Assembly: GCA_041530395.1 (NCBI GenBank)
Contig: CP136945.1
Coordinates: 1,922,001-1,986,000, forward strand
DNA length: 64,000 nt
Direction of reading: 5' to 3'
DNA from: Thermosynechococcaceae cyanobacterium Okahandja
GTDB lineage: Bacteria; Cyanobacteriota; Cyanobacteriia; Thermosynechococcales; Thermosynechococcaceae
Below, piece after piece: positions 1-64,000 of this stretch (the first letter of the stretch is position 1; each line of letters starts with the position of its first letter). The position numbers and the translations under genes are program-made. The notes below the pieces were generated by a model. That model made no database searches, was not told the origin of the DNA, and was given only the letters and a program-made list of their open reading frames with translations.

Positions 1-930
1 CAGCGGAAGCGCCATCCCCTTGACTTTGCCCTGTGGAAAGCAGCGAAGCCGGAGGAGGCCAAGGTCTATGAACCGTGGCCCTCACCCTGGGGAGCGGGGC
101 GACCCGGATGGCATATTGAATGTTCGGCCATGGTGCAGCAAGCGTTTGGCACAACCGTGGATATTCACTGCGGTGGCATGGACTTAATTTTTCCGCACCA
201 CGAGAACGAAATTGCCCAGTCAGAGGCGGCAAGCCAGCGCCCCCTAGCTCGCTTTTGGCTCCACAACGGCTTTGTGACGGTCAACGCCGAAAAAATGTCG
301 AAGTCCTTGGGGAACTTCACCACGATCCGCAACCTCCTGCAACAGGGGGTGGAGCCCATGGCCTTGCGGTTGCTGGTGTTGCAGGCCCAATACCGCAAAC
401 CCCTCGATTTTACGGAAACGGCCCTAGAGGCCGCCGCAAAGGGCTGGCAAACCCTCGCCGAAGCGCTGCAACTGCACCAAACCTTACCCCTAGACCCAAC
501 GGGGGCGATCGCCGTCAAGGATCACCCCAGTACAGCAGCCTTCTGTGGGGCAATGGACGATGATTTGAACACCGCCGCCGCCTTAGCCGTCCTGTTTGAT
601 CTGGCCAAATCCCTAAACCGCGAGCAGCACCGCTATCTCCATGGGGGTGAGTTGGGGCGATCGCTGCGTGACCTGAGTGGTGACTGGCACACCCTGACCC
701 GCCTTGCCCAAGTGCTGGGGCTAGAGGTCAAAACAACTGACACCTCAGAGCGTGGCCTCAGCGAGCAGGAGATTGAAGCCCTGATTCAGGAGCGTAACGC
801 CGCCCGCAAGGCTAAAAATTATGCCGAAAGCGATCGCCTACGGGACGTACTGCTTGCCCAAGGGATCAAATTGGTTGACCAAAAAGATGGCAGTACCCAC
901 TGGTTTCGCGTCCCCATCCCCTCTGCCTAG
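1..930 (+). CDS. cysS: cysteinyl-tRNA synthetase, C-terminal part (truncated by window start)
   Basis: The reading frame is open from the first base, so only the last 309 residues are present. CysS charges tRNA-Cys with cysteine in the cytoplasm. Visible class I synthetase features are the HIECS segment followed by FPHHENE, which supply zinc and active-site ligands, and the KMSKS loop encoded near 292-306. The C-terminal region (DALR-type helical and tRNA-binding part) runs to the stop at 930. The N-terminal HIGH motif lies outside the window. pyrE follows after 26 bases and may be cotranscribed. Confidence 0.95.
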   Translation, partial: QRKRHPLDFALWKAAKPEEAKVYEPWPSPWGAGRPGWHIECSAMVQQAFGTTVDIHCGGMDLIFPHHENEIAQSEAASQRPLARFWLHNGFVTVNAEKMSKSLGNFTTIRNLLQQGVEPMALRLLVLQAQYRKPLDFTETALEAAAKGWQTLAEALQLHQTLPLDPTGAIAVKDHPSTAAFCGAMDDDLNTAAALAVLFDLAKSLNREQHRYLHGGELGRSLRDLSGDWHTLTRLAQVLGLEVKTTDTSERGLSEQEIEALIQERNAARKAKNYAESDRLRDVLLAQGIKLVDQKDGSTHWFRVPIPSA

Positions 931-956
931 GGGGGGCACTGTTACGGAGTTTTTGC

Positions 957-1535
957 ATGGATGATTCATTACTAGACCTGCGGCAAGAGCTATTAGAGGC
1001 CCTGTGTCACAATGCCTACCGAGCGGGAGACTTTACCCTCTCTTCCGGTCAAAAAAGTAGCTACTACATCAACTGTAAACCCGTCACCCTCTCTGCGCGG
1101 GGTGCCTATTTGGTGGGGCGTTTGTTTCTGGCGCAACTGGCTCCCGAGGTAACGGCAGTTGCCGGGCTAACCCTTGGAGCCGACCCCTTGGTGGTGGCGG
1201 TGAGTGTTCTCTCGAATGTGCAGGGGTCGGATCGCGCCGCCCTAATTGTCCGCAAAGAAGCCAAAGGCCATGGCACCATGAGTTTTATTGAAGGCCCTAA
1301 GTTACCCGCAGGATCAGTGGTGACGGTGCTCGAAGATGTCATTACCACCGGCGGGTCAGCCCTGAAGGCCGTTGAACGCCTGCAAGCTGCTGGCTATCAG
1401 GTCAATGAAGTGCTGGCAATTGTGGATCGGGACGCGGGAGGTACGGCTGCCTTTGCCGCCAAGGGTATTCCTCTGCGCTCCCTCTTTCAAATTCGTGAGT
1501 TGCAGGCCTATGTTGCGGCGGTTGCCACCCGCTAA
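957..1535 (+). CDS. pyrE: orotate phosphoribosyltransferase
   Basis: A 192-residue type I phosphoribosyltransferase that joins orotate to PRPP to make OMP, the fifth step of UMP synthesis. The PRPP-binding loop reads VLEDVITTGGSA at about residues 124-135. The RKEAKGHG segment upstream matches the flexible catalytic loop of OPRTases, and the length is normal for a stand-alone PyrE. The ATG is preceded by a ggag box about 10 bases upstream. It lies between cysS and a pseudouridine synthase gene on the same strand. Another pyrimidine gene, pyrB, is 12 kb away on the other strand. Confidence 0.95.
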   Translation: MDDSLLDLRQELLEALCHNAYRAGDFTLSSGQKSSYYINCKPVTLSARGAYLVGRLFLAQLAPEVTAVAGLTLGADPLVVAVSVLSNVQGSDRAALIVRKEAKGHGTMSFIEGPKLPAGSVVTVLEDVITTGGSALKAVERLQAAGYQVNEVLAIVDRDAGGTAAFAAKGIPLRSLFQIRELQAYVAAVATR

Positions 1536-1549
1536 GTACCGCAAGCCCC

Positions 1550-2227
1550 ATGGTCTATCGCTACGTCATTCTGAATAAGCCCTATCGGGTTCTGTGCCAG
1601 TTTCAGGATCCGCAAGGTCGTCTTACCCTTAAGGACTATGTGCCCATTCCCGATATTTATGCCGCAGGTCGCCTTGACTATGACAGCGAGGGGTTGGTGC
1701 TACTCACCAATGATGGCCGCCTCCAACATCGGCTGACGGATCCCCGCTACGGTCATCCACGCACCTACTGGGTACAGGTGGAAGGCGAGCCAACCGCTAC
1801 CGCTCTTGAGCAGTTGCGCCAAGGGGTGCTGCTTCAGGGCAAGCCCACACGTCCGGCCAGCGTTACCCTATTACCAGAAGCTCCCCCTGTGCCCCCGCGA
1901 GATCCACCGATTCGTTACCGTCGCCACATTCCCACCCCATGGCTGAGCCTAACGCTACGGGAAGGCCGTAACCGCCAAGTGCGACGCATGACTGCTGCTG
2001 TGGGTCTGCCTACCCTGCGCCTTATCCGGGTTGCCATTGGTACAATTGCCTTAAACGATCTTGCACCGGGCTGCTGGCGCGACCTGACCCGCGACGAACA
2101 GTACCACTTACAGCAACTCTGTGCTGGCAAATGCGCTGGATTAGAGGTTCCGGCGGGCAAAAATCCAAGTCGCGATCGCCAACAGGGCTACCGTATAAAT
2201 CACACCATAAAACGCGCTGGCCATTAG
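1550..2227 (+). CDS. 23S rRNA pseudouridine synthase, RluE/RsuA family
   Basis: A 225-residue pseudouridine synthase. The family signature GRLDYDSEGL sits at residues 40-49 with Asp43 as the expected catalytic aspartate, and the second motif EGRNRQVRRM is at about residues 138-147. It starts directly with the catalytic domain and has no S4 domain, as in RluE, which modifies 23S rRNA; the exact target base is not shown by sequence. It starts 14 bases after pyrE. The last 87 bases overlap the 3' end of the convergent ABC permease gene, and the final ~30 residues are not recognisable family sequence, so the tail may be an extension past a lost stop. Confidence 0.88.
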   Translation: MVYRYVILNKPYRVLCQFQDPQGRLTLKDYVPIPDIYAAGRLDYDSEGLVLLTNDGRLQHRLTDPRYGHPRTYWVQVEGEPTATALEQLRQGVLLQGKPTRPASVTLLPEAPPVPPRDPPIRYRRHIPTPWLSLTLREGRNRQVRRMTAAVGLPTLRLIRVAIGTIALNDLAPGCWRDLTRDEQYHLQQLCAGKCAGLEVPAGKNPSRDRQQGYRINHTIKRAGH

Positions 2228-2923
2228 ATCCGCGACCGACGGAATAATGCCATAGACTGCCGTATTCTTAAAGTCCAAGCGTGATAAGTCTGGAAAAATA
2301 AGATAAAGAAACTGCATTAACTGGCGTACTGCCTCACTCTCCATTTTTTGGCTGAGAATAACGAGATTTTTGCTAAAGTGCCCCATGAAGTAGAGCGCCA
2401 CCGTCAGCAGTGTGGCAACGAGCGAGCTAGTGAAGCTGCCAAACAGTAAGGCGGCAGCAGCCAGCAGCGACAGTTGCAGGGCAATATAGAGGGAGGTTAA
2501 ACTCAGTGCCCCAGCGGGATAGGCAAACTGATTCACACTCATCATCACAAAAAGAATGAGGGTCATCAGTGCCACCAAGACAAGGAGAACCGCTGACAGA
2601 CCTAAATGCTTACCAATAATAAACTCGGCACGGCTAATGGGCTTTGCCAGCATAACCAAGATCGTGCGTTTTTCCAGTTCTTTGTTGAGGAGGCCGCCCC
2701 CAACAAACGCGGCAATCATTAAACCAAACAGCGAAATCCCCGCCATGCCAACATCGAGGCTAATTTTATCCTCAGTGCCCGCCGACACTTGAGTGAGGAT
2801 GACCACCGCCAAGGCAAGACCCAACGCAAACACAGCGGTGACATAAAGGATGCGTTCACGGAAGATTTCATTGAAAACATTGCGGCTGACTGTCCACAGA
2901 CGGCTCAGTGCCAAGTCCCTCAT
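2141..2923 (-). CDS. ABC-2 type transporter permease
   Basis: A 260-residue integral membrane protein with about six hydrophobic segments: near residues 26-46, 60-80, 108-130, 140-165, 168-185 and a final one at about 235-255. The segment GGGLLNKELEKRTILVMLAKPISR between TM2 and TM3 is the typical cytoplasmic coupling region of ABC-2 permeases, which pair with a separate ATPase. No ATPase gene lies beside it, so its partner and substrate are unknown. It converges on the pseudouridine synthase gene and overlaps its 3' end by 87 bases. Confidence 0.8.
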   Translation of the reverse strand: MRDLALSRLWTVSRNVFNEIFRERILYVTAVFALGLALAVVILTQVSAGTEDKISLDVGMAGISLFGLMIAAFVGGGLLNKELEKRTILVMLAKPISRAEFIIGKHLGLSAVLLVLVALMTLILFVMMSVNQFAYPAGALSLTSLYIALQLSLLAAAALLFGSFTSSLVATLLTVALYFMGHFSKNLVILSQKMESEAVRQLMQFLYLIFPDLSRLDFKNTAVYGIIPSVADLMASAFYGVIYTVALLAIATWIFARRNL

Positions 2924-3018
2924 AAGCGGTGTGACCTAATCACCTTGGGAACTATTGTGCGGCCATAGGCACTCTGCCACAAGCCCCTTGGGGAAACACC
3001 CCCAAACGTTAACTGATC

Positions 3019-3486
3019 CTATTGTTGGAAGTAGGGCAGTAGTCTCAGCTTGAGCATTAGGATCGGAGCCGCCATGAATACGGCCCCTAACACCAGTGAC
3101 ATCAGAACCGCGCGCCAAGAGAGCACCCCATCTCGCCAAGCGCCATAGTAAGCCCACACCCCAACAGGGTAGAAAAGGAGCAGCGCTGTTGCCAGCCCCG
3201 GGGAAAATCGACCTTGCGTCCCAATGAAGGGCAGGACATGAAAAAAGGTTGCATTAATGATCATCAGGGCAGGCAGGCTCAATGCATAAGCCACCCAGTT
3301 CCAGCCAACAGACGCACAGGAAACGCCTAAAACAATCACCAGACTATTGACAACGGCAAAATGCGCCCATGTAACAGGTAAATCTAAGACCGCTAGCGCC
3401 CAGTTTTTCCAGTCAAAGGCGAACTCCTCTAAGATGTGAAAGCCATAGGCGGCAACCGCTATCCACAGAATATAAACGTGTTTCAT
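3019..3486 (-). CDS. HXXEE domain membrane protein
   Basis: A small protein of about 155 residues with four to five hydrophobic helices. The segment FHILEEFAFDW near the N-terminus carries the H-x-x-E-E signature that names the HXXEE family; the function of the family is not known. The ATG at 3486 was chosen. An in-frame GTG four codons upstream (3498) is also possible, because an agg box lies at a usable distance from either. It is a single gene on the minus strand between the permease and the DUF29 gene. Confidence 0.7.
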   Translation of the reverse strand: MKHVYILWIAVAAYGFHILEEFAFDWKNWALAVLDLPVTWAHFAVVNSLVIVLGVSCASVGWNWVAYALSLPALMIINATFFHVLPFIGTQGRFSPGLATALLLFYPVGVWAYYGAWRDGVLSWRAVLMSLVLGAVFMAAPILMLKLRLLPYFQQ

Positions 3487-3723
3487 AGTTTTAGACACCT
3501 TGTCCTTACATTTTCTATAGTTTACGGAATGTTGGGGGCATTATCTCAGAGGCTCTTCTGGGTTTAGGGTGAAAACAACGAGATGCATAAATTTTTGCAG
3601 TGTCAGGTACTTAAAAGGACTGCCTTGAACGGGCTGCAGGCCATACGCTGAGCTTATCGCCGCATGACCAGAAGAACCGATCGGGAATTGCCCAGTCAAC
3701 TTTATACAAGTGAACACTACCAA

Positions 3724-4197
3724 CTATTCCGGTTCCCAAGGGAGCCAATCTTCATCCAGAGCTTGCTCCAAGGTGAAGTCAGGTTCTTGGGGAATCAGGC
3801 TAGCATTAAGATCACTGGCATTTAGAAATAGTTTTCTGCCATTTTTATATTGCTTGGCAAAAATAGCCTGCAAAAATGACTTTAAGCTAGGGCTTGTCTC
3901 CAGTCTTTCCTGAATTTGTAATCTAAAATTCATGACCTCTCGCTTCCAAGCGCGCAGGCACGCGTCTCGCTCTGCGTCCCAATACTTAATTTTGAGTAGA
4001 TGCTCGCACAGTCGCATCAAATAACTTGAAATCGCGTGTTTTTCACTTCTACCCAAGCTTTCGATCTCCTCAATTAAATTTTCTAAGTCAAGATTACTGA
4101 AGTCCCTTTCTTTTAATTGAGCAACCGTTTGATCTAACCAAAGTTGATAGTCTGTATCGTATAGCGATGTGGCGTTAGCTTTAACTTGAGGTTCCAT
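3724..4197 (-). CDS. DUF29 family protein
   Basis: A 157-residue protein with the DUF29 layout. An N-terminal LYDTDYQLWLDQTVAQLKERDF segment is followed by LDLENLIEEIESLG, a helical middle containing RLCEHLLKIKYW, and a C-terminal region predicted to be helical. DUF29 proteins are widespread in cyanobacteria, often in several copies and near mobile or toxin-antitoxin-like genes; their function is unknown. The gene looks more A/T-rich than its neighbours. Two further DUF29 genes lie in the accessory island at 31-32 kb. The 225-odd bases downstream, up to the HXXEE gene, hold no convincing gene. Confidence 0.8.
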   Translation of the reverse strand: MEPQVKANATSLYDTDYQLWLDQTVAQLKERDFSNLDLENLIEEIESLGRSEKHAISSYLMRLCEHLLKIKYWDAERDACLRAWKREVMNFRLQIQERLETSPSLKSFLQAIFAKQYKNGRKLFLNASDLNASLIPQEPDFTLEQALDEDWLPWEPE

Positions 4198-4301
4198 AGC
4201 TGAATGCCTCCATGAGTATTTTTATTGTATTGAGAAAATTCACCACACTCCTCGTAAAATCCGCTGCATGGGTATCGCACGCCCAGCAGATGATTCTCAC
4301 C

Positions 4302-5387
4302 TTATAGGCTGGTGAGTAGGCCCATCGCCTGTAATTCCTGACGCAGTCGCGCCGCTTCCGGCGGGTTTTGCTGCTGTAATAGTTGGATGGCAGTTTGCAA
4401 TTTTGTAAGGGCTGCCTGCACATACCCTAAGCGCAGCAGCAATACGCCTTGATTTTGATAGGCTAAGGCAAGGGTGGGTTCGAGAGTTTGGAGGCGATCG
4501 TAGGTCGCTAAGGCCTCTTGCCAACGTTTTAACTGCGTTTGCGCCTCGGCAATACGCAAGTAGGCGGCCAAATGGCTTAAGGGGGGCGTGGCAGTGCTGA
4601 GGGCAGCTTCATAGGCGGTAATGGCTTCAGACCACTGCTGTTGGGCGCTATGGAGGTTCCCCTGCTGGTAGTAGAGTTCGTAGGTGACGCTGGCGGGGCG
4701 ATCGCCCGCCGTGAGTCCTTGGGCAATTGCGGCAGCGGCTTGGGCAAACTCCTGCTCTGCTAAATAGATGCCAGCCAGTTTACTCCAGAGGTAAGCATCG
4801 TCCGGGTGCTGGTGTAGGTACTGGCGCATGATCCGTTTAGCCCGCTCCTGTTTTTGCTGGCGCTGTTGCCCCAAATAACCATAGTGGACAATCGCGACAT
4901 CATTAAATTGGCCAATTTGCCAGTGGGTTTCCCGCTGCTGGAGGGCTAGAACGCTATCATCAATGGTTTCGTGGTAGGGGCGCTGAAAATAGATTTGGGG
5001 ATGGCGGCGAAACAGCCGCGACACGTAGGAGTAGGGCGGTAGAACTCCCACTTCTTGACGCACGAGGGTTACGGCTAACCAGTGGGGCTGCTGGCAGATT
5101 GCGGTCAAGGCTTGGCGCAGTGCTGGCGTGAGGGTTTCATCGGCATCAAGTACCAGCACCCAATCACTTTGAACGTAGCTAAGGGCAACATTGCGGGCAG
5201 CCGCAAAGTCCTCCTGCCATGGACAGGAATAGACTTGTGCCCCCCATTCCCGAGCGATCGCCACCGTGTCATCCTGAGAGCCGGTATCCACAATCACCGC
5301 CTCATCAACCACCCCATCCACACTGGCAAGGCACGCTGGCAGTCGTTCTGCCTCGTCCCGCACAATCATGCAAAGGGCAATGGACAT
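4302..5387 (-). CDS. family 2 glycosyltransferase with TPR repeats
   Basis: A 361-residue cytoplasmic protein with an N-terminal GT-A fold and a C-terminal tetratricopeptide domain. MSIALCMIVRDEAERL opens the GT2 domain, VDTGSQDDT is the nucleotide-sugar loop, and LDADET is the DxD-like metal site at about residues 80-85. From about residue 185 on, repeats of the type DAYLWSKLAGIYLAEQEF and AYQNQGVLLLRLGY are TPR units. The donor and acceptor sugars cannot be read from sequence. The start lies 5 bases after the murB stop, so it is probably cotranscribed with murC-murB, which suggests an envelope role. Confidence 0.85.
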   Translation of the reverse strand: MSIALCMIVRDEAERLPACLASVDGVVDEAVIVDTGSQDDTVAIAREWGAQVYSCPWQEDFAAARNVALSYVQSDWVLVLDADETLTPALRQALTAICQQPHWLAVTLVRQEVGVLPPYSYVSRLFRRHPQIYFQRPYHETIDDSVLALQQRETHWQIGQFNDVAIVHYGYLGQQRQQKQERAKRIMRQYLHQHPDDAYLWSKLAGIYLAEQEFAQAAAAIAQGLTAGDRPASVTYELYYQQGNLHSAQQQWSEAITAYEAALSTATPPLSHLAAYLRIAEAQTQLKRWQEALATYDRLQTLEPTLALAYQNQGVLLLRLGYVQAALTKLQTAIQLLQQQNPPEAARLRQELQAMGLLTSL

Positions 5388-5392
5388 AGCAT

Positions 5393-6298
5393 CTAGGCGA
5401 ACTCACCCACCAGTTTAACTTCCGGCTTCAGCCACACAGACCAGCGATCGGCGACGGCAGTTTGGACATAGCGAATCAGTTGATACACTTCGAGTGCCGT
5501 TGCACCACCGCAGTTCAAGATAAAGTTAGCGTGCTGTTGCGAGACTTGGGCACGACCAATTTGGTAGCCCTTTAACCCGGTTTGTTCAATTAACCAGCCG
5601 GCTGTGCCCTCTACCGGATTCCGAAACACACTGCCACAGTTGGGTAAATGGTACGGCTGCGTCCGCAGGCGATCGCTCAGGTGCTGTTGGGTGGTGGCCT
5701 TCACTTGGCGCGGATCATGGCCGGGTTCCAATTGCCACGTTGCTTGCAGGACCAGTCGTTGGCTGCCCTGTAACACAGAGGAACGATAGCCATACTCCAG
5801 TTCCCGCGGCGACAAGACCGACAGGCCACCATCAGCTTCGAGCACCAAGACAGACACTAGCCGCTCTGCTGTGCAGCCCCCATGGGCACCGGCATTCATC
5901 ACAACCGCGCCCCCCACACTACCGGGGATCCCCACAATCCATTCGAGGCCGCGCCAGCCCAGCTTTGCCGCATGGTGCGCCATTTTAGGCAGTGGATAGC
6001 CAGCGCCCACCGTCATTTGACCACTCTCCGCATCTGCCTTGAGATAGCGCAGGTGCTTTGTCGAAATCACTAGCCCCGCCACCCCCTGATCGCTGATTAA
6101 CAAATTCGAGCCTGCCCCCAGTACCGTAATTGGTAGGTTGTTTTCCTGTGCCCATTGGTAGGCCATCTGGAGGTCGGGAACCGTACGCGGCTCCACAAAC
6201 CATTGAGCAGGGCCACCCACATTCAGTGTGGTCAAGTTGCCAAGGGGCACATGGGTTTGTAGAGGGCAGCGGGTGCCCGGAAGATACTTCACAGTCAT
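5393..6298 (-). CDS. murB: UDP-N-acetylenolpyruvoylglucosamine reductase
   Basis: A 301-residue FAD enzyme that reduces enolpyruvyl-UDP-GlcNAc to UDP-MurNAc with NADPH in peptidoglycan precursor synthesis. Visible motifs are [14 protein letters not shown] and [15 protein letters not shown] in the FAD-binding half and [18 protein letters not shown] around the flavin. YRSSVL and NCGSVFRNP follow, the latter holding the catalytic Ser, and HANFILN lies near the C-terminus. It overlaps murC by 4 bases, which indicates translational coupling. The order murC-murB-glycosyltransferase runs on the minus strand. Confidence 0.96.
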
Positions 6299-7734
6299 AG
6301 GGCGATCGCCTCCGGCAAGGGGGTCAAACGTGCCTGAGCGGCAATAATATCGGGAATGAGTTGATTCAAATTACCGGCACCTAAAAATACCACCAAGTCT
6401 CCCGGCTGTAGCACGGTTGCTAAATGGGCTTGTACGGCCTCAAACGTGGCACAGTAGCTCACCGCCGGGTGATATTGGCGGGTACACTCTGCTACATCTC
6501 CACCACTGATCGTGCCGGGATTCGGCTCACCGGCACTGTAAATATCCGTGAGAATCACCTGATCGGCAGCAGCAAAGGACTGGCCAAAGGCATCGAGAAA
6601 GGTTTGGGTACGGCTGTAACGGTGGGGCTGAAACACAGCCACCAGTCGCTGCCAAGGCGAATTGCCGCCCACCTGTAACCGCGCCGCTGCTAGGGTGGCC
6701 ATAATTTCACTGGGGTGGTGGGCATAGTCATCAATAAAGCGGATGCCATTCACTTGCCCCCGCTCCTCGAACCGCCGCCGCGCCCCCGTAAAGGCCAACA
6801 GCGCTGCCGCAATAGTGGCAAAATCAATGCCAAGGTAGCGCCCCACCGCAATAACCGCCAAGGCATTTTGGAGATTGTGGGCACCCAGAACATTCAGTTG
6901 CAAAATACCTAGGGACGTGCCCCGCTCCCATACCCGCGCCGTTGTGCCGTGGGAACTGTAGTGGATGTGATCCACGCAATAGTCAACATCCCCCTGCCGC
7001 TGTAGGCTATAGGTTATGAGGCGAGGATGCCGGAGGCGATCGCGCACATTGGGGCAGTCAACACAGCCAACGACAATATCTGACTGGTCGGCAAATTGTT
7101 GAAAGGTGGCCAGCACCTCCTCTAAAGAGGTGTAGTGGTCGGGGTGGTCTAGCTCAATATTGGTAATTACGCCAATGTGGGGCTGGAATTTGCGTAGCGA
7201 GCCGTCGGACTCATCTGCTTCGGCCACGAGATAACGGCTGTGACCCACCCGGGCATTGCCCTGCCATGCCGCCACTTCACCACCAATAATAATAGTGGGG
7301 TCTAACCCGGCCTCTAACAGCAGGTAAGCCATCATGCTACTGGTGGTGGTTTTGCCATGAGTACCGGCAACGGCAATACTTTCAGAGCGATGCATCAAGG
7401 CCGCTAACACATCGGAGCGGTGAAATAGGGGGCACCGGAGTCGCTGAGCCGCTTGGTATTCAGGGTTGTCCGCCCGAATAGCGGTCGAACAAATCACTTG
7501 GGGGAGATCGGGATAGGGGTAAGCCTCTAGATTGCTGGCCTCTTGACCAATAAATACCTGTACCCCTAGGTTAGATAGCTGCTCGGTAAGGCGGTTACTG
7601 CGGAGATCCGACCCAGTGACCGTGAATCCTTGTTTTGCCAAAATATAGGCAAGGGCTGACATGCCAATACCACCGATGCCAAGGAAGTGGAACGGACGGT
7701 GATTAAACTCGATCACTGGCTGACCCACAGACAA
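6295..7734 (-). CDS. murC: UDP-N-acetylmuramate--L-alanine ligase
   Basis: A 479-residue Mur ligase that adds L-alanine to UDP-MurNAc at the expense of ATP. The N-terminal Rossmann domain carries [11 protein letters not shown] (residues 19-29). The ATP P-loop is [10 protein letters not shown] at about 124-133. The central EADESDGS segment, the [10 protein letters not shown] stretch and the C-terminal DDYAHHPSE are standard Mur motifs. It is the first gene of the murC-murB-glycosyltransferase run and is transcribed away from ycf66, sharing a 279-bp divergent spacer with it. Confidence 0.97.
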
Positions 7735-8013
7735 CTCCTTACTCCCACCACACTTGATTTATAGATAATTATCAATAGGTATAAACCCTCAGGCTGATCA
7801 TAGCAGGTGAACCTGAATGTCTATGGGCTAATACTGGCAGATCTAAGCAAAATATGTAACCCTTGGGAGTTAATTTTTGGGCTAGGGGTAATAGCTTGGC
7901 TCCCGTGGCGAGGCAATAAATTCTTGCTGAGGTGAATTCACCGCGGTGTAAGGTATAAGGTTGATACCCCTCGGCTGGGGGTGTACCTGCCGTTATCTTG
8001 CTGAGGACTGGGA
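7735..8013. promoter_or_regulatory. divergent murC / ycf66 promoter region with a 12-bp palindrome
   Basis: This 279-bp spacer separates two genes read outward, so it must hold both promoters. It contains a perfect 12-bp palindrome, ggtgaattcacc (7931-7942), and a short hairpin atacccc-tcggct-ggggtgt around 7964-7985 in the likely leader of ycf66. An A/T-rich stretch with agataattatc lies near 7764 on the murC side. No binding protein can be named. The promoter role is inferred from gene orientation only. Confidence 0.4.
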
Positions 8014-8997
8014 ATGCTAACGAATCTACTGGCTTGGAGTCTCGCGATCGCCAGTTTAGGACTGTACTTATCCGGGTTCTTTTTGCCAGAGTTGTACCGC
8101 AAGTTTGACCTAGTGGCCAGTGGTGCGGGTCTCTTTTTTGCCTTGACCCTGTGGATCTATGGCGATCGCGTCAATGGCGGATTGCTGTTGGGAACCAGTG
8201 CAGGCGTGCTCCTGATTCTTTGGTTTGGCTGGCAGACCTTTCAGTACCGCTGGCAGTTGACCCATCCCAGCGATCGCACCGACACCCAAAAAGCACAAGC
8301 ACTGTGGCAGCGGCTGCAAACCCTACTGCCAGAAGGCACCCTCACCCGAGTCAAAGACCGCCTCCAAGCACTCCTGAGCCGCCCCAACCCCCCGACAACC
8401 CTGCCTCCTGCTGCGCCGCCCACCCCCGCAACACCCCCCATGGATACCAGCCCGACGATGCAAGAGGATCTATGGAGTGATGCTCAAGGGAGCGGCTCCC
8501 CTGCCGCCCCATCGGATGTGAGTGCCCCCCCCATTACACACGAGCCAGAAAAGACACAAGAACCAGAAGCGGCAGAGACCCCAGAGATTGCCGCAGCATC
8601 AGCAGAGGAGGCACCAGAGTCAGTAGAGTCAATAGGGGCAACAGAAGAGCCAACAGCATCAACAGCGCCAGAGACCCCAGAGATTGCCGCAGCGTCAGCA
8701 GAGGAGGCACCAGAGTCAGTAGAGTCAACAGGGGTAACAGAAGAGCCAACAACATCAACAGCGCCAGAGACACCCGCAGCCGCCCCTGAGCCAGCCCCCG
8801 CTAGCCCCACCCATATTGAGCCAGAGGATGTCCCCGCGTCAGCCGCCGACCTCATCGGTGACATTCCCGAGAATAGTGACGACGATAGCTCAACAGGGAC
8901 AATTGAAAACCCGAAACACTCGCCCCCCACTCCAGAGCAGATCAATGGCGATTCTGAAGAGGAAGACTGGCCACCCCCAGGTACGAGTATCTCATAA
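8014..8997 (+). CDS. ycf66: Ycf66 family protein with long acidic, repetitive C-terminus
   Basis: A 327-residue protein. The first ~80 residues contain three hydrophobic helices (near 3-22, 30-48 and 54-72) and match the Ycf66 family, which is confined to cyanobacteria and some plastids and has no firmly assigned function. From about residue 120 the protein is Pro/Ala/Glu/Ser/Thr-rich and probably disordered. Residues about 188-251 are two copies of a 32-residue repeat encoded by a 96-bp tandem duplication. The N-terminal part is presumably in a membrane with an acidic soluble tail. Confidence 0.8.
   Translation: MLTNLLAWSLAIASLGLYLSGFFLPELYRKFDLVASGAGLFFALTLWIYGDRVNGGLLLGTSAGVLLILWFGWQTFQYRWQLTHPSDRTDTQKAQALWQRLQTLLPEGTLTRVKDRLQALLSRPNPPTTLPPAAPPTPATPPMDTSPTMQEDLWSDAQGSGSPAAPSDVSAPPITHEPEKTQEPEAAETPEIAAASAEEAPESVESIGATEEPTASTAPETPEIAAASAEEAPESVESTGVTEEPTTSTAPETPAAAPEPAPASPTHIEPEDVPASAADLIGDIPENSDDDSSTGTIENPKHSPPTPEQINGDSEEEDWPPPGTSIS
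8575..8766 (+). repeat. two tandem 96-bp units inside ycf66
   Basis: Copy 1 spans 8575-8670 and copy 2 spans 8671-8766, followed by the beginning of a third degenerate unit (gagacaccc). The copies differ at only a handful of bases. The period is a multiple of three, so the duplication adds 32 acidic residues (starting ETPEIAAASAEEAPESVES) without changing frame. This is the expected product of slippage or unequal crossing-over, and the copy number may vary between strains. Confidence 0.95.
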
Positions 8998-9011
8998 AAC
9001 AACCGACGACC

Positions 9012-9293
9012 CTATTTTCCCTGTTCATCGGTACTGAGGCGATTTTGCAGGTCGTCCACCGCTTCGTTAATTTGGGCAATTTTTGCCTCTAATTCAAGCC
9101 GCATTGATTCCATCAGGGTTTCATCACTACCGTTGAACTCCCCTACGGTTGAGCCTTTGAGGGTGGCAGAATCCGCCGCACGGAGTTCTGTGAGCTTCTC
9201 TTTGATGAGTAAGCTAACCAAAGAACCCGTAATGGCACCAAACACCGTGCCAGCTAAAAAGCCCCAGCCAAAGCGATCGCCGCGGTTATCCAT
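9012..9293 (-). CDS. small membrane-anchored coiled-coil protein (YtxH-like)
   Basis: A 93-residue protein. After a short polar start it has one hydrophobic, glycine-rich segment, FGWGFLAGTVFGAITGSLVSLLI (about residues 8-30), then an alpha-helical charged tail with heptad-like ESMRLELEAKIAQINEAVDDLQNRL. This arrangement resembles small YtxH-type proteins, but the match is structural rather than a clear family signature. Its function is unknown. It converges on ycf66 with a 14-bp gap. Confidence 0.6.
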   Translation of the reverse strand: MDNRGDRFGWGFLAGTVFGAITGSLVSLLIKEKLTELRAADSATLKGSTVGEFNGSDETLMESMRLELEAKIAQINEAVDDLQNRLSTDEQGK

Positions 9294-9459
9294 AGAATCG
9301 GTACGTCAAAAATAGGATTAGGCGCTAGTTGACCCAGCATATCCTCTGGGGAGTCGCTCTGGGTCATCAGTGTTCAAACTACCACCAATCTAGCAGAATC
9401 AACCACCGACGGCGAAAGAGGGGGGCATTTTAACCCGTACTGTTCTAAAGATAAAAAGC

Positions 9460-10395
9460 CTAAAGAGCCGAGGAACCTTCGGAGACCCCCACCAAGGGCA
9501 GAGAGGTAGTCACCAAATGAGACGGGACAGCCGGTGTGGTGGGTTGATGCAGGCGGATAAGCTGTGCAAGGGTCTCCTTAAGCTGCGTGCGGGGCACAAT
9601 GACATCGACAAACCCACACTTTTGCACAAATTCAGCAGTTTGGAAGTCATCGGGTAATTTTTCCCGCAAGGTCTGTTCAATGACGCGCCGCCCGGCAAAG
9701 GCAATGGTGGCTTTAGGCTCAGCAAGGATAATATCCCCGAGCATGGCAAAGCTGGCGGTGACCCCCCCTGCGGTTGGATGGGTCAGCACCGGAATGTAGA
9801 GCAAGCCCGCTGCCCGATGACGCTCAAGGGCAGCCGCCGTTTTCGCCATTTGAACAAGGCTGAGCATCCCTTCTTGCATCCGTGCCCCACCCGAGGCGCA
9901 CACCAGCACGAGGGGGATGTGCTCCCACGTGGCTCGCTCAATCAGGCGGGTAATTTTTTCACCCACCACGCTCCCCATGCTGCCGCCCATAAAGGCAAAG
10001 TCCATGACCCCGAGAGCCACAGGGAGGCCGTTAAGTTGCCCTAGGCCGGTTTGCACCGCATCCTTTAACCCCGTTTTTTCTTGGTATTCCCGCAGGCGAT
10101 CGCTGTAGGGTTTACGATCCTTGAACTGGAGCGGATCGCAACTCACTAACTGCTCATCGAGGGGTCGCCACGTTTGGGCATCAATTAACTGCTGAATACG
10201 CTCATGGCTACTGACGCGGTGGTGATGGCCGCACTCCGGACAAACTAACTGATGGCTATGGAGGTCCTTGCTGTAGATCATGACACCACAGGCTTCGCAC
10301 TTGGTCCAGAGGCCATCGGCAATCTCCCGTTCCTGTTGCATGGGCGTGAGGGCAGGTTCTTTACGGCGATTGGCAAACCAGTCAAATAAAGACAT
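9460..10395 (-). CDS. accD: acetyl-CoA carboxylase carboxyltransferase subunit beta
   Basis: A 311-residue beta subunit that with AccA transfers the carboxyl group from biotin to acetyl-CoA, the committed step of fatty acid synthesis. A four-cysteine zinc ribbon lies at Cys33, Cys36, Cys52 and Cys55 (CEAC...CPEC), followed by the crotonase-fold domain with [11 protein letters not shown] and [16 protein letters not shown]. The C-terminal ~25 residues are low-complexity. It stands alone on the minus strand. Confidence 0.97.
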
Positions 10396-10729
10396 TGTTG
10401 AATAGTCCCTCTAAACTTAACAGCAAATCGTTTTTATAGAGACCCGCTCCTGCCATACACCCTAGGGGTGGCACAGCCCTGTGGCTCGAGCTTGGCACGG
10501 AAACAGGCATGCATACATTTACAGTTGTATTGAAGTGTCCTTTAAGGCTCCTCAACGGGCAACGGCTAAGAATAATTACTTATCATCCCACTTTGTTGCA
10601 ATTTTGCAATATATCGCACAAATGGAAAAATTTATGCAGGTTGACAGGGGGCGGCAACCGCCCAAGGGAGGAAGTCTGGTGCCACAATAGAGAAAGTCGT
10701 AGTTTGAAGCGTTGCAGTAGGTTACGTTC
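10396..10729. promoter_or_regulatory. 334-bp divergent spacer between accD and rseP
   Basis: No gene is supported here. As the spacer lies between divergent genes it should contain the accD promoter (left) and the rseP promoter (right). Visible structure includes an A/T-rich segment with two adjacent copies of the palindrome ttgcaa (10596-10609). A short G/C hairpin gggcgg-caa-ccgccc (10649-10663), preceded by ttgaca, lies in what could be the rseP leader. None of these can be tied to a known regulator. Confidence 0.35.
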
Positions 10730-11836
10730 ATGTCGATGGTTGCAGTGGCGGTGGCGATCGCCATCCTCGGAGTCTTAATTTTCGTGCACGAGTTGGGGCA
10801 TTTTCTGGCTGCCCGCAGTCAGGGGATTCACGTCAACCGCTTTTCCATCGGCTTTGGCCCCATCCTTTGGAAATACCAAGGTTCAGAAACCGAGTATGCC
10901 CTACGGCTTATTCCCTTGGGCGGCTATGTTGGTTTTCCCGACGACGACCCCAATGGTATGATTCCAGCAACCGACCCCGACCTGCTCAGTAATCGACCGA
11001 TTCTTGACCGCGCCATCGTGATCAGCGCGGGGGTTATTGCCAATCTACTCTTTGCCTACCTCCTATTTCTGGTGCAACTGGGGGTCATGGGGGTCACCCA
11101 CACCACCTATTACGACGGCGTACTGGTGCCCGCCCTTGTGCCGGAAAGCAGCTTGGTGGCCACCAAAGCAGGCATTCAGCCCGGAGATCTTATCCTCGCA
11201 GTCGATGGAGAACCCCTAACCGCTAGCGCCAACAGCCTGCCCAAGCTGATGAAGGCCATTCAGCACCATCCGAACCAACCCTTAACCCTAGAAATTCAGC
11301 GCCAAGGTAGCGTTCAACAGATTACCCTCACCCCTGAAGTCAACGCCGATGGCCAAGCCCGCATTGGCGTTCAACTAGCCCCCCATGCCGATGTGCGGCG
11401 CGAACGAACGTGGAACCCCATCACCCTTGCCACAGCAGCGGCCAGTGAATTCCAAAACGTGATTATCCTAACGCTTGATGGCTTCCGCGAACTCTTCCAA
11501 CACTTTGACCAAGCGGCGCAACAAGTCTCTGGACCGGTGGCGATCGTGGCCATGGGAGCCGATATTGCCCGCTCCAATGCCGAACAGTTATTTACCTTCA
11601 CTGCCCTGATTAGCATTAACTTGGCCATTATTAACATCCTGCCCTTACCCGCCCTAGATGGGGGCCAACTGTTGTTTTTGCTCATTGAAGCCCTGCGCGG
11701 TCGTCCCTTACCCAATCGCATTCAGGAAGGGGTAATGCAAACGGGTCTCGTGTTACTGTTGGGGCTGGGCATGGTACTCATGGTCCGCGATACCGTGAAC
11801 CTCGCCGGCCTCGCTTGGGTGCAACAACTCTTTTAA
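10730..11836 (+). CDS. rseP: RIP zinc metalloprotease (site-2 protease, M50 family)
   Basis: A 368-residue membrane protease. The zinc motif HELGH is at residues 20-24 inside the first transmembrane helix, and the third zinc ligand lies in the conserved NILPLPALDGG near residues 304-314. A PDZ domain occupies roughly residues 125-210, with the ligand groove around AGIQPGDLILAVDG. Family members cut transmembrane substrates such as anti-sigma factors; the substrate here is unknown. ATG at 10730 and ATG at 10736 are both possible starts. nth follows 14 bases downstream. Confidence 0.92.
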   Translation: MSMVAVAVAIAILGVLIFVHELGHFLAARSQGIHVNRFSIGFGPILWKYQGSETEYALRLIPLGGYVGFPDDDPNGMIPATDPDLLSNRPILDRAIVISAGVIANLLFAYLLFLVQLGVMGVTHTTYYDGVLVPALVPESSLVATKAGIQPGDLILAVDGEPLTASANSLPKLMKAIQHHPNQPLTLEIQRQGSVQQITLTPEVNADGQARIGVQLAPHADVRRERTWNPITLATAAASEFQNVIILTLDGFRELFQHFDQAAQQVSGPVAIVAMGADIARSNAEQLFTFTALISINLAIINILPLPALDGGQLLFLLIEALRGRPLPNRIQEGVMQTGLVLLLGLGMVLMVRDTVNLAGLAWVQQLF

Positions 11837-11850
11837 GGCCACACTCGCAG

Positions 11851-12546
11851 ATGGCTATTACCCGCCGCCTTTCCGCCAAGCAACAGCGGGCACTGGAAAT
11901 TCTCACCCGCCTGAAGCGCCTTTACCCCAATGCCACCTGTAGTCTTCACTTCGAGACACCGGTGCAGTTACTGGTGGCCACCATTCTCTCAGCCCAGTGC
12001 ACCGATGAGCGGGTGAACCAAGTCACGCCCGCCCTCTTTGAGCGCTTCCCCGATGCCCTTGCCTTTGCCCAAGCCGATGTTGCGGAGCTCGAGCAGTACA
12101 TCAAATCCACGGGCTTTTACCGCAATAAAGCGCGGCACATTCAAGGGGCGTGCCGCCGCATTGTCGAGGTCTATGGCGGCCAAGTCCCCAAAGTCATGGA
12201 AGATTTGCTCTCACTGCCGGGGGTTGCCCGCAAAACCGCCAATGTAGTTCTTGCCCACGGCTTTGGCATTTTAGGTGGGGTTACCGTGGACACCCATGTC
12301 AAACGGCTCTCACGGCGCTTTGGCCTCACAAAAGAAATCGATCCGGTGAAAATTGAGCGGGATCTGATGCGTCTGGTGCCCCAACCGGACTGGGAGAACT
12401 GGTCTATTCGCCTGATTTACCATGGCCGCGCGGTGTGCCACGCCCGTCAACCCCAGTGCGACGGCTGTGAGCTAGTGGATTTGTGTGCCACCGGCAAAGA
12501 CTTGCTGCGGGGGCAGCGAGACCCCCGCCGTGAACGTACTAGCTAA
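11851..12546 (+). CDS. nth: endonuclease III
   Basis: A 231-residue base-excision repair glycosylase/AP lyase that removes oxidised pyrimidines. The helix-hairpin-helix LPGVARKTANVV contains the catalytic Lys, and VDTHVKRLS contains the catalytic Asp. The C-terminal iron-sulfur cluster loop is C-x6-C-x2-C-x5-C (CHARQPQCDGCELVDLC). The ATG at 11851 gives the usual N-terminus; the frame is open further upstream inside rseP, but that would add a non-family tail. The 3' end overlaps the convergent DUF5132-like gene by 8 bases. Confidence 0.95.
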   Translation: MAITRRLSAKQQRALEILTRLKRLYPNATCSLHFETPVQLLVATILSAQCTDERVNQVTPALFERFPDALAFAQADVAELEQYIKSTGFYRNKARHIQGACRRIVEVYGGQVPKVMEDLLSLPGVARKTANVVLAHGFGILGGVTVDTHVKRLSRRFGLTKEIDPVKIERDLMRLVPQPDWENWSIRLIYHGRAVCHARQPQCDGCELVDLCATGKDLLRGQRDPRRERTS

Positions 12547-12850
12547 TGGTGACTTCCCGTGGCTCTTCAGGGTCAGCAGCATTTGCTTTTTGCTCTACCA
12601 TTTCTGCGCGCACTTCCGCCACCAGATCTTGAAAAGACTCACTGGCTTCTGCCACAGCAGTTTGGGCTTTCTCATAGGTCTCAAATGCCCACATCAGGCC
12701 GGACTTGGCAGCATTACGAGCCTGTTCGGTGAGGTTATGGCCGGTCATTGAATCCACAGCGCCGACCACAGGGGCAACGGCTACAGCGCCCACCCCCAAC
12801 GCAAGGACGGTCAGTGGCTCCAAACCAAGCAAAAGGGCTTCAAACTCCAT
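12539..12850 (-). CDS. small membrane-associated protein, DUF5132-like
   Basis: A 103-residue protein starting MEFEALLLGL. A hydrophobic stretch at about residues 12-32 (PLTVLALGVGAVAVAPVVGAV) is followed by a helical amphipathic region and an acidic tail with coiled-coil character. The layout matches small cyanobacterial DUF5132-type proteins, whose function is unknown. ATG 12850 is preferred; an upstream in-frame start at 12895 would add a cysteine-rich segment that looks non-coding. The gene is convergent with nth and overlaps it by 8 bases. Confidence 0.65.
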   Translation of the reverse strand: MEFEALLLGLEPLTVLALGVGAVAVAPVVGAVDSMTGHNLTEQARNAAKSGLMWAFETYEKAQTAVAEASESFQDLVAEVRAEMVEQKANAADPEEPREVTIS

Positions 12851-13016
12851 GCTGCGGCATCCTCCAAAAGCAGTGTAAAGGGAAGAACATCGCACCCATC
12901 ATAGCAAACCTGCACGCGGTGCAATGGTTCCTATGGGTTAATCGTGGGACTGTCCCAGTTATGCAATGCTGCGAGACTGTTTGAGCGAGTCGCTGGCAGG
13001 AGGTGCCCCCATCAGG

Positions 13017-14012
13017 TTATGCTGACGGCTCGAGATAGCTGCCCATGAGATACAACAAGGCCATCCGCACCGCTACGCCGCTGGTGACCTGTTGGTTCAC
13101 TAGGCTAAATTGGGCATCGTCCAATAGGGCAGAACTGAGTTCTACGCCGCGGTTGACCGGGCCGGGGTGCAGAACCCGCACATGGGGCTGACACAGCCGC
13201 AGCCGTTCGTGGGTAATGCCAAACTGCTGGTGGTACTCCCGCAAACTGGGAATCAGATGCTGATCCATCCGCTCCCGCTGTAGGCGTAGGGTCATGACCA
13301 CATCCGCATGGATCAACGCTGGCTCAAGTTGCCAGTGCAGGGTTACGCCGTAGTCGCCAAACTCTGAGGGCAACAGTGTCGGCGGACCGGCAAGATGCAC
13401 ATCGGCACCGGCGGCTTTGAGGCTGTAGAGGTTGGAACGCGCCACCCGAGAATGGCGAATATCGCCGACGATGGCAATTTTCTTTCCCTGCAAAAGTGCA
13501 CAGCGGGGATGGCGGGGGTTGTAGAGTTGGCAGAGGGTAAACAAGTCGAGGAGGGCTTGGGAGGGGTGCTCATGCAGACCATCCCCGGCATTGAGGACGG
13601 CCACCCGAGTGCCAAGGCGATCCATTTCCGCCGCAATGGTGTGGGGCACCCCCGACTGTTGGTGGCGAATTACCATAAATTCTGCCCCCATGGCCCAGAG
13701 GGTTTTGGCGGTATCTAGAATGGTTTCCCCTTTACTGAGGGCAGAGGTGCCGGGGGCAAAGTTAAGAATGTCGGCGGAGAGGCGCTTGGCCGCTAGTTCA
13801 AAGCTGTTGCGGGTGCGGGTGGAGCTTTCAAAAAAGAGGTTGGCCACGACCCTTGCTTGCAGGGTTGGCACTTTTTTGGTGCGGCGGTTGAGTACTTCCT
13901 GAAAGCTGGCGGCGGTTTGCAGGACAATATCGAGTTCGGCGGCGCTAAAGTCCTGTAGGGAAAGCACATGACGGCGGTGCCATTGGGGGGGCGACTGGAG
14001 GGATGCGGTCAT
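13017..14012 (-). CDS. pyrB: aspartate carbamoyltransferase catalytic subunit
   Basis: A 331-residue enzyme that condenses carbamoyl phosphate and aspartate, the second step of pyrimidine synthesis. The carbamoyl-phosphate motif [10 protein letters not shown] starts at residue 63, and [22 protein letters not shown] and [10 protein letters not shown] are all present. No regulatory subunit gene (pyrI) is adjacent. The start overlaps the stop of the upstream phosphoribosyltransferase gene by 4 bases, so the two are probably translationally coupled. Confidence 0.96.
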
Positions 14013-14527
14013 GGACAGTGGCTCACGGTTGCGGCTAAGTCAGTAACACTTAACTGTTCGTAGCGTTCAAAGGGTTGATGAATCCACGGGTTTTCGGGTA
14101 GGTAGTGGACGTAGTAATCGGGGGTGATGCAGGAGGCGGCTTTGTACCACAGCACGGCGGTGCGAACGTCTTTGATCACACCCCCATACTTGGCCTCTAG
14201 CCAGTAGCGGGTTTGTTGCAGTGACAAACCGGAGTCCACGAGGTCATCCACCAAAAGAACATGGCTGCCAAGGGTGGCGGTGGTCATGGTTAGGTCTTGG
14301 GCAATGGTAATGTGGCCGCGCTCTTGGTTATTGATGCCGCCGTAGGAGGACACGGCCAAGATGGCTAGGGGTTGGCGAAAGAGGCGGCTGAGAATATCGC
14401 CCACTCGTAGTCCCCCCTTGGCAAGGCAAAGAATTTGGTTGAACTGCCAGCCCGATTGATGGATGCGAATGGCCAACTGTTCAATGGTGCGGTGGTACTC
14501 GTCCCAGTTGATGTAGAGGTCTGCCAT
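14009..14527 (-). CDS. phosphoribosyltransferase (Gpt/xanthine-guanine type)
   Basis: A 172-residue type I PRTase. The PRPP loop is [13 protein letters not shown] at about residues 90-102, and an N-terminal [16 protein letters not shown] provides the PPi-binding loop. The overall length and the WIHQPFE segment fit the hypoxanthine/xanthine-guanine PRTase group used for purine salvage, but the base specificity cannot be read. It overlaps pyrB by 4 bases, placing a salvage-type PRTase in a pyrimidine operon, and ends 5 bases from the phytoene synthase stop on the same strand. Confidence 0.8.
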
Positions 14528-14532
14528 ACCCC

Positions 14533-16885
<2,353 letters not shown>

Positions 16886-17055
16886 CTACTGTTCCCTAGC
16901 CCGGTGTCGGGACGATTGTGGAAAACTTTTCATTATTATATTTACAAAACGTTACGCGGGGGCGGCTATCCCTGAAATTCCTGCGCTTGAGTCTAGGCCG
17001 TTAGAATCATAAGTGGAGATGCCCTCACGGAATTAACACAGCAAGAATAAGGTTC

Positions 17056-18300
17056 ATGGTTCGTTCCTCTCTTCCCTTAGACACGGTGGCTCCTGCCACT
17101 CCCCTCCAATTACCCGCGGTGGATGTGGCGATTGTGGGGGCAGGTATTGTGGGTCTGAGCCTCGCCTGTGCCCTGTGCCAGAGTGACCTTAGGGTTGCCC
17201 TGATTGAAGCGGTGCCCACGTCAGGAGCGATCGCCAAAGGACAGGCCTACGCCCTGCATCAAGTCTCGCGCCGGTTTTTTAGTGAGATTGGGGTATGGGA
17301 TGCCCTCGCACCACGGATTCAGCCCTTTGAGCAGGTACAACTTTCTGATGGCCGCTTTGGCCAAACCGTGCTGTTCCAACCGCAGGACTTAGGCACAGCG
17401 GTCATTGGCTACGTGGCCGAGCATGGGGTGCTCCTAGACGCCCTGCAAGCGGCTCTGCAAGAGGCCACGAATGTCACCCTCTATTGCCCATGGCGGGTGA
17501 TAGAAAGCCACGGGGGCAAAGAGGTTGCCCAGCTAACCCTCGTCAGTGGCGATCCGGAGCGGCCACAGGTGGCTCACCTCAAAGCGCGCTTAGTTGTCGC
17601 TGCCGATGGGGGTAAATCGCCGCTGCGGCAGCAAATGGGCGTAAAACCACGGGGCTGGCATTATCCTCAGTCCTGTGTGGTGGCCACTTTACAGGTGGCG
17701 CATCCCGAGCCGGTGCTGGCCTACGAACGCTTTTGGCCCACAGGCCCGATGGGGGTCTTGCCCCTGCCGGGCGATCGCTACCGGGTTGTGTGGACGCTGC
17801 CCCACGAGATGGCCACTGCCGTGCTGGCTCTGGAGGATCAGGCGTTTTTAGAGCGGTTGCGCCCCCACCTTGACCCCAAAATGGCGCCGATTACGGGTGT
17901 CAGTGAACGCTTTCTGTTTCCGACCCAACTGATGCAGGTCAACACCTACGTGGGCGATCGCTGTGTGGTTATTGGCGATGCGGCTCACCGCTGCCATCCG
18001 GTGGGGGGGCAAGGCCTTAACTTGGGTTTACGGGATGTGTGGACCCTCGCCACCCTATTACGGGCTAGCCCGGCAGCAGAGATTGGCAACCCTCAGCAAC
18101 TGCAACAGTTTCAGCGACGGCGATATTGGCAAAATAGCCTTACTCTGGCATTTACCGACCTCCTCAACCGTCTTTTTTCTAATCAGTGGCTGCCCCTTGT
18201 TCTGCTGCGGCGGGGTGGTCTTTTAGCGTTGCGATCGGTGCCCTTGCTGCGGCAAGGAGTCCTGCGGTTTATGGCAGGGGTGCTGTTCCCCCTACCTTAA
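17056..18300 (+). CDS. FAD-dependent monooxygenase, UbiH/Coq6 family
   Basis: A 414-residue flavoprotein hydroxylase. The Rossmann motif VAIVGAGIVGLSLACAL is at about residues 24-40, and the second FAD motif GDAAHRCHPVGGQGLNLGLRD is at about residues 309-329. The intermediate VVAADGGKSPLRQ is the DG motif. Family members hydroxylate quinone-ring precursors; in a cyanobacterium the substrate might be a plastoquinone-related compound, but this is inference. It is read divergently from crtP and converges on the ABC transporter with a 9-bp gap. Confidence 0.85.
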   Translation: MVRSSLPLDTVAPATPLQLPAVDVAIVGAGIVGLSLACALCQSDLRVALIEAVPTSGAIAKGQAYALHQVSRRFFSEIGVWDALAPRIQPFEQVQLSDGRFGQTVLFQPQDLGTAVIGYVAEHGVLLDALQAALQEATNVTLYCPWRVIESHGGKEVAQLTLVSGDPERPQVAHLKARLVVAADGGKSPLRQQMGVKPRGWHYPQSCVVATLQVAHPEPVLAYERFWPTGPMGVLPLPGDRYRVVWTLPHEMATAVLALEDQAFLERLRPHLDPKMAPITGVSERFLFPTQLMQVNTYVGDRCVVIGDAAHRCHPVGGQGLNLGLRDVWTLATLLRASPAAEIGNPQQLQQFQRRRYWQNSLTLAFTDLLNRLFSNQWLPLVLLRRGGLLALRSVPLLRQGVLRFMAGVLFPLP

Positions 18301-18309
18301 AGGGACGGC

Positions 18310-20085
18310 CTAATTGCCCTCCGATTGCAGCGTGGCCTCCACTTGGTACTGCTCCCAGAGGGACTGGTAAAGCCCCCCCATGGCGATGAGTTCACTGTGG
18401 CTCCCCTGCTGGACAATGCGTCCCTGATCCATGACCAGAATGCGATCGCAGGTGGCGGCGGCGGCCAATTGATGAGAGATAAACAGCACCGTTTGGCGGT
18501 GGTCATGTAAGACCCCCAGAATTTGACTGGCGGTTTGATTATCTACACTGGCAAGAGCATCGTCAAGCACCAGAATTGGCGCATCCACCAACAGGGCACG
18601 GGCAAGGGCGGTGCGCTGCCGCTGACCCCCCGAGAGGGTAATGCCCCGCTCCCCCACAAGGGTCTCGTACTGCTTAGGAAAGTTGAGAATTTCGTGGTGA
18701 ATTTGCGCTTGGCTGGCGGCAGCAATCACTTTTAGGTCGCTGGCCTCCGGTTCGCCGTAGCGGATGTTGTTCTTAATCGTGGTGCTAAATAAAAAGCTTT
18801 CTTGGGGCACGTAGGCGATCGCGCCCCGTAGATCCGCTAAGCGTAACCGCGTAATATCAATGCCATCGAGGAAAATCTGGTTCGGGCCGATCTCCAACAG
18901 GCGGGGCAGTGCGCTGGCCAGTGTGGATTTGCCACAGCCAATGGGGCCAACAATGGCCACCATCTCTCCCGGCTGAATCTCAAACGTGAGCCGATCCAAC
19001 ACTGGGCTGCGGCGGTTGGGATAGGTGTAGCTGAGGTCTTGAAAGCGCAGGTGCCCTTTGACCTGCTGCCGCGGTAGCGCTACCGCATCGGGGGCATCTT
19101 GGATGCGGGGTTCCACACTCAGAATGGCTTCCACCCGATCGATACTCACTTCACCCCGCTGGTAGGTGGTAATGGTAAAGCCTAGCAGAGCGGTGGGAAA
19201 AATCAGCCGTTCAATATACAGCAATAGGGCAACAAAATCCCCTACCTGAATGGTGTTGTCGGCAATCATGCGACTGCCAAACCAGAGCAAAATCAGGAGG
19301 CTAAAGCTGACCATGCCCCCCAGTAGCGGAAAGAGGATATTCCGGGTTTTGGCCAAGACTAAGTTATTGACGAGTAGCTCCGAGTTGAGGCGATCAAATT
19401 GGCGTTGCTCGTTGGCTTCTTGGCCGTAGATTTTAATGAGGGCAATGCCACTCATGTCCTCTTGAATCAGATCACTGAGATCCGAGAGGCTCTGTTGCAC
19501 CTCCAGTTGCTCGGCTCGCAGGCGATCGCTAAAACTTTGGACAATGAATAACACCGCCGGATAGACCGCGATCGCCCCCAAACTCAACCCCGGATGAATC
19601 GCCAGCATCACCGGCAGCGTAAAGCCGTAGGCAAAAAGAGTATTCACTGCACTCAGGAGCGCAAACCCCACTAAGCGGCGGATATTATCCACATCGCTTG
19701 TGGCACGGTTAATCAGATCTCCGGCGGTATTTTCGGCAAAGTAACTGGGTTCTAGGCGCAGCAGGTGCTCAAAAATACGTTGCTTCAGGTCAAACTCCAC
19801 TAGGCGCCCCGCCCCAAACAGCCACAACCGCGAGGCCATGCGAATCAGCCACATCAAGGAGGCCAAACCAATCAACAGCAGCGCGTAGAACACCACCCGC
19901 TGAAACTGAAATTGATCCTGTAGCTCGTCAATGGCGGTGCCAATCAGCAGCGGCAAATAGGTACCGAGGAGGTTCACCACCAACAGCGCAATCACCCCCG
20001 CCCAGATCTTTGTTTGGTGGGGGCGTAGGTAGTGTAGGAGGCGGCGGAAGCGGCTAGAGCGACCAGACTTAGGGGCAGCAATCAT
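18310..20085 (-). CDS. ABC exporter (fused membrane and ATPase domains)
   Basis: A 591-residue half-transporter of the MdlB/MsbA type. Six transmembrane helices occupy about residues 20-310. The C-terminal ATPase has Walker A GPIGCGKST, the Q-loop in YVPQESFLF, signature LSGGQRQR, Walker B ILVLDDALASVD and the switch His in FISHQL. It would act as a homodimer exporter or with another half-transporter; the cargo is unknown. It lies 29 bases downstream of a small conserved gene on the same strand, so they may share a transcript. Confidence 0.9.
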   Translation of the reverse strand: MIAAPKSGRSSRFRRLLHYLRPHQTKIWAGVIALLVVNLLGTYLPLLIGTAIDELQDQFQFQRVVFYALLLIGLASLMWLIRMASRLWLFGAGRLVEFDLKQRIFEHLLRLEPSYFAENTAGDLINRATSDVDNIRRLVGFALLSAVNTLFAYGFTLPVMLAIHPGLSLGAIAVYPAVLFIVQSFSDRLRAEQLEVQQSLSDLSDLIQEDMSGIALIKIYGQEANEQRQFDRLNSELLVNNLVLAKTRNILFPLLGGMVSFSLLILLWFGSRMIADNTIQVGDFVALLLYIERLIFPTALLGFTITTYQRGEVSIDRVEAILSVEPRIQDAPDAVALPRQQVKGHLRFQDLSYTYPNRRSPVLDRLTFEIQPGEMVAIVGPIGCGKSTLASALPRLLEIGPNQIFLDGIDITRLRLADLRGAIAYVPQESFLFSTTIKNNIRYGEPEASDLKVIAAASQAQIHHEILNFPKQYETLVGERGITLSGGQRQRTALARALLVDAPILVLDDALASVDNQTASQILGVLHDHRQTVLFISHQLAAAATCDRILVMDQGRIVQQGSHSELIAMGGLYQSLWEQYQVEATLQSEGN

Positions 20086-20114
20086 AAAAAAACAGTAAAA
20101 AATGGCTCAGTAGC

Positions 20115-20459
20115 CTAGGAGCTTTGCAGGAACTGATTGACATCCTCGATCAAACGACTGAGTTCGGCCTCCGTCGTCAGACGAATGGACTCATCCCGCA
20201 CCGTTAAGAGCACCTTGGCAGCGTAGGGGTTGGGCCAAATATTGGGGTTACAAAACACTTCGCAAAAGACCTCACCAACGTGTTGGTATTCCATAACGGG
20301 TTGGGCACTCACCGGACTACCGCTGGCCTTGGCGGCGGCGATCGCCCGCATACCGTCCATCAGATCGTTAATGGCCACCCGCAGGGACTGAGCCGCCTCG
20401 TGGGAAAAGCAAAACGACACCGACCCCTCTACTAGATTAATGCGAATCCGGTTACTCAT
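20115..20459 (-). CDS. conserved small protein of unknown function
   Basis: A 114-residue soluble protein that I do not recognise. It begins MSNRIRINLVEGSVSF, has a helical middle (SLRVAINDLMDGMRAIAAAK) and ends with a helix rich in Glu/Leu (LTTEAELSRLIEDVNQFL). Its coding quality is good and it is spaced tightly before the ABC exporter. ATG 20459 is preferred over an in-frame start three codons upstream because the extra residues look unlike the rest. No signal peptide or membrane segment is seen. Confidence 0.65.
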   Translation of the reverse strand: MSNRIRINLVEGSVSFCFSHEAAQSLRVAINDLMDGMRAIAAAKASGSPVSAQPVMEYQHVGEVFCEVFCNPNIWPNPYAAKVLLTVRDESIRLTTEAELSRLIEDVNQFLQSS

Positions 20460-20566
20460 GGATACCACCTCTACACAGGGAGTTTATCGTTAATATGCCA
20501 AACAACGCTGATTCTTCCGGCTGTATTCTAGCCTGTGCAGTAGGGTGGTTTGCGCCATATTAGCCG

Positions 20567-21043
20567 TCACGAAGGGAGAAGTTCAGGCGCAACTTGGCTC
20601 AAATAGTTCTGGAACACGTGATGAGCCGTTTTATGTTCCCCTGCGGGGGTTAGGTTGGCCAGCCACCAGAGGGGACGGCTTTGATAACAGCGGGGCTGGT
20701 CAGTGGCAATCAAACGGCTGAGGTGCTCACAATTCCAGCCTAAAAAATTGTACTCCCAATCGGCAAAAACCCATAGAGCGTGCTTTAGCCGTCCGATTGT
20801 TTTGGCGGGGGGCAGGGCTATCTCCCCCAGACCAGTCACAACGCTGGCGCTTGGCCGCTCAAACGGACATCGCCGCTGGCCGGTATCAAAAATAGCAATG
20901 TCAGACAAGCCAATGCCGTAGTGCCAGACCGGATCCCAAGGATTTTGCCAACACAGGAGCCGGCCATACTTAGGACTAGCGGGATTGCTGAGGGCATCAA
21001 TGGCCGCGATATGTTGTTGAATCTCTTGCTCAGATAAGCCCAT
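20567..21043 (-). CDS. LRAT/NlpC-P60-like cysteine hydrolase-fold protein
   Basis: A 158-residue protein. The pair HYGIGLSD (about residues 41-48) and GWNCEHLSRLIATD (about 102-115) reproduces the permuted papain-like LRAT arrangement, in which a His followed later by N-C-E-H supplies the catalytic His and Cys. LRAT-like proteins are acyltransferases or phospholipases, but bacterial members are largely uncharacterised, so a substrate is not proposed. It is a lone minus-strand gene upstream of the ABC cluster. Confidence 0.65.
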   Translation of the reverse strand: MGLSEQEIQQHIAAIDALSNPASPKYGRLLCWQNPWDPVWHYGIGLSDIAIFDTGQRRCPFERPSASVVTGLGEIALPPAKTIGRLKHALWVFADWEYNFLGWNCEHLSRLIATDQPRCYQSRPLWWLANLTPAGEHKTAHHVFQNYLSQVAPELLPS

Positions 21044-21209
21044 ACTGACCCCTGTGAATTTGGCTTGGCAGCACCGCTATTTTAATTATGGATGGCGGAG
21101 TGGGGTGACAAAATTTGCTCTAGTTGTGGGAAAGTGGTTAGGATGTCCTTGGGTGTCAGAATTCATGCCTGTTCCTAGGATGGGTCTGTGGCAGAGGGAG
21201 CCATAAACC

Positions 21210-21992
21210 ATGTGCCGTCTCTACGCTTATATGGGTCGCAAAACCAGTCTTGCCCATGCCCTTGTGGATAGTCCCCATTCACTGCTGGTACAAAGCTATC
21301 GCCCTCGCGAAATGACCTCAGGGCTACTCAATGCCGATGGGTTTGGGGTGGGTTGGTACCACAGCCGTCAAGATATTCCCCCCTTTCTCTATCGGCAGGT
21401 GATACCCATGTGGCACGATGTTAACTTTGTCGAGCATCTGAGCCGCTTTATTGAAGCCCCCTGCTTTCTGGCCAATGTCCGCAGTGCAACCGTTGGCCAA
21501 CCGCTGCAACTGACCAATACCCAACCCTTTCGCTGGGGGCGCTGGCTGGGGGTACACAATGGCTTTATTGATCATTTTCGTCAGACGCTGTACCGTCCCA
21601 TGCGCGATCGCCTATCGGACATCTGCTACAACATTGTGGAAGGGTCAACGGATTCAGAACACCTCTTTGCCCTCTTTTGTAATGAATTGGTCTTGAACCC
21701 CCAGCTTTCCCCCGTGATGGTACTGCGGCAAACCCTTCAGATTACCTTTTCCCTTGCCCAAGCGGCGCGCACCAGTGTTAGCGCGGCGATTATTCTCACC
21801 GATGGTATGTATATTTTGGCAGGACGTTGCTCTCGCTCGGTGCCACCACCAACCCTCTACTGGAGTCAGGATGCCGAGAAAGTGCAAGTGGCTTCTGAAC
21901 CCTTGGATCAAGAGAACGAGTGGTATCCCCTGCCAGAAAACAAGCTGCTGTTAATGAGTTTACAGAGTGAGCCGGAAATTTACTCCTTTTAG
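21210..21992 (+). CDS. class II glutamine amidotransferase, EgtC-like
   Basis: A 260-residue N-terminal nucleophile amidohydrolase. The nucleophile Cys2 follows the start directly (MCRLYAYMG), and LLNADGFGVGWY, FLANVRSAT and VHNGFI are the conserved glutamine-amidotransferase elements. EgtC removes the gamma-glutamyl group during ergothioneine synthesis. The next gene encodes an EgtB-like sulfoxide synthase and overlaps this one by 26 bases, which supports that pathway. No EgtD methyltransferase gene is in the window, so the pathway assignment is an inference from the pair. Confidence 0.78.
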   Translation: MCRLYAYMGRKTSLAHALVDSPHSLLVQSYRPREMTSGLLNADGFGVGWYHSRQDIPPFLYRQVIPMWHDVNFVEHLSRFIEAPCFLANVRSATVGQPLQLTNTQPFRWGRWLGVHNGFIDHFRQTLYRPMRDRLSDICYNIVEGSTDSEHLFALFCNELVLNPQLSPVMVLRQTLQITFSLAQAARTSVSAAIILTDGMYILAGRCSRSVPPPTLYWSQDAEKVQVASEPLDQENEWYPLPENKLLLMSLQSEPEIYSF

Positions 21993-23103
21993 CCCCGCGT
22001 TAACACAGGCCTATCGCGATCGAGATTTTTTTGGGCAGGCATGGCAGCAGCAGCGGCAGCAGACCCTCGCCCTCATTCAAGATTTACCGGAAGCGAACCT
22101 GCGCGCTCAGCCCCACCCCCTCTACAGTCCGGTTGGCTGGCACCTCGGCCATATTGGCTTTACGGAAGCGCTGTGGCTGCTGAACCAACCCGATCACCCC
22201 GCCGTGAGCGATCGCTACCGCTATTGGTTTGCCGCCGATGGCCGTCCTAAAGCCGAACGACAACAGTTACCCGCCCGGGCAGAGTTACTGGGTTACCTTG
22301 CCGAGATTCGCCAGGAGGCCAGCGATCGCCTTTGGGGGCTGTCTGAAGCCCAGTGGCAACAGGAGGCACGGCTGTGGTGGTGGATTTTGCAGCACGAAGC
22401 CCAGCACAGCGAAACCCTGCAAATGGTCTTGGCCATGCAAGGCTGCCTGAACAGGTATCCCGCCGCCGTCCCTGAGGATGCGCCGCCGTTTATTGTGCCC
22501 GCGGGCGAGTACTCCCTTGGCAGTAATGATCTGTTGGCGTTGGATAATGAACAACCCAGCCATAGGGTCTGGAGTACCCCCTTTGCCATTGACTCCGCCC
22601 CCGTCACATGGCAACAATTCCTGCACTTTGTCAAAAATGGTGGCTACCAGCGACGGGAATGGTGGTCAGCCGCCGGGTGGCAGTGGCGCGAACGCCATGG
22701 GATTACAGCCCCCTTTTACCCGATGCCAGCAACGCAGTTGAATGTACCCGTGTGGGGGTTGAGTTTTTATGAAGCACAAGCCTACGGCCACTCCCAAGGG
22801 AAGCGTTTGCCCAGCGAACAGGAATGGGAAATTGCCTGCCAATTGGGGTTACCCCACACGGGCTTGGTGTGGGAGTGGAGCCAAACTCTCTTTGCCCCCT
22901 ACGCAGGGTTTCAGAGCTATCCCTACCGCGGTTACTCTACCCCCTACTTTGATGGCGAACACTACGTTCTCAAGGGGGGCAGTGCCTGGACGCAACCGCT
23001 GCTCAAACGTCCGGCGTTTCGGAATTGGTACCTGCCCTCCACCCGCGAGGTTTTTGCGGGGGCAAGGTATATTGTGCCGGATGCCCTAGTGTCGCAGGTT
23101 TGA
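21967..23103 (+). CDS. EgtB-like nonheme iron sulfoxide synthase (DinB_2 + FGE-sulfatase domains)
   Basis: A 378-residue two-domain protein. The N-terminal DinB-like bundle contains WHLGHIGFTEALW and the HEAQHSE motif (H-x3-H-x-E), which supply the three iron-binding histidines of EgtB. The C-terminal formylglycine-generating-type fold runs from about residue 175 (FIVPAGEYSLGS) to WYLPSTREVFAGARYI. EgtB joins a thiol donor to hercynine with oxygen; the related SenA makes a selenium analogue, and the two cannot be told apart here. It overlaps the EgtC-like gene by 26 bases. Confidence 0.78.
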   Translation: MSRKFTPFSPALTQAYRDRDFFGQAWQQQRQQTLALIQDLPEANLRAQPHPLYSPVGWHLGHIGFTEALWLLNQPDHPAVSDRYRYWFAADGRPKAERQQLPARAELLGYLAEIRQEASDRLWGLSEAQWQQEARLWWWILQHEAQHSETLQMVLAMQGCLNRYPAAVPEDAPPFIVPAGEYSLGSNDLLALDNEQPSHRVWSTPFAIDSAPVTWQQFLHFVKNGGYQRREWWSAAGWQWRERHGITAPFYPMPATQLNVPVWGLSFYEAQAYGHSQGKRLPSEQEWEIACQLGLPHTGLVWEWSQTLFAPYAGFQSYPYRGYSTPYFDGEHYVLKGGSAWTQPLLKRPAFRNWYLPSTREVFAGARYIVPDALVSQV

Positions 23104-23161
23104 GTGGGGGGGCTATTTCGGCTAGTGTGAAAACAGGAGTACCTTATCTGTTAGCGATTCC

Positions 23162-23752
23162 ATGAGCCACGCCACCGATGTGTTGACCCTTGGCCGTTGG
23201 ATGGCCGCCGATTTTAGTAATCAGGCCCAAGCCTTTGAAAATCCGCCCTTCTATGCCCACATTCGTGTGTGTATGCGCCCTTTACCCACTGGTGTGCTAG
23301 AGGGGGTGGCGCTTTACGTTGAGCAAGCTTACGACTATCTACTGGGGGTCCCCTACCGCACGCGGGTGTTGCAACTGCTCCCTGCGGCGGATCACATTGT
23401 GATTAAGAACTATGTGCTCAAGGATGAGAAGCGCTTTTTTGGGGCGGCGCGCGATCGCCACCGCCTAGAGCAGCTAACAGCAGACGACTTAGAGCTACTG
23501 TGCGGCTGTAATATGCTCACCTACTGGACGGGTCACAGTTTTCGCGGCGAAGTGGAACCCGGCAAAGCCTGTAAGGTGGTGCGCAAGGGGCGTGAAACCT
23601 ACTTGGACAGTACCTTTGAAATTGATGGCGATCGCTTCATCAGCCATGATCGCGGGCGGGATCCCCAGACCGATGAGCACGTGTGGGGATCAGTCGCCGG
23701 ACCGTTTCACTTTGTGCGTTGGCAGAGCTTTGCCGATGAGGTGCTGGCCTAA
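23162..23752 (+). CDS. cpcT: phycobiliprotein lyase, CpcT/CpeT family
   Basis: A 196-residue soluble lyase of the T family, which attaches phycocyanobilin to the second cysteine of the phycocyanin beta subunit (Cys153 in reference numbering). Family features are the [14 protein letters not shown] region, [18 protein letters not shown] and the C-terminal [16 protein letters not shown]. CpcT is preferred over CpeT because the window gives no sign of phycoerythrin genes, but that is not proof. The 3' end overlaps the convergent lgt by 4 bases. Confidence 0.85.
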
Positions 23753-24555
23753 GTAGACGCCCAATCGGGTAAGGATTTGCCCTGACGGTACAGGCGAAAT
23801 AGGCCCCAAGCCCCCAAGCCAATACAGACTAAACTCACCACCTGGGCAATCCGCAGCGGCCCGAGCATCAGGCTATCTAAGCGTAAGCCTTCAATCCAAA
23901 AGCGACCCAAGCTGTAGGCAATAGCATAGGTGAGTAAGAGGGTGCCCGGCTTTTGGTAGCGGGGCTGGCCAAATAACCACAGGAGCAGGACAAAAACCCC
24001 TAGGTTCCACAGGGACTCGTAAAGAAAGGTCGGGTGGTAGTAGGCCTCTGAGAGCAAGTCCGGTGGCCGCTGATACACCGGAATATACAGTTTCCACGGC
24101 AGGTCGGTGGGGGCACCAAAGGCTTCGGAGTTAAAAAAATTGCCCCAACGGCCAATCGCCTGTCCCAGAATCAGGGAGGGGGCAATGACATCCGCCAGTT
24201 GCCAAAAGGACATGCGGTGCCAGTAGGTAAACAGCGCCATTGCTGCCATGCCCCCCAAAATGGCACCGTGAATGGCGATACCGCCGCGCCAAATCTGCAC
24301 CACCTGTTCAAGATGGCTCTGATAGTAGCCCCAGTTAAAGGCGACGTAATAAAGGCGAGCGGCTGGAATAGCTCCGATGACCAACCAAATAGCAACGTCG
24401 GCAATGGCATCGGAGTCCATTTGCCGCTGCCGTGCCAGCCGCTGACTGAGCCAGATACCGATAAAAACGGCAAGGGCAATCAGCAACCCATACCAGCGGA
24501 GGGACAGAATCCCCAGATTCAGCGTTGCCCCCGGGGATTGAAACACAGCAAGCAT
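23749..24555 (-). CDS. lgt: prolipoprotein diacylglyceryl transferase
   Basis: A 268-residue inner-membrane enzyme that transfers diacylglycerol to the lipobox cysteine of prelipoproteins. The Lgt signature [13 protein letters not shown] is at about residues 136-148 and is preceded by several transmembrane helices; [14 protein letters not shown] near the N-terminus and [14 protein letters not shown] are also typical. It lies downstream of rplT on the same strand with a ~70-bp gap and converges on cpcT. Confidence 0.96.
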
Positions 24556-24624
24556 CAGAACCTCCGATACTCCCTTGCCTTCTGTTCTGTAAAGGGAGAA
24601 TACACTAAAACAGTGTCTTGGATG

Positions 24625-24975
24625 TTATGCGGAGCGCGCCGTGCTGATCACGGTGGCAAAGGCATCCGCATCGAGTACAGCAAGCTGGGCTAGCATTTTG
24701 CGATTGAGTTGAATATCCGCTTTTTTGAGGGCACCGATGAGTTGGCTGTAGCTCATACCGTGCTGCCGGGCGGCGGCATTAATGCGGGCAATCCAGAGCC
24801 GCCGAAAGTCCCGTTTGCGTCGTCGGCGATCGCGATAGGCGTTGCACAGTGCCTTCATGACCACCTGATTCGCTGTCCGGAACAGCTTAGAGTGGCCAGC
24901 ACGATAGCCCTTAGCTAACTTAAGAATTTTTTTACGCCGTTTGCGGGCAACATTGCCCCGTTTAACCCTTGCCAT
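24625..24975 (-). CDS. rplT: 50S ribosomal protein L20
   Basis: A 116-residue basic protein with the bL20 signature [27 protein letters not shown]-like start and [23 protein letters not shown] further on. It binds 23S rRNA early in large-subunit assembly. rpmI lies 42 bases upstream on the same strand. The usual third partner infC is not next to the pair. Confidence 0.98.
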
Positions 24976-25017
24976 ACTTAAAACCCGATCCTTTAGTGTG
25001 AAAAAGCTGCGTATGCG

Positions 25018-25215
25018 TTAAGCGTAGGGCAGCATTAACGAAACCCGCTCAAAGTCCCGTTCGTCCACCAGCGCTTTTTGCGAGAGACGATTTTTGCGAT
25101 CGCTTCCCTTGTGCTCTAGTAAGTGATTTTTATTGGCCTTGCGGCGAATCAATTTGCCACTGCCAGTGGCGCGAAAACGCTTGGCGGCAGAGCGACGAGT
25201 TTTCAGCTTTGGCAT
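25018..25215 (-). CDS. rpmI: 50S ribosomal protein L35
   Basis: A 65-residue, very basic protein with the bL35 pattern [20 protein letters not shown] and [14 protein letters not shown]. It is the first gene of the rpmI-rplT pair. The ~70 bp between it and the divergent conserved gene at 25286 is the only room for their promoters. Confidence 0.98.
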
Positions 25216-25285
25216 AGCCTTGCCCTATTTTAGACACAGCTTCCTAGTGTACTATTTTGAGGAGAGCCTTGGCAAGAGTGCCCCC

Positions 25286-25684
25286 ATGGAACTGCTGTTT
25301 GTCCCCGTTGAAGAATTTTACTTTGCCTTGACCTTGGCGGTGCGCACCCTTGAAGACATTGGCGATGCCGCCTTTGTTGAACAGATGCGATCGCGCCTGC
25401 AGGAGCGCTTTGGCCAAGCCTCGACTGTTGCCGCAGGTCGCCAAAACACGTTTAACTACGTTTTTCGGGTTAAGGGGGTCGATAACAGCCCCGCCTCGCA
25501 GCTTGTTCTCTCGATTGCGGACTGGCAGGGCAAAATTCGCCTCAGCAGTGACTACGGCTGGACCTTAGATGCCCAGCGTAAAACGATTCGCACCCAGAAG
25601 TTTGGCGATCGCCCCCAGTTTTGCCAACAGGTTAAGGCGTATCTAGCCGAGTGGTTGGATGTACCCCAGATCCTCACGCTTTAG
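25286..25684 (+). CDS. conserved cyanobacterial protein of unknown function
   Basis: A 132-residue soluble protein beginning MELLFVPVEEFYFALTLAVRTLED. I do not recognise a named family. It contains a conserved-looking core, FNYVFRVKGVDN...QLVLSIADWQGKIRLSSDYGW, predicted to be beta-rich. ATG 25286 is chosen because the upstream in-frame extension would overlap rpmI on the opposite strand. It lies 29 bases before the PSII S4 protein gene and is probably cotranscribed with it. Confidence 0.65.
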   Translation: MELLFVPVEEFYFALTLAVRTLEDIGDAAFVEQMRSRLQERFGQASTVAAGRQNTFNYVFRVKGVDNSPASQLVLSIADWQGKIRLSSDYGWTLDAQRKTIRTQKFGDRPQFCQQVKAYLAEWLDVPQILTL

Positions 25685-25713
25685 GTGCAAACAGTCTATA
25701 GGTGCAAACAGTC
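25683..25713 (+). repeat. 14-bp direct repeat abutting the PSII S4 start codon
   Basis: The sequence aggtgcaaacagtc occurs at 25683-25696 and again at 25700-25713, separated by three bases. The second copy ends at the base before the ATG of the next gene. The first copy begins at the last base of the upstream stop codon. A short slippage duplication is the simplest explanation; it duplicates the translation-initiation context. Confidence 0.85.
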
Positions 25714-26454
25714 ATGTCGGCAACGTCGGCGATCGCCACAGCCATTGATACGGCCCTGAAAACATGGTCTGTCCTCCACACCTCGTTTCTGCCCCCGGAA
25801 GAGGTGGCCGCCGCCCTTGCGGCAATCGGCCAGCGGGTGGATGTCCATGCGCAGGCGTGGGGGGGCTATCCCCAAGCAGAGCGCTGTCGGTTGGCGATCG
25901 CCCCAATGGAAATTCCCCTAGAAGAGCAGCGTCCGCCCCTAGCACTGGTGCGTATTAGCGGTAACTTTCTCTTTGACCCGGCCACCTACACCGACTTTGA
26001 GGCCGCCCTAGAGGCAATGGGTATTGCCGCAGGCGACTACGGCGATATTCTCCTGTTGGGAGAGCGGGGTGCCCAAGTCATTATCAATCCAGAATGCCGA
26101 GAAGTGCTGACCCAAAACCTGCAACAGGTGCGCACCGTTCCAGTGACGGCTGCCCCCGTCCCTTGGGAAGAACTCGCCGTTCCCCCACCCCAAACAAAGC
26201 AAATCACCACCGTTGAAGCGTCCCTACGCCTCGATGCCGTGGCCTCCGCGGGCTTTGGCCTCTCCCGTAGCAAAATGAGTGAATGGATTAGCAGTGGCAT
26301 GGTGCGGGTCAACTGGCAGGTGGTACAGCAACCGCGGCATTCCCTCAACGTGCACGACCTCATTACCATTCGCGGTAAAGGCAGGCTCCTGATCAAAGAT
26401 ATTCAAATAACCAAGAAAAATCGCTACCGCATTCAAATGGAACGCCTCCGTTAA
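25714..26454 (+). CDS. photosystem II S4 domain protein (YlmH-like RNA-binding)
   Basis: A 246-residue protein. The N-terminal two thirds match the YlmH-type fold found in cyanobacteria and chloroplasts. The C-terminal S4 RNA-binding domain begins near residue 170 (RLDAVASAGFGLSRSKMSEWISSGMVRVNW) and ends with IRGKGRLLI. Annotation links the family to photosystem II, but the molecular role is not settled. ATG 25714 is used; an in-frame GTG four codons upstream (25702) is also possible, as no clear ribosome-binding site separates them. Confidence 0.85.
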   Translation: MSATSAIATAIDTALKTWSVLHTSFLPPEEVAAALAAIGQRVDVHAQAWGGYPQAERCRLAIAPMEIPLEEQRPPLALVRISGNFLFDPATYTDFEAALEAMGIAAGDYGDILLLGERGAQVIINPECREVLTQNLQQVRTVPVTAAPVPWEELAVPPPQTKQITTVEASLRLDAVASAGFGLSRSKMSEWISSGMVRVNWQVVQQPRHSLNVHDLITIRGKGRLLIKDIQITKKNRYRIQMERLR

Positions 26455-26560
26455 ACAAAGACTCATGCAATAAATTCCAACAGTCGTTGCCATGAATTGT
26501 GACGGAGGAGTGAACCACAGAAGATGATATTTTTTTGGAAAAAATCTGAGCCATTATGCT

Positions 26561-27478
26561 ATGACTGCTCGACTTGCAGTAACTATTTCTACATCAGTAG
26601 ATAAAAAAGAATTGTTTTCTACTTGGAAAGCAGACTTTATTCGTTCCGCCACAGGACAGCCGGGGTTTGTGAGTGTGGAGAGCCTGCCTAAATATCCTCA
26701 TCAACAGCCAAATACGGCGCTTGTTTTTACATTTGGCAGTGAGGTTGAACTCAGAAATTGGTACAACCAGCAAAAGGATAGACCCCGTTTTGCCGGACTG
26801 CAGATCCAAAACGTGCCAGCAACCTCCCTTGGTAAAGACTATCCAGTGCATGGGTCGGTCACTGATGTAATTACCAATGTCATTCGCCCAGACCGTGAAC
26901 GTGAGTATCTAGACTGGATTCGCCGTATTCAGATGATTCAGTCTGAGTTTCCGGGGCACTGCGGACTTTATTTCCAGTCGCCAGTTTATCATCGACACAC
27001 GGCGGAATGGCTTATTCTCTTGCGGTTTGAGACCCTCAAGGATTTAGAGGCTTGGCATGCGTCCTCTGTGCGCCAACACCTGCTGAACAAAGCTCAGGAC
27101 TTTGTTGTTGTCATTCAGCGCCAGCGGGTTCAGGGAGCCTTTGCAGGCTGGTTTCCCACAACATCGCTGCCACCGCCACGCTGGAAGCAAACCCTACTGG
27201 TACTGTTGGTGATCTTTCCGGTTGTGGCTCTCCAGCAACGGTTTTTAAGCCCACTATTACGGTCATGGGGAGTGAATCCATCGCTAAGTATTTTTATTGG
27301 CAATGCCCTCAGCGTTCATTTGGTAGCTTGGCCAATGATGCCCCTTGCTCAGTTCATCATGCAGTGGTGGCTCAGCCCACCCCCGAGTCGCCAGCGTCGC
27401 CTCACGAATGCCTTGGGGCTAGGAACATTAACCTGCTTTTATACTATTCTTGTTGCCATATTTTGGCACCTCTTTTGA
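26561..27478 (+). CDS. membrane-anchored protein with two ABM (antibiotic-biosynthesis-monooxygenase-like) domains
   Basis: A 305-residue protein. Residues about 5-95 and 105-195 are two ferredoxin-like ABM domains, recognisable by QPGFVSVES and the strand pattern TALVFTFGSEVELRNWY, and by FPGHCGLYFQSP with WLILLRFETLKDLEAW. The C-terminal ~90 residues contain two or three transmembrane helices (near 213-230, 235-262 and 283-303). ABM domains are found in small oxygenases and in quinol-sensing proteins; the substrate is unknown. It is the last ordinary gene before the accessory island. Confidence 0.7.
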   Translation: MTARLAVTISTSVDKKELFSTWKADFIRSATGQPGFVSVESLPKYPHQQPNTALVFTFGSEVELRNWYNQQKDRPRFAGLQIQNVPATSLGKDYPVHGSVTDVITNVIRPDREREYLDWIRRIQMIQSEFPGHCGLYFQSPVYHRHTAEWLILLRFETLKDLEAWHASSVRQHLLNKAQDFVVVIQRQRVQGAFAGWFPTTSLPPPRWKQTLLVLLVIFPVVALQQRFLSPLLRSWGVNPSLSIFIGNALSVHLVAWPMMPLAQFIMQWWLSPPPSRQRRLTNALGLGTLTCFYTILVAIFWHLF

Positions 27479-29284
27479 AATTGCCCTCTTCCTTGTAGGG
27501 TAGAGTGTTCCGCCAGTTGCCAATAAAATCCATGTCCAGTATTTACGACAATATCGAGCAGCCCATCCTGCCAGAGTTGCAGCATTACCTGAAGCAAGCC
27601 TACCGGGCTGATTTCTGTGTGGGTTATTTTAACCTGCGGGGATGGCGACAAATTGATGCCGATATTGAGCAATTTGCGGGAGGCGAAGGGCAGGCTTGTC
27701 GATTGCTAGTGGGGATGTACCGGAACTCCGGCAAGCGTTGGCCATTGGCGTGGAACCAGAACGCATGGATCAGGGGCAGGCAATTCGGTTACAAACCTTG
27801 ATGGCTCAGGAGTTCCGTCAGCAACTCACCTATGGTGCGCCCAGTGTCGCTGATGAGGAGGGATTAAAGCGGTTGCAAGCCCAGTTACGAGCAGGTAAAC
27901 TTCGGGTCAAGTTATTTTTGCGGCATCCCCTCCATGCCAAGCTGTATTTGATTTATCGCCACGATCGCTTTTGCTTGGATATTACCGAGCAACTCGCAGA
28001 AATTATTGATGAAAGTTGGGCAGGGCGATCGCTCAAGCCCTATTTTGTGTACTTAAAAATGGCGTATCACCTGTCTCAGGAAGCGCGGGATGGGTTGAGC
28101 CAATATCGTGCCCCGGCCAGTTTTGGACTGTTACCGTTTCAGGAAGCGGCGGTGCAAATTGCAGCACACCATGTTAGCAAACGGAATGGGGTGATCATTG
28201 GGGATGTGGTGGGGCTGGGCAAAACCCTGGTGGGAACCGCGATCGCCCATCTGTGCGAGGAGGACTACGGCACCAGTACACTGATTATCTGCCCCAAGAA
28301 CCTAGTGAAAATGTGGCAGGAGTATATTGATCGCTATGGGTTGCGGGGAAAGGTTGTTCCTATTAGCCGGGTTGAGAAGGAATTGCCTAATGTGCCAGCG
28401 CGGTTTCGGTTGGTACTGATTGATGAAAGCCACAACCTGCGCAACCAAGAAGGCAAGCGGTATCAAGCAATTAAAGATTATATTGAGCAGAGTGGCAGTC
28501 GATGTATTTTACTCACGGCAACGCCCTATAACAAGACCTATCTGGACTTGTCGGCGCAGTTGCAGTTATTCTTGCGACCCGATGCCGATTTGGGCATTAA
28601 GCCAGAAGCGTATATCCACAGCATTCGCGGTGAGATGCAGTTTCGCCGCAGGCATAGCACGATTCCGGTGCGATCGCTCCTAGCCTTTGAGCAAAGTCCA
28701 GAGCCGGAGGATTGGCAGCAGTTGATGAGTCGCTACATGGTGCGGCGAACCCGCAGTTTTATCAAGAAAACCTATGCCAAACAAGACGGCGAACGGTATT
28801 ACTTGGAATTTGCCGATGGACGGCGCTCCTATTTTCCGGTGCGTCAGCCTCGGACGGTGCGGTTTACGATTGGGGAGCCGCAGACTGACCCCTATGCTCG
28901 GCTGTATAGCGATGAGGTAGTGGATGTCATCAACGCCCTCAATTTACCGCGCTACGGATTAGGTCTGTATCAAGATCCCAAACCCAAACAGCCTCCTACA
29001 GACGAAGAACAAAAACTGTTGGCCAATCTGTCCTATGCTGGGAAGCGGTTGATGGGGTTCTGCCGCACCAATTTGTTTAAGCGCTTGGAGAGTAGCGGGA
29101 TTGCCTTCCTCCAGTCGTTGGAGTGGCATATTCTGCGGAATTATGTGTATCTCCATGCGATCGCCCACGATCTTCCCCTACCGATTGGCACCCAATATGC
29201 CGCGTTACTGGGCGAAGTGGAGAGCGATGAAGACGAAGATTTGCTTGCTCCCCTCGATAATTTACCCTTGAGTCAAGAGGAAGA

Positions 29285-29381
29285 CCCTCATCCCCTAACC
29301 CCTTCTCCTAGGAAGGGAGAAGGGGAACTGGAATCTCTTGCTCCCCTCTCCCCGCTTGGGAGAGGGGCCGGGGGTGAGGGC
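29285..29381 (+). repeat. 97-bp double-hairpin repeat, copy A
   Basis: The unit starts ccctcatcccc and ends gggggtgagggc. It holds hairpin 1 (ccccttctcc / ggagaagggg), a short linker (aactggaatctcttgct) and hairpin 2 (cccctctcccc / gggagagggg). The two ends also pair (ccctca / tgaggg), giving a three-stem fold. It lies in the helicase gene between the two ATPase lobes and is read through in frame as a Pro/Gly-rich peptide. Confidence 0.9.
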
Positions 29382-29470
29382 AGTCTAGAAGCAGGGAAGC
29401 AAGAATTGTAAACTACCCTTTTCGGAGAGGGATTTAGGGTAAGGATCAGTGAGGGCAGGCATGAAGAAGA

Positions 29471-29567
29471 CCCTCATCCCCTAACCCCTTCTCCCTCCCT
29501 GGGAGAAGGGGAACTGGAATCTCTTGCTCCCCTCTCCCCGCTTGGGAGAGGAGCCGGGGGTGAGGGC
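29471..29567 (+). repeat. 97-bp double-hairpin repeat, copy B
   Basis: Same length as copy A and nearly identical. The main differences are the loop of hairpin 1 (ctccct instead of taggaa) and one base in hairpin 2. The 89 bases between A and B contain the stop codon at 29409-29411 and a degenerate 3' repeat half (ggagagggatttaggg). Helicase sequence resumes in the original frame at its right edge. Confidence 0.9.
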
Positions 29568-31055
29568 TATTTCGCGCAACGGGCAGCGGCAATCTATCGC
29601 TTATACCAAGAGCAATACCCGCATCAATTTAAGTGGATTCGTGCCAACCTATTTCGGCCAGAGTTACAGCAGCATCTTCAGGAAGATGCCACTGCGTTGA
29701 TGGGAATTTTGCAACGGGCGGGCAGTTGGCATCCCTCCACCGATACCAAGCTAGGGGCACTGGTGGCGTTATTACAGCAGCAACACCCGACGGATAAGGT
29801 GCTGATTTTCACGCAATTTGCTGATACGGCTCGGTATCTGGAAAAAGCACTGGCAGACCAGGGCATTCAGCAGGTGGGTTTGGCAACGGGGCAATCGGCT
29901 GACCCGACGGCTCTGGCTTGGCGATTTAGTCCGATCAGTAACGAAAAATCGATCCCAGCAGCCGAGCAATTGCGGGTGTTGGTGGCAACCGATGTGTTGA
30001 GTGAGGGACAAAATTTGCAAGATTGTGCCATTATTCTCAATTACGATTTGCCTTGGGCAATTATTCGGCTGATTCAGCGGGCAGGACGGGTCGATCGCAT
30101 CGGGCAGCAGGCAGAGGAGATTCTGTGCTATTCGTTTTTGCCTGCGGAGGGGGTGGAGCGGCTGATTAACTTGCGGGGACGGTTGCGCGATCGCCTCAAC
30201 GAAAATCAAGAAGTCGTGGGCACGGATGAAGCCTTTTTTGAGGATGAAGAAGCGCGGGAGATGCTGCTGAATCTTTACAACGAGCGATCGGGGGTGCTCG
30301 ATGAAGCCGATGAAGGGGAGGTGGATCTCACCTCGGAGGCATTGCAGATCTGGCAAAGTGCGATCGAGGCCAACCCTAACCTGAAAGGCATTATCGAAAA
30401 ATTGCCGGATGTGGTGTATTCCACACGGCAGCATGAACCCACAGGGGTTGATCCAGAAGGGGTGTTGGTATATCTACGGACGGGTAGCGGCACGGATGCG
30501 TTGGCTTGGATAGATAAGGATGGCAACAGTGTGACCCAATCGCAGATGCGAATTTTACGCATGGCACGATGCAGCATCAATACCCCTGCCTTACCGCGTC
30601 ATCCCCAGCATCATCAACTGGTGGCACGGGGGGCGGAACTGATCGCGGAGCAAACGAAAACGGTGGCGGGCACGTTGGGCAATAGGCGTAGTGCAGCGGC
30701 TCGGACGTACGATCGCCTCATGGCCTACACCCAACATGTCCGTGAAACTACCCCCTTATTGGCAGTAGGAACAGAATGGGAAAACTTGGAGCGAGCGATC
30801 GAAGAAATCAACCAGTATCCCCTGAAGCAGAATGCGATCGCCCGCCTCAATCGAGAATTGAAAGCGGGCATCAGTGATGAGCAGTTGGCAAAACTGGTAA
30901 CGTTTCTGCGGGAGCATGATGCCCTATGTGTGATTAATCCAGAGGAACGGCGAGATGGTACACAGATTATCTGTTCAATGGGATTGTTTAGCGGCTAAAG
31001 TAGAGGCAGAGAGATAAAGTTTGTCTGGCTTTTGTACATTTAAGGGGGAGTTCTG

Positions 31056-31523
31056 ATGTCTCAACCTCAAGATTTGGCAGAACTCTACGAGCAGGATATT
31101 TTACGGTGGTCGGAAGATACGGTGGCTAAACTTAAGGCGCGAGACTTTGAGCATCTCGATCTTGAACACTTGATCGAAGAGGTAGAGGCGTTGGGAATTT
31201 CTCAAAAGAAGGAATTGACTAGCCGCCTGATCGTTTTATTAGAACATTTATTAAAACGGCTGTATGTGAATTTACCCCATGACTACAATGGCTGGGAGCG
31301 AACGATTCGGACTCAACGGGGGGAGTTAGAGGTTTTGTTGGATGCAGTCCCTAGCCTGACTGGTTATTGGGATGCCAGCTTTAACAAGGCTTGGCAAATT
31401 GCGCTAAAAAATGTACGCAAGGAATATCCCCAAGTTAATTTCCCAAATGAATGGCTACGCGATCGCGCCATTGAGCCAATGTTGAATCATGATTTTTGGG
31501 TGGAATCAATTGAGGAGAAGTGA
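31056..31523 (+). CDS. DUF29 family protein, first island copy
   Basis: A 155-residue DUF29 protein. It has AELYEQDILRWSEDTVAKLKARDFEHLDLEHLIEEVEALG at the N-terminus, then a helical LIVLLEHLLKRLY segment. The C-terminal FPNEWLRDRAIEPML part resembles other DUF29 members. It starts with a ggggag ribosome-binding site and ends one base before the next DUF29 gene, so the two form an operon. Function is unknown. The pair are diverged rather than a recent duplication. Confidence 0.85.
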   Translation: MSQPQDLAELYEQDILRWSEDTVAKLKARDFEHLDLEHLIEEVEALGISQKKELTSRLIVLLEHLLKRLYVNLPHDYNGWERTIRTQRGELEVLLDAVPSLTGYWDASFNKAWQIALKNVRKEYPQVNFPNEWLRDRAIEPMLNHDFWVESIEEK

Positions 31524-31524
31524 A

Positions 31525-31959
31525 ATGCTATCCAATCTCTATGAAACTGATTTTTATGCTTGGACATTAGCGCAGGCAAAGTTGCTTAAAGAAAGAGATT
31601 TTGAGCATCTCGATATTCCCAACTTGGTCGAGGAAATTGAGTCCTTGGGAAAGCAACAGCGTCAGGAACTCAGAAACCGATTAGGTGTTTTGATCGGGCA
31701 CTTATTGAAGTGGGATTACCAGCCCGAAAAGCGTAGTAAAAGCTGGCGAGTGACGATTCGTGAGCAACGGCGAGAAATTTTGCAACTCCTGAAGGAAAAC
31801 CCTAGCCTCAAGCCTTATTTGGAAGAGGCGATCGCCCCTGCCCACGAATCTGGCTTGGACTTAGTAGTCAAGGAAACTCCTTTAGATTATGGAGATCTGC
31901 CCGAAAATTGCCCCTATACACCCGAGCAACTGTTTGATCCTAACTTTCCCACCAATTGA
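31525..31959 (+). CDS. DUF29 family protein, second island copy
   Basis: A 144-residue DUF29 protein beginning MLSNLYETDFYAWTLAQAKLLKERDF and carrying LDIPNLVEEIESLG and LIGHLLKWDY. The ATG at 31525 is preceded by gaggag inside the end of the previous gene. It is followed by the DUF433-DUF5615 pair on the same strand. It is the third DUF29 gene in the window, counting the copy at 3724. Confidence 0.85.
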   Translation: MLSNLYETDFYAWTLAQAKLLKERDFEHLDIPNLVEEIESLGKQQRQELRNRLGVLIGHLLKWDYQPEKRSKSWRVTIREQRREILQLLKENPSLKPYLEEAIAPAHESGLDLVVKETPLDYGDLPENCPYTPEQLFDPNFPTN

Positions 31960-31985
31960 ACCCCCGTTGATTGAGGTAACAACCG

Positions 31986-32222
31986 ATGTCCGAAGACCTA
32001 TTACAAAGGATTTCACTGAATCCAGAGATTTGTCATGGAAAACCTTGCATTCGTGGATTGCGCTATCCCGTTGAGTTTTTGCTCGAATTGCTCAGTTCCG
32101 GTATGACCCATGAGGAAATTTTGACCGACTATGAAGATCTGGAAGAAGACGATATTCTGGCAGTCCTGTTGTTTGCTGCTCGTCTTAGCAAGGTTAAAAG
32201 TATCCATCGATTGGCATCATGA
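31986..32222 (+). CDS. DUF433 antitoxin-like protein
   Basis: A 78-residue protein with the DUF433 pattern: RISLNPEICHGKPCIRGLRYPVEFLLELLSSGMTHEEIL, followed by an acidic helix DYEDLEEDDILAVLLFAA. The helix-turn-helix-like fold and the partner gene identify it as the putative antitoxin of a DUF433-DUF5615 module, a pairing widespread in cyanobacteria. It overlaps the partner by 4 bases. DNA-binding autoregulation is the usual expectation for such a pair but is not shown here. Confidence 0.85.
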   Translation: MSEDLLQRISLNPEICHGKPCIRGLRYPVEFLLELLSSGMTHEEILTDYEDLEEDDILAVLLFAARLSKVKSIHRLAS

Positions 32223-32572
32223 AGTTCCTTGTAGATGCTCAACTGCCAATACGATTAGCTCGGTTTTTACAATCTACAGGCTATGACACCCTGCATACTC
32301 GTGATTTACCCCAGCAGAATGCAACACCGGATTCATTCATCAATCAGCTTTCAATTCAAGACCAGCGCATTGTTGTTACAAAAGATACCGATTTTATTGG
32401 ATCATTTCTGCTTCAGAAACAGCCCTACAAGTTGCTCATTGTTGCTACAGGAAATATTAAAAATGCTGAGCTTGAACAACTATTCTCTCAAAATCTCCAA
32501 CAGATAGTCACTTTATTAGAATCGCACAGCTATATCGAACTAAACCGCTCTGGCATCATCGTTTATCAATAA
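32219..32572 (+). CDS. DUF5615 PIN-like protein (putative toxin)
   Basis: A 117-residue protein with the PIN-like DUF5615 pattern: MKFLVDAQLPIRLARFL at the N-terminus with an acidic residue in strand 1, DTLHTRDL, then VVTKDTDF with a further acidic pair. PIN-like domains are metal-dependent RNases, and this family is paired with DUF433 genes. The 4-base overlap with DUF433 gives translational coupling. RNase activity is inferred from the fold. Confidence 0.8.
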   Translation: MKFLVDAQLPIRLARFLQSTGYDTLHTRDLPQQNATPDSFINQLSIQDQRIVVTKDTDFIGSFLLQKQPYKLLIVATGNIKNAELEQLFSQNLQQIVTLLESHSYIELNRSGIIVYQ

Positions 32573-32586
32573 ACTCGTAAAAGCCA

Positions 32587-35500
32587 ATGCTCGACCGCCC
32601 ACGCGCCCAAAAGTATCTCCAGACGTTTGATTTTGAGTCTCTGTTCATTGAAGAACTAGGCTGGGATACGGTCGATCGCGTCACCCTTCCGTTTGAGATT
32701 GACGATCGCTATTTTGAGGTGATTGCTATTGCTCAAAAGCGCGGCTTTATTGTCTATCAATGCATCACCCCAGAAATTCCGGCTCGGCCAATTCGGATCA
32801 AGCTCGATCGCCAACTGACGGACTACAGCAAATTCCACCTGTTGGTCTTTGGGGATGAGGGCAAGACGCAACAGGAATGGCTGTGGTTGAAGCCAGAAGT
32901 TAAGCAAGTTAAAAGTAAAAAGGCAAAAGGTAAAAGTAAAGGGCAGGTGACATCAACTAGGGCGGTGCGATCGCACTCCTATCAGGTTGGCCAGAATCCG
33001 GAGGCGTTGTTGCAAAAGCTGGAGGCATTGCTCGTGGAATTTAAGGAAGAGCAGAGCCTGACCCATGTGGATGTGGCTCAAAAGGTGAAGCAAGGCTTTG
33101 ATGTTGAGCGGGTTACGAAGCAATTTTTCCAAGATTTTGAAGGGTTACACCAAGCATTTTGTTTAGAGATTGAGGGGATTGATTCAGAGAGCGATCGCCG
33201 TTGGTATGCCTCGGTTTTGCTCAATCGATTAATGTTTGTTTATTTCTTGCAGCGCCGCTATTTTTTGGACAATGGTGATGCGTTGTATTTGCAAAATAAA
33301 TTGCGGCTATGTCAACAGGAAGGGCGCAGTTTTTATGAATTTCTCAAGGATTTATTTTTTGTAGGTTTTGCGGAACCGGAGTACCAGCGTGAGCCTGCCA
33401 TTCAACGTCGTATCGGGAAGATTTGTTATCTCAATGGTGGGTTATTCCTTCGGCATCCAATCGAGCAGAAGTATCCTGATATTCAAATTAGCGATCGCGC
33501 CTTTGTTCAAGTGTTTGAATTGTTCTCGCGTTATTCTTGGCACTTGGACGATCGCCCGGACAAAGACCCTCTGGAAATCAACCCGGATGTACTGGGCTAC
33601 ATTTTTGAGAAATACATTAACCAGAAAGAATTTGGTGCCTATTATACTCGTCCAGAAATTACCGAATACCTGTGCGATCGCACGATTAACAAACTGATGC
33701 TGGAGCGTCTTACCCCTCCTTCTGCAACTTCTGGGAGAGAAACTCTTACTCCCCTCTCCCAAGTGGGGAGAGGGGCCGGGGGTGAGGGTCTTTCATCGAT
33801 CCTCGCGAGTTTGGATATTGTCCAATGCGATCGCCTGCTGAACGAAATTTTGCCCACCCTAACCTTACTTGATCCGGCCTGTGGATCGGGAGCATTTTTG
33901 GTAGCGGCGATGAAAACCTTGATTAGCATCTACACTCAAGTTGTAGCCAGAGCCAAGTCATTATTAGAAGCCCCTCAAAGTCCCTCGCCCTTTTTGGGAG
34001 AGGAGTCGGATCAGCCGTCAGCGAACCCCCATCCCTCAAGTGCCTTCCCCCCCTCTCCCGTTCTGGGAGAGGGGCTGGGGGTGAGGGCAGAATCGCCCTC
34101 AGCGAACCCTCATCCCCTAACCCCTTCTCCCAAGGGGGGAGAAGGGGAACAAGAGTATTGGCAGATTTCGCCAGCATTGCGGCAACGGATGACCGAAGTT
34201 GCTCGTCAGTTTCGTAAAAAACCTGCATCTAGCGAAGCCATCCTGTGGCAAGCCTTACGAGGATGGAAATTAGGCGGGCGTAAATTCAAGCGACAACAGC
34301 CGATCGGTCCTTTTATTGTTGACTTTTTTTGCAGTGCTGAACGCCTAGTTGTCGAAGTTGATGGTTCAATTCACAACTCTCAGCAAGAAGCAGACCTTCA
34401 ACGTCAACAATTGCTTGAATCCCTAGGGCTGCACTTTGTTCGCATTGATAGCAACCTAGTTGAGAACGATCTACCTACAGCCCTTTCCCAAATTTCCGCT
34501 GCCTTCCTACCCCCCTCTCTCGCTTTGGGAGAAGAGCAGGAAGCGAGGGTCATTCCGCCCCCCTCTCCCTCCTTGGGAGAGGGGCTGGGGGTGAGGGCAA
34601 ATGAGAGCGATCGCCAAGACCTTGATTCGCTGCCCAGTGCTCCTCTCTCTTCTAGAGAGGGATTTAGGGTGAGGACAAATGAAAGCGCCCACCAAGCCCC
34701 TCATCCCCTAACTTTTACTCCTGGAGAAGGGGAACAAGAAATAGGGACATTACCCCCCTCTCCCGCTCTGGGAGAGGGGCCGGGGGTGAGGGAGAGAATC
34801 TCTCAATGGTTACAAGAAGCCGCCAAACATCCATCCCTAGACTACTACATCAAAAAGCGCATCATTACCGACAACCTCTATGGTGTGGACATCATGGAGG
34901 AAGCCACCGAAATTGCCAAATTGCGCCTATTTTTGGCCTTAGTCTCCTCAGCCAGAACAGTAGAAGACCTAGAACCGCTGCCGAACATTGATTTCAACAT
35001 CATGGCCGGAAACTCCCTAATTGGTTTAATTCGGGTGGATGCCAAAGGCTTCGATCGCCTTTCTGCCCGATCTAGGAAGGGGGTCGGGGGTCAGGAAATC
35101 TTGCAAGGCAATGTGCTACAGGGGTTAGCAGCCTCGGAGTATCAGCAAATCCTAGAGGATAAAAACCGCAGTATTGCGCTCTACAAAAAACACGCTTTCC
35201 AGCAAGCCGATTCCGAACTGCCCCAAGAAACTCGCCTGTTACAGTTGCGGGATCACATCAACAAACTAAATCAGACATCCCAAGTGAAGTTAAACCAGTT
35301 ATTGCTCGATGAATTTAGCCAGCGGTTGGGGATTCAATACGAACAAGCTCAACTCAACGGCAAACCCAAAAAACGCAACTTAACCCTCGCAGATATAGAA
35401 GCCCTAGAGCCGTTTCATTGGGGCTACCATTTCGATCGAGTGTTTGCGCGGGGCGGGTTTGATGCGATTATCACTAATCCACCGTGGGAAATTTTCAAAC

Positions 35501-37320
35501 CTCAAGCTAAAGAGTTTTTCGCAAAGTATAGCGATCTTGTAACCAAAAACAAGATGGATATCAAAACCCTTGAGAAGGAACAAAAAAAGCTATTACAAAA
35601 TCCAGAAATTGCTCAGGCTTGGTGTGAATACCAAAGTCAGTTTCCGTATGTTAGCGCCTATTTCCGTTCATCAGAACAGTATAGGAATCAAATTTCAATT
35701 GTTAATGGGAAGAAAGTTGGAACAGATATTAACCTCTACAAGTTGTTCTTAGAGCAATGTTTTAACTTGTTACGCCCCAGTGGCCGTTGTGGAATCATTA
35801 TTCCTTCGGGAATCTACACAGATTTAGGTGCGAAACAATTACGAGAGTTGCTGTTTTCCCAATCAGAGCTAGACACCTTATTATGTTTATCTAATGAGAA
35901 ATTTATTTTTGAAGGATTACATCACGCTTTTAAGTTTGTATTACTTACTTTTGAGAAGGGTAAACATACAGAATCTTTTAATACAGTGTTTCGGATTAAC
36001 CCTAGAGAAGCAATTAGATCTAATGAATTAGGGACATTCCTTTATGATACTAGTCAACAATTGCGATTACCTGTCTCCCTAGTTCGACAATTGTCACCCG
36101 ATTCTTTGTCGATCATGGAGTTTAAGCAGCCCATTGATATTGCTATCGCCCAAAAAATGCTGCAATTCCCCTTATTGGGCGAAAAAATTGACGGCAAGTG
36201 GAATCTCAAGCTTACCCGTGAATTTGACATGACCAATGACAGTCATCTGTTCAAAACAGAGCCAGGGCCGGGGCAGCTCCCCCTCTACGAAGGCAAGATG
36301 ATCCACCAGTTCACCCATCAGTGGGGGCAACCCAAGTATTGGCTAGATGAAGGGGAAGCTAAAGCAGAATTGCTATCATCCAGATTAAAGTCTATTAAAA
36401 AGTTAATTAAGACTTATGGCTTAAATAATGAAATCGATCCTAATGAAGTTTGCTTAGATTATCAAGCTTATAGACTTGCTTTTCGAGACGTGGCCGCAAG
36501 TACAAATGAGAGAACAGTAATCATGACTGTTTTACCACCAAAAGTGTTTTGTCCGCACACGATGTCATTAGAACAAGTCTATGAATCTAGAATTAAAAAT
36601 AACAAGATTGACGTTAACTTTCTATATCTAAGTAACAAGGAGCGACTATTCCTTTGTGCTGTTATGAACTCTTTTATAGTCGATGGCTGGCTGCGTCGCA
36701 GCATAACTTCACACGTTTCATTTTTCTTTGTCTATAATACTCCAGTTCCTCGACTGCAAGAAGGCGACAAATGGTTTGCTGAAATCGTAGAACGTGCGGC
36801 CAAACTCATCTGCACCACGCCGGAGTTTGAGGAGTTGTGGGCAGAGGTTTTCCCTCATCCCCTAACCCCTTCTCCCAAGGAGGGAGAAGGGGAACCGGAA
36901 TCTTTTGCCCCCCTCTCCCAAAAGGGGAGAGGGGCTGGGGGTGAGGGCTACGGTGTTACCAACGAGGAAGAGCGGGCGCAACTCCGTGCCGAACTGGATG
37001 GCATCATCGCCCACCTGTACGGTTTAACCGAAACCGAATTTGCCCATATCCTCAGCACCTTCCCCCTCGTCCCGGAAGAAACTAAACAAGCTGCACTCAA
37101 TGCTTATCGTGATGTTGATCGGGGGTTAATTCAAGTTTTCAAATCATGCTCTGGAAGAAATGGAAAAACGAAAAGTTCCCATTTCCTTTGTAGAAGCCGT
37201 CTTAGAAAATCCACAGCAAACTCTTCAACAAAACGAAGAGATCACCATTTATCAATCTCAAGTGGATTTTGGCGCAGGCAAGCTTTATTTACTTCGAGTC
37301 TTTGTCAACACCATCCTTGA
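32587..37320 (+). CDS. Eco57I-type DNA adenine methylase, interrupted in frame by repeats and a DUF559 nuclease domain
   Basis: A 1577-residue reading frame. Residues ~1-370 are the N-terminal region typical of large Eco57I/type-ISP-like methylases, ending FGAYYTRPEITEYLCD. The SAM motif LDPACGSGAFL is at 428-438 and the catalytic NPPW at 964-967. Between them lies a foreign block of about 270 residues (33973-34793) made of hairpin repeats and a DUF559 nuclease domain at ~523-640. Smaller repeat insertions lie at 33709-33789 and 36852-36948. From about residue 1516 the frame reads DUF4258 sequence out of register, so the natural C-terminus is lost. The gene sits beside the broken helicase, its expected defence partner. 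Whether the enlarged protein folds is unknown. Confidence 0.8.
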   Translation: MLDRPRAQKYLQTFDFESLFIEELGWDTVDRVTLPFEIDDRYFEVIAIAQKRGFIVYQCITPEIPARPIRIKLDRQLTDYSKFHLLVFGDEGKTQQEWLWLKPEVKQVKSKKAKGKSKGQVTSTRAVRSHSYQVGQNPEALLQKLEALLVEFKEEQSLTHVDVAQKVKQGFDVERVTKQFFQDFEGLHQAFCLEIEGIDSESDRRWYASVLLNRLMFVYFLQRRYFLDNGDALYLQNKLRLCQQEGRSFYEFLKDLFFVGFAEPEYQREPAIQRRIGKICYLNGGLFLRHPIEQKYPDIQISDRAFVQVFELFSRYSWHLDDRPDKDPLEINPDVLGYIFEKYINQKEFGAYYTRPEITEYLCDRTINKLMLERLTPPSATSGRETLTPLSQVGRGAGGEGLSSILASLDIVQCDRLLNEILPTLTLLDPACGSGAFLVAAMKTLISIYTQVVARAKSLLEAPQSPSPFLGEESDQPSANPHPSSAFPPSPVLGEGLGVRAESPSANPHPLTPSPKGGEGEQEYWQISPALRQRMTEVARQFRKKPASSEAILWQALRGWKLGGRKFKRQQPIGPFIVDFFCSAERLVVEVDGSIHNSQQEADLQRQQLLESLGLHFVRIDSNLVENDLPTALSQISAAFLPPSLALGEEQEARVIPPPSPSLGEGLGVRANESDRQDLDSLPSAPLSSREGFRVRTNESAHQAPHPLTFTPGEGEQEIGTLPPSPALGEGPGVRERISQWLQEAAKHPSLDYYIKKRIITDNLYGVDIMEEATEIAKLRLFLALVSSARTVEDLEPLPNIDFNIMAGNSLIGLIRVDAKGFDRLSARSRKGVGGQEILQGNVLQGLAASEYQQILEDKNRSIALYKKHAFQQADSELPQETRLLQLRDHINKLNQTSQVKLNQLLLDEFSQRLGIQYEQAQLNGKPKKRNLTLADIEALEPFHWGYHFDRVFARGGFDAIITNPPWEIFKPQAKEFFAKYSDLVTKNKMDIKTLEKEQKKLLQNPEIAQAWCEYQSQFPYVSAYFRSSEQYRNQISIVNGKKVGTDINLYKLFLEQCFNLLRPSGRCGIIIPSGIYTDLGAKQLRELLFSQSELDTLLCLSNEKFIFEGLHHAFKFVLLTFEKGKHTESFNTVFRINPREAIRSNELGTFLYDTSQQLRLPVSLVRQLSPDSLSIMEFKQPIDIAIAQKMLQFPLLGEKIDGKWNLKLTREFDMTNDSHLFKTEPGPGQLPLYEGKMIHQFTHQWGQPKYWLDEGEAKAELLSSRLKSIKKLIKTYGLNNEIDPNEVCLDYQAYRLAFRDVAASTNERTVIMTVLPPKVFCPHTMSLEQVYESRIKNNKIDVNFLYLSNKERLFLCAVMNSFIVDGWLRRSITSHVSFFFVYNTPVPRLQEGDKWFAEIVERAAKLICTTPEFEELWAEVFPHPLTPSPKEGEGEPESFAPLSQKGRGAGGEGYGVTNEEERAQLRAELDGIIAHLYGLTETEFAHILSTFPLVPEETKQAALNAYRDVDRGLIQVFKSCSGRNGKTKSSHFLCRSRLRKSTANSSTKRRDHHLSISSGFWRRQALFTSSLCQHHP
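33709..33789 (+). repeat. degenerate double-hairpin repeat in the methylase gene
   Basis: The right half matches the 97-bp units well: cccctctcccaagtggggagagggg, then ccgggggtgaggg. The left half is degenerate, with cttctgcaacttctgggagag in place of hairpin 1. It adds residues such as PLSQVGRGAGGEG just after the conserved YTRPEITEYL region and before the SAM motif, and keeps the frame. Confidence 0.75.
33973..34793 (+). mobile_element. composite repeat/DUF559 insertion inside the methylase gene
   Basis: About 820 bases of foreign sequence lie between methylase codons for VVARAKSLLEA and ERISQWLQEAAKHP. The block contains hairpin-2-type halves at about 34050-34089, 34558-34598 and 34752-34792, a complete DUF559-carrying unit (34107-34551), and degenerate halves near 33973-34008, 34639-34675 and 34697-34735. 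No stop codon occurs in the host frame, so the whole block is translated into the methylase as Pro/Gly/Glu-rich linkers around a nuclease domain. The arrangement suggests repeated insertion of one family at the same spot. Confidence 0.75.
34107..34551 (+). mobile_element. DUF559-carrying double-hairpin element
   Basis: The left end is the repeat start ccctcatcccc plus hairpin 1 ending gagaaggggaac (34107-34150). The right end is hairpin 2 plus the terminal segment (cccctctctcgctttgggagaagagc to gcgagggtc, ending 34551). Between them, in place of the ~17-base linker of the 97-bp units, is a DUF559 coding segment (about 34153-34506). That segment has SEAILWQALRGWKLGGRKFKRQ, GPFIVDFFCS, LVVEVDGSIH and LGLHFVRI, the Vsr-like restriction-endonuclease-fold core with its acidic residues. 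An internal ATG at 34189 could allow separate translation. The element length is 445 bases, the same remainder modulo 3 as 97. Confidence 0.75.
36852..36948 (+). repeat. 97-bp double-hairpin repeat in the methylase 3' region
   Basis: This unit has the same length and ends as the two units in the helicase gene. Its loops and linker differ (caagga in hairpin 1, aaaa in hairpin 2, aaccggaatcttttgcc linker). It separates FEELWAEVF from YGVTNEEERAQLRAELDGIIAHLYGL, which are adjacent in ordinary family members. The host frame is kept. Confidence 0.9.
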
Positions 37321-37396
37321 CCCCGCAATCGTTGTAACCGTTTACCGCACAAATCAAACTAAAAATACTGGAGGAACCCATGAAAATAAAATATGA
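37160..37396 (+). CDS. DUF4258 protein, 5'-truncated and fused onto the methylase 3' end
   Basis: A 78-residue frame beginning MEKRKVPISFVEAVLENPQQ, a DUF4258 sequence. The same frame is open back to 37130 and encodes FSNHALEE, the expected family N-terminus, but has no start codon before the stop at 37127-37129. The original start was therefore lost when this sequence joined the methylase gene in another frame. ATG 37160 may still allow translation of a shortened protein. DUF4258 genes are commonly paired with DUF2283 genes, as here (17-base overlap), in putative toxin-antitoxin modules. Confidence 0.75.
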   Translation: MEKRKVPISFVEAVLENPQQTLQQNEEITIYQSQVDFGAGKLYLLRVFVNTILDPAIVVTVYRTNQTKNTGGTHENKI

Positions 37397-37592
37397 CCCC
37401 GAAGTCGATGTGATTCGGATTATCCTCAAGGATGTGCAGATTGAAGAAAGTGATGAAGAAACTCCTAGCATTATCCTAGACTTTGACTCTAATCGAAATG
37501 TCGTTGGCATCGAAGTTCTTCAGGCTTCCAAACGAATTGATAACCCACAAGCAATCGAGTATATGATTGATCAGAGCATAATCACTTCTTAG
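37380..37592 (+). CDS. DUF2283 family protein (putative antitoxin)
   Basis: A 70-residue protein with the DUF2283 pattern MKIKYDPEVDVIRIIL followed by PSIILDFDSNRNVVGIEVLQASKR. The ATG is preceded by ggagg. It overlaps the DUF4258 gene by 17 bases, the usual order for this pair. It looks intact although its partner is damaged. Confidence 0.85.
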   Translation: MKIKYDPEVDVIRIILKDVQIEESDEETPSIILDFDSNRNVVGIEVLQASKRIDNPQAIEYMIDQSIITS

Positions 37593-37616
37593 AACAAGAA
37601 TATGAAACATTTATAA

Positions 37617-37721
37617 GCGATCGATCGGGTTCTTGACCACCACCATGGCTTCACCGATGAAGAACTCGACTTCATCATCAACTACGACATCAAATACCGC
37701 ATGGGGCGCGATGGGGAAGAC
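37617..37721 (+). pseudogene. C-terminal remnant of a second DNA methylase
   Basis: Thirty-five codons without a start read AIDRVLDHHHGFTDEELDFI then INYDIKYRMGRDGED. The segment GFTDEELDFIINYD with KYRMG is the characteristic C-terminus of many Eco57I-type and related DNA methylases. Nothing upstream belongs to that gene: the DUF2283 stop is 25 bases away. It is therefore a scrap left by deletion or recombination, possibly the lost tail of the neighbouring methylase. It runs in frame into the Uma2 gene. Confidence 0.7.
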
Positions 37722-37787
37722 ATCATTCCCAAGATTTATGGTACCCGTGGCAGACTTTTTTCAAAGACTTTCATTCTAGGTTGGCCT

Positions 37788-38420
37788 ATGTACGCTGTTA
37801 TCTCCCCTGAAAAAATCCATCTCCCCCCGGGTAGCGTGATGCGAATGCCCGGTACGTGGCAAGACTACTGTGCCCTCCGCAATAGCCGCGGAGATGGGTC
37901 AATTCCCCGCATTAAGTTCCGCAATGGAGAAATCTTGCTGATGAGTCCCCTGCCCCGCCACGGACGTGAAGCCCATCTTCTAGCCAGAGTTGTGGAAATC
38001 CTCCTAGATAGCGAAAACCGTAACTACGAAGCCTTTACCCCCATCACGATGGACATCCCCGAAGTCGGCGGCATTGAACCCGATTATTGCTTCTACATCG
38101 ACAACTGGCAGGCCGCCGCAGGCAAGGACCGGATCCATTGGCAGGCAGATCCGCCCCCTGACTTAGTGATTGAGATTGATGTTAGTACCTATACTGCCGC
38201 CGAAGACTATGCCCCCTATGGGGTACCAGAAGTCTGGTTATTCCAAAAAAGTGGCTTGAAGATCTATGCCCTACACGGAGAAGCCTATGAACTGCAAGCG
38301 AGCAGTCGGTATTTTCCTGCGATTGATCTACCGGCATTGTTTGCTCAAGTTCTGCAAAATGCAGCCACTCAGGGTACTGGCATTGCCCTCCGGAACCTGC
38401 GCCAACAGTTAATGAGCTAG
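37788..38420 (+). CDS. Uma2 family (DUF820) endonuclease-fold protein
   Basis: A 210-residue protein with the Uma2 core: MYAVISPEKIHLPPGS at the start, KFRNGEILLMSPLPRHGR, GGIEPDYCFYI, then PPPDLVIEIDVSTYT and YAPYGVPEVWLF. The D...E-x-D acidic residues of the PD-(D/E)XK fold are present. These genes are strongly amplified in cyanobacteria, and their function is unknown. ATG 37788 is chosen over the in-frame ATG at 37701, because the extra N-terminus is the methylase remnant. Confidence 0.85.
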   Translation: MYAVISPEKIHLPPGSVMRMPGTWQDYCALRNSRGDGSIPRIKFRNGEILLMSPLPRHGREAHLLARVVEILLDSENRNYEAFTPITMDIPEVGGIEPDYCFYIDNWQAAAGKDRIHWQADPPPDLVIEIDVSTYTAAEDYAPYGVPEVWLFQKSGLKIYALHGEAYELQASSRYFPAIDLPALFAQVLQNAATQGTGIALRNLRQQLMS

Positions 38421-38431
38421 CCTCTTCAATC

Positions 38432-39328
38432 TTACTCTGGTTCGTTTTCGAGCATCGCTTTTGCCTCTTGCAGTTGTTCTTTATGGGCTTCGCTGACCAC
38501 TGGGTAGTGCAAATCGAGACTGGCCAATTTCTGATAGATAAAGTGAGCTACCATCAGACGAGCAAACCATTTGCGATTGGCGGGAATAATATGCCAAGGT
38601 GCCCACTCTGTACTGGTGTGATGAAACACATCGGCATAGGCCTCTTGATAATCTTGCCAATGACTGCGATCGCGAACATCATCGAGGGAAAATTTCCAGT
38701 TCTTTTCAGGTCGATTAATGCGCTCAAGAAACCGTTTCTTTTGCTCGTCCTTGGAGATATTTAAGAAAAATTTCAAGATCAGGATGCCATTGCGGGTGAG
38801 GTAACGTTCGTAGTGGTTAATGTCCTCAAAGCGATCGCGCCAGATGTGCTTCCCCTTAGCCTCCGGTGGCAGTTGTTGGCGATTGAGTAGCTCGGGATGA
38901 ACCCGTACGACTAAGACCTCTTCATAATAGGAGCGATTAAAAATACCAATGCAGCCACGCTCCGGTAAGGCGCGGTTGGCACGCCACAAATAATCATGGT
39001 CTAAGTCTTCGGCGCTAGGTGCCTTAAAGCTATAAACACTACAGCCTTGGGGATTCAGGCCGCTCATGACGTGCTTAATCGTACTGTCTTTGCCCGCGGC
39101 ATCCATAGCCTGAAAAATAATTAGGAGGGCATAAATATTCTGTGCATAGAGAATATCTTGGTAGGCGGCCAGCTTTTTAATTCCCGCTTCAAGGAGTTCC
39201 CGCGCTTCCACTTTACTTTTTAAGCCTGCGGTATCTGCCGGATCGTAATCGCGCCAGTGAAATGCCTTACCAACAGGCACCAAATAGCGCTGCGGATTAA
39301 TCTGATCAAGGAAGTCTTGGGGAATCAT
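38432..39328 (-). CDS. polyphosphate kinase 2 family protein
   Basis: A 298-residue PPK2 that moves phosphate between polyphosphate and nucleotides. The Walker A-like AMDAAGKDS is at residues 74-82. FNRSYYEEVLVVRVHPE and the lid region with RLTRNG-like YLTRNGILILKFFLNIS follow, and the C-terminal WAPWHIIPANRKWFARL is typical of the family. The subclass (NDP or NMP kinase) cannot be assigned with certainty. It marks the right edge of the accessory island and is convergent with the Uma2 gene, with an 11-bp gap. Confidence 0.9.
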   Translation of the reverse strand: MIPQDFLDQINPQRYLVPVGKAFHWRDYDPADTAGLKSKVEARELLEAGIKKLAAYQDILYAQNIYALLIIFQAMDAAGKDSTIKHVMSGLNPQGCSVYSFKAPSAEDLDHDYLWRANRALPERGCIGIFNRSYYEEVLVVRVHPELLNRQQLPPEAKGKHIWRDRFEDINHYERYLTRNGILILKFFLNISKDEQKKRFLERINRPEKNWKFSLDDVRDRSHWQDYQEAYADVFHHTSTEWAPWHIIPANRKWFARLMVAHFIYQKLASLDLHYPVVSEAHKEQLQEAKAMLENEPE

Positions 39329-39560
39329 GGGGGCAACACGCTGAGGCTTGACTGTATTCCAGCCTACATTCTCTAGAGGCAGAAAAATTAAATCCTGACC
39401 ATTGGTGGCTGCCCGTTAACAAATTGTATAAGTTGCCAGCAAAACGGAATTCTGTTTGTATGCTGTATCAATAGGCGGGCGATCGCCTCCAAAGGTTGCG
39501 ACCGGTTCTTGACAGGGGATAGCCCCACTTGAATTTTATTGCTCTAGAGACAACACGACC

Positions 39561-39980
39561 GTGGCTCCGATCAAACCCCATAAGCTGGATATGGATGCGA
39601 GTTACCCCTGTCCCTGCCGCCGCCAAGGGGAATTAATGCCCATTGCCCTCACCGAGGCCTTTGGCTGTCGCCGTTGCCAGCAAATATTTGTCGTGCGTCC
39701 CGATGGCTTTTCCATTGAGCAGTTGGCCACCACCTATCCCTACAAGCGGGCATGGTACTGGACAGGGTTACAGTGGAACGTGCTGCAGCGCGGCTTTTCA
39801 GAGAGCTACTGGTACTTTGCCATTGGTTTGAGCTTCTTTTTGCTAATGCCCATCCTGTTGTGGTTGCCTTTGCTCCTACAATTATCCTTAAAACCGGAAG
39901 GGCTGTTATGGATTATTGCGTCCCTACTGTTGGCACTCACCCCCGCCTTTTTGGTTTGGGTGGCACTGTCGCGCCGCTAG
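39561..39980 (+). CDS. zinc-ribbon membrane protein, conserved in cyanobacteria
   Basis: A 139-residue protein. An N-terminal four-cysteine cluster (CPC...CRRC, about residues 17-38) looks like a small zinc ribbon. The C-terminal half has two transmembrane helices (about residues 85-108 and 112-135). I do not recognise a named family. The GTG at 39561 gives the longest form; ATG 39591 is an alternative that still keeps the cysteines. It lies 13 bases before the ProA-like gene and is probably cotranscribed with it. Confidence 0.6.
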   Translation: MAPIKPHKLDMDASYPCPCRRQGELMPIALTEAFGCRRCQQIFVVRPDGFSIEQLATTYPYKRAWYWTGLQWNVLQRGFSESYWYFAIGLSFFLLMPILLWLPLLLQLSLKPEGLLWIIASLLLALTPAFLVWVALSRR

Positions 39981-39993
39981 GTGGCCGTTCCTA

Positions 39994-41178
39994 ATGCTGC
40001 CCGAACCCTTAGCGGCGGCACGGGTGGCCAGTACGTACGTTGCCCAAGCCACCTACAGCAATCGCCAGCAAGCGCTCCTTGCGTTGATCAATGCCCTCAA
40101 GGCAGCGGAGCCACTCCTGCTCGAGCAAAATACCCTTGACCTCGAATCCAGCCGCGATTTGGCGGTATCGAGTATTATTTTGGGCTGGTTGCGCCTTACC
40201 CACGACCGTTTACAGCGGATTACGCGTTGGCTAGAGCAGCTTTATCAGGCACCGGATCCGGCAGTACAGGCACTGCCCACCACCAGCGACAGCTTGTCCT
40301 ATACGGTGCCCCTCGGGGTCATGGGCTTAATCTATGAAGGGTTGCCCACCTTGAGTTTACTGACGGCGGGATTGGCCCTAAAAACGGGCAATGCCTTAGT
40401 CGTGTGGGGCAGCGCCAGCAGTCGTTTTACCACCCAAGCAATCGCCAGTGTGTTTGCGGACGCGCTCCGGCACGCATGGCTACCCAGCGCCAGCCTGCAA
40501 GTCCTGCCGACGGACATGTCCCCCGCCAGTTGGCTGACCCACCCCATGGCCGTGGATGTGGCGATCGCCCACGGTCGCCTCCGCTTTATTGCCGAGCACC
40601 GCGCCACTGCCTGCTGTCCCTTTGTGCCCCTTGCCCTTGGCAACGGCTATCTGGTGTGGGATTCCTCAATTGCGCCAGATTTGATTACGGATTACATTCA
40701 GCAGAGTCACGCGGACACACCGGATCGCCCCCTTGCCATTGAAAAAATTATTGTGCTCGACGGTGTCAACCCCGCCCACCTTACCCTTGTCATTAACGAA
40801 CTGGCACAGGCGGGCTACAAATCTGCGGTTGACGACCACCTACAGCCCATGTACCCCGAGTTGCCCACGGTTGATGCCTCAGAGTGGGGTCTCCCCTACC
40901 TTGATCAGCGGTTGGCGTGGCACTACGAAGAGTCTATCAACCCCGCCATCAACTGGATTAACCGCTACGGCACCACCGCCAGCGTCCTTGCCTGCGATAA
41001 CTATCACAATTGCCGCCAGTTTTATCAGGAGGTACAAACGCCGCTGGTCTATCTGAATCGGTCACCCCAGTTCACCCAACCAAACCGCTTCGTCATTGGT
41101 GCTGTGGCCGAGCGGTGTGCCTACCAAGGGCTGTTTGGCCTTGAGCAGTGCTTCAGCCGCAGACAGGTGTGGCTCTAG
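39994..41178 (+). CDS. ProA-like (gamma-glutamyl phosphate reductase family) protein lacking the catalytic cysteine
   Basis: A 394-residue aldehyde-dehydrogenase-superfamily protein clearly related to ProA, which makes glutamate semialdehyde for proline synthesis. The stretch that holds the catalytic Cys in active ProA (PGVCNA followed by ETLLV) reads PDRPLA followed by IEKIIV at about residues 243-254, with no cysteine. The GxIYExRPNV motif has become GLIYEGLPTLS. It is therefore likely a pseudo-enzyme or a protein with another role; the true ProA would be elsewhere. ATG 39994 is chosen; the frame upstream overlaps the previous gene. The stop overlaps the convergent DUF4335 stop. Confidence 0.75.
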   Translation: MLPEPLAAARVASTYVAQATYSNRQQALLALINALKAAEPLLLEQNTLDLESSRDLAVSSIILGWLRLTHDRLQRITRWLEQLYQAPDPAVQALPTTSDSLSYTVPLGVMGLIYEGLPTLSLLTAGLALKTGNALVVWGSASSRFTTQAIASVFADALRHAWLPSASLQVLPTDMSPASWLTHPMAVDVAIAHGRLRFIAEHRATACCPFVPLALGNGYLVWDSSIAPDLITDYIQQSHADTPDRPLAIEKIIVLDGVNPAHLTLVINELAQAGYKSAVDDHLQPMYPELPTVDASEWGLPYLDQRLAWHYEESINPAINWINRYGTTASVLACDNYHNCRQFYQEVQTPLVYLNRSPQFTQPNRFVIGAVAERCAYQGLFGLEQCFSRRQVWL

Positions 41179-41786
41179 TTTTGGCTGGGTGGGTTCGTCT
41201 GCTGCTGTAAGGGAGTGGGGGTAGGTTCGTCGGGTCGCCGCTCCGGCACCGGCAGATGGAAGAAAATAGCCGCCATCACTGCAAGGCTAGCGGCACCGAT
41301 CCCCAATGGCGTGAGTTGTCGGCGCAGGGGCACCGCCGGGGCAATAGCGCGGCGGGGCAAGGACTGAAACGTCGGCGTAAAGGTCGGCAGCGTTTGGCTA
41401 TCGCTACAGAACTGGTCAAGGGCTTCCACCAAGTCCGCCAGTTGCAACCACGTCAGGCGCAACTCCACCCACTCTTGGGGGCTGTCCACAAGGTGTCCCG
41501 GAATCCGCAAGGCCACCTGATTAAACCCCTGAGCCTCTACCTGAATTTCCCGCTGGGGCGATCGCCGCAGCTTCACCCCACTCAACCACGTTTGAGCCGC
41601 CGCCGGAACACTATTGAGCAACGCCACCAAAAACTCCTTCCCCCCCTTGAGGCCAGTCGATTGGCCCGCAATGTCACACTCACACACCGTCACCACATCC
41701 AATTGCTCGCCCCCTTGGTGTGGGCTGCTCAACCCTTCAATGCGTAGGGTGCAGTTGGGCAAACGGTACTGACGTTGCAACAGCAT
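41175..41786 (-). CDS. DUF4335 family protein
   Basis: A 203-residue cyanobacterial protein. It starts MLLQRQYRLPNCTLRIEGL, typical for DUF4335, has a mixed alpha/beta soluble region to about residue 150, one transmembrane helix at about 158-175, and a short Pro-rich tail. Function is unknown. It begins directly after the DUF3038 stop with no spacer, so the two are one operon. They are usually neighbours in cyanobacteria. Confidence 0.8.
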   Translation of the reverse strand: MLLQRQYRLPNCTLRIEGLSSPHQGGEQLDVVTVCECDIAGQSTGLKGGKEFLVALLNSVPAAAQTWLSGVKLRRSPQREIQVEAQGFNQVALRIPGHLVDSPQEWVELRLTWLQLADLVEALDQFCSDSQTLPTFTPTFQSLPRRAIAPAVPLRRQLTPLGIGAASLAVMAAIFFHLPVPERRPDEPTPTPLQQQTNPPSQN

Positions 41787-42413
41787 TTAATGGACTTCCC
41801 CGTCAAATAAACTAAACCAGAGGCGCTCCAGCCCTTTGGTGCCCGCGCAGAACAATAACTGCACCAGTAATTGCAACCCTAGCTCATTGAGCGCCGTCGT
41901 CTCCTTGTACAGAAATAACCCCGAGCGCTGCAAATTCATCCGCTTGCGAAAATGCCGCCGAAAGCGATCTAAATACTCGGCCAAGGGGGCATAGGTTTCC
42001 GGCGGTAGGTGCTGCGCCTGCAGTTGATCCAGTACCAACAGCAAATGCCGTAGGGTTGCCGTCTGGCGTCGCGCCACCTGTACCACAACAGCGGTGAGCG
42101 CCTTCGTTTCCGGTAGCGGCAACGGCGTGCGCTGCGTCACTTGGCGAAAGGGATTGGTGCAGCGAATTTGCCAAAAAATGACCCGATTGGGAATCATCAC
42201 CTGCAATTGCAGCTCCCGCACCACCTGCAACATCAGTTCCGAGGCATTCAGATCCAGCGACTCTAGGGCCAACAGCAGCAGATCCAGTTGCCAGCGGGCA
42301 CGCCGCGGACACACACTCACCCCCGGGGGATCGGGCAGGGCGGCCAACAGGGGGGGTAAAAGTTCGGTTTGGGTCGATTCAACGGTTGCGGGCATTGAGT
42401 TTGCCGGTTCCAT
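41787..42413 (-). CDS. DUF3038 family protein
   Basis: A ~208-residue soluble protein, largely helical, with RWQLDLLLLALESLDLNASELML, FRQVTQRTPLPLPE and the C-terminal ALNELGLQLLVQLLFCAGTKGLERLWFSLFDGEV. This matches DUF3038, a cyanobacterial family of unknown function paired with DUF4335. ATG 42413 was chosen; a GTG 14 codons upstream (42455) would add a Cys/Gly-rich segment and cannot be excluded. Confidence 0.8.
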   Translation of the reverse strand: MEPANSMPATVESTQTELLPPLLAALPDPPGVSVCPRRARWQLDLLLLALESLDLNASELMLQVVRELQLQVMIPNRVIFWQIRCTNPFRQVTQRTPLPLPETKALTAVVVQVARRQTATLRHLLLVLDQLQAQHLPPETYAPLAEYLDRFRRHFRKRMNLQRSGLFLYKETTALNELGLQLLVQLLFCAGTKGLERLWFSLFDGEVH

Positions 42414-42542
42414 CACAGCAGCGCACCCTAGACACCCGAGGCATCCGGTGCTCACTTAAGCCACAGCGCGAGTCTAACCCTCTAGTTCGCCGCGGCAAGC
42501 ATTCCAATTGTATAGTACAGCTAGGCTCACCCACCGCAAGAC

Positions 42543-43115
42543 TCAAACCGACACCGGTAGCGCGTCAACGGCTTGTAACAGCCGCGAAATAGGGGCATTG
42601 GCCTCGAAAAACGAAAAAAGATGCTTGTAGCAGAGCCTCCCCTGCTGATCAATAAGGAACTGTGCCGGCAGGGGTGCCCCCAACGCTTGGCCAGTACGAT
42701 ACTTGCGGAATAGCGTACATTGCGGATCTACCAGTAGGGGCATTTTTAGCCCTAGGTCTGCCGCCACCTTTTCACTTTGCTGGAGATCGGTACTGGTGAC
42801 AACGAGGACGGCCACGCCCTTACTTTGAAAGGCTTCGTAGTTTTCATTCAGCTCCTTCAGGTGGGGGTAGCACAGGGGGCAGTACTGGTGCTCGGTAAAA
42901 ATGCGCGTAAACACCAAAAGCAGCGGCTGCTCCTGCCACACTGCCGAAAGGCGCACCGGATTGGCCAAGCCGACCGCGGGTAACTCACCATCGGGCACCG
43001 CATCCCCACGGTTGAGTGAGTTGCGTGCCGGCACCGGCCAGGCATTTTGCCAAAAGCGCTCATTCAGCAGGCCGCTAAAATTATTCGAGGTCAGAAACGG
43101 TAACTGCACAGCCAT
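42543..43115 (-). CDS. peroxiredoxin-like (AhpC/TSA, thioredoxin-fold) protein
   Basis: A 190-residue thioredoxin-fold protein. LLVFTRIFTEHQYCPLCYPHLKEL carries a C-x2-C motif at the redox position, and VLVVTSTDLQQSEKVAADLGLKMPLLVDPQ and APLPAQFLIDQQGRL complete the AhpC/TSA-like fold. The C-x2-C is more like a thiol-disulfide reductase or a peroxiredoxin-like protein than a classical 2-Cys peroxiredoxin. No signal peptide is evident, so it is presumably cytoplasmic. Confidence 0.75.
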   Translation of the reverse strand: MAVQLPFLTSNNFSGLLNERFWQNAWPVPARNSLNRGDAVPDGELPAVGLANPVRLSAVWQEQPLLLVFTRIFTEHQYCPLCYPHLKELNENYEAFQSKGVAVLVVTSTDLQQSEKVAADLGLKMPLLVDPQCTLFRKYRTGQALGAPLPAQFLIDQQGRLCYKHLFSFFEANAPISRLLQAVDALPVSV

Positions 43116-43312
43116 AACACCCTCCTACATCGTTACGGCACAACCCCTGAACACAGCACAGCATGGATGCCTCTAGGCTAGCACGCCCCGCCGCCACCGC
43201 CGCCAAACGGTAAAATTAAAAACTTTTTGGACGACCTGTTAATTTCTGCCGCCGGGGTGGGTATGTTGATCTCTAGAGGCCATCTGTCTTGACCTTAAGG
43301 AGTCTGATTGTT

Positions 43313-43762
43313 ATGAAAACTGAACTGAAAGCTAAATTCCTCCAACACTTGCTCGCCAAGAAAAAAGCCGACGAAGGCTTCACCCTCATTGAACTGCTGG
43401 TGGTGGTGATCATCATCGGTATTCTGGCGGCCATTGCCCTGCCCTCCATGCTCAACCAAGCGGCCAAAGCCCGCCTCTCCAGTGCTAAAAATGCCGTGGG
43501 TGCCATTAACCGCGCTCAGCAAGCCTATCGCCTTGAGAGCACCACATTTGCTCCCGATGTCACTACCCTCAAGCTAGGGGTCTCTACCCCCGATGGCTAC
43601 ACTACACCCGCTATTGCTATTAACGGCGGAGACGATGCATCTGTTGACACAGACTCCAATGATCCGGCGGGTACAGGGGTGACGGGCTGCGTGACGGTGG
43701 CTAACGGCATTACCACCTCCACAGTGATAGAGGGTAATAGTGCTAGTGCCCCAGGCTGCTAG
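43313..43762 (+). CDS. pilA: type IV pilin (PilA-like)
   Basis: A 149-residue prepilin. The 22-residue leader MKTELKAKFLQHLLAKKKAD-EG is cut before Phe23, giving the mature start FTLIELLVVVIIIGILAAIALP with Glu5, the classic N-methylated hydrophobic helix. The C-terminal domain is small (about 100 residues) and contains two cysteines (VTGC and the terminal APGC) that could form a disulfide loop. The ATG at 43313 has an aaggag box at the correct distance. It is followed by a strong terminator. Confidence 0.92.
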   Translation: MKTELKAKFLQHLLAKKKADEGFTLIELLVVVIIIGILAAIALPSMLNQAAKARLSSAKNAVGAINRAQQAYRLESTTFAPDVTTLKLGVSTPDGYTTPAIAINGGDDASVDTDSNDPAGTGVTGCVTVANGITTSTVIEGNSASAPGC

Positions 43763-43791
43763 TTAACAATTTCTGCAAGCCTTTTGATTCG

Positions 43792-43818
43792 GCCAAGGGT
43801 TATCCCTTGGCTTTTTTT
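43792..43818. terminator. rho-independent terminator after pilA
   Basis: The stem gccaaggg / cccttggc with a short tta-t loop is followed by a run of seven T on the plus strand. It lies 30 bases past the pilA stop and just before the 3' end of the convergent histidine-kinase gene, so it can also serve the other direction less well. Confidence 0.9.
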
Positions 43819-43827
43819 ATTCATGTT

Positions 43828-45948
43828 TTATTCATGTTTGACGGTGGCGGCAAGGGTCACCACCGCCACTAGATCCGCTAAGTCGAGGCAGGGAAAGACG
43901 AGGGTATGGCCAAGGGCATGGATGGCGCGGCTGATCTCCTCGCTGAGGGTAATGATCGGTAGCCGCAGGAGTTTGGGGTGTTCGCTTAAGCGGGGCACTT
44001 GGCCAAGGGGTAGATCCCAGATCAGGGCATCGGGCTGCCAAATGTCGGCCATGAGTTCTGCCTGCTCCAGATCATCGGCCTCTAGCAGCCGCACTTGCGG
44101 CAGGAGCAGTTCGCGATCCAGTCCTAGGCGCAAGACGGTTTGGGTGACGCTGCCCACGGCCGGTGCCTTCACGCGGGGATAGCACCACTGCCCCAGCACA
44201 TCCATGACCAGGGCGGTGGAACTCTGGAAGGGAATCTGCCGCACCAGTCCGGGCAGGGCAACGGGGGGCACCTCGTCGGAAATGAGCATTATGGGCACGT
44301 TCTGGCTCTGCTCGCTGCCGGTGAGGACGCTGAGGACATCCCCGAGGGCAAGGCTGGTGGCCGAGCGCACGACAATGACGGTGGGGTGCAGTTGCTCGAG
44401 TTTATCGAGGGCTTCAAGGGGTTGACGGGCAACCACGTAGCCATAATTCTCTTGTTTGAGGGCATTCACTACCGCCAGCAGCCATTCAGCATCGTTACTG
44501 ACCAGGAGGATAAGGTGGGTGGCGGTGGGGACGGCAATACTGAGGTCGCTGGCGAGGGGCAGCAGCACACTCCACTCGCTGCGGTGGGCGTTGGCCACAA
44601 AGGACAGTTCACCGTTGTGGAGGCGACTCAGTTGATGCGCCAGCATGAGGCCCATGCTAACTTCGGCATGGTCTTCTAGGCACTCGTGCAGGAGCTGCTC
44701 ATGATAGCTCAGGGGAATGCCGCCCCCTTCTTCCCACAGTTGCACCACCAACCAGTCTCGCCATTGGCAGAGGTGGGTGCCGCGGCGATCGCCCCCAACC
44801 TGTGCCACCCAACCCATTAAGTGGGCAAACATTTGGCGCAGGCGCAGGGCATCCCCGTACAGTTCAATGTCGGCAAAGGAACGGTCCATCTGCCACTGAA
44901 ACGAGGGGTGAGGCGAGCGGCTACCGTACAGGTGCACCGCCAACTCGTGGGCGCGAAACCACACCTCTGCGAGGGGGACGGCCTCCCATTGCAGCTCTAG
45001 CTCCCGCCACAGGGCGCGGGTATAGTCCTGCCAGGCCTGAAGGAGCCGATTCATTTGCCAGCCGCTGCGCTGAATCAGGGCAACGTAGTCCTGCTGTTGC
45101 TGGGGGAGTGGCTCTTGCCAGAGCAACTGGGTTAGGCTCAGCACTGCCGTGAGGGGGTTTTTAAGTTCATGGCCAAGGCTGAGTAAAAGTCGTTTTTGTT
45201 GGTGCAAGCGCAGTTGACTGACGCGGTGGGGGGATGGGGTCTGCGGGCGGTCTAGGGCTTGGGCAAACCAGAGCCAGTACTGGGTCAAGGGGGGTGCAAC
45301 CGTCATGGCCACGGCAGGCTCACCCCTGAGGACCGCCACCTCCTGCGGCCTAAGGTGTAGCGGAACCGCGCACAACTGCCACGGCCCCGCCACGGCGTGA
45401 CAACTCATACCGTCAAACGGCCGGTGTATCTCTGGAACGGTGCCCAACTGCGTCAGCCAAGCGCTATTTTGCCAAACCACCTCCCCTTGACGGTTTTGAA
45501 TTTGCAGCGGCAGCGGAAACTGGCTAAACACCTCAACCCATGGCAGGGGCGGTTGCGTTGCCCAGTAGTGGAGGAGCCGTTGCTGATCCAGCAGACTCAC
45601 AAACCGCTGCTGTTCATCCACCAAGGCAATGAAGTGAGGTAACTGGGACTGTTGAGCGGCCCACTGCTGAAACTGCGGCACCGACCACGTTGCGGGTAAT
45701 ACCGCCACCGGCGATCGCCACGACGCCAGCAAACTCCCTACCGTTAGATGAGAGATAGACGCATCCTGGGTTACACTCAAGGCCAAACGCCAGCCTTGAA
45801 CCACCCCAACCGGTCTCAGCCCATCGTCGAGAATCACAATATGCTCAGGCAGCGTTTCCTGCCACAGACGGTACACCTCCGCCAGGGGTAGAGTGGCGGC
45901 TACAGTAGTGGCAACCTCGCCAAAGGTCTGTAGATACAGGTGATCCAT
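43828..45948 (-). CDS. hybrid sensor histidine kinase with CBS pair, PAS and two receiver-like domains, next to kaiABC
   Basis: A 706-residue soluble protein. Residues ~1-130 look like a CBS pair (EHIVILDDGLRPVGVV; HFIALVDEQQRFVSLL) and ~140-200 like a PAS fold. The HisKA box is LGHELKNPLTA with His260. The ATPase domain (~370-485) is unusual: the N-box reads LMGWV without the normal Asn, and the G1 box is EEGGGIP. The first C-terminal receiver-like domain (~490-600) has VIVVRSATS where the phospho-Asp should be. The second (~620-706) keeps an Asp in ALIWDLPLG. It is read divergently from kaiA, 112 bases apart. A clock input or output role is plausible by position but is inference. Confidence 0.75.
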   Translation of the reverse strand: MDHLYLQTFGEVATTVAATLPLAEVYRLWQETLPEHIVILDDGLRPVGVVQGWRLALSVTQDASISHLTVGSLLASWRSPVAVLPATWSVPQFQQWAAQQSQLPHFIALVDEQQRFVSLLDQQRLLHYWATQPPLPWVEVFSQFPLPLQIQNRQGEVVWQNSAWLTQLGTVPEIHRPFDGMSCHAVAGPWQLCAVPLHLRPQEVAVLRGEPAVAMTVAPPLTQYWLWFAQALDRPQTPSPHRVSQLRLHQQKRLLLSLGHELKNPLTAVLSLTQLLWQEPLPQQQQDYVALIQRSGWQMNRLLQAWQDYTRALWRELELQWEAVPLAEVWFRAHELAVHLYGSRSPHPSFQWQMDRSFADIELYGDALRLRQMFAHLMGWVAQVGGDRRGTHLCQWRDWLVVQLWEEGGGIPLSYHEQLLHECLEDHAEVSMGLMLAHQLSRLHNGELSFVANAHRSEWSVLLPLASDLSIAVPTATHLILLVSNDAEWLLAVVNALKQENYGYVVARQPLEALDKLEQLHPTVIVVRSATSLALGDVLSVLTGSEQSQNVPIMLISDEVPPVALPGLVRQIPFQSSTALVMDVLGQWCYPRVKAPAVGSVTQTVLRLGLDRELLLPQVRLLEADDLEQAELMADIWQPDALIWDLPLGQVPRLSEHPKLLRLPIITLSEEISRAIHALGHTLVFPCLDLADLVAVVTLAATVKHE

Positions 45949-46060
45949 GTGCTATCCTAGCCGCTGTAAGGAAATCTCAACCCGCCACTGATACATCCTG
46001 CGATCCTCAACGGGAAAATGATAGGATGCTATCAGATGCAAACCCCACTCCTGAAAACCC

Positions 46061-46912
46061 GTGGCGCAGTCAACCGCACTAACAATTTGTGGCTTAGTTT
46101 ACTCGCCCGGCATTGGCCAAGAATTAGTCCGTTTACATAACTCCGAGATCGACGAGCTAGTTTATTTTGCCAACGATCGCGAGTTTTGTACGTACTTAGA
46201 GCAGCGGCGACATAATGTTGCTTGTCTAATTTTAGAATGGGGAGAGGACACTCCGCAAATTATTACCTATTTGCACCACAGTGCGACCCTCTTACCAGCC
46301 ATCCTTGTTTTCCCGGCGGCGTACACCCCACCGCCACCGGGTCCCCACTACCACATTGCGGAAATTCTCCTAGCGGTCGATGATCTCCATCAGCTTAACC
46401 AGCGGATTGAGGATGCCATCACCGGCTTTGTGAAGCTGTGTCCGGGGTGTGCGGTGCCGCCCCACGTCATGTTTCGTATGCCGGCTCTCCGCAACAACGA
46501 CACCGTAGATCCGCAGCACCGACTGTCCCAAAAGCTGAAGGAGCGCCTTGGCTACCTCGGGGTCTATTACAAGCGCGACACCCAGTTTTTCTTTCGGCGC
46601 ATGTCCAGCGCTGAGAAGCGCAAGCTTTTGGATGAACTGCGGGCAATTTATCGTACCATTATCCTTGAATACTTTAATGCTGAATCAAAGACTAATGAGC
46701 ATATCGATGAGTTCGTTAGTAAAGCATTTTTCGCTGATATTTCCGTGTCCCAAGTGTTAGAACTCCACGTTGAACTCATGGACAATTTTGCCAAACAGCT
46801 TAAACTAGAAGGTCGCAGCGAAGATATTCTACTCGACTATCGCCTGACCTTAATTGATGTGATTGCTCACCTATGCGAAATGTACCGTCGCTCAATTCCG
46901 CGTGAGGTATAA
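46061..46912 (+). CDS. kaiA: circadian clock protein KaiA
   Basis: A 283-residue clock protein. Residues ~1-135 form the pseudo-receiver domain and ~175-283 the four-helix bundle that binds the KaiC tail and stimulates KaiC autophosphorylation ([60 protein letters not shown]). The start codon is GTG at 46061, giving MAQS, which fits the family N-terminus. The stop is 4 bases before kaiB, so kaiA and kaiB are on one transcript. The upstream 112 bp are shared with the divergent histidine kinase. Confidence 0.95.
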
Positions 46913-46916
46913 CCCC

Positions 46917-47234
46917 ATGACTCCACTGCGGAAAACTTATGTGCTAAAGCTTTATGTTGCTGGCAATACGGCTAATTCCGTACGGGCACTCAAAACGCTC
47001 AATAACATTCTTGAAAAAGAGTTTAAGGGGGTGTATGCCCTAAAGGTTATTGATGTTTTGAAAAACCCCCAGTTGGCTGAAGAAGATAAGATTTTAGCCA
47101 CGCCCACCCTCGCCAAGGTGCTGCCACCGCCGGTACGACGCATTATTGGGGATCTCTCGGATCGCGAAAAAGTGCTCATTGGTCTTGATTTATTGTATGA
47201 AGAGATCGGTGATCAAGATGATGACCTCACCTGA
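46917..47234 (+). CDS. kaiB: circadian clock protein KaiB
   Basis: A 105-residue fold-switching thioredoxin-like protein that binds the CI ring of phosphorylated KaiC and sequesters KaiA. The family core [25 protein letters not shown] and [24 protein letters not shown] is intact, with an acidic C-terminus. The ATG at 46917 is used; the frame is open upstream within kaiA, but [13 protein letters not shown] is the normal start. The 4-base gap from kaiA leaves no room for a separate kaiBC promoter except inside kaiA. Confidence 0.97.
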
Positions 47235-47286
47235 ATCTGCCTTCTGTGTATTGGAAATTACCTAGCGAGTGCGTACCTAAATCTCT

Positions 47287-48846
47287 ATGACTGCAGAAAC
47301 ACCTGAAAATCAGTCCAGTGCAAAATCGCCCGTTGCGGCTGAGGTCAAAAAAATCCGCACCATGGTGGAAGGGTTTGACGACATCAGCCATGGGGGCTTA
47401 CCCCAAGGGCGCACCACCCTTGTGAGCGGTACCTCTGGCACCGGTAAGACACTGTTTGCCGTCCAGTTTCTCTACAACGGCATTACCATTTTTAACGAGC
47501 CGGGCATCTTTGTCACCTTTGAAGAGTCCCCCACCGACATTATTAAGAATGCCCTTAGCTTTGGCTGGGATCTGCAGGGTCTCATTGATCAGGGTAAACT
47601 CTTTATCCTTGATGCCTCTCCCGATCCTGACGGGCAGGACGTGGCCGGTGACTTTGATCTTTCGGCGCTCATTGAGCGGATCCAGTACGCCATTCGCAAG
47701 TACAAGGCCACTCGCGTTTCCATTGACTCGGTAACCGCCGTCTTTCAGCAGTACGATGCCGCTTCGGTGGTGCGACGGGAAATTTTCCGTTTGGCCTTTC
47801 GCCTCAAGCAATTGGGCGTGACCACCATTATGACCACAGAGCGTATTGATGAGTACGGGCCGGTGGCTCGCTTTGGGGTTGAAGAATTTGTCTCCGATAA
47901 CGTGGTAATTTTGCGCAATGTGCTTGAGGGGGAGCGGCGGCGACGGACGGCAGAAATCCTGAAGTTGCGGGGGACCACCCACATGAAAGGGGAGTATCCG
48001 TTTACGATTAACAACGGCATTAACATCTTTCCTTTGGGGGCGATGCGCTTGGCTCAGCGGTCGTCGAATGCTCGCGTCTCTTCGGGGGTCAAGACCCTTG
48101 ACGAAATGTGCGGCGGCGGCTTTTTCAAAGATTCAATTATTCTGGCCACCGGCGCAACCGGCACAGGCAAAACCCTGCTGGTGAGTAAGTTCCTCGAAAC
48201 GGGTTGCCAACAGGGGGAGCGGGCGCTCCTGTTTGCCTACGAAGAATCGCGAGCGCAACTGTCCCGCAATGCCTCCTCTTGGGGAATTGATTTTGAAGAG
48301 TTGGAGCGGCAGGGTCTGCTGCGCATTGTCTGTGCCTATCCTGAATCGGCAGGGCTAGAAGACCACTTGCAAATTATTAAGTCGGAAATTGCCGACTTCA
48401 AGCCATCGCGGGTGGCCATTGACTCCCTTTCGGCTCTCGATCGGGGGGTGAGTAATAATGCCTTCCGCCAGTTTGTAATTGGTGTAACCGGCTTTGCCAA
48501 GCAGGAGGAGATCACCGGGTTCTTTACCAATACCACGGATCAGTTTATGGGGTCGAACTCGATTACCGAGTCCCATATTTCTACGATTACGGATACGATT
48601 TTGCTGTTGCAGTACGTGGAAATTCGCGGCGAAATGTCGCGGGCCATTAACGTCTTTAAGATGCGGGGGTCATGGCACGATAAGGGGATTCGCGAGTACG
48701 TGATTACGGAAAAAGGTGCCGAAATTCGCGACTCGTTCCGCAATTTTGAAGGCATTATCAGCGGTACGCCCACCCGGATTTCCGTTGACGAGAAAACCGA
48801 ACTCGCTCGTATTGTCAAAGATGTGAAGGATCTCGGGGAGGAGTAG
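47287..48846 (+). CDS. kaiC: circadian clock ATPase/autokinase KaiC
   Basis: A 519-residue double RecA-type ATPase. Walker A boxes are GTSGTGKT (48-55) in CI and GATGTGKT (289-296) in CII. The paired catalytic glutamates are at 79-80 and 319-320. The autophosphorylated pair equivalent to Ser431/Thr432 of the model protein is Ser432/Thr433 within SHISTITDT. The C-terminal tail bound by KaiA is present. It follows kaiB by 52 bases; nadK follows 10 bases later, so the clock operon may extend into NAD kinase. Confidence 0.97.
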   Translation: MTAETPENQSSAKSPVAAEVKKIRTMVEGFDDISHGGLPQGRTTLVSGTSGTGKTLFAVQFLYNGITIFNEPGIFVTFEESPTDIIKNALSFGWDLQGLIDQGKLFILDASPDPDGQDVAGDFDLSALIERIQYAIRKYKATRVSIDSVTAVFQQYDAASVVRREIFRLAFRLKQLGVTTIMTTERIDEYGPVARFGVEEFVSDNVVILRNVLEGERRRRTAEILKLRGTTHMKGEYPFTINNGINIFPLGAMRLAQRSSNARVSSGVKTLDEMCGGGFFKDSIILATGATGTGKTLLVSKFLETGCQQGERALLFAYEESRAQLSRNASSWGIDFEELERQGLLRIVCAYPESAGLEDHLQIIKSEIADFKPSRVAIDSLSALDRGVSNNAFRQFVIGVTGFAKQEEITGFFTNTTDQFMGSNSITESHISTITDTILLLQYVEIRGEMSRAINVFKMRGSWHDKGIREYVITEKGAEIRDSFRNFEGIISGTPTRISVDEKTELARIVKDVKDLGEE

Positions 48847-48856
48847 GCAACGCTGG

Positions 48857-49777
48857 ATGCAGTTAAACCAAGTGATTGTCGTCCACAAAGCGGGCGATCG
48901 CCAAAGTAAAGACTGGGCGGATCGGGCGGTTCGCCAACTGCAACAGCGGGGGGCGCGGGTCTTGGTGGGGCCGAGCGGTCCGCGGGATAATCCCTACCCG
49001 GTATTTATGGCCTCGGTCACTGAACCGATTGATCTGGCGGTGGTCTTGGGGGGGGATGGCACCTCCTTAGCGGCGGCACGACACCTTGCGGCGGCGGGGG
49101 TGCCGATTCTGGCGGTGAATGTGGGCGGGCATCTGGGGTTTTTAACGGAACCCTTTGATCTGTTTGCCGAGATGGAAACGGTGTGGGAGCGCCTCGAGCG
49201 GGATGAGTACGCAATGCAGCAGCGGATGATGTTGCAGGCGCAGGTGTTTGAAGGCCCCAAACCCCACGCCGAACCGGTGGGCGATCGCTACTACGCCCTG
49301 AATGAAATGTGCATCAAACCCGCCTCCGCCGATCGCATGATTACCGCCATTCTGGAGATGGAAATTGATGGGGATGTGGTGGATCAGTACCAAGGGGATG
49401 GCCTTTTGGTGGCAACTCCCACCGGCTCCACCTGCTACACCGTCGCCGCCAATGGCCCGATTTTGCACCCGGGGATGGAAGCGTTAGTGGTGACCCCCAT
49501 TTGCCCCCTGAGCCTTTCGAGCCGTCCCATTGTCTTGCCGTCGCGATCGCTGGTGAGTATTTGGCCGCTAGAGGATCACAGCCTCAATACCAAGCTGTGG
49601 ATGGATGGCGTACTGGCCACTTCCATTTGGCCGGGGCAGCGGGTACAGGTCTCAATGGCCGACTGCCAAGCCCGCTTCATTCTGCTGCGGGACCATTACT
49701 CCTTTTATCAAACCCTACGGGAAAAATTGGCCTGGGCGGGGGCACGCATTCCCTACCACAACAATCATCGCAACTAG
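48857..49777 (+). CDS. nadK: NAD kinase
   Basis: A 306-residue cytoplasmic kinase making NADP from NAD. The signature GGDGTSLAAAR is at about residues 64-74, ALNEMCI supplies the N-E substrate motif, and the glycine-rich TPTGSTCYT follows. It starts 10 bases after the kaiC stop, so it is likely cotranscribed with kaiC. Cyanobacteria usually have two NAD kinases; this is one of them. Confidence 0.95.
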   Translation: MQLNQVIVVHKAGDRQSKDWADRAVRQLQQRGARVLVGPSGPRDNPYPVFMASVTEPIDLAVVLGGDGTSLAAARHLAAAGVPILAVNVGGHLGFLTEPFDLFAEMETVWERLERDEYAMQQRMMLQAQVFEGPKPHAEPVGDRYYALNEMCIKPASADRMITAILEMEIDGDVVDQYQGDGLLVATPTGSTCYTVAANGPILHPGMEALVVTPICPLSLSSRPIVLPSRSLVSIWPLEDHSLNTKLWMDGVLATSIWPGQRVQVSMADCQARFILLRDHYSFYQTLREKLAWAGARIPYHNNHRN

Positions 49778-49834
49778 GCAACGATCCAAGAGTGGGGTCG
49801 CTATAATGGCTGCATTCCTAACGAGTCCTTGCCA

Positions 49835-51454
49835 ATGATTATCACGCCCTTTGAACGCGAAGCGTTAGGTAATAACTCTCAGCAGCTTGTCGATCAATTG
49901 CTGGAGATTGGCCTTGCCCTCTCGGCCACAGAATCCCTAGACGAGTTACTGCACCTGATTCTCACTAAAAGCCGTGAGATTACCTGTAGTGATGCGGGCA
50001 CCATTTTTCTGGTTCAAGCAGAAACCACACCCGCCGTCTTAGAATTCAAGGCGGCCCAGAACGACAGTGTTGCCCTGCCGGAGCATGTGCAGCAGTACAC
50101 CATCCCCCTCACCGCCAACAGCTTGGTGGGCTACGCGGCCCTCACCACCGAATCCCTCAATATTGCCGATGTCTATGCCCTATCGGGGAGCGAAACCTAC
50201 CAGTTTAACCGTTCCTTCGATGAATCGTTTAACTACCGCACCTGCTCGGTGTTGGTGGTGCCGATGCAAAATATCAGTGGTCAAGTCATTGGGGTGCTGC
50301 AACTCATTAATCGCAAACGCCAGCGGGATAGTGTGTTGACCCCCGCAACAACGCCGGAACTCACCCAACCCTACAGTGGGTGGGAAGAGCATATTGTACG
50401 GGCATTGGCCAGCCAAGCGGCCGTAATTATCGAGCGCAATCATCTGCTGGAGAGTATTGAACACCTATTTGAAGGCTTTGTTACCGCCTCGGTCCAGGCC
50501 ATTGAAGCTCGGGATCCAACCACCTCCGGGCATTCAGAGCGGGTTGCCGCCCTCACGGTGCGCTTAGCCGAAATTGCTAATAGGGAGAGCCACGGCATCT
50601 TTCGGGAGCTTTATTTTAGCGATCGCCAACTGCAAGAGATCCGTTACGCCGCTTTGCTGCACGATTTTGGTAAAGTCGCGGTTCCCGAAACCATTCTCAA
50701 CAAACAAAAGAAAATCTTCCCCGAGCAACTGGAAATTATTCGCCAGCGATTTGCCCTTGTGCGCCGCACCTTGGAAATGGAAACGGCGCAAGCAAAGGTG
50801 AACTATCTGCTCTCCCATCCCCACACCCCCCACAGCGGCGAGCAGGCCTGTGATCACTGCGCCTTCTTTCGCCACCTCGACCATGAGTTACAGCAACACC
50901 TACAAATTCTGGAGTCCTACTGGCAGATCCTCGAGCAGGCCAATGAACCCCGCGTACTGGAGGAAGAACCCCTTGCCCGCCTACAGGAAATGACCCAGTT
51001 TTACTACAAGGGCATTGATGGCCAACTGTACCCCCTCATTACCGCCTCAGAACTCGAGCAGCTTCTGGTGCGCCGCGGCAGCCTCACCCAAGCCGAACGC
51101 CGCATCATTGAGTCTCACGTCACCCATACCTATCAATTTCTGTCACGAATTCCCTGGACACAGCACCTGCAAAACGTGCCCATCATTGCCTATGGCCACC
51201 ATGAGCGCCTCGATGGCGGTGGCTACCCCCGCGGTATTAGTGCCGCAGACATTCCCCTGCAAACCCAAATGCTGGCCATTGCCGACATTTACGATGCCCT
51301 GACCGCCAGCGATCGCCCCTACAAAAAAAGCTTACCCGTAGCCACTGCCCTGAAAATCCTTGATCAGGAAGCCGCCGAATTTAAGATCAACGCCGACCTC
51401 GTCGCCCTCTTTAAGCAACAGCAGATCTTTAGCGTGCTAGGGCATCAACTATAA
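49835..51454 (+). CDS. GAF-HD-GYP domain protein (putative cyclic-di-GMP phosphodiesterase)
   Basis: A ~539-residue soluble protein. The GAF domain spans about residues 20-190 (IGLALSATESLDELLHLIL, AGTIFLVQ, CSVLVVPMQNISGQVIGVLQLINR). The HD-GYP domain starts near 215, with LLHDFGKVAVPE as the HD pair and GHHERLDGGGYP as the GYP signature. The spacing between them is enlarged by about 110 residues including CDHC, so the domain is not standard. Family members hydrolyse cyclic-di-GMP; the GAF domain may sense a ligand. ATG 49835 is chosen over an in-frame TTG two codons upstream. Confidence 0.85.
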   Translation: MIITPFEREALGNNSQQLVDQLLEIGLALSATESLDELLHLILTKSREITCSDAGTIFLVQAETTPAVLEFKAAQNDSVALPEHVQQYTIPLTANSLVGYAALTTESLNIADVYALSGSETYQFNRSFDESFNYRTCSVLVVPMQNISGQVIGVLQLINRKRQRDSVLTPATTPELTQPYSGWEEHIVRALASQAAVIIERNHLLESIEHLFEGFVTASVQAIEARDPTTSGHSERVAALTVRLAEIANRESHGIFRELYFSDRQLQEIRYAALLHDFGKVAVPETILNKQKKIFPEQLEIIRQRFALVRRTLEMETAQAKVNYLLSHPHTPHSGEQACDHCAFFRHLDHELQQHLQILESYWQILEQANEPRVLEEEPLARLQEMTQFYYKGIDGQLYPLITASELEQLLVRRGSLTQAERRIIESHVTHTYQFLSRIPWTQHLQNVPIIAYGHHERLDGGGYPRGISAADIPLQTQMLAIADIYDALTASDRPYKKSLPVATALKILDQEAAEFKINADLVALFKQQQIFSVLGHQL

Positions 51455-51468
51455 TACGGTGGCTCTCT

Positions 51469-51515
51469 TTGCAGACCAACGTCACCACAGGTTTGCAGAC
51501 CAACGTCACCACAGG
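51469..51515 (+). repeat. tandem 24-bp direct repeat before the DUF1614 gene
   Basis: The 23-base sequence ttgcagaccaacgtcaccac-agg occurs at 51469-51491 and 51493-51515, a perfect tandem duplication with one extra base. It lies in the leader just upstream of the gggagg ribosome-binding site of the next gene, so it may affect the leader transcript. Confidence 0.9.
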
Positions 51516-51526
51516 GAGGTGCGCCA

Positions 51527-52198
51527 ATGATTTACCTGCCCGTAACCCTACTGCTGTTTGTGCTCATGGTGCTGGCCTTGCCCTTTCTGTGGCTCGCCAT
51601 TGCCCTAGATGCCGTCCAGCTAGCGGTTGCCAAACTGGGCTTTTCCCCGTCCGCGGCTGCCTTACTATTGCTGCTGGTCATTCTGGGCAGCACCATCAAT
51701 ATTCCCCTCTACGAGCGGGTATCGACCGTGTCCATCGTGCCGGACTTCACCGAACTGTGGCTCGCCCGCTTTTGGGGCATTCCCCTGCGCAAAATTGAGC
51801 AAAAAACCATCGTTGCCCTAAATGTGGGAGGCGGGCTAATTCCCACCCTCCTAGCTCTTTACCAGTTTGGCCGCGTCAGCCCGGTGGCAATTCTGCTGGT
51901 GACCGCCATTGTTACCCTAGTGAGTTACTACTCCGCTCAAGTAGTTCCGGGCATTGGCATTCAAATGAACGCCCTTGTGGCTCCCCTAACTGCCGCCATG
52001 ACCGCAATTCTCATTTCTGCTCCAGGTGCCGCAGCCCCAGTCGCCTTTGCCGGTGGCGTGCTGGGCACCCTCATCGGGGCTGACGTACTGCACCTGCGGG
52101 AAATCGAGCGCATGTCAGCCGGTGTTCTGAGTATTGGTGGCGCTGGCGTATTTGACGGGATTGCCCTTTGCGGCCTTTTTGCGCTGCTGCTGACCTAG
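51527..52198 (+). CDS. DUF1614 family membrane protein
   Basis: A 223-residue polytopic membrane protein with about seven hydrophobic segments, from LPVTLLLFVLMVLALPFLWLAI to the C-terminal FDGIALCGLFALLL. The segment ILGSTINIPLY, the loop NVGGGLIPTLLALY and the late motif GTLIGADVLHL are typical of DUF1614, which is of unknown function and possibly transporter-like. The ATG has a strong gggagg ribosome-binding site. Confidence 0.8.
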   Translation: MIYLPVTLLLFVLMVLALPFLWLAIALDAVQLAVAKLGFSPSAAALLLLLVILGSTINIPLYERVSTVSIVPDFTELWLARFWGIPLRKIEQKTIVALNVGGGLIPTLLALYQFGRVSPVAILLVTAIVTLVSYYSAQVVPGIGIQMNALVAPLTAAMTAILISAPGAAAPVAFAGGVLGTLIGADVLHLREIERMSAGVLSIGGAGVFDGIALCGLFALLLT

Positions 52199-52376
52199 CA
52201 ATAGCCCATCTGCCCTTTGACGCTCGTTCAGCCAAGCCAAAGACTATCGCTGGAGCACCGCAATCCATTTGGCTGGCCCCTAGGCCAAGAGATTGTTGCG
52301 AAACATGGAAACTCTGAGAAGCCTTGTGTTACATTTTTCAAAGTAAAGCAGCGGTTTCTCAGGACTGATCTCTGTT

Positions 52377-53024
52377 ATGAATAAAGTTTACGACTGGTTT
52401 GAGGAACGCCTAGAAATTCAGGCGCTCGCCGACGATGTCACCAGTAAGTACGTGCCCCCTCACGTGAACATTTTTTACTGTTTGGGTGGCATTACCCTCA
52501 CCTGCTTTCTGGTGCAGTTTGCCACTGGCTTCGCAATGACCTTTTATTACAAGCCAACGGTTGCTGAAGCTTTTACCTCGGTACAGTACATCATGAATGA
52601 GGTGAACTTTGGCTGGCTGATCCGCTCGATCCACAAGTGGTCTGCCAGCATGATGGTCTTGATGATGATTCTGCACGTTTTCCGGGTCTATCTCACCGGT
52701 GGTTTCAAAAAGCCGCGTGAGCTGACTTGGGTGACAGGTGTTGTCCTTGCCGTGATTACCGTCAGTTTTGGTGTGACCGGCTATTCCCTGCCATGGGATC
52801 AAGTGGGTTACTGGGCGGTGAAAATTGTCTCCGGTATTCCTGCCGCCATCCCGGTGGTGGGTGATCAATTGGTGGAACTCATGCGCGGTGGTGAAAGTGT
52901 GGGTCAAGCAACCTTAACCCGCTTCTACAGCCTGCACACCTTTGTCCTGCCTTGGTCTATTGCGGTCTTTATGCTGATGCACTTCCTAATGATCCGCAAA
53001 CAGGGTATCTCTGGTCCCTTGTAA
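52377..53024 (+). CDS. petB: cytochrome b6
   Basis: A 215-residue four-helix subunit of the cytochrome b6f complex that carries two b hemes and heme c-n in the thylakoid membrane. The heme-ligating histidines are in the [23 protein letters not shown] region and in [11 protein letters not shown]...[10 protein letters not shown]. Cys35 (YCLGG) is the covalent heme site. petD follows after a 118-bp gap on the same strand, the standard petBD unit. The preceding 178 bp are gene-free and should hold the promoter. Confidence 0.98.
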
Positions 53025-53142
53025 GCTCCCTGAAACAGGCAAGCATAACAAAATGTAACAACCTGCCCCCTAGACAGGCTCGGAACTTGTTATGCTCCAA
53101 ATACATTCCCCCTTGCTGACCCTCTAGGAGAACGACTGTTCT

Positions 53143-53628
53143 ATGGCAAAAGTTTTGAAAAAGCCAGATTTAGCAAATCCGGCACTACGGGCAAAGCTCA
53201 AAAAAGGGATGGGCCATAATTACTATGGCGAACCCGCGTGGCCCAACGATCTGCTCTACATTTTCCCTGTGGTCATTATGGGCACCATTGCCCTAGTGAT
53301 TGGCTTGGCCGTCATGGATCCGGCCATGATCGGCGAGCCTGCGGATCCCTTTGCCACACCACTCGAGATTCTGCCGGAGTGGTATCTCTATCCAACATTT
53401 CAAATTTTCCGCGTTGTCCCCAACAAATTGCTAGGAGTACTGATGAATGCCAGTATTCCCCTAGGTCTGATGCTCATCCCCTTTATTGAGAGCATCAACA
53501 AGTTCCAGAATCCCTTCCGGCGGCCTGTGGCCATGGCGGTGTTTCTGTTTGGCACCGTGGTCACCCTATGGCTGGGCATTGGTGCCGCCTTCCCCCTCGA
53601 CAAATCTCTAACCTTGGGCTTGTTCTAG
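53143..53628 (+). CDS. petD: cytochrome b6f complex subunit IV
   Basis: A 161-residue three-helix membrane protein that completes the quinol-oxidising site of the b6f complex. The Q-o site motif PEWY is visible in [53 protein letters not shown] is the normal start. A ggag box precedes the ATG. A strong terminator follows the stop. Confidence 0.98.
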
Positions 53629-53657
53629 AGGCGTTGTTCGATAGGTCAAGACGATAA

Positions 53658-53694
53658 GATCGCATCTAGTGCGGACTAGGTGCGATTCTTTTTG
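53658..53694 (+). terminator. rho-independent terminator after petD
   Basis: A 12-base stem gatcgcatctag / ctaggtgcgatt with the loop tgcgga is followed by ctttttt. It is 29 bases past the petD stop and ends the petBD transcript. Confidence 0.92.
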
Positions 53695-53772
53695 GAGCCA
53701 ATTGCATAATATTCCCAGTCTCATCAAAAAAGATTACGTACCTACCCTCTGTCGCCGTTGAGAGGCTATATG

Positions 53773-54072
53773 ATGCAGATAGTTTGGTTACGCGCATTTG
53801 TGCTGGGCAGTGCTCTAGTCTTGTTCAGTGGGGTAGCCAGATCCACAGAACCTCCTCGTAGCGGCTGTGAACAGGAGCTTGCAGCCGTTGCTGTAACGAG
53901 TTGCCCCCCCACTAGAGAAAAGCCGCACACTCTCGAAAATCTGGGGGAACTCTCAGCCGCCGTTCTCGATTTTACTGAAGCAGATAGCGACCTTGCTGTT
54001 ACCCTGTTTGGTTGTGACTGCCCAATGCACATGAGTTGGTTGCAGCAAATGCGGTCGGCTTGGTTAAACTAG
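53773..54072 (+). CDS. small exported protein with FGCDCP motif, copy 1
   Basis: A 99-residue protein. The first ~25 residues (MQIVWLRAFVLGSALVLFSGVARST) form a signal peptide with a likely cut after an Ala/Ser-type site. The mature part has a pair of cysteines near the N-terminus and ends with LDFTEADSDLAVTLFGCDCPMHMSWLQQMR. The next gene encodes a paralogue with the same C-terminal motif. I recognise no named family. ATG 53773 is chosen (agagg upstream); ATG 53770 and TTG 53758 are alternatives. Confidence 0.65.
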   Translation: MQIVWLRAFVLGSALVLFSGVARSTEPPRSGCEQELAAVAVTSCPPTREKPHTLENLGELSAAVLDFTEADSDLAVTLFGCDCPMHMSWLQQMRSAWLN

Positions 54073-54132
54073 CAGCAAGGGAGCCATTGACTGTTTACAA
54101 AAATTTATTAAGTTTAGGTTTGTGAGGTTACC

Positions 54133-54495
54133 ATGTCTTCTCTGCGCTTAGCTCTAATGGTGAGTCCGACTCTGCTCGGTTCACTGCTCAGTTTAGTGGC
54201 AATGGTCAATTCGGCGCGGGCTGAGGTGGCAACCCCCATTCCGGTGCCGCCGCCAGAGGCCAATGTCTGCCGCCCCAACCCCCACCAAAAGTTTCAGCTT
54301 GTGTGTAACCGTCTTGGGGAACAGGCAACAACTGTTCAGGCGAATGCGGATGGTAATCGGATGCCCCCGGCGGTGCTAGAGTTTAGCGAAGAAGAAAGTA
54401 ACGCAGCGATCGCCCTGTTTGGTTGCGACTGTCCGCTGTGTCTCAACGCCCTGCGGCAAATGCGCGGCCTCCCTCCCCTCAATCAACTAGGTTAG
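54133..54495 (+). CDS. small exported protein with FGCDCP motif, copy 2
   Basis: A 120-residue protein with a signal peptide (MSSLRLALMVSPTLLGSLLS to SARA, cut near residue 30) and a Pro-rich linker. The C-terminal segment VLEFSEEESNAAIALFGCDCPLCLNALRQMRG parallels copy 1 (VLDFTEADSDLAVTLFGCDCP). Cysteines total five in the mature part: VCRP, VCNR, and C-x-C-x2-C in the motif. This may be a lumenal or periplasmic metal- or redox-active domain, but that is inference. It lies 60 bases after copy 1 on the same strand. Confidence 0.7.
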   Translation: MSSLRLALMVSPTLLGSLLSLVAMVNSARAEVATPIPVPPPEANVCRPNPHQKFQLVCNRLGEQATTVQANADGNRMPPAVLEFSEEESNAAIALFGCDCPLCLNALRQMRGLPPLNQLG

Positions 54496-54512
54496 AGATA
54501 CACCAAGCAAAA

Positions 54513-54539
54513 CCCCCACCCTAAGGTTAAGGTGGGGGC
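54513..54539 (-). terminator. hairpin between convergent genes, best oriented for the minus-strand gene
   Basis: The stem cccccacc / ggtggggg has a loop ctaaggttaa-like spacer. On the minus strand the stem is followed by a short T run (gttttgc), so it most likely ends the transcript of the secreted protein at 54564-55034. It also lies 18 bases past the stop of the FGCDCP copy 2 gene. Confidence 0.7.
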
Positions 54540-54563
54540 AAATTATCCTTGAGCCTAAGCACT

Positions 54564-55034
54564 CTAGTAGAGGGCGGGTACAGGGGGGGGAGCTGGCATC
54601 ACTGGTGGCGGCGGTGCAAAGAAGGTGGGCTGGGGGGGGGGTAGCAGCGTTTCAACAGCTAAGTTACAGGGATAGGGAGTTCCATACATCGACGTACAGA
54701 AGGGGCTATCTAGGTCACGGGTACGAATGACGGGCGTATTGGCCTGCTGATACCAAGCATCATTAGAAACATAGTTAATGCGGCGCGCCCGGTTGACTAT
54801 GTCGTTATCGCGATAGGTGGGTACCCCAAAGACAAACATGGTATCGCCAGCAATGGATTCATCCACCCAATAGTTTTGGGTTCCATCAATGCGCTCAAAC
54901 GCTTGGGGAATCGAAGGACGACTAACAGGGTACATTTGTGGGTTAACGGGCTGGCGGCGGCTTTGGGCAGTTGCCGGAGCGATTACTGCCACCAACATCG
55001 CTACCCCCACAAGAGGGGCAAGTTTCATTCCCAT
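54564..55034 (-). CDS. secreted protein with proline-rich C-terminus, unknown function
   Basis: A 156-residue protein. MGMKLAPLVGVAMLVAVIAPATAQS is a signal peptide cut after ATA. The mature domain contains NYWVDESIAGDTMFVFGVPTYRDNDIVNRARRINYVSND and two cysteines (FCTSMYGTPYPC). The last ~25 residues are almost all Pro, Ala and Val. I do not recognise the family. ATG 55034 is chosen because a ggag box lies eight bases upstream; the longer frame to 55082 begins with a Cys-rich non-coding-like stretch. Confidence 0.65.
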   Translation of the reverse strand: MGMKLAPLVGVAMLVAVIAPATAQSRRQPVNPQMYPVSRPSIPQAFERIDGTQNYWVDESIAGDTMFVFGVPTYRDNDIVNRARRINYVSNDAWYQQANTPVIRTRDLDSPFCTSMYGTPYPCNLAVETLLPPPQPTFFAPPPPVMPAPPPVPALY

Positions 55035-55236
55035 AGGTTCATCTCCAGACAGTTTTAACGTTCGGCAACAGCAACGACACAAGGTTTACTAGGATTAAAC
55101 CGTTTTTTCCTTAGCTTTATTCTAAAGTTGCCACCGTTAGGGCACAGGCAGCACTGTGCCGCTTTCTGACTGTCTTGCTACGTTAGAACGAGATCGTCAC
55201 GGCTCCTGATCAGAAGTTCCCCTTGCGTGAAGGGCA

Positions 55237-55626
55237 CTAATGACTATGGCGCGATAATAATTGCTCTTCTAGGGCGGCAATTTGGTTATACGCAGCGGTG
55301 AGTTGCGCCGTTAAGCGCTGGATTTGTACTTCTGGACTCAGGGGGCGATCGCCACTGAGATGACGGCTGTGGCTATAGTCATCATCCACCAGAATATCTT
55401 TGTGTTCTGGGGTCACCGCAGGAGCACGAGCCGGGGTTGTTCCCATAAGAATTTGCTCACTGACCGACTGGGAAACCGCTTTGATTCGCCCCTCCGCCAG
55501 CGCTTGGGAAACCTTTTGGTTTAGTTGTTCAACAATCTGGTACAAGGCATCAATTTTATTGCTGAGTACCAGTATCTGCTTATGTAGTAAATCCACGGGG
55601 CCGTATCCTCTTGCTGTGGAGTACAA
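55237..55626 (-). CDS. coiled-coil protein of unknown function
   Basis: A 129-residue soluble protein. An N-terminal coiled coil (LHKQILVLSNKIDALYQIVEQLNQKVSQAL, about residues 14-43) and a C-terminal one (VQIQRLTAQLTAAYNQIAALEEQLL) flank a polar, probably disordered middle. No family is recognised. Such proteins often form small oligomers or scaffolds. It sits alone, with about 290 bp between it and the chlH 3' end that contain only the chlH terminator. Confidence 0.55.
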   Translation of the reverse strand: MYSTARGYGPVDLLHKQILVLSNKIDALYQIVEQLNQKVSQALAEGRIKAVSQSVSEQILMGTTPARAPAVTPEHKDILVDDDYSHSRHLSGDRPLSPEVQIQRLTAQLTAAYNQIAALEEQLLSRHSH

Positions 55627-55864
55627 CAGTCATTAACCCAACTTAGCGTTTTCCTCAAGCAGGCCACTTGAGTTAGCCGTTACCCCAACCAGACAATGCA
55701 CGAAGGCACGAGAGAATGACTCTACTTGTTGGCCGTTTAGATGCGCCTAGCGATTAGAGTTGGATATTCTACTTCCCACCTTAGAGAAGACAACAAGAAG
55801 AGTGCAACTTTTTCAAAAAGACTTAAGGGTCAATAAACTTTTGTAAATATTCCTAGGCACCCAT

Positions 55865-55886
55865 AAAAAAAGGGGGACATGCCCCC
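55865..55886 (-). terminator. rho-independent terminator after chlH
   Basis: On the minus strand the sequence reads ggggg-catgt-ccccc followed by seven T (plus-strand aaaaaaa at 55865-55871). It lies about 32 bases past the chlH stop. Confidence 0.92.
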
Positions 55887-55917
55887 CATCAGAATGATCC
55901 GTATGACGGTGAGGCTG

Positions 55918-58900
55918 TTACTCAACCCCCTCAATCTTGTCTTCCACCTCTTGGTACAGTTGGCGCAGCAATTCCAAATTGGCCTCACTGGTGTCCCAGT
56001 AGCCACGGCCATTGAGTTCTAAGAACGTACTCACCATCTTGCGGAACGAGTGGGGGTTGGTGTTCAGCAGGCGCTGCCGCATTTCGGCATCAAGAATGAA
56101 GGTAGCGTTAGCCTCTTCATAGACCCAGTTATCGACAGCACCCGCCGTAGCCGACCAGCCCATCGTGTTCACTAGGCGCTTCGAGATTTCCCGTACCCCT
56201 TCGTACCCGTGGGATAACATGCCCTCATACCATTTGGGGTTGAGTAACTTGGTGCGGCTATCTAGGCGTACCGTTTCCGAAAGGGTGCGCACTTGGGCAT
56301 TGGCGGTGGTGGTATCCGCAATGTAGGACTTGGGTTGCTTGCCATCCCGCCGCAGCGATCCAACCAGTTTGGTCGGATCCGAGTCAAAATAGTGGCTCAC
56401 ATCGGTCAGGCTAATTTCGGCAGAGTCCAAATTCTGGAACGTGACATCCACCGTTTTCAGCGCCGTCTCAAACAAATCCCGCGCTTGGGTCATTGTCCCA
56501 GGAGAATCCGCCGAAAAGGCAAAGGATTTGCGGGACAGGTACATCTCCTGTAGCTCTGATTCCTGCTCCCACGAGCTATTTTCAACCGCTAGGTTGACGT
56601 TGGCGGCGTAGGAACCGGAAGCGTTGGTGAACACCCGCGTAGCCGCTTGGCGCAGATCAATGCCCAACTCCGCCGCCTGTTGCAGGGCGTGCTTGCGGAC
56701 AAAGTTAAGCTCTGGGGGTTCGTCAGCTTCGGCGGCCATCTTCACCGCCCGGTCAATCAGCGCCATTTGGTTAATGAACAAATCCCGGAACACGCCGGAG
56801 CAGTTGACCACCACATCAATGCGGGGGCGGCCTAGCTCTTCAAGGGGAATAAGCTCCACTTTGTTCACTCGGCCTAGGGAGTCGGGCAGGGGACGTGCCC
56901 CCACAAGCCACAACACCTGCGCTAAGGATTCACCGTAGGTTTTGATGTTGTCAGTGCCCCAGAGCACCATGGCAATACTTTCTGGCCATTGGTCGTTATT
57001 CTCAGCTTTTTGCCGTGCCAAGAGGCGATCCACGACGACTTTGGCGGACTGAATGGCGGCAGCGGTGGGAATCGCTTGGGGATCAAGGGCATGGATATTT
57101 TTGCCGGTGGGCAGTACCTCCGGGTTGCGAATGGGATCCCCCCCCGGCCCCGGCAGGATGTACTCCCCTTCAAGGGCTTGCAGGAGTGCCCCCAGTTCAT
57201 TGTCGGCAACAATTTGTTGCAGGCAAAACTCTAGGTACTCCATCAGGGGTTTGAGGGCGGCCGCATCCACTTGGGGGTAACCGGCCTGATGCAGGCATTC
57301 AATCCACGGCTCCTTGCGCCCCATGTTAAAGAAGTTTAGCTTCGAGACTTTAGAGACACGACCATCGGCATCGGCCTGAGCCTGCACGAGGGCGGTAACG
57401 GCGGCGCGGGTGGCTTGGTTAATCTGCTGCAGGAGTTGCACATCTGCTAGCACCCCGCGATCGCTCCCCTGATAAATGTGATCTAGATCACGACCAAGGC
57501 TTTCGGCAATGAGGCGGGGCAGGCTCTTAATCTCGTCTTCCGGGCGATCCAAGCTGGCAATATTGACGAGGGTGGCCACCGCCTCTTCGGTGGTTGGCGG
57601 CTTCCCGATGACGTGCAGGCCACAGGGCAACAGCCGACTTTCAATTTCCATCAGCTTGATATAGACCTTACCGACGATGGTATCTCGCTCCTCGGCAGTG
57701 AAGTCCGCTGCATCCTGATCCGGCAGGGGCACATCCTGATCTAAATTGACCAAGCGGCATTTATCCATGATCGTATTCACGATTTGCACACCGCGGCCAC
57801 TGTCTTTGAGGCTTTGGTACGAGCCAATGAGATCACTAAGTTCCCGCAGCCCTTTGTATAGGCCCGCGTTTTCCGCTGGCGGCGTTAAATAGCTAATGGT
57901 GTTGGCATAGCTGCGGCGCTTGGCAATGGTTGCCTCGGAGGGGTTGTTGGCCGCGTAGTAGTAGAGGTTGGGAATGCTGCCGATGAGGTTATCGGGATAG
58001 CAGTCCCCGGACATGCCCATCTGCTTGCCGGGCATGAATTCCAGAGAGCCGTGGGTGCCAAAGTGGAGGACGGCATCTGCCTGCCAGATCTGGTTTAAGA
58101 AGGTGTAGTAGGCGGCAAAGCCGTGATGGGGGCTAGCGGAGCGGGAAAACAGCAAGCGCATGGGATCCCCTTCGTAACCAAAGGTGGGTTGCACCCCAAT
58201 AAAGACGTTGCCGTAGGCTTTGCCATAAATCAGCAGGTTCTGACCATCGCTGTTGAGGTGGCCGGGTGGTTTACCCCAGTTCTCTTCGAGGCGCTTGGCG
58301 TAGGGGGTCAGCCGCTCGTACTCGGCAACACTCATACGGTAGGCAATATTGAGTTCGGGGCTGCCGACTTGGGCGCGGGCATCGTGCAGGATCTCCTGCA
58401 TCAGGGCTTCAGCACTTTCGGGTAATTCGGGCAGATCGTAGCCGTTATTTTTCAGGGCTTCCATCACTTTATAGATAGAGCCAAACACATCGAGGTAGGC
58501 CGCTGTGCCCACATTGCCCTTATCCGGTGGGAAGCTGAAAATGGTGATCGCGACTTTTTTCTCGACTTTGGGCTTGCGCCGTAGGTTGGCCCACTTGAGG
58601 GCGCGCTGGGCAATCATTTCTACCCGATCCTGCAGGGCGATCGCCTTGCCGGTGGCTCCATCCCGTCCCGAGAGGATAATGGGTTCAATGGCACCATCGA
58701 GTTCGGGCAGGGCAATTTGTAAGGCTACTTGAATGGGATGCAAGCCCAAGTCGCTATCTTCCCACTCTTCGGTGGTTTGGAACACTAGGGGCAACGCCAC
58801 CATATAGGGACGATTCAGTTTTTTCAGGGCGGCAACGGCTTTGGGATGATCCTGTTTGGCGGGGCCTCCTACCAAGGCAAAGCCGGTCAGAGACACCACG

Positions 58901-59898
58901 GTATCCACAATTGGCTTTTCCCGTTGGAGCGGGTCGTAAAAGAACTGCTCTAGGGGCGTAGAAAAATCGAGGCCACCAGAAAAGACCGGAATCACCCGTG
59001 CCCCCTGAGACTCAAATTCTTGGACAATGGCAACGTAGTGGGCATCATCACCGGTGACGAGGTGGGTGCGCTGCAATAGCAGGCCAATGGTGGGCACTAG
59101 CGGATCCTTGAGATCGGCACCAATGTCAGCGCGGCTGTTGAACCAGTTCAGGTATTCCTTCAAGTCCTCGAACATTTGGGGGGCAAGCGGGTGCCAAATG
59201 CCAGTATCGGGATACGTGACCGGCTCTTGATAGGTAGCGCTGCTCTCTAACTGCCCCTTGAAAACGTAGCGATCGCTCAGCATGAGTAAGAAGTTTTGCA
59301 GATTTTCGGGCGACCCCCCCAGCCAGTACTGGAAGCTGAGCATAAAGTTGCGGGCATCTTGGGCCTTGTCGATGGGCAAATACTTGAGCACCTGCGGCAG
59401 GGTGCGCAATAGCTTGAGCATGGCATCTTGGAAGCCCGAACCCGACTTCTCCTTGCGCTTTTTCATAAAGCTGGCAATCACACTCTTGGATTGACCAATC
59501 TGCGCCAGCGAAAAGCTACCCATTTTATTGAGGCGCATCACCTGCGGTAGGGAGGGAAACACCACGGCCACGTCAAGGCGATCGCGATAGGGCTGCACCG
59601 CCTCTACCACTTTGTCGGCTAAGTCTTCAATAAAGATCAGTGAGGCAATAAACACATTTGCCCGGGCCACATCCTCACAAAAGGCAGCATAGTTTTCGGC
59701 ATTCCGTAACTCCTCGAGGAGATAACCACTAATTTCAACGGCAATGTGGGGATGATTCTCGTTAATGCTGCGCACGGCTGCCGAAAGGGCACTTTGGTAT
59801 TGCGCTTCAAGTACCACATACACCACTCGCAACAGCGATCGTCCCCGTAGCGCCGCCGGTGCAATATGCCGAATCGTGGACTTGACGTGGGTGAACAT
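55918..59898 (-). CDS. chlH: magnesium chelatase subunit H
   Basis: A 1326-residue catalytic subunit that binds protoporphyrin IX and inserts magnesium with the ChlI-ChlD ATPase, the first committed step to chlorophyll. Typical elements are the N-terminal domain [55 protein letters not shown], the porphyrin-domain [24 protein letters not shown], and the C-terminal [14 protein letters not shown] 59898 is chosen: aaggag lies at normal spacing, and the frame upstream to 59976 is not family sequence. No other chelatase gene is in the window. Confidence 0.97.
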
Positions 59899-60168
59899 GC
59901 GTTCGGACTCCTTGTAACGATCGATAACAAACCCGGCAAACGGGATGTACCTCTTGTGGTTGTAGCAGAAAATCAAGCTGTAGAGAGACTTTGCGCCCTC
60001 TCGGTAACAAATTGCAAAGTTTTGCTGCCTAGGTATTAAAACTTATTACATCCCTTGACAAGGGTTTGTGGTCTGTGGATTTGCGAAAGCGGGAAGCATC
60101 GTTCACTATAGGAACCAAGATGTGTTGAGCCACAATGGCACAGTCGCAATAACGTTTGGTGTTTGGGT

Positions 60169-63066
60169 ATGGAACCTTCCCCGCAGGAATTGGGCGTCAG
60201 GTCGTATGTTGTCGCTGGCCTAGCGGCGGCGATCGCGACAGCAGGGGTCTTGGGGTTACGGGCGCTGAGCTTCTTAGACCCCCTTGAACTGAACGTTTAT
60301 GATCAGTGGCTGCGCTGGCGACCCCCTACGGCAGCGGCAGAGCGAGTGCTAATTGTAGCGGTAGGGGAAGAGGATATTCAAATCCTGAAGCAATATCCGG
60401 TGCCGGACGAGATACTCATCCAAGCGGTGGCGGAGCTACAGGAGCACCAACCCAAGGTGATTGGCATTGACATTTTTCGGGATTTTCCCATTCCCGATCG
60501 CTTCCGTCCCCCCACAGACCCATTGCCATCGCTGGGGCGGGCGATGATGACCCAACCCAACACCGTGATTGTGTGCAAAGTGGGGCAGGGGAACGAGCCG
60601 GATATTGCGCCGCCCGCGGGACTCTTGGCCAACCAAGTGGGCTTTGCCGATATTCCCATTGACAATGATGGGGTTGTTCGCCGCGCAATCTTGGCCACCA
60701 TACCGGGGGTAAATGCCCGCTGTAATACCCCCCAGTCCTTTGCCCTTGCCCTTGCCAGCATTTTTCTGGGAACCTCACCCCAAAGTCGCGGCAATAACGG
60801 CTTAGAGTTGGGAACGGCTCGCTTTCAAGCCCTGACCCCCAATTGGGGCGGCTACAGCAACCTCGATGCCGCTGGGTTCCAAATTCTGATTAACTACGGC
60901 AACAGTCCGCGACCCTACGAAACCGTCAGCCTCACGGAGGTATTAACGGGGCGGGTGCTCCCCTCACAAGTGCGCGATCGCGCCGTTCTGATTGGGGTGA
61001 CCGGCAGTAGCAGCAACGATAGGTTTCTCACACCCCTTGGTCAGACCGACAATCGCCTCACCCCCGGGGTGATGGTACAAGCGGCCATTTTAGACGACCT
61101 GCTGGCCACGGCGATTGATAATCGTCCCCCCCTATGGACATGGCCACAGGGGGCGATCGCCCTGTGGATCTTGGGCTGGTCCTTCGTCGGCGCACTCATT
61201 GCCCTCAAAGGACAGCGCTGGCTCATTCTGCCACTATTTGTGACGGCTGGAGCAAGCTTAGGAGGACTTACGTTTTTGCTCTTTTTACAATCCGGCTGGA
61301 TTCCCCTTGTAGCACCAGAATTGGGGTTTATCAGTGCTGGGGTCTTGATGTTGGCGTATCGTGCTCTATCTCCCACGCCATCCCACCGCTTACGCGCCAC
61401 CACCACCAATGCTTCGGCAACCCCTTTGGAATTTATTAATGAAGGTTCCTCCACCACCTCCCAAGCCCTGCCTGAATCGGCCATCGATCCGCTGCTGCTG
61501 GAAGAGCCTCCCCCAGAGGCTACACCGGATCCAAATGCCACCTTTCTCCAGCCTGAGGCCAGCATTCCCTTTACCCCTGTTGAAGCACCCCCAACGGCAA
61601 CGGCCAGCCAATTTACTGAACCCACCGTCAGCCCAGAACCGTTCCCTGCTGCCCCGGCCATGCGAGAGACACTATTGACCTCAGGCGGCGATGAGTTACC
61701 TCCCACAGAGCTTCCCGACCTGCCCAGCCCCACCACAAACCCCACGGAAATGGAAACATTTTTAGTGGTGGAGCCGACCTCCACTGCCCCAGAGGTAGCA
61801 CCCACCACCATTGATGAGTTACCCTCGACCCCAGAAACGCAAGTTGGCCTGCCAGCCGCAAACCTCACTACCCCCATCGAAACACAACTGGAACTGCCAC
61901 CCCAACCAGCATCAGCCTCCCCCCCCCTAGCCACAGATTTACCAGAAACCCAATTATCGCTGCCGAAACCTGCCCCCACCACCTCCCGCTGGTTTACCGA
62001 GGTACCGGAAACCCAAGTTGTCGTGCCCGACGATGTCCCAGTGGCCAGCGTAACTCATGACTCCCCGCCGCCAACAATGGCCGCTGGAACGGATCCGGAT
62101 ACGGTGGAAACCCAGCTAGGTCTTGAGCCTGAGGATGCCACACCGGATACCCCAGATACCACTGATAGCATTGTGCCGCCGAGTACAACCCCTTCCCCGC
62201 CCCTACCGAAAACAACCGTGATCACGGATATTCATGGGGCGACTGAATCCTTACCCCATGTCTTGGGGGGGCGCTATCAAGTCGTAAGCCAGTTGGGGGA
62301 AGGTGGCTTTGGCCGCACCTTTTTAGCCGCGGATCAACACCTGCCGGATCATCCCATCTGCGTGGTGAAGCAGTTGGTTCCCTCCCGTAACGACGAGCGG
62401 TTCTTAGCCATTGCGCGGCGCTTGTTCCAGCGGGAAGCCCAAACCCTTGCCCAGTTGGGTCAGCACGAGCGCATTCCGCGGCTGCTGGCCTATTTCGAGG
62501 AAGATGGCATCTTTTACCTCACCCAAGAGTATGTGGAGGGGCAATCCCTGAAGGAAGAGTTTGCCCAAAAAATAACCCTTTCCCAACCAGAGGCGATCGC
62601 CATCCTCAAAAGCATTCTGGAGCTACTCCAGTACGTGCATCAGTTGGGGGTCATTCACCGCGACATTAAACCCGCGAACATCATGCGCCGCCGCAGCGAC
62701 CAGCAACTGTTTCTCATTGATTTTGGGGCGGTACGTCACGTCCAACCCGAGGATCTACAAAAGCACGGCAAATATACGATCTCAATTGGTACCCGTGGCT
62801 ATGCCCCCAGCGAACAGATGGCCGGGCGACCCGTCATAGCCAGTGACATCTACTCCTTGGGGATGGTTATTATTGAAGGCTTAACCGGTTTGGCACCGAT
62901 GGATTTACCCAATGACCCGGTAACGGGAGATGTTGTCTGGGAGCCGGGTAAGCATCTGGCACCAGCGTTTGTTGCCATCCTAAACCGGATGATTAAGTAT
63001 AACTTTCGCGATCGCTACCAGAGTGCGGCAGAGGTTTTAGCAGCGTTAACAGCGGCAGGCTTCTAG
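60169..63066 (+). CDS. CHASE2-domain serine/threonine protein kinase
   Basis: A 965-residue transmembrane kinase. A short N-terminal TM helix (about 12-32) precedes an extracytoplasmic CHASE2 sensor (~35-320), and three TM helices (~325-405) return to the cytoplasm. A Pro/Thr/Glu-rich linker (~410-690) contains five ETQ-type repeats. The kinase domain (~700-965) has LGEGGFGRTF, VVKQL, HRDIKPANIM, LIDFGAVRHV and GTRGYAPSEQ. Catalytic Lys, Asp and DFG are intact. Sensor ligand and substrate are unknown. ATG 60169 is chosen over an in-frame TTG two codons upstream. Confidence 0.88.
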   Translation: MEPSPQELGVRSYVVAGLAAAIATAGVLGLRALSFLDPLELNVYDQWLRWRPPTAAAERVLIVAVGEEDIQILKQYPVPDEILIQAVAELQEHQPKVIGIDIFRDFPIPDRFRPPTDPLPSLGRAMMTQPNTVIVCKVGQGNEPDIAPPAGLLANQVGFADIPIDNDGVVRRAILATIPGVNARCNTPQSFALALASIFLGTSPQSRGNNGLELGTARFQALTPNWGGYSNLDAAGFQILINYGNSPRPYETVSLTEVLTGRVLPSQVRDRAVLIGVTGSSSNDRFLTPLGQTDNRLTPGVMVQAAILDDLLATAIDNRPPLWTWPQGAIALWILGWSFVGALIALKGQRWLILPLFVTAGASLGGLTFLLFLQSGWIPLVAPELGFISAGVLMLAYRALSPTPSHRLRATTTNASATPLEFINEGSSTTSQALPESAIDPLLLEEPPPEATPDPNATFLQPEASIPFTPVEAPPTATASQFTEPTVSPEPFPAAPAMRETLLTSGGDELPPTELPDLPSPTTNPTEMETFLVVEPTSTAPEVAPTTIDELPSTPETQVGLPAANLTTPIETQLELPPQPASASPPLATDLPETQLSLPKPAPTTSRWFTEVPETQVVVPDDVPVASVTHDSPPPTMAAGTDPDTVETQLGLEPEDATPDTPDTTDSIVPPSTTPSPPLPKTTVITDIHGATESLPHVLGGRYQVVSQLGEGGFGRTFLAADQHLPDHPICVVKQLVPSRNDERFLAIARRLFQREAQTLAQLGQHERIPRLLAYFEEDGIFYLTQEYVEGQSLKEEFAQKITLSQPEAIAILKSILELLQYVHQLGVIHRDIKPANIMRRRSDQQLFLIDFGAVRHVQPEDLQKHGKYTISIGTRGYAPSEQMAGRPVIASDIYSLGMVIIEGLTGLAPMDLPNDPVTGDVVWEPGKHLAPAFVAILNRMIKYNFRDRYQSAAEVLAALTAAGF

Positions 63067-63150
63067 CTGTGGGTTTGGTTAGCCTCAGGTCGCCACTGCG
63101 TCCCTAGACGATTAGACTAGGAGGCAGCCCCTGTTTATGTTCATAGAACT

Positions 63151-64000
63151 ATGTGGCGGTACTGGTTTCAGCGCTGGCAACTGGGTGCCCTTGAAAAAGC
63201 CTATCAGGGGGCGATCGCCCTCAAAACCATTGAAGATAAGCACTTTAACGGTGCACCGGTGGGTCAGGCTGCCCAACTTCCCCACACGGTTTTTGAATAT
63301 CTGCAAAGCCGCGTTGAACGCCAGCTTAATGCCATTGCCTTTAACCTGAATCAGTTCAAGCTCAGTGGCTGGATGAGCCAAGATAGCAGTGATCCCCAAG
63401 AGGCAGAAATCCTCTCGAAGCTAAGTTTCATTGAGTCCGTTATTAGCCGCTACCCCACTGTTGCAACTTCCCCCACCAGCACCACCCCGAACACCGACAC
63501 CACCGCCAATGGCGTGATCATTACCGACCCACTCACCTTCAACAGTGAAACCCTCTTAACCGCTGATCAGCCCCGCCGCCCTTCGTTTCTGTCCCGCTGG
63601 GGCACCCCCAAGGCGGACTACGAGGAACAGGTGGTGCAGCAACTGCGCACCCAACGGAAGCACGAGGCGATCGCGGCCCGCTGGCTGGCCATTTTAGTGC
63701 TGGTGCCCCTCTTGGTGCAGATCGCCAGCCGTAATCTTGTATTTGAGCCGCTTCTGGATGCCTACTGGAACCGCTCCCCCAACCCTGTAGCCGTTCAGGA
63801 AAACCCCGAGGTCAGCGCCGACTTTTTGCGGGAGTACACCACCTACAAGGAACTGCTGGAAATTCAGGAGCTCCTTGGCTTGTCACCCCCCCTTGATGCG
63901 GCCACTCGTCGCCAAAAATTGCAAGAGAAAGTTGCAGAACTGTATGAAAAATCCGGCTATCGCACCCTCGACGGGCTAAAAAACATTTTGGCGGATCTCT
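63151..64000 (+). CDS. pxcA: proton extrusion protein PxcA (CemA family), 5' part, runs off the window
   Basis: The frame is open from ATG 63151 to the last base (283 codons). It starts MWRYWFQRWQLGALEKAYQG, then AIALKTIEDKHFNG, matching the PxcA/CotA N-terminus. A variable Thr-rich linker follows (~115-140), then a first hydrophobic helix, ARWLAILVLVPLLVQI, and FEPLLDAYWN. PxcA/CemA proteins affect light-driven proton and bicarbonate handling at the plasma membrane. The catalytic membrane core with the last helices is beyond the window. Confidence 0.85.
   Translation, partial: MWRYWFQRWQLGALEKAYQGAIALKTIEDKHFNGAPVGQAAQLPHTVFEYLQSRVERQLNAIAFNLNQFKLSGWMSQDSSDPQEAEILSKLSFIESVISRYPTVATSPTSTTPNTDTTANGVIITDPLTFNSETLLTADQPRRPSFLSRWGTPKADYEEQVVQQLRTQRKHEAIAARWLAILVLVPLLVQIASRNLVFEPLLDAYWNRSPNPVAVQENPEVSADFLREYTTYKELLEIQELLGLSPPLDAATRRQKLQEKVAELYEKSGYRTLDGLKNILADL

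What the first reader, a model, noticed from the sequence alone, without database searches (positions are those of the whole stretch)
34107..34551. A DUF559 nuclease sits inside a double-hairpin repeat exactly where the short 97-bp copies have a linker
The 97-bp units (29285-29381, 29471-29567, 36852-36948) are: end, hairpin 1, ~17-base linker, hairpin 2, end. The 445-bp element at 34107-34551 has the same left end and hairpin 1, the same type of hairpin 2 and right end, but a DUF559 (Vsr-like) coding segment replaces the linker. This is the relation expected between an autonomous element and its internally deleted derivatives. It suggests that DUF559 nucleases spread this palindromic repeat, much as RAYT transposases are linked to REP sequences. 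Ends and hairpins are seen directly; mobilisation is inference.
Basis: partly seen in the sequence, partly recalled or inferred. Interest (0 to 1): 0.88.

Follow-up and report, generated by a model that had tools for sequence, protein, structure and literature searches.

The report
Nuclease gene inside a mobile palindrome
A small bacterial nuclease gene of unknown role, found in many phyla (DUF559; ycjD in E. coli), is usually bordered by one kind of hairpin-forming repeat whose copy number tracks the gene across genomes, so gene and repeats look like the full and stripped-down forms of one jumping DNA element.

Summary
The pattern is general. In 80 loci from many phyla, strict pyrimidine-arm hairpins lie within 300 bp of 52 of 68 DUF559 domains with full flanks, against 12 of 385 other ORFs there. 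Repeat number tracks DUF559: in 150 alphaproteobacterial genomes the median is 30 in 53 with a strong match, 1 in 16 with a weak one, 0 in 81 without; 58 cyanobacteria agree more weakly. One genome has two 490-bp copies, 93.5% identical, at unrelated sites, bounded by 26-bp hairpin-containing inverted repeats and encoding only DUF559. One methylase loop is empty in some species, holds repeat-derived sequence in others, DUF559 in two. E. coli ycjD belongs here. Best reading: DUF559 plus palindromes is an autonomous mobile element and the 97-bp units its non-autonomous derivatives, working like RAYT/REPIN but with a Vsr/EDxHD-type nuclease. Catalysis and movement are inferred. My searches listed no paper linking DUF559 to palindromic repeats; the library lacks most subscription journals and preprints.

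The parts
34107..34148 (+). left half of the DUF559 element: outer tag CCCTCATCCCCTAA (34107-34120) plus hairpin 1 (34121-34147)
   Evidence: family D3; folds, z -2.9
34186..34500 (+). DUF559 (PF04480) Vsr/EDxHD-like nuclease domain; the columns invariant in 32 aligned relatives (E16, D45, E56, D58, H62, R85 among them, numbered in L001) are present
34505..34549 (+). right half (hairpin 2 + tag) of the DUF559 element, eroded
   Evidence: 64% to reference; z 0.43, does not fold
34557..34598 (+). intact hairpin 2 + right tag directly after the eroded one
34698..34792 (+). degenerate short double-hairpin unit next to the DUF559 element
   Evidence: 1956698-1956792, 71%
34045..34088 (+). hairpin 2 + right tag upstream of the element
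33739..33788 (+). hairpin 2 + right tag in the methylase ORF
29285..29381 (+). 97-bp short unit (tag, hairpin, 17-nt linker, hairpin, tag)
29471..29567 (+). 97-bp short unit
36852..36948 (+). 97-bp short unit, in frame in the methylase ORF
32587..37320 (+). host gene: Eco57I-type DNA methylase ORF (1577 aa) carrying the DUF559 element in frame in the loop between CGSGAF and YGVDI
27696..30998 (+). SNF2-type helicase reading frame carrying two 97-bp units in frame, with one in-frame stop (29409-29411) between them

Best explanation
The DUF559 gene and its two palindromic borders form one autonomous mobile element of about 0.45-0.5 kb whose ends are tagged hairpins in inverted orientation. The 97-bp double hairpins are its non-autonomous (MITE- or REPIN-like) derivatives, in which the two ends lie back to back. 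Shown here: a conserved class of hairpin beside DUF559 across many phyla; dispersed copies whose homology stops at or within about 10 bp of the hairpin ends; copy-number coupling to DUF559; occupied, repeat-only and empty states of one site. Inferred: the DUF559 protein, a Vsr/EDxHD-type PD-(D/E)XK nuclease, recognises the tagged hairpin (extruded in single-stranded DNA, or as a cruciform), nicks or cuts at the ends, and new copies arise by strand transfer or break repair, acting on the gene-less units in trans. Because the palindromes read as stop-free peptide in suitable frames (PHPLTPSP..GEGE / APLS..GRGAGGEG), the element can also survive in frame inside protein genes, above all restriction-modification genes.
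For: Strict pyrimidine-left-arm hairpins: 2.7 and 4.0 per kb in the 125 bp up- and downstream of DUF559, 2.6 and 1.6 per kb at 125-250 bp, 0-0.12 per kb beyond 500 bp; the purine-left-arm class 0-0.1 per kb in every bin (80 loci). 52/68 DUF559 loci vs 12/385 other ORFs of the same loci; Uma2 0/30 within 300 bp; HNH 3/30 and Uma2 3/30 anywhere in the ~3 kb locus vs DUF559 27/33; IS200/RAYT-type Y1_Tnp 3/30, dissimilar hairpins. Genome level: 150 alphaproteobacterial genomes, median 30 (53 with DUF559 >=70 bits) vs 0 (81 without), p 1e-16, Spearman with DUF559 copies 0.69, 0.60 within carriers, p 1e-10 in the 3.0-5.2 Mb band; 58 cyanobacteria p 1e-4, Spearman 0.38 with DUF559 copies but 0.11 with Y1_Tnp copies. 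Mobility: G355 L316/L317, 490 bp, 93.5% identical, 200-bp outer flanks 53 and 55%, bounded by a 26-bp inverted repeat containing the hairpin, no transposase family in the four flanking ORFs scanned. Five copies 83-90% identical in G025. Methylase site: 2 with DUF559, 2 with repeat-derived peptide only, 9 empty of 13 scored; congeners L167 filled vs L168 empty. Fold: Foldseek best 3hrl and homing endonuclease I-Bth0305I; Vsr at ranks 5-6.
Against: No movement, excision or cleavage was observed. No target-site duplication was seen, and no empty site was resolved to the base (the local sequence also differs). In the G355 pair about 8-10 bp beyond the right end are shared as well. Seven of 81 DUF559-less alphaproteobacterial genomes have 10 or more pattern matches, and 5 of 53 carriers have fewer than 3; 9 of 40 further DUF559 genomes have none of the pattern and 4 have fewer than the control. 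The gene often sits beside or between doublets rather than inside one. Some G025 copies are nested in a larger repeat with its own inverted ends, so another transposase may have moved those, and two of the five carry a stop in DUF559. The window's copies and the L002 copies cluster at two R-M islands, so part of the pattern here may be imported. Species within an order are related, so the p values overstate independence. 11 of 113 loci show no hairpin even at the loosest script setting, though several of these show one by eye.
Confidence: 0.72

Rival explanations
1. Homing into repeats: the palindromes are an independent REP/MITE family and DUF559 is a homing endonuclease that cuts within them and is copied into the cut by gene conversion, so the repeats are its landing sites, not its ends.
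For: Nearest solved relatives include the homing endonuclease I-Bth0305I. DUF559 sits inside probable inteins in a methylase gene (L004, L034; the Intein_splicing match is below cut-off); PMC9403480 (passage read) reports, under intein-containing genes, a DUF559 gene of the EDxHD family. A gene replacing the linker of a double hairpin is what an occupied target would look like.
Against: It does not explain why palindrome copy number rises with DUF559 or why two 490-bp copies share ends but no flanks. An independent repeat family should have its own enzyme; Y1_Tnp does not correlate.
Confidence: 0.15
2. Passive association: other enzymes spread the palindromes, and DUF559 genes (and R-M genes) accumulate near them because such regions are recombination-prone or horizontally transferred.
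For: In the window genome the units cluster at two R-M islands. In G025 some copies lie inside a larger repeat. In E. coli, classical REP/BIME units sit at or beside two of the same intergenic sites.
Against: Uma2, HNH and other ORFs in the same genomes or loci mostly lack the hairpins. The hairpins concentrate within 250 bp. Copy-number coupling appears in two distant groups.
Confidence: 0.08
3. DUF559 is a working restriction or repair domain of the host methylase or R-M protein, and the repeats are incidental linkers.
For: 13 of 21 scanned long frames carrying DUF559 match a restriction or methylase family above cut-off, plus 2 with DUF1156. A DUF559 protein (VsrA) of Caulobacter causes DNA damage signalling when a methylase is missing (PMC12907096, passages read).
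Against: Frames of 300 aa or more are 17/33 in the cyanobacterial set but only 12/80 in the wide set. Hosts also include UvrC, SpoU and a glutamine amidotransferase frame. Homologous methylases lack it.
Confidence: 0.05

Closest known systems
REPtron / RAYT (TnpAREP) with REP, BIME and REPIN
   Same: Small tagged palindromes, paired in inverted orientation, dispersed through the genome; a nuclease gene beside them; repeat abundance tracks the gene (definitions read in PMC8266576 introduction, and PMC3116915 passages).
   Different: The enzyme is DUF559, a PD-(D/E)XK Vsr-like fold, not HUH/Y1. Tags are C-rich (CCCTCAYCCCC, CCCCTAAAT), not GTAG or CGTC. DUF559 occurs in up to 8 copies per genome (G347) and in dispersed similar copies, whereas the two papers describe TnpAREP/RAYT as mostly single-copy with no evidence of mobility.
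Insertion sequences and MITEs
   Same: Terminal inverted repeats, one gene, short gene-less derivatives, dispersed copies.
   Different: No DDE, HUH, serine or tyrosine recombinase inside the element; the only protein domain found is the ~105-residue nuclease; each end is itself a hairpin; no target-site duplication seen.
EDxHD / Vsr-like homing endonucleases (I-Bth0305I)
   Same: Fold and profile similarity; probable intein-borne members exist (L004, L034).
   Different: The other loci examined are not in recognised introns or inteins, and most are bordered by multi-copy palindromes.
E. coli YcjD
   Same: RefSeq calls it a DUF559 domain protein and it was found by tblastn from L001 (47%); a tagged hairpin lies between ycjD and fabI. 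PMC1189080 lists YcjD as a previously identified PD-(D/E)XK member (passages read).
   Different: No repeat association is described in the passages I read.
Rickettsia palindromic elements (RPE)
   Same: Short palindromic repeats tolerated in frame inside protein genes (recalled; only search listings seen).
   Different: No gene-bearing autonomous form; unrelated sequence (recalled).

Membership tests
REPtron (RAYT + REP/REPIN) | HUH/Y1 TnpAREP nuclease gene | tested here: not met
   Gene is DUF559, PD-(D/E)XK Vsr-like fold
REPtron (RAYT + REP/REPIN) | palindrome preceded by GTAG or CGTC tag | tested here: not met
   Tags read from the listed sequences are C-rich (CCCTCAYCCCC, CCCCTAAAT); no systematic GTAG/CGTC count was run
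REPtron (RAYT + REP/REPIN) | inverted doublets of the palindrome | tested here: met
   '><' is the commonest neighbouring pair, 31 cases, spacing 9-102 nt, against 14 '<>', 12 '>>', 7 '<<'; 97-bp units fold as a three-way junction
REPtron (RAYT + REP/REPIN) | repeat abundance correlates with presence of the gene | tested here: met
REPtron (RAYT + REP/REPIN) | gene mostly single-copy and not mobile | tested here: not met
   up to 8 full copies in one genome (G347); dispersed similar copies
Insertion sequence with MITE derivatives | terminal inverted repeats bordering the gene | tested here: met
   71/132 vs 4/382 controls; mismatched-locus pairs 18/396; 26-bp inverted repeat in the G355 pair
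Insertion sequence with MITE derivatives | copies at unrelated sites with sharp homology limits | tested here: met
   G355 pair: sharp at the left end, 8-10 bp beyond the right end; only this pair is clean, G025 copies less so
Insertion sequence with MITE derivatives | target-site duplication or defined target | tested here: inconclusive
   none seen in the G355 pair; filled vs empty pair too diverged
Insertion sequence with MITE derivatives | transposase shown to move the element | not testable with these tools
   needs experiment
EDxHD / Vsr-like homing endonuclease | EDxHD/Vsr-like fold and invariant catalytic positions | tested here: met
   Foldseek 3r3p E 3.5e-4 (rank 2), 1cw0 1.5e-2 (rank 5, after two mitoribosomal chains); hmmsearch 3r3p 3.7e-5; invariant E, D, E, D, H in A1 and A2, their catalytic role recalled
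EDxHD / Vsr-like homing endonuclease | housed in intron or intein, cuts the empty allele of its host gene | tested here: inconclusive
   probable inteins in 2 loci (L004, L034); others not examined for introns by a dedicated search; cutting not testable
DUF559 (PF04480) | match over the curated cut-off | tested here: met
   94.4 bits vs 20.6

The most novel reading that the evidence does not exclude
DUF559 defines a new superfamily of bacterial transposable elements, among the smallest autonomous ones (about 0.45-0.5 kb; the comparison is recalled), whose sole enzyme is a Vsr/EDxHD-type nuclease acting on hairpin ends. It is present from cyanobacteria to candidate-phyla bacteria and E. coli, it is the source of a large class of GC-rich palindromic repeats whose enzyme has not been identified, and it can persist in frame inside restriction-modification proteins.
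Probability: 0.5. Interest if true: 0.95.

Novelty: new variant of a known kind. Interest (0 to 1): 0.87.

Why it matters
Palindromic repeats are common in bacterial genomes, and outside the RAYT/REP systems the agent that spreads them is often not known. [quoted passage not shown] If DUF559 is such a protein, an uncharacterised domain found in many phyla, including an E. coli K-12 y-gene, gains a testable role. A REP-like system would have arisen with an unrelated nuclease, and low-complexity PLTPSP/GEGE/GRGAGGEG stretches inside proteins such as the window methylase are explained as insertions.

Tried and rejected
Considered and set aside: chance hairpins in GC-rich flanks (purine-left-arm class 0-0.1 per kb; backwards-read pattern 0 in 57 of 58 genomes); intergenic position alone (other ORFs in the same loci 12/385); RAYT/IS200 as hidden driver (no correlation); ordinary R-M domain (hosts and homologues vary). 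First hairpin scoring by percentile was too loose for short palindromes and was replaced by class-based counts. A test that the outer flank of the nearest hairpin is more pyrimidine-rich than the inner flank is purine-rich failed (outer higher in 53 of 154, equal in 19), because the nearest hairpin is often the inner half of a doublet; orientation counts show both >gene< and <gene> arrangements, and no tagged hairpin by that rule in 26 of 113 loci. The empty-site test for the lone unit at 1750270 gave mainly the right-hand gene in congeners, with no resolvable boundary. E. coli zntA-tusA polymorphism proved to be a classical BIME beside a hairpin present in all four strains aligned, not the hairpin itself; at ypfG-tkt one strain has the hairpin and two have a BIME instead. 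E. coli counts (25 listed rows with the ycjD-side copy, median 16 places; 15 rows without, median 3) are confounded by phylogroup and rest on 40 listed rows of 5366 records. The PF04480 genome search did not ring in its own E. coli control genome, though many E. coli strains carry ycjD; I do not know which strain that control is, so the search may also miss members elsewhere. Rows dropped: L005 (different endonuclease) from all flank counts; L057, L061 and L111 as duplicates or near-duplicates only (keep L061 and L111, which repeat L014 and L018 of the other set); L290, L307, L322 and L324; loci with short flanks. One search's 40 loci include three already seen (L290, L307, L324). Of 30 methylase loci fetched 25 were examined.
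Full report
1. The observation. Folded as single-stranded DNA, each forms a three-way junction whose outer stem is made by the two tags, with z of -5.0, -4.2 and -4.8. The unit at 34107-34551 has the same tag and hairpin 1, then DUF559 (PF04480, 94.4 bits, domain 34186-34500). Its right half is only 64% like the reference and does not fold; an intact right half follows at 34557-34598. All this is in frame inside a 1577-aa Eco57I-type methylase ORF, a context the finding does not mention.

2. The same genome. The genome (2.8 Mb, one contig) has five DUF559 matches. One (L002) is a second in-frame copy in a DUF1156 gene, bordered by the same two halves. One (L004) lies inside what looks like an intein in a methylase. 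One (L001) is stand-alone, with related hairpins after it. One (L005) is a weak match to what looks like a different endonuclease. With a 118-base query the unit matches at four places: around the window element, around L002, about 5 kb from L004, and as one lone intergenic unit. A second query gave three weaker partial copies, one about 0.5 kb after L001. So part of the local picture may be imported R-M islands.

3. DUF559 flanks in general. They come from cyanobacteria, Bacteroidota, Chloroflexota, Proteobacteria, Planctomycetes, candidate phyla and others. The same class of hairpin recurs, with a pyrimidine-rich left arm and purine-rich right arm, for example CCCCTCTCCC..GGGAGAGGGG, CCTCCCC..GGGGAGG or TCCCCCATTCTGGGGGA. 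In the 80 loci the density is 2.7 and 4.0 per kb in the 125 bp up- and downstream of the domain, 2.6 and 1.6 per kb at 125-250 bp, 0.46 and 0.16 at 250-500 bp, and 0 to 0.12 per kb beyond; the mirrored purine-left class is 0 to 0.1 per kb in every bin. With the strict rule 57 of 80 and 25 of 33 loci have one within 300 bp, and 26 and 11 on both sides; with an intermediate rule 91 of 113 within 350 bp, against 4 of 113 for the purine-left class; with the loosest 102 of 113. Several of the rest show a shorter palindrome by eye. Two loci occur in both sets.

4. Controls. In the same 80 loci, 52 of 68 DUF559 domains with full flanks have a strict hairpin within 300 bp, against 12 of 385 other ORFs and 4 of 139 short ORFs. 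Uma2 genes, another PD-(D/E)XK-type family (recalled), of the same 58 genomes: 0 of 30 within 300 bp and 3 of 30 anywhere in the locus. HNH: 3 of 30 anywhere in about 3.1 kb, against 27 of 33 DUF559 loci. Y1_Tnp: 3 of 30 (within 300 bp, or anywhere in shorter loci), with unlike hairpins. Inverted similarity between the two flanks (score 16 or more): 71 of 132 DUF559 loci, 4 of 382 control ORFs, 18 of 396 flank pairs taken from different DUF559 loci; direct similarity 49, 10 and 14, as expected of palindromes. A further 40 loci, chosen from genomes with several DUF559 copies and including three already seen, gave 29 of 40 by the strict rule; of the 11 misses, seven (five G025 copies and two from G021) have TCCCCC-type ends visible in the alignment.

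5. Genome level. In 58 genomes, the window's relatives, the pattern CCCCTYYYCCN{2,12}GGRRRAGGGG is commoner in the 33 with a full DUF559 than in the 25 without (Mann-Whitney p 1e-4; at least two copies in 26/33 vs 7/25); Spearman with DUF559 copies is 0.38. Exceptions without a full gene are G018 (106 copies), G020 (37 copies, 82% complete), G030 (14), G046 (9) and G042 (6). G018 keeps a broken DUF559 between inverted tags of another hairpin subtype, seen by eye. In 150 genomes of an alphaproteobacterial order the pattern CCCYCYCCN{2,14}GGRGRGGG has median 30 in 53 genomes with DUF559 at 70 bits or more, 1 in 16 with a weaker match, and 0 in 81 without; p 1e-16 for the first against the last, and 1e-10 in the 3.0-5.2 Mb size band; Spearman with copy number 0.69, and 0.60 among carriers. 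Seven of the 81 have ten or more copies. In 40 further DUF559-bearing genomes (of the 80 loci) there were 1903 matches against 53 for the backwards-read control; 31 of 40 had any match, and four had fewer than their control. Y1_Tnp copies do not predict the repeats in the 58 (rho 0.11). Relatedness among genomes is not corrected for.

6. Mobility. In G355 two 490-bp elements are 93.5% identical while 200-bp flanks on either side are 53 and 55% alike, that is, unrelated. Both are bounded by AACCTCCCCCTYGAGGGGAGGTCGAA in inverted orientation, which contains the hairpin, and DUF559 is the only family found inside. Homology stops at the left end and runs about 8-10 bp past the right end. Flanking ORFs are SelR, hydantoinase B, aconitase-C and diaminopimelate epimerase families. 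In G025 five dispersed copies are 83-90% identical, two with a stop in the gene; L294 shares little outside the hairpin ends, while others are nested in a larger repeat with its own inverted ends. I saw no target-site duplication.

7. One site in several states. The window element sits in the methylase loop between CGSGAF and YGVDI. Of 25 homologous loci examined (30 were fetched), 13 gave both motifs: two with DUF559 (own and G047), two with repeat-derived peptide only (G143, which reads like a complete short unit; G200, a remnant), nine empty with 59-67 residues; 12 could not be scored by the rule. G047 and G063 are the same genus, 79-93% alike in the five aligned pieces, one filled and one empty; the local sequence also differs, so the boundary is not fixed to the base.

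8. Host genes. Frames of 300 aa or more around DUF559: 17 of 33 (cyanobacterial set) and 12 of 80 (wide set, one shared with the first). Pfam on 21 such frames: 13 with restriction or methylase families above cut-off (Eco57I, Type ISP, HsdR, HsdM/N6_Mtase, MmeI, N6_N4_Mtase), 2 with DUF1156, 1 with such a family below cut-off only, 3 others (UvrC, SpoU, GATase_5), 2 with nothing further.

9. E. coli and plasmids. tblastn found DUF559 in 46 plasmid-collection records and 3 phage records. All eight regions I fetched (two Picosynechococcus, three Azospirillum of which two are nearly identical, Sinorhizobium, E. coli, Neisseria gonorrhoeae) show the hairpins on at least one side of the gene, part by script and part by eye. 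The E. coli gene is ycjD, between sapF and fabI; 3362 of 5426 genomes hold at least 80% of the 2.5-kb query. One strain checked without it carries a multidrug-efflux operon there (PMC12817139 passages, call it eef). The laboratory strain EPI300 has a tagged hairpin after ycjD. The hairpin query matches in 5349 genomes, at a median of 14 places; in the 40 listed rows, 25 with the ycjD-side copy have median 16 places and 15 without have median 3, confounded by phylogroup.

10. The protein. AlphaFold2 model of the window domain: pLDDT 91.8. Best structural neighbours are 3hrl (N. gonorrhoeae endonuclease-like protein) and the homing endonuclease I-Bth0305I; two mitoribosomal chains come next and Vsr at ranks 5-6. 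Sequence search agrees for the first two. Positions E, D, E, D and H, the likely active site (recalled for PD-(D/E)XK/EDxHD enzymes), are invariant in 32 and 40 aligned members.

11. Mechanism. Shown: a gene plus two hairpin ends forms a unit that occurs at unrelated sites, and gene-less double ends rise with the gene. Inferred: DUF559 recognises tagged hairpins and cuts there. A small nuclease with a Vsr-like fold, which acts on distorted DNA (recalled for Vsr), suits extruded hairpins; strand transfer or break repair would complete the move. Homing into pre-existing palindromes is the main rival and could be the ancestral mode.

12. Literature. Searches with DUF559 (14 papers), ycjD (8), EDxHD/I-Bth0305I/Vsr-like endonuclease (14) and combinations with REP, RAYT, palindromic, MITE and related words (the larger ones show only the top of the list) listed no paper joining DUF559 to palindromic repeats, judged from listings and the passages read in six papers (PMC12907096, PMC9403480, PMC9845703, PMC1189080, PMC12817139, PMC3733652). 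PMC8266576 (abstract and introduction) and PMC3116915 (passages) were read for definitions. The library lacks most subscription journals and bioRxiv preprints, so prior description cannot be excluded.

Noticed in passing
window 29199-29747: The SNF2-type helicase frame carries two 97-bp units in frame and is interrupted by one stop (29409-29411) between them; the same frame is open again from there into the downstream ORF ending at 30998.
   Followed up: partly
L004 1501-1812 and L034 1501-1815 (reverse), inside DNA methylase frames: DUF559 embedded in a probable intein directly before the methylase motif CGSGTTG; Pfam Intein_splicing match (L034) is below cut-off.
   Followed up: partly
L118 1567-4203 (Ignavibacteria), L082 5944-7287, L067 2236-3675: DUF559 in frame within or joined to UvrC, a SpoU rRNA methylase and a glutamine amidotransferase frame.
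   Followed up: no
L290-L292, L307, L308 (G025, G021): Several DUF559 elements are nested in a larger repeat whose ends read roughly AGTGCAGGACAAAACT; possibly a MITE of another insertion sequence.
   Followed up: no
L039 about 1486-1622: The lone intergenic 97-bp unit is itself enclosed by an inverted repeat GTAACTACTCAG..CTGAGTAGTTAC.
   Followed up: no
L282, L287-L289 (E. coli zntA-tusA): A pyrimidine-arm hairpin present in all four strains aligned has a classical REP/BIME beside it in two of them; 822 of 5426 genomes cover at least 80% of the query from a strain that has it.
   Followed up: partly
L243 after the DUF559 domain (Neisseria gonorrhoeae): Regular tandem series of two alternating hairpins with about 281-bp period downstream of the DUF559 gene.
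   Followed up: no
window 31056-31959: Two tandem related small ORFs (155 and 156 aa, resembling DUF29 by recall) with a 75% identical 67-nt repeat.
   Followed up: no
G347: One alphaproteobacterial genome of 3.2 Mb carries eight DUF559 copies and 103 pattern matches.
   Followed up: partly
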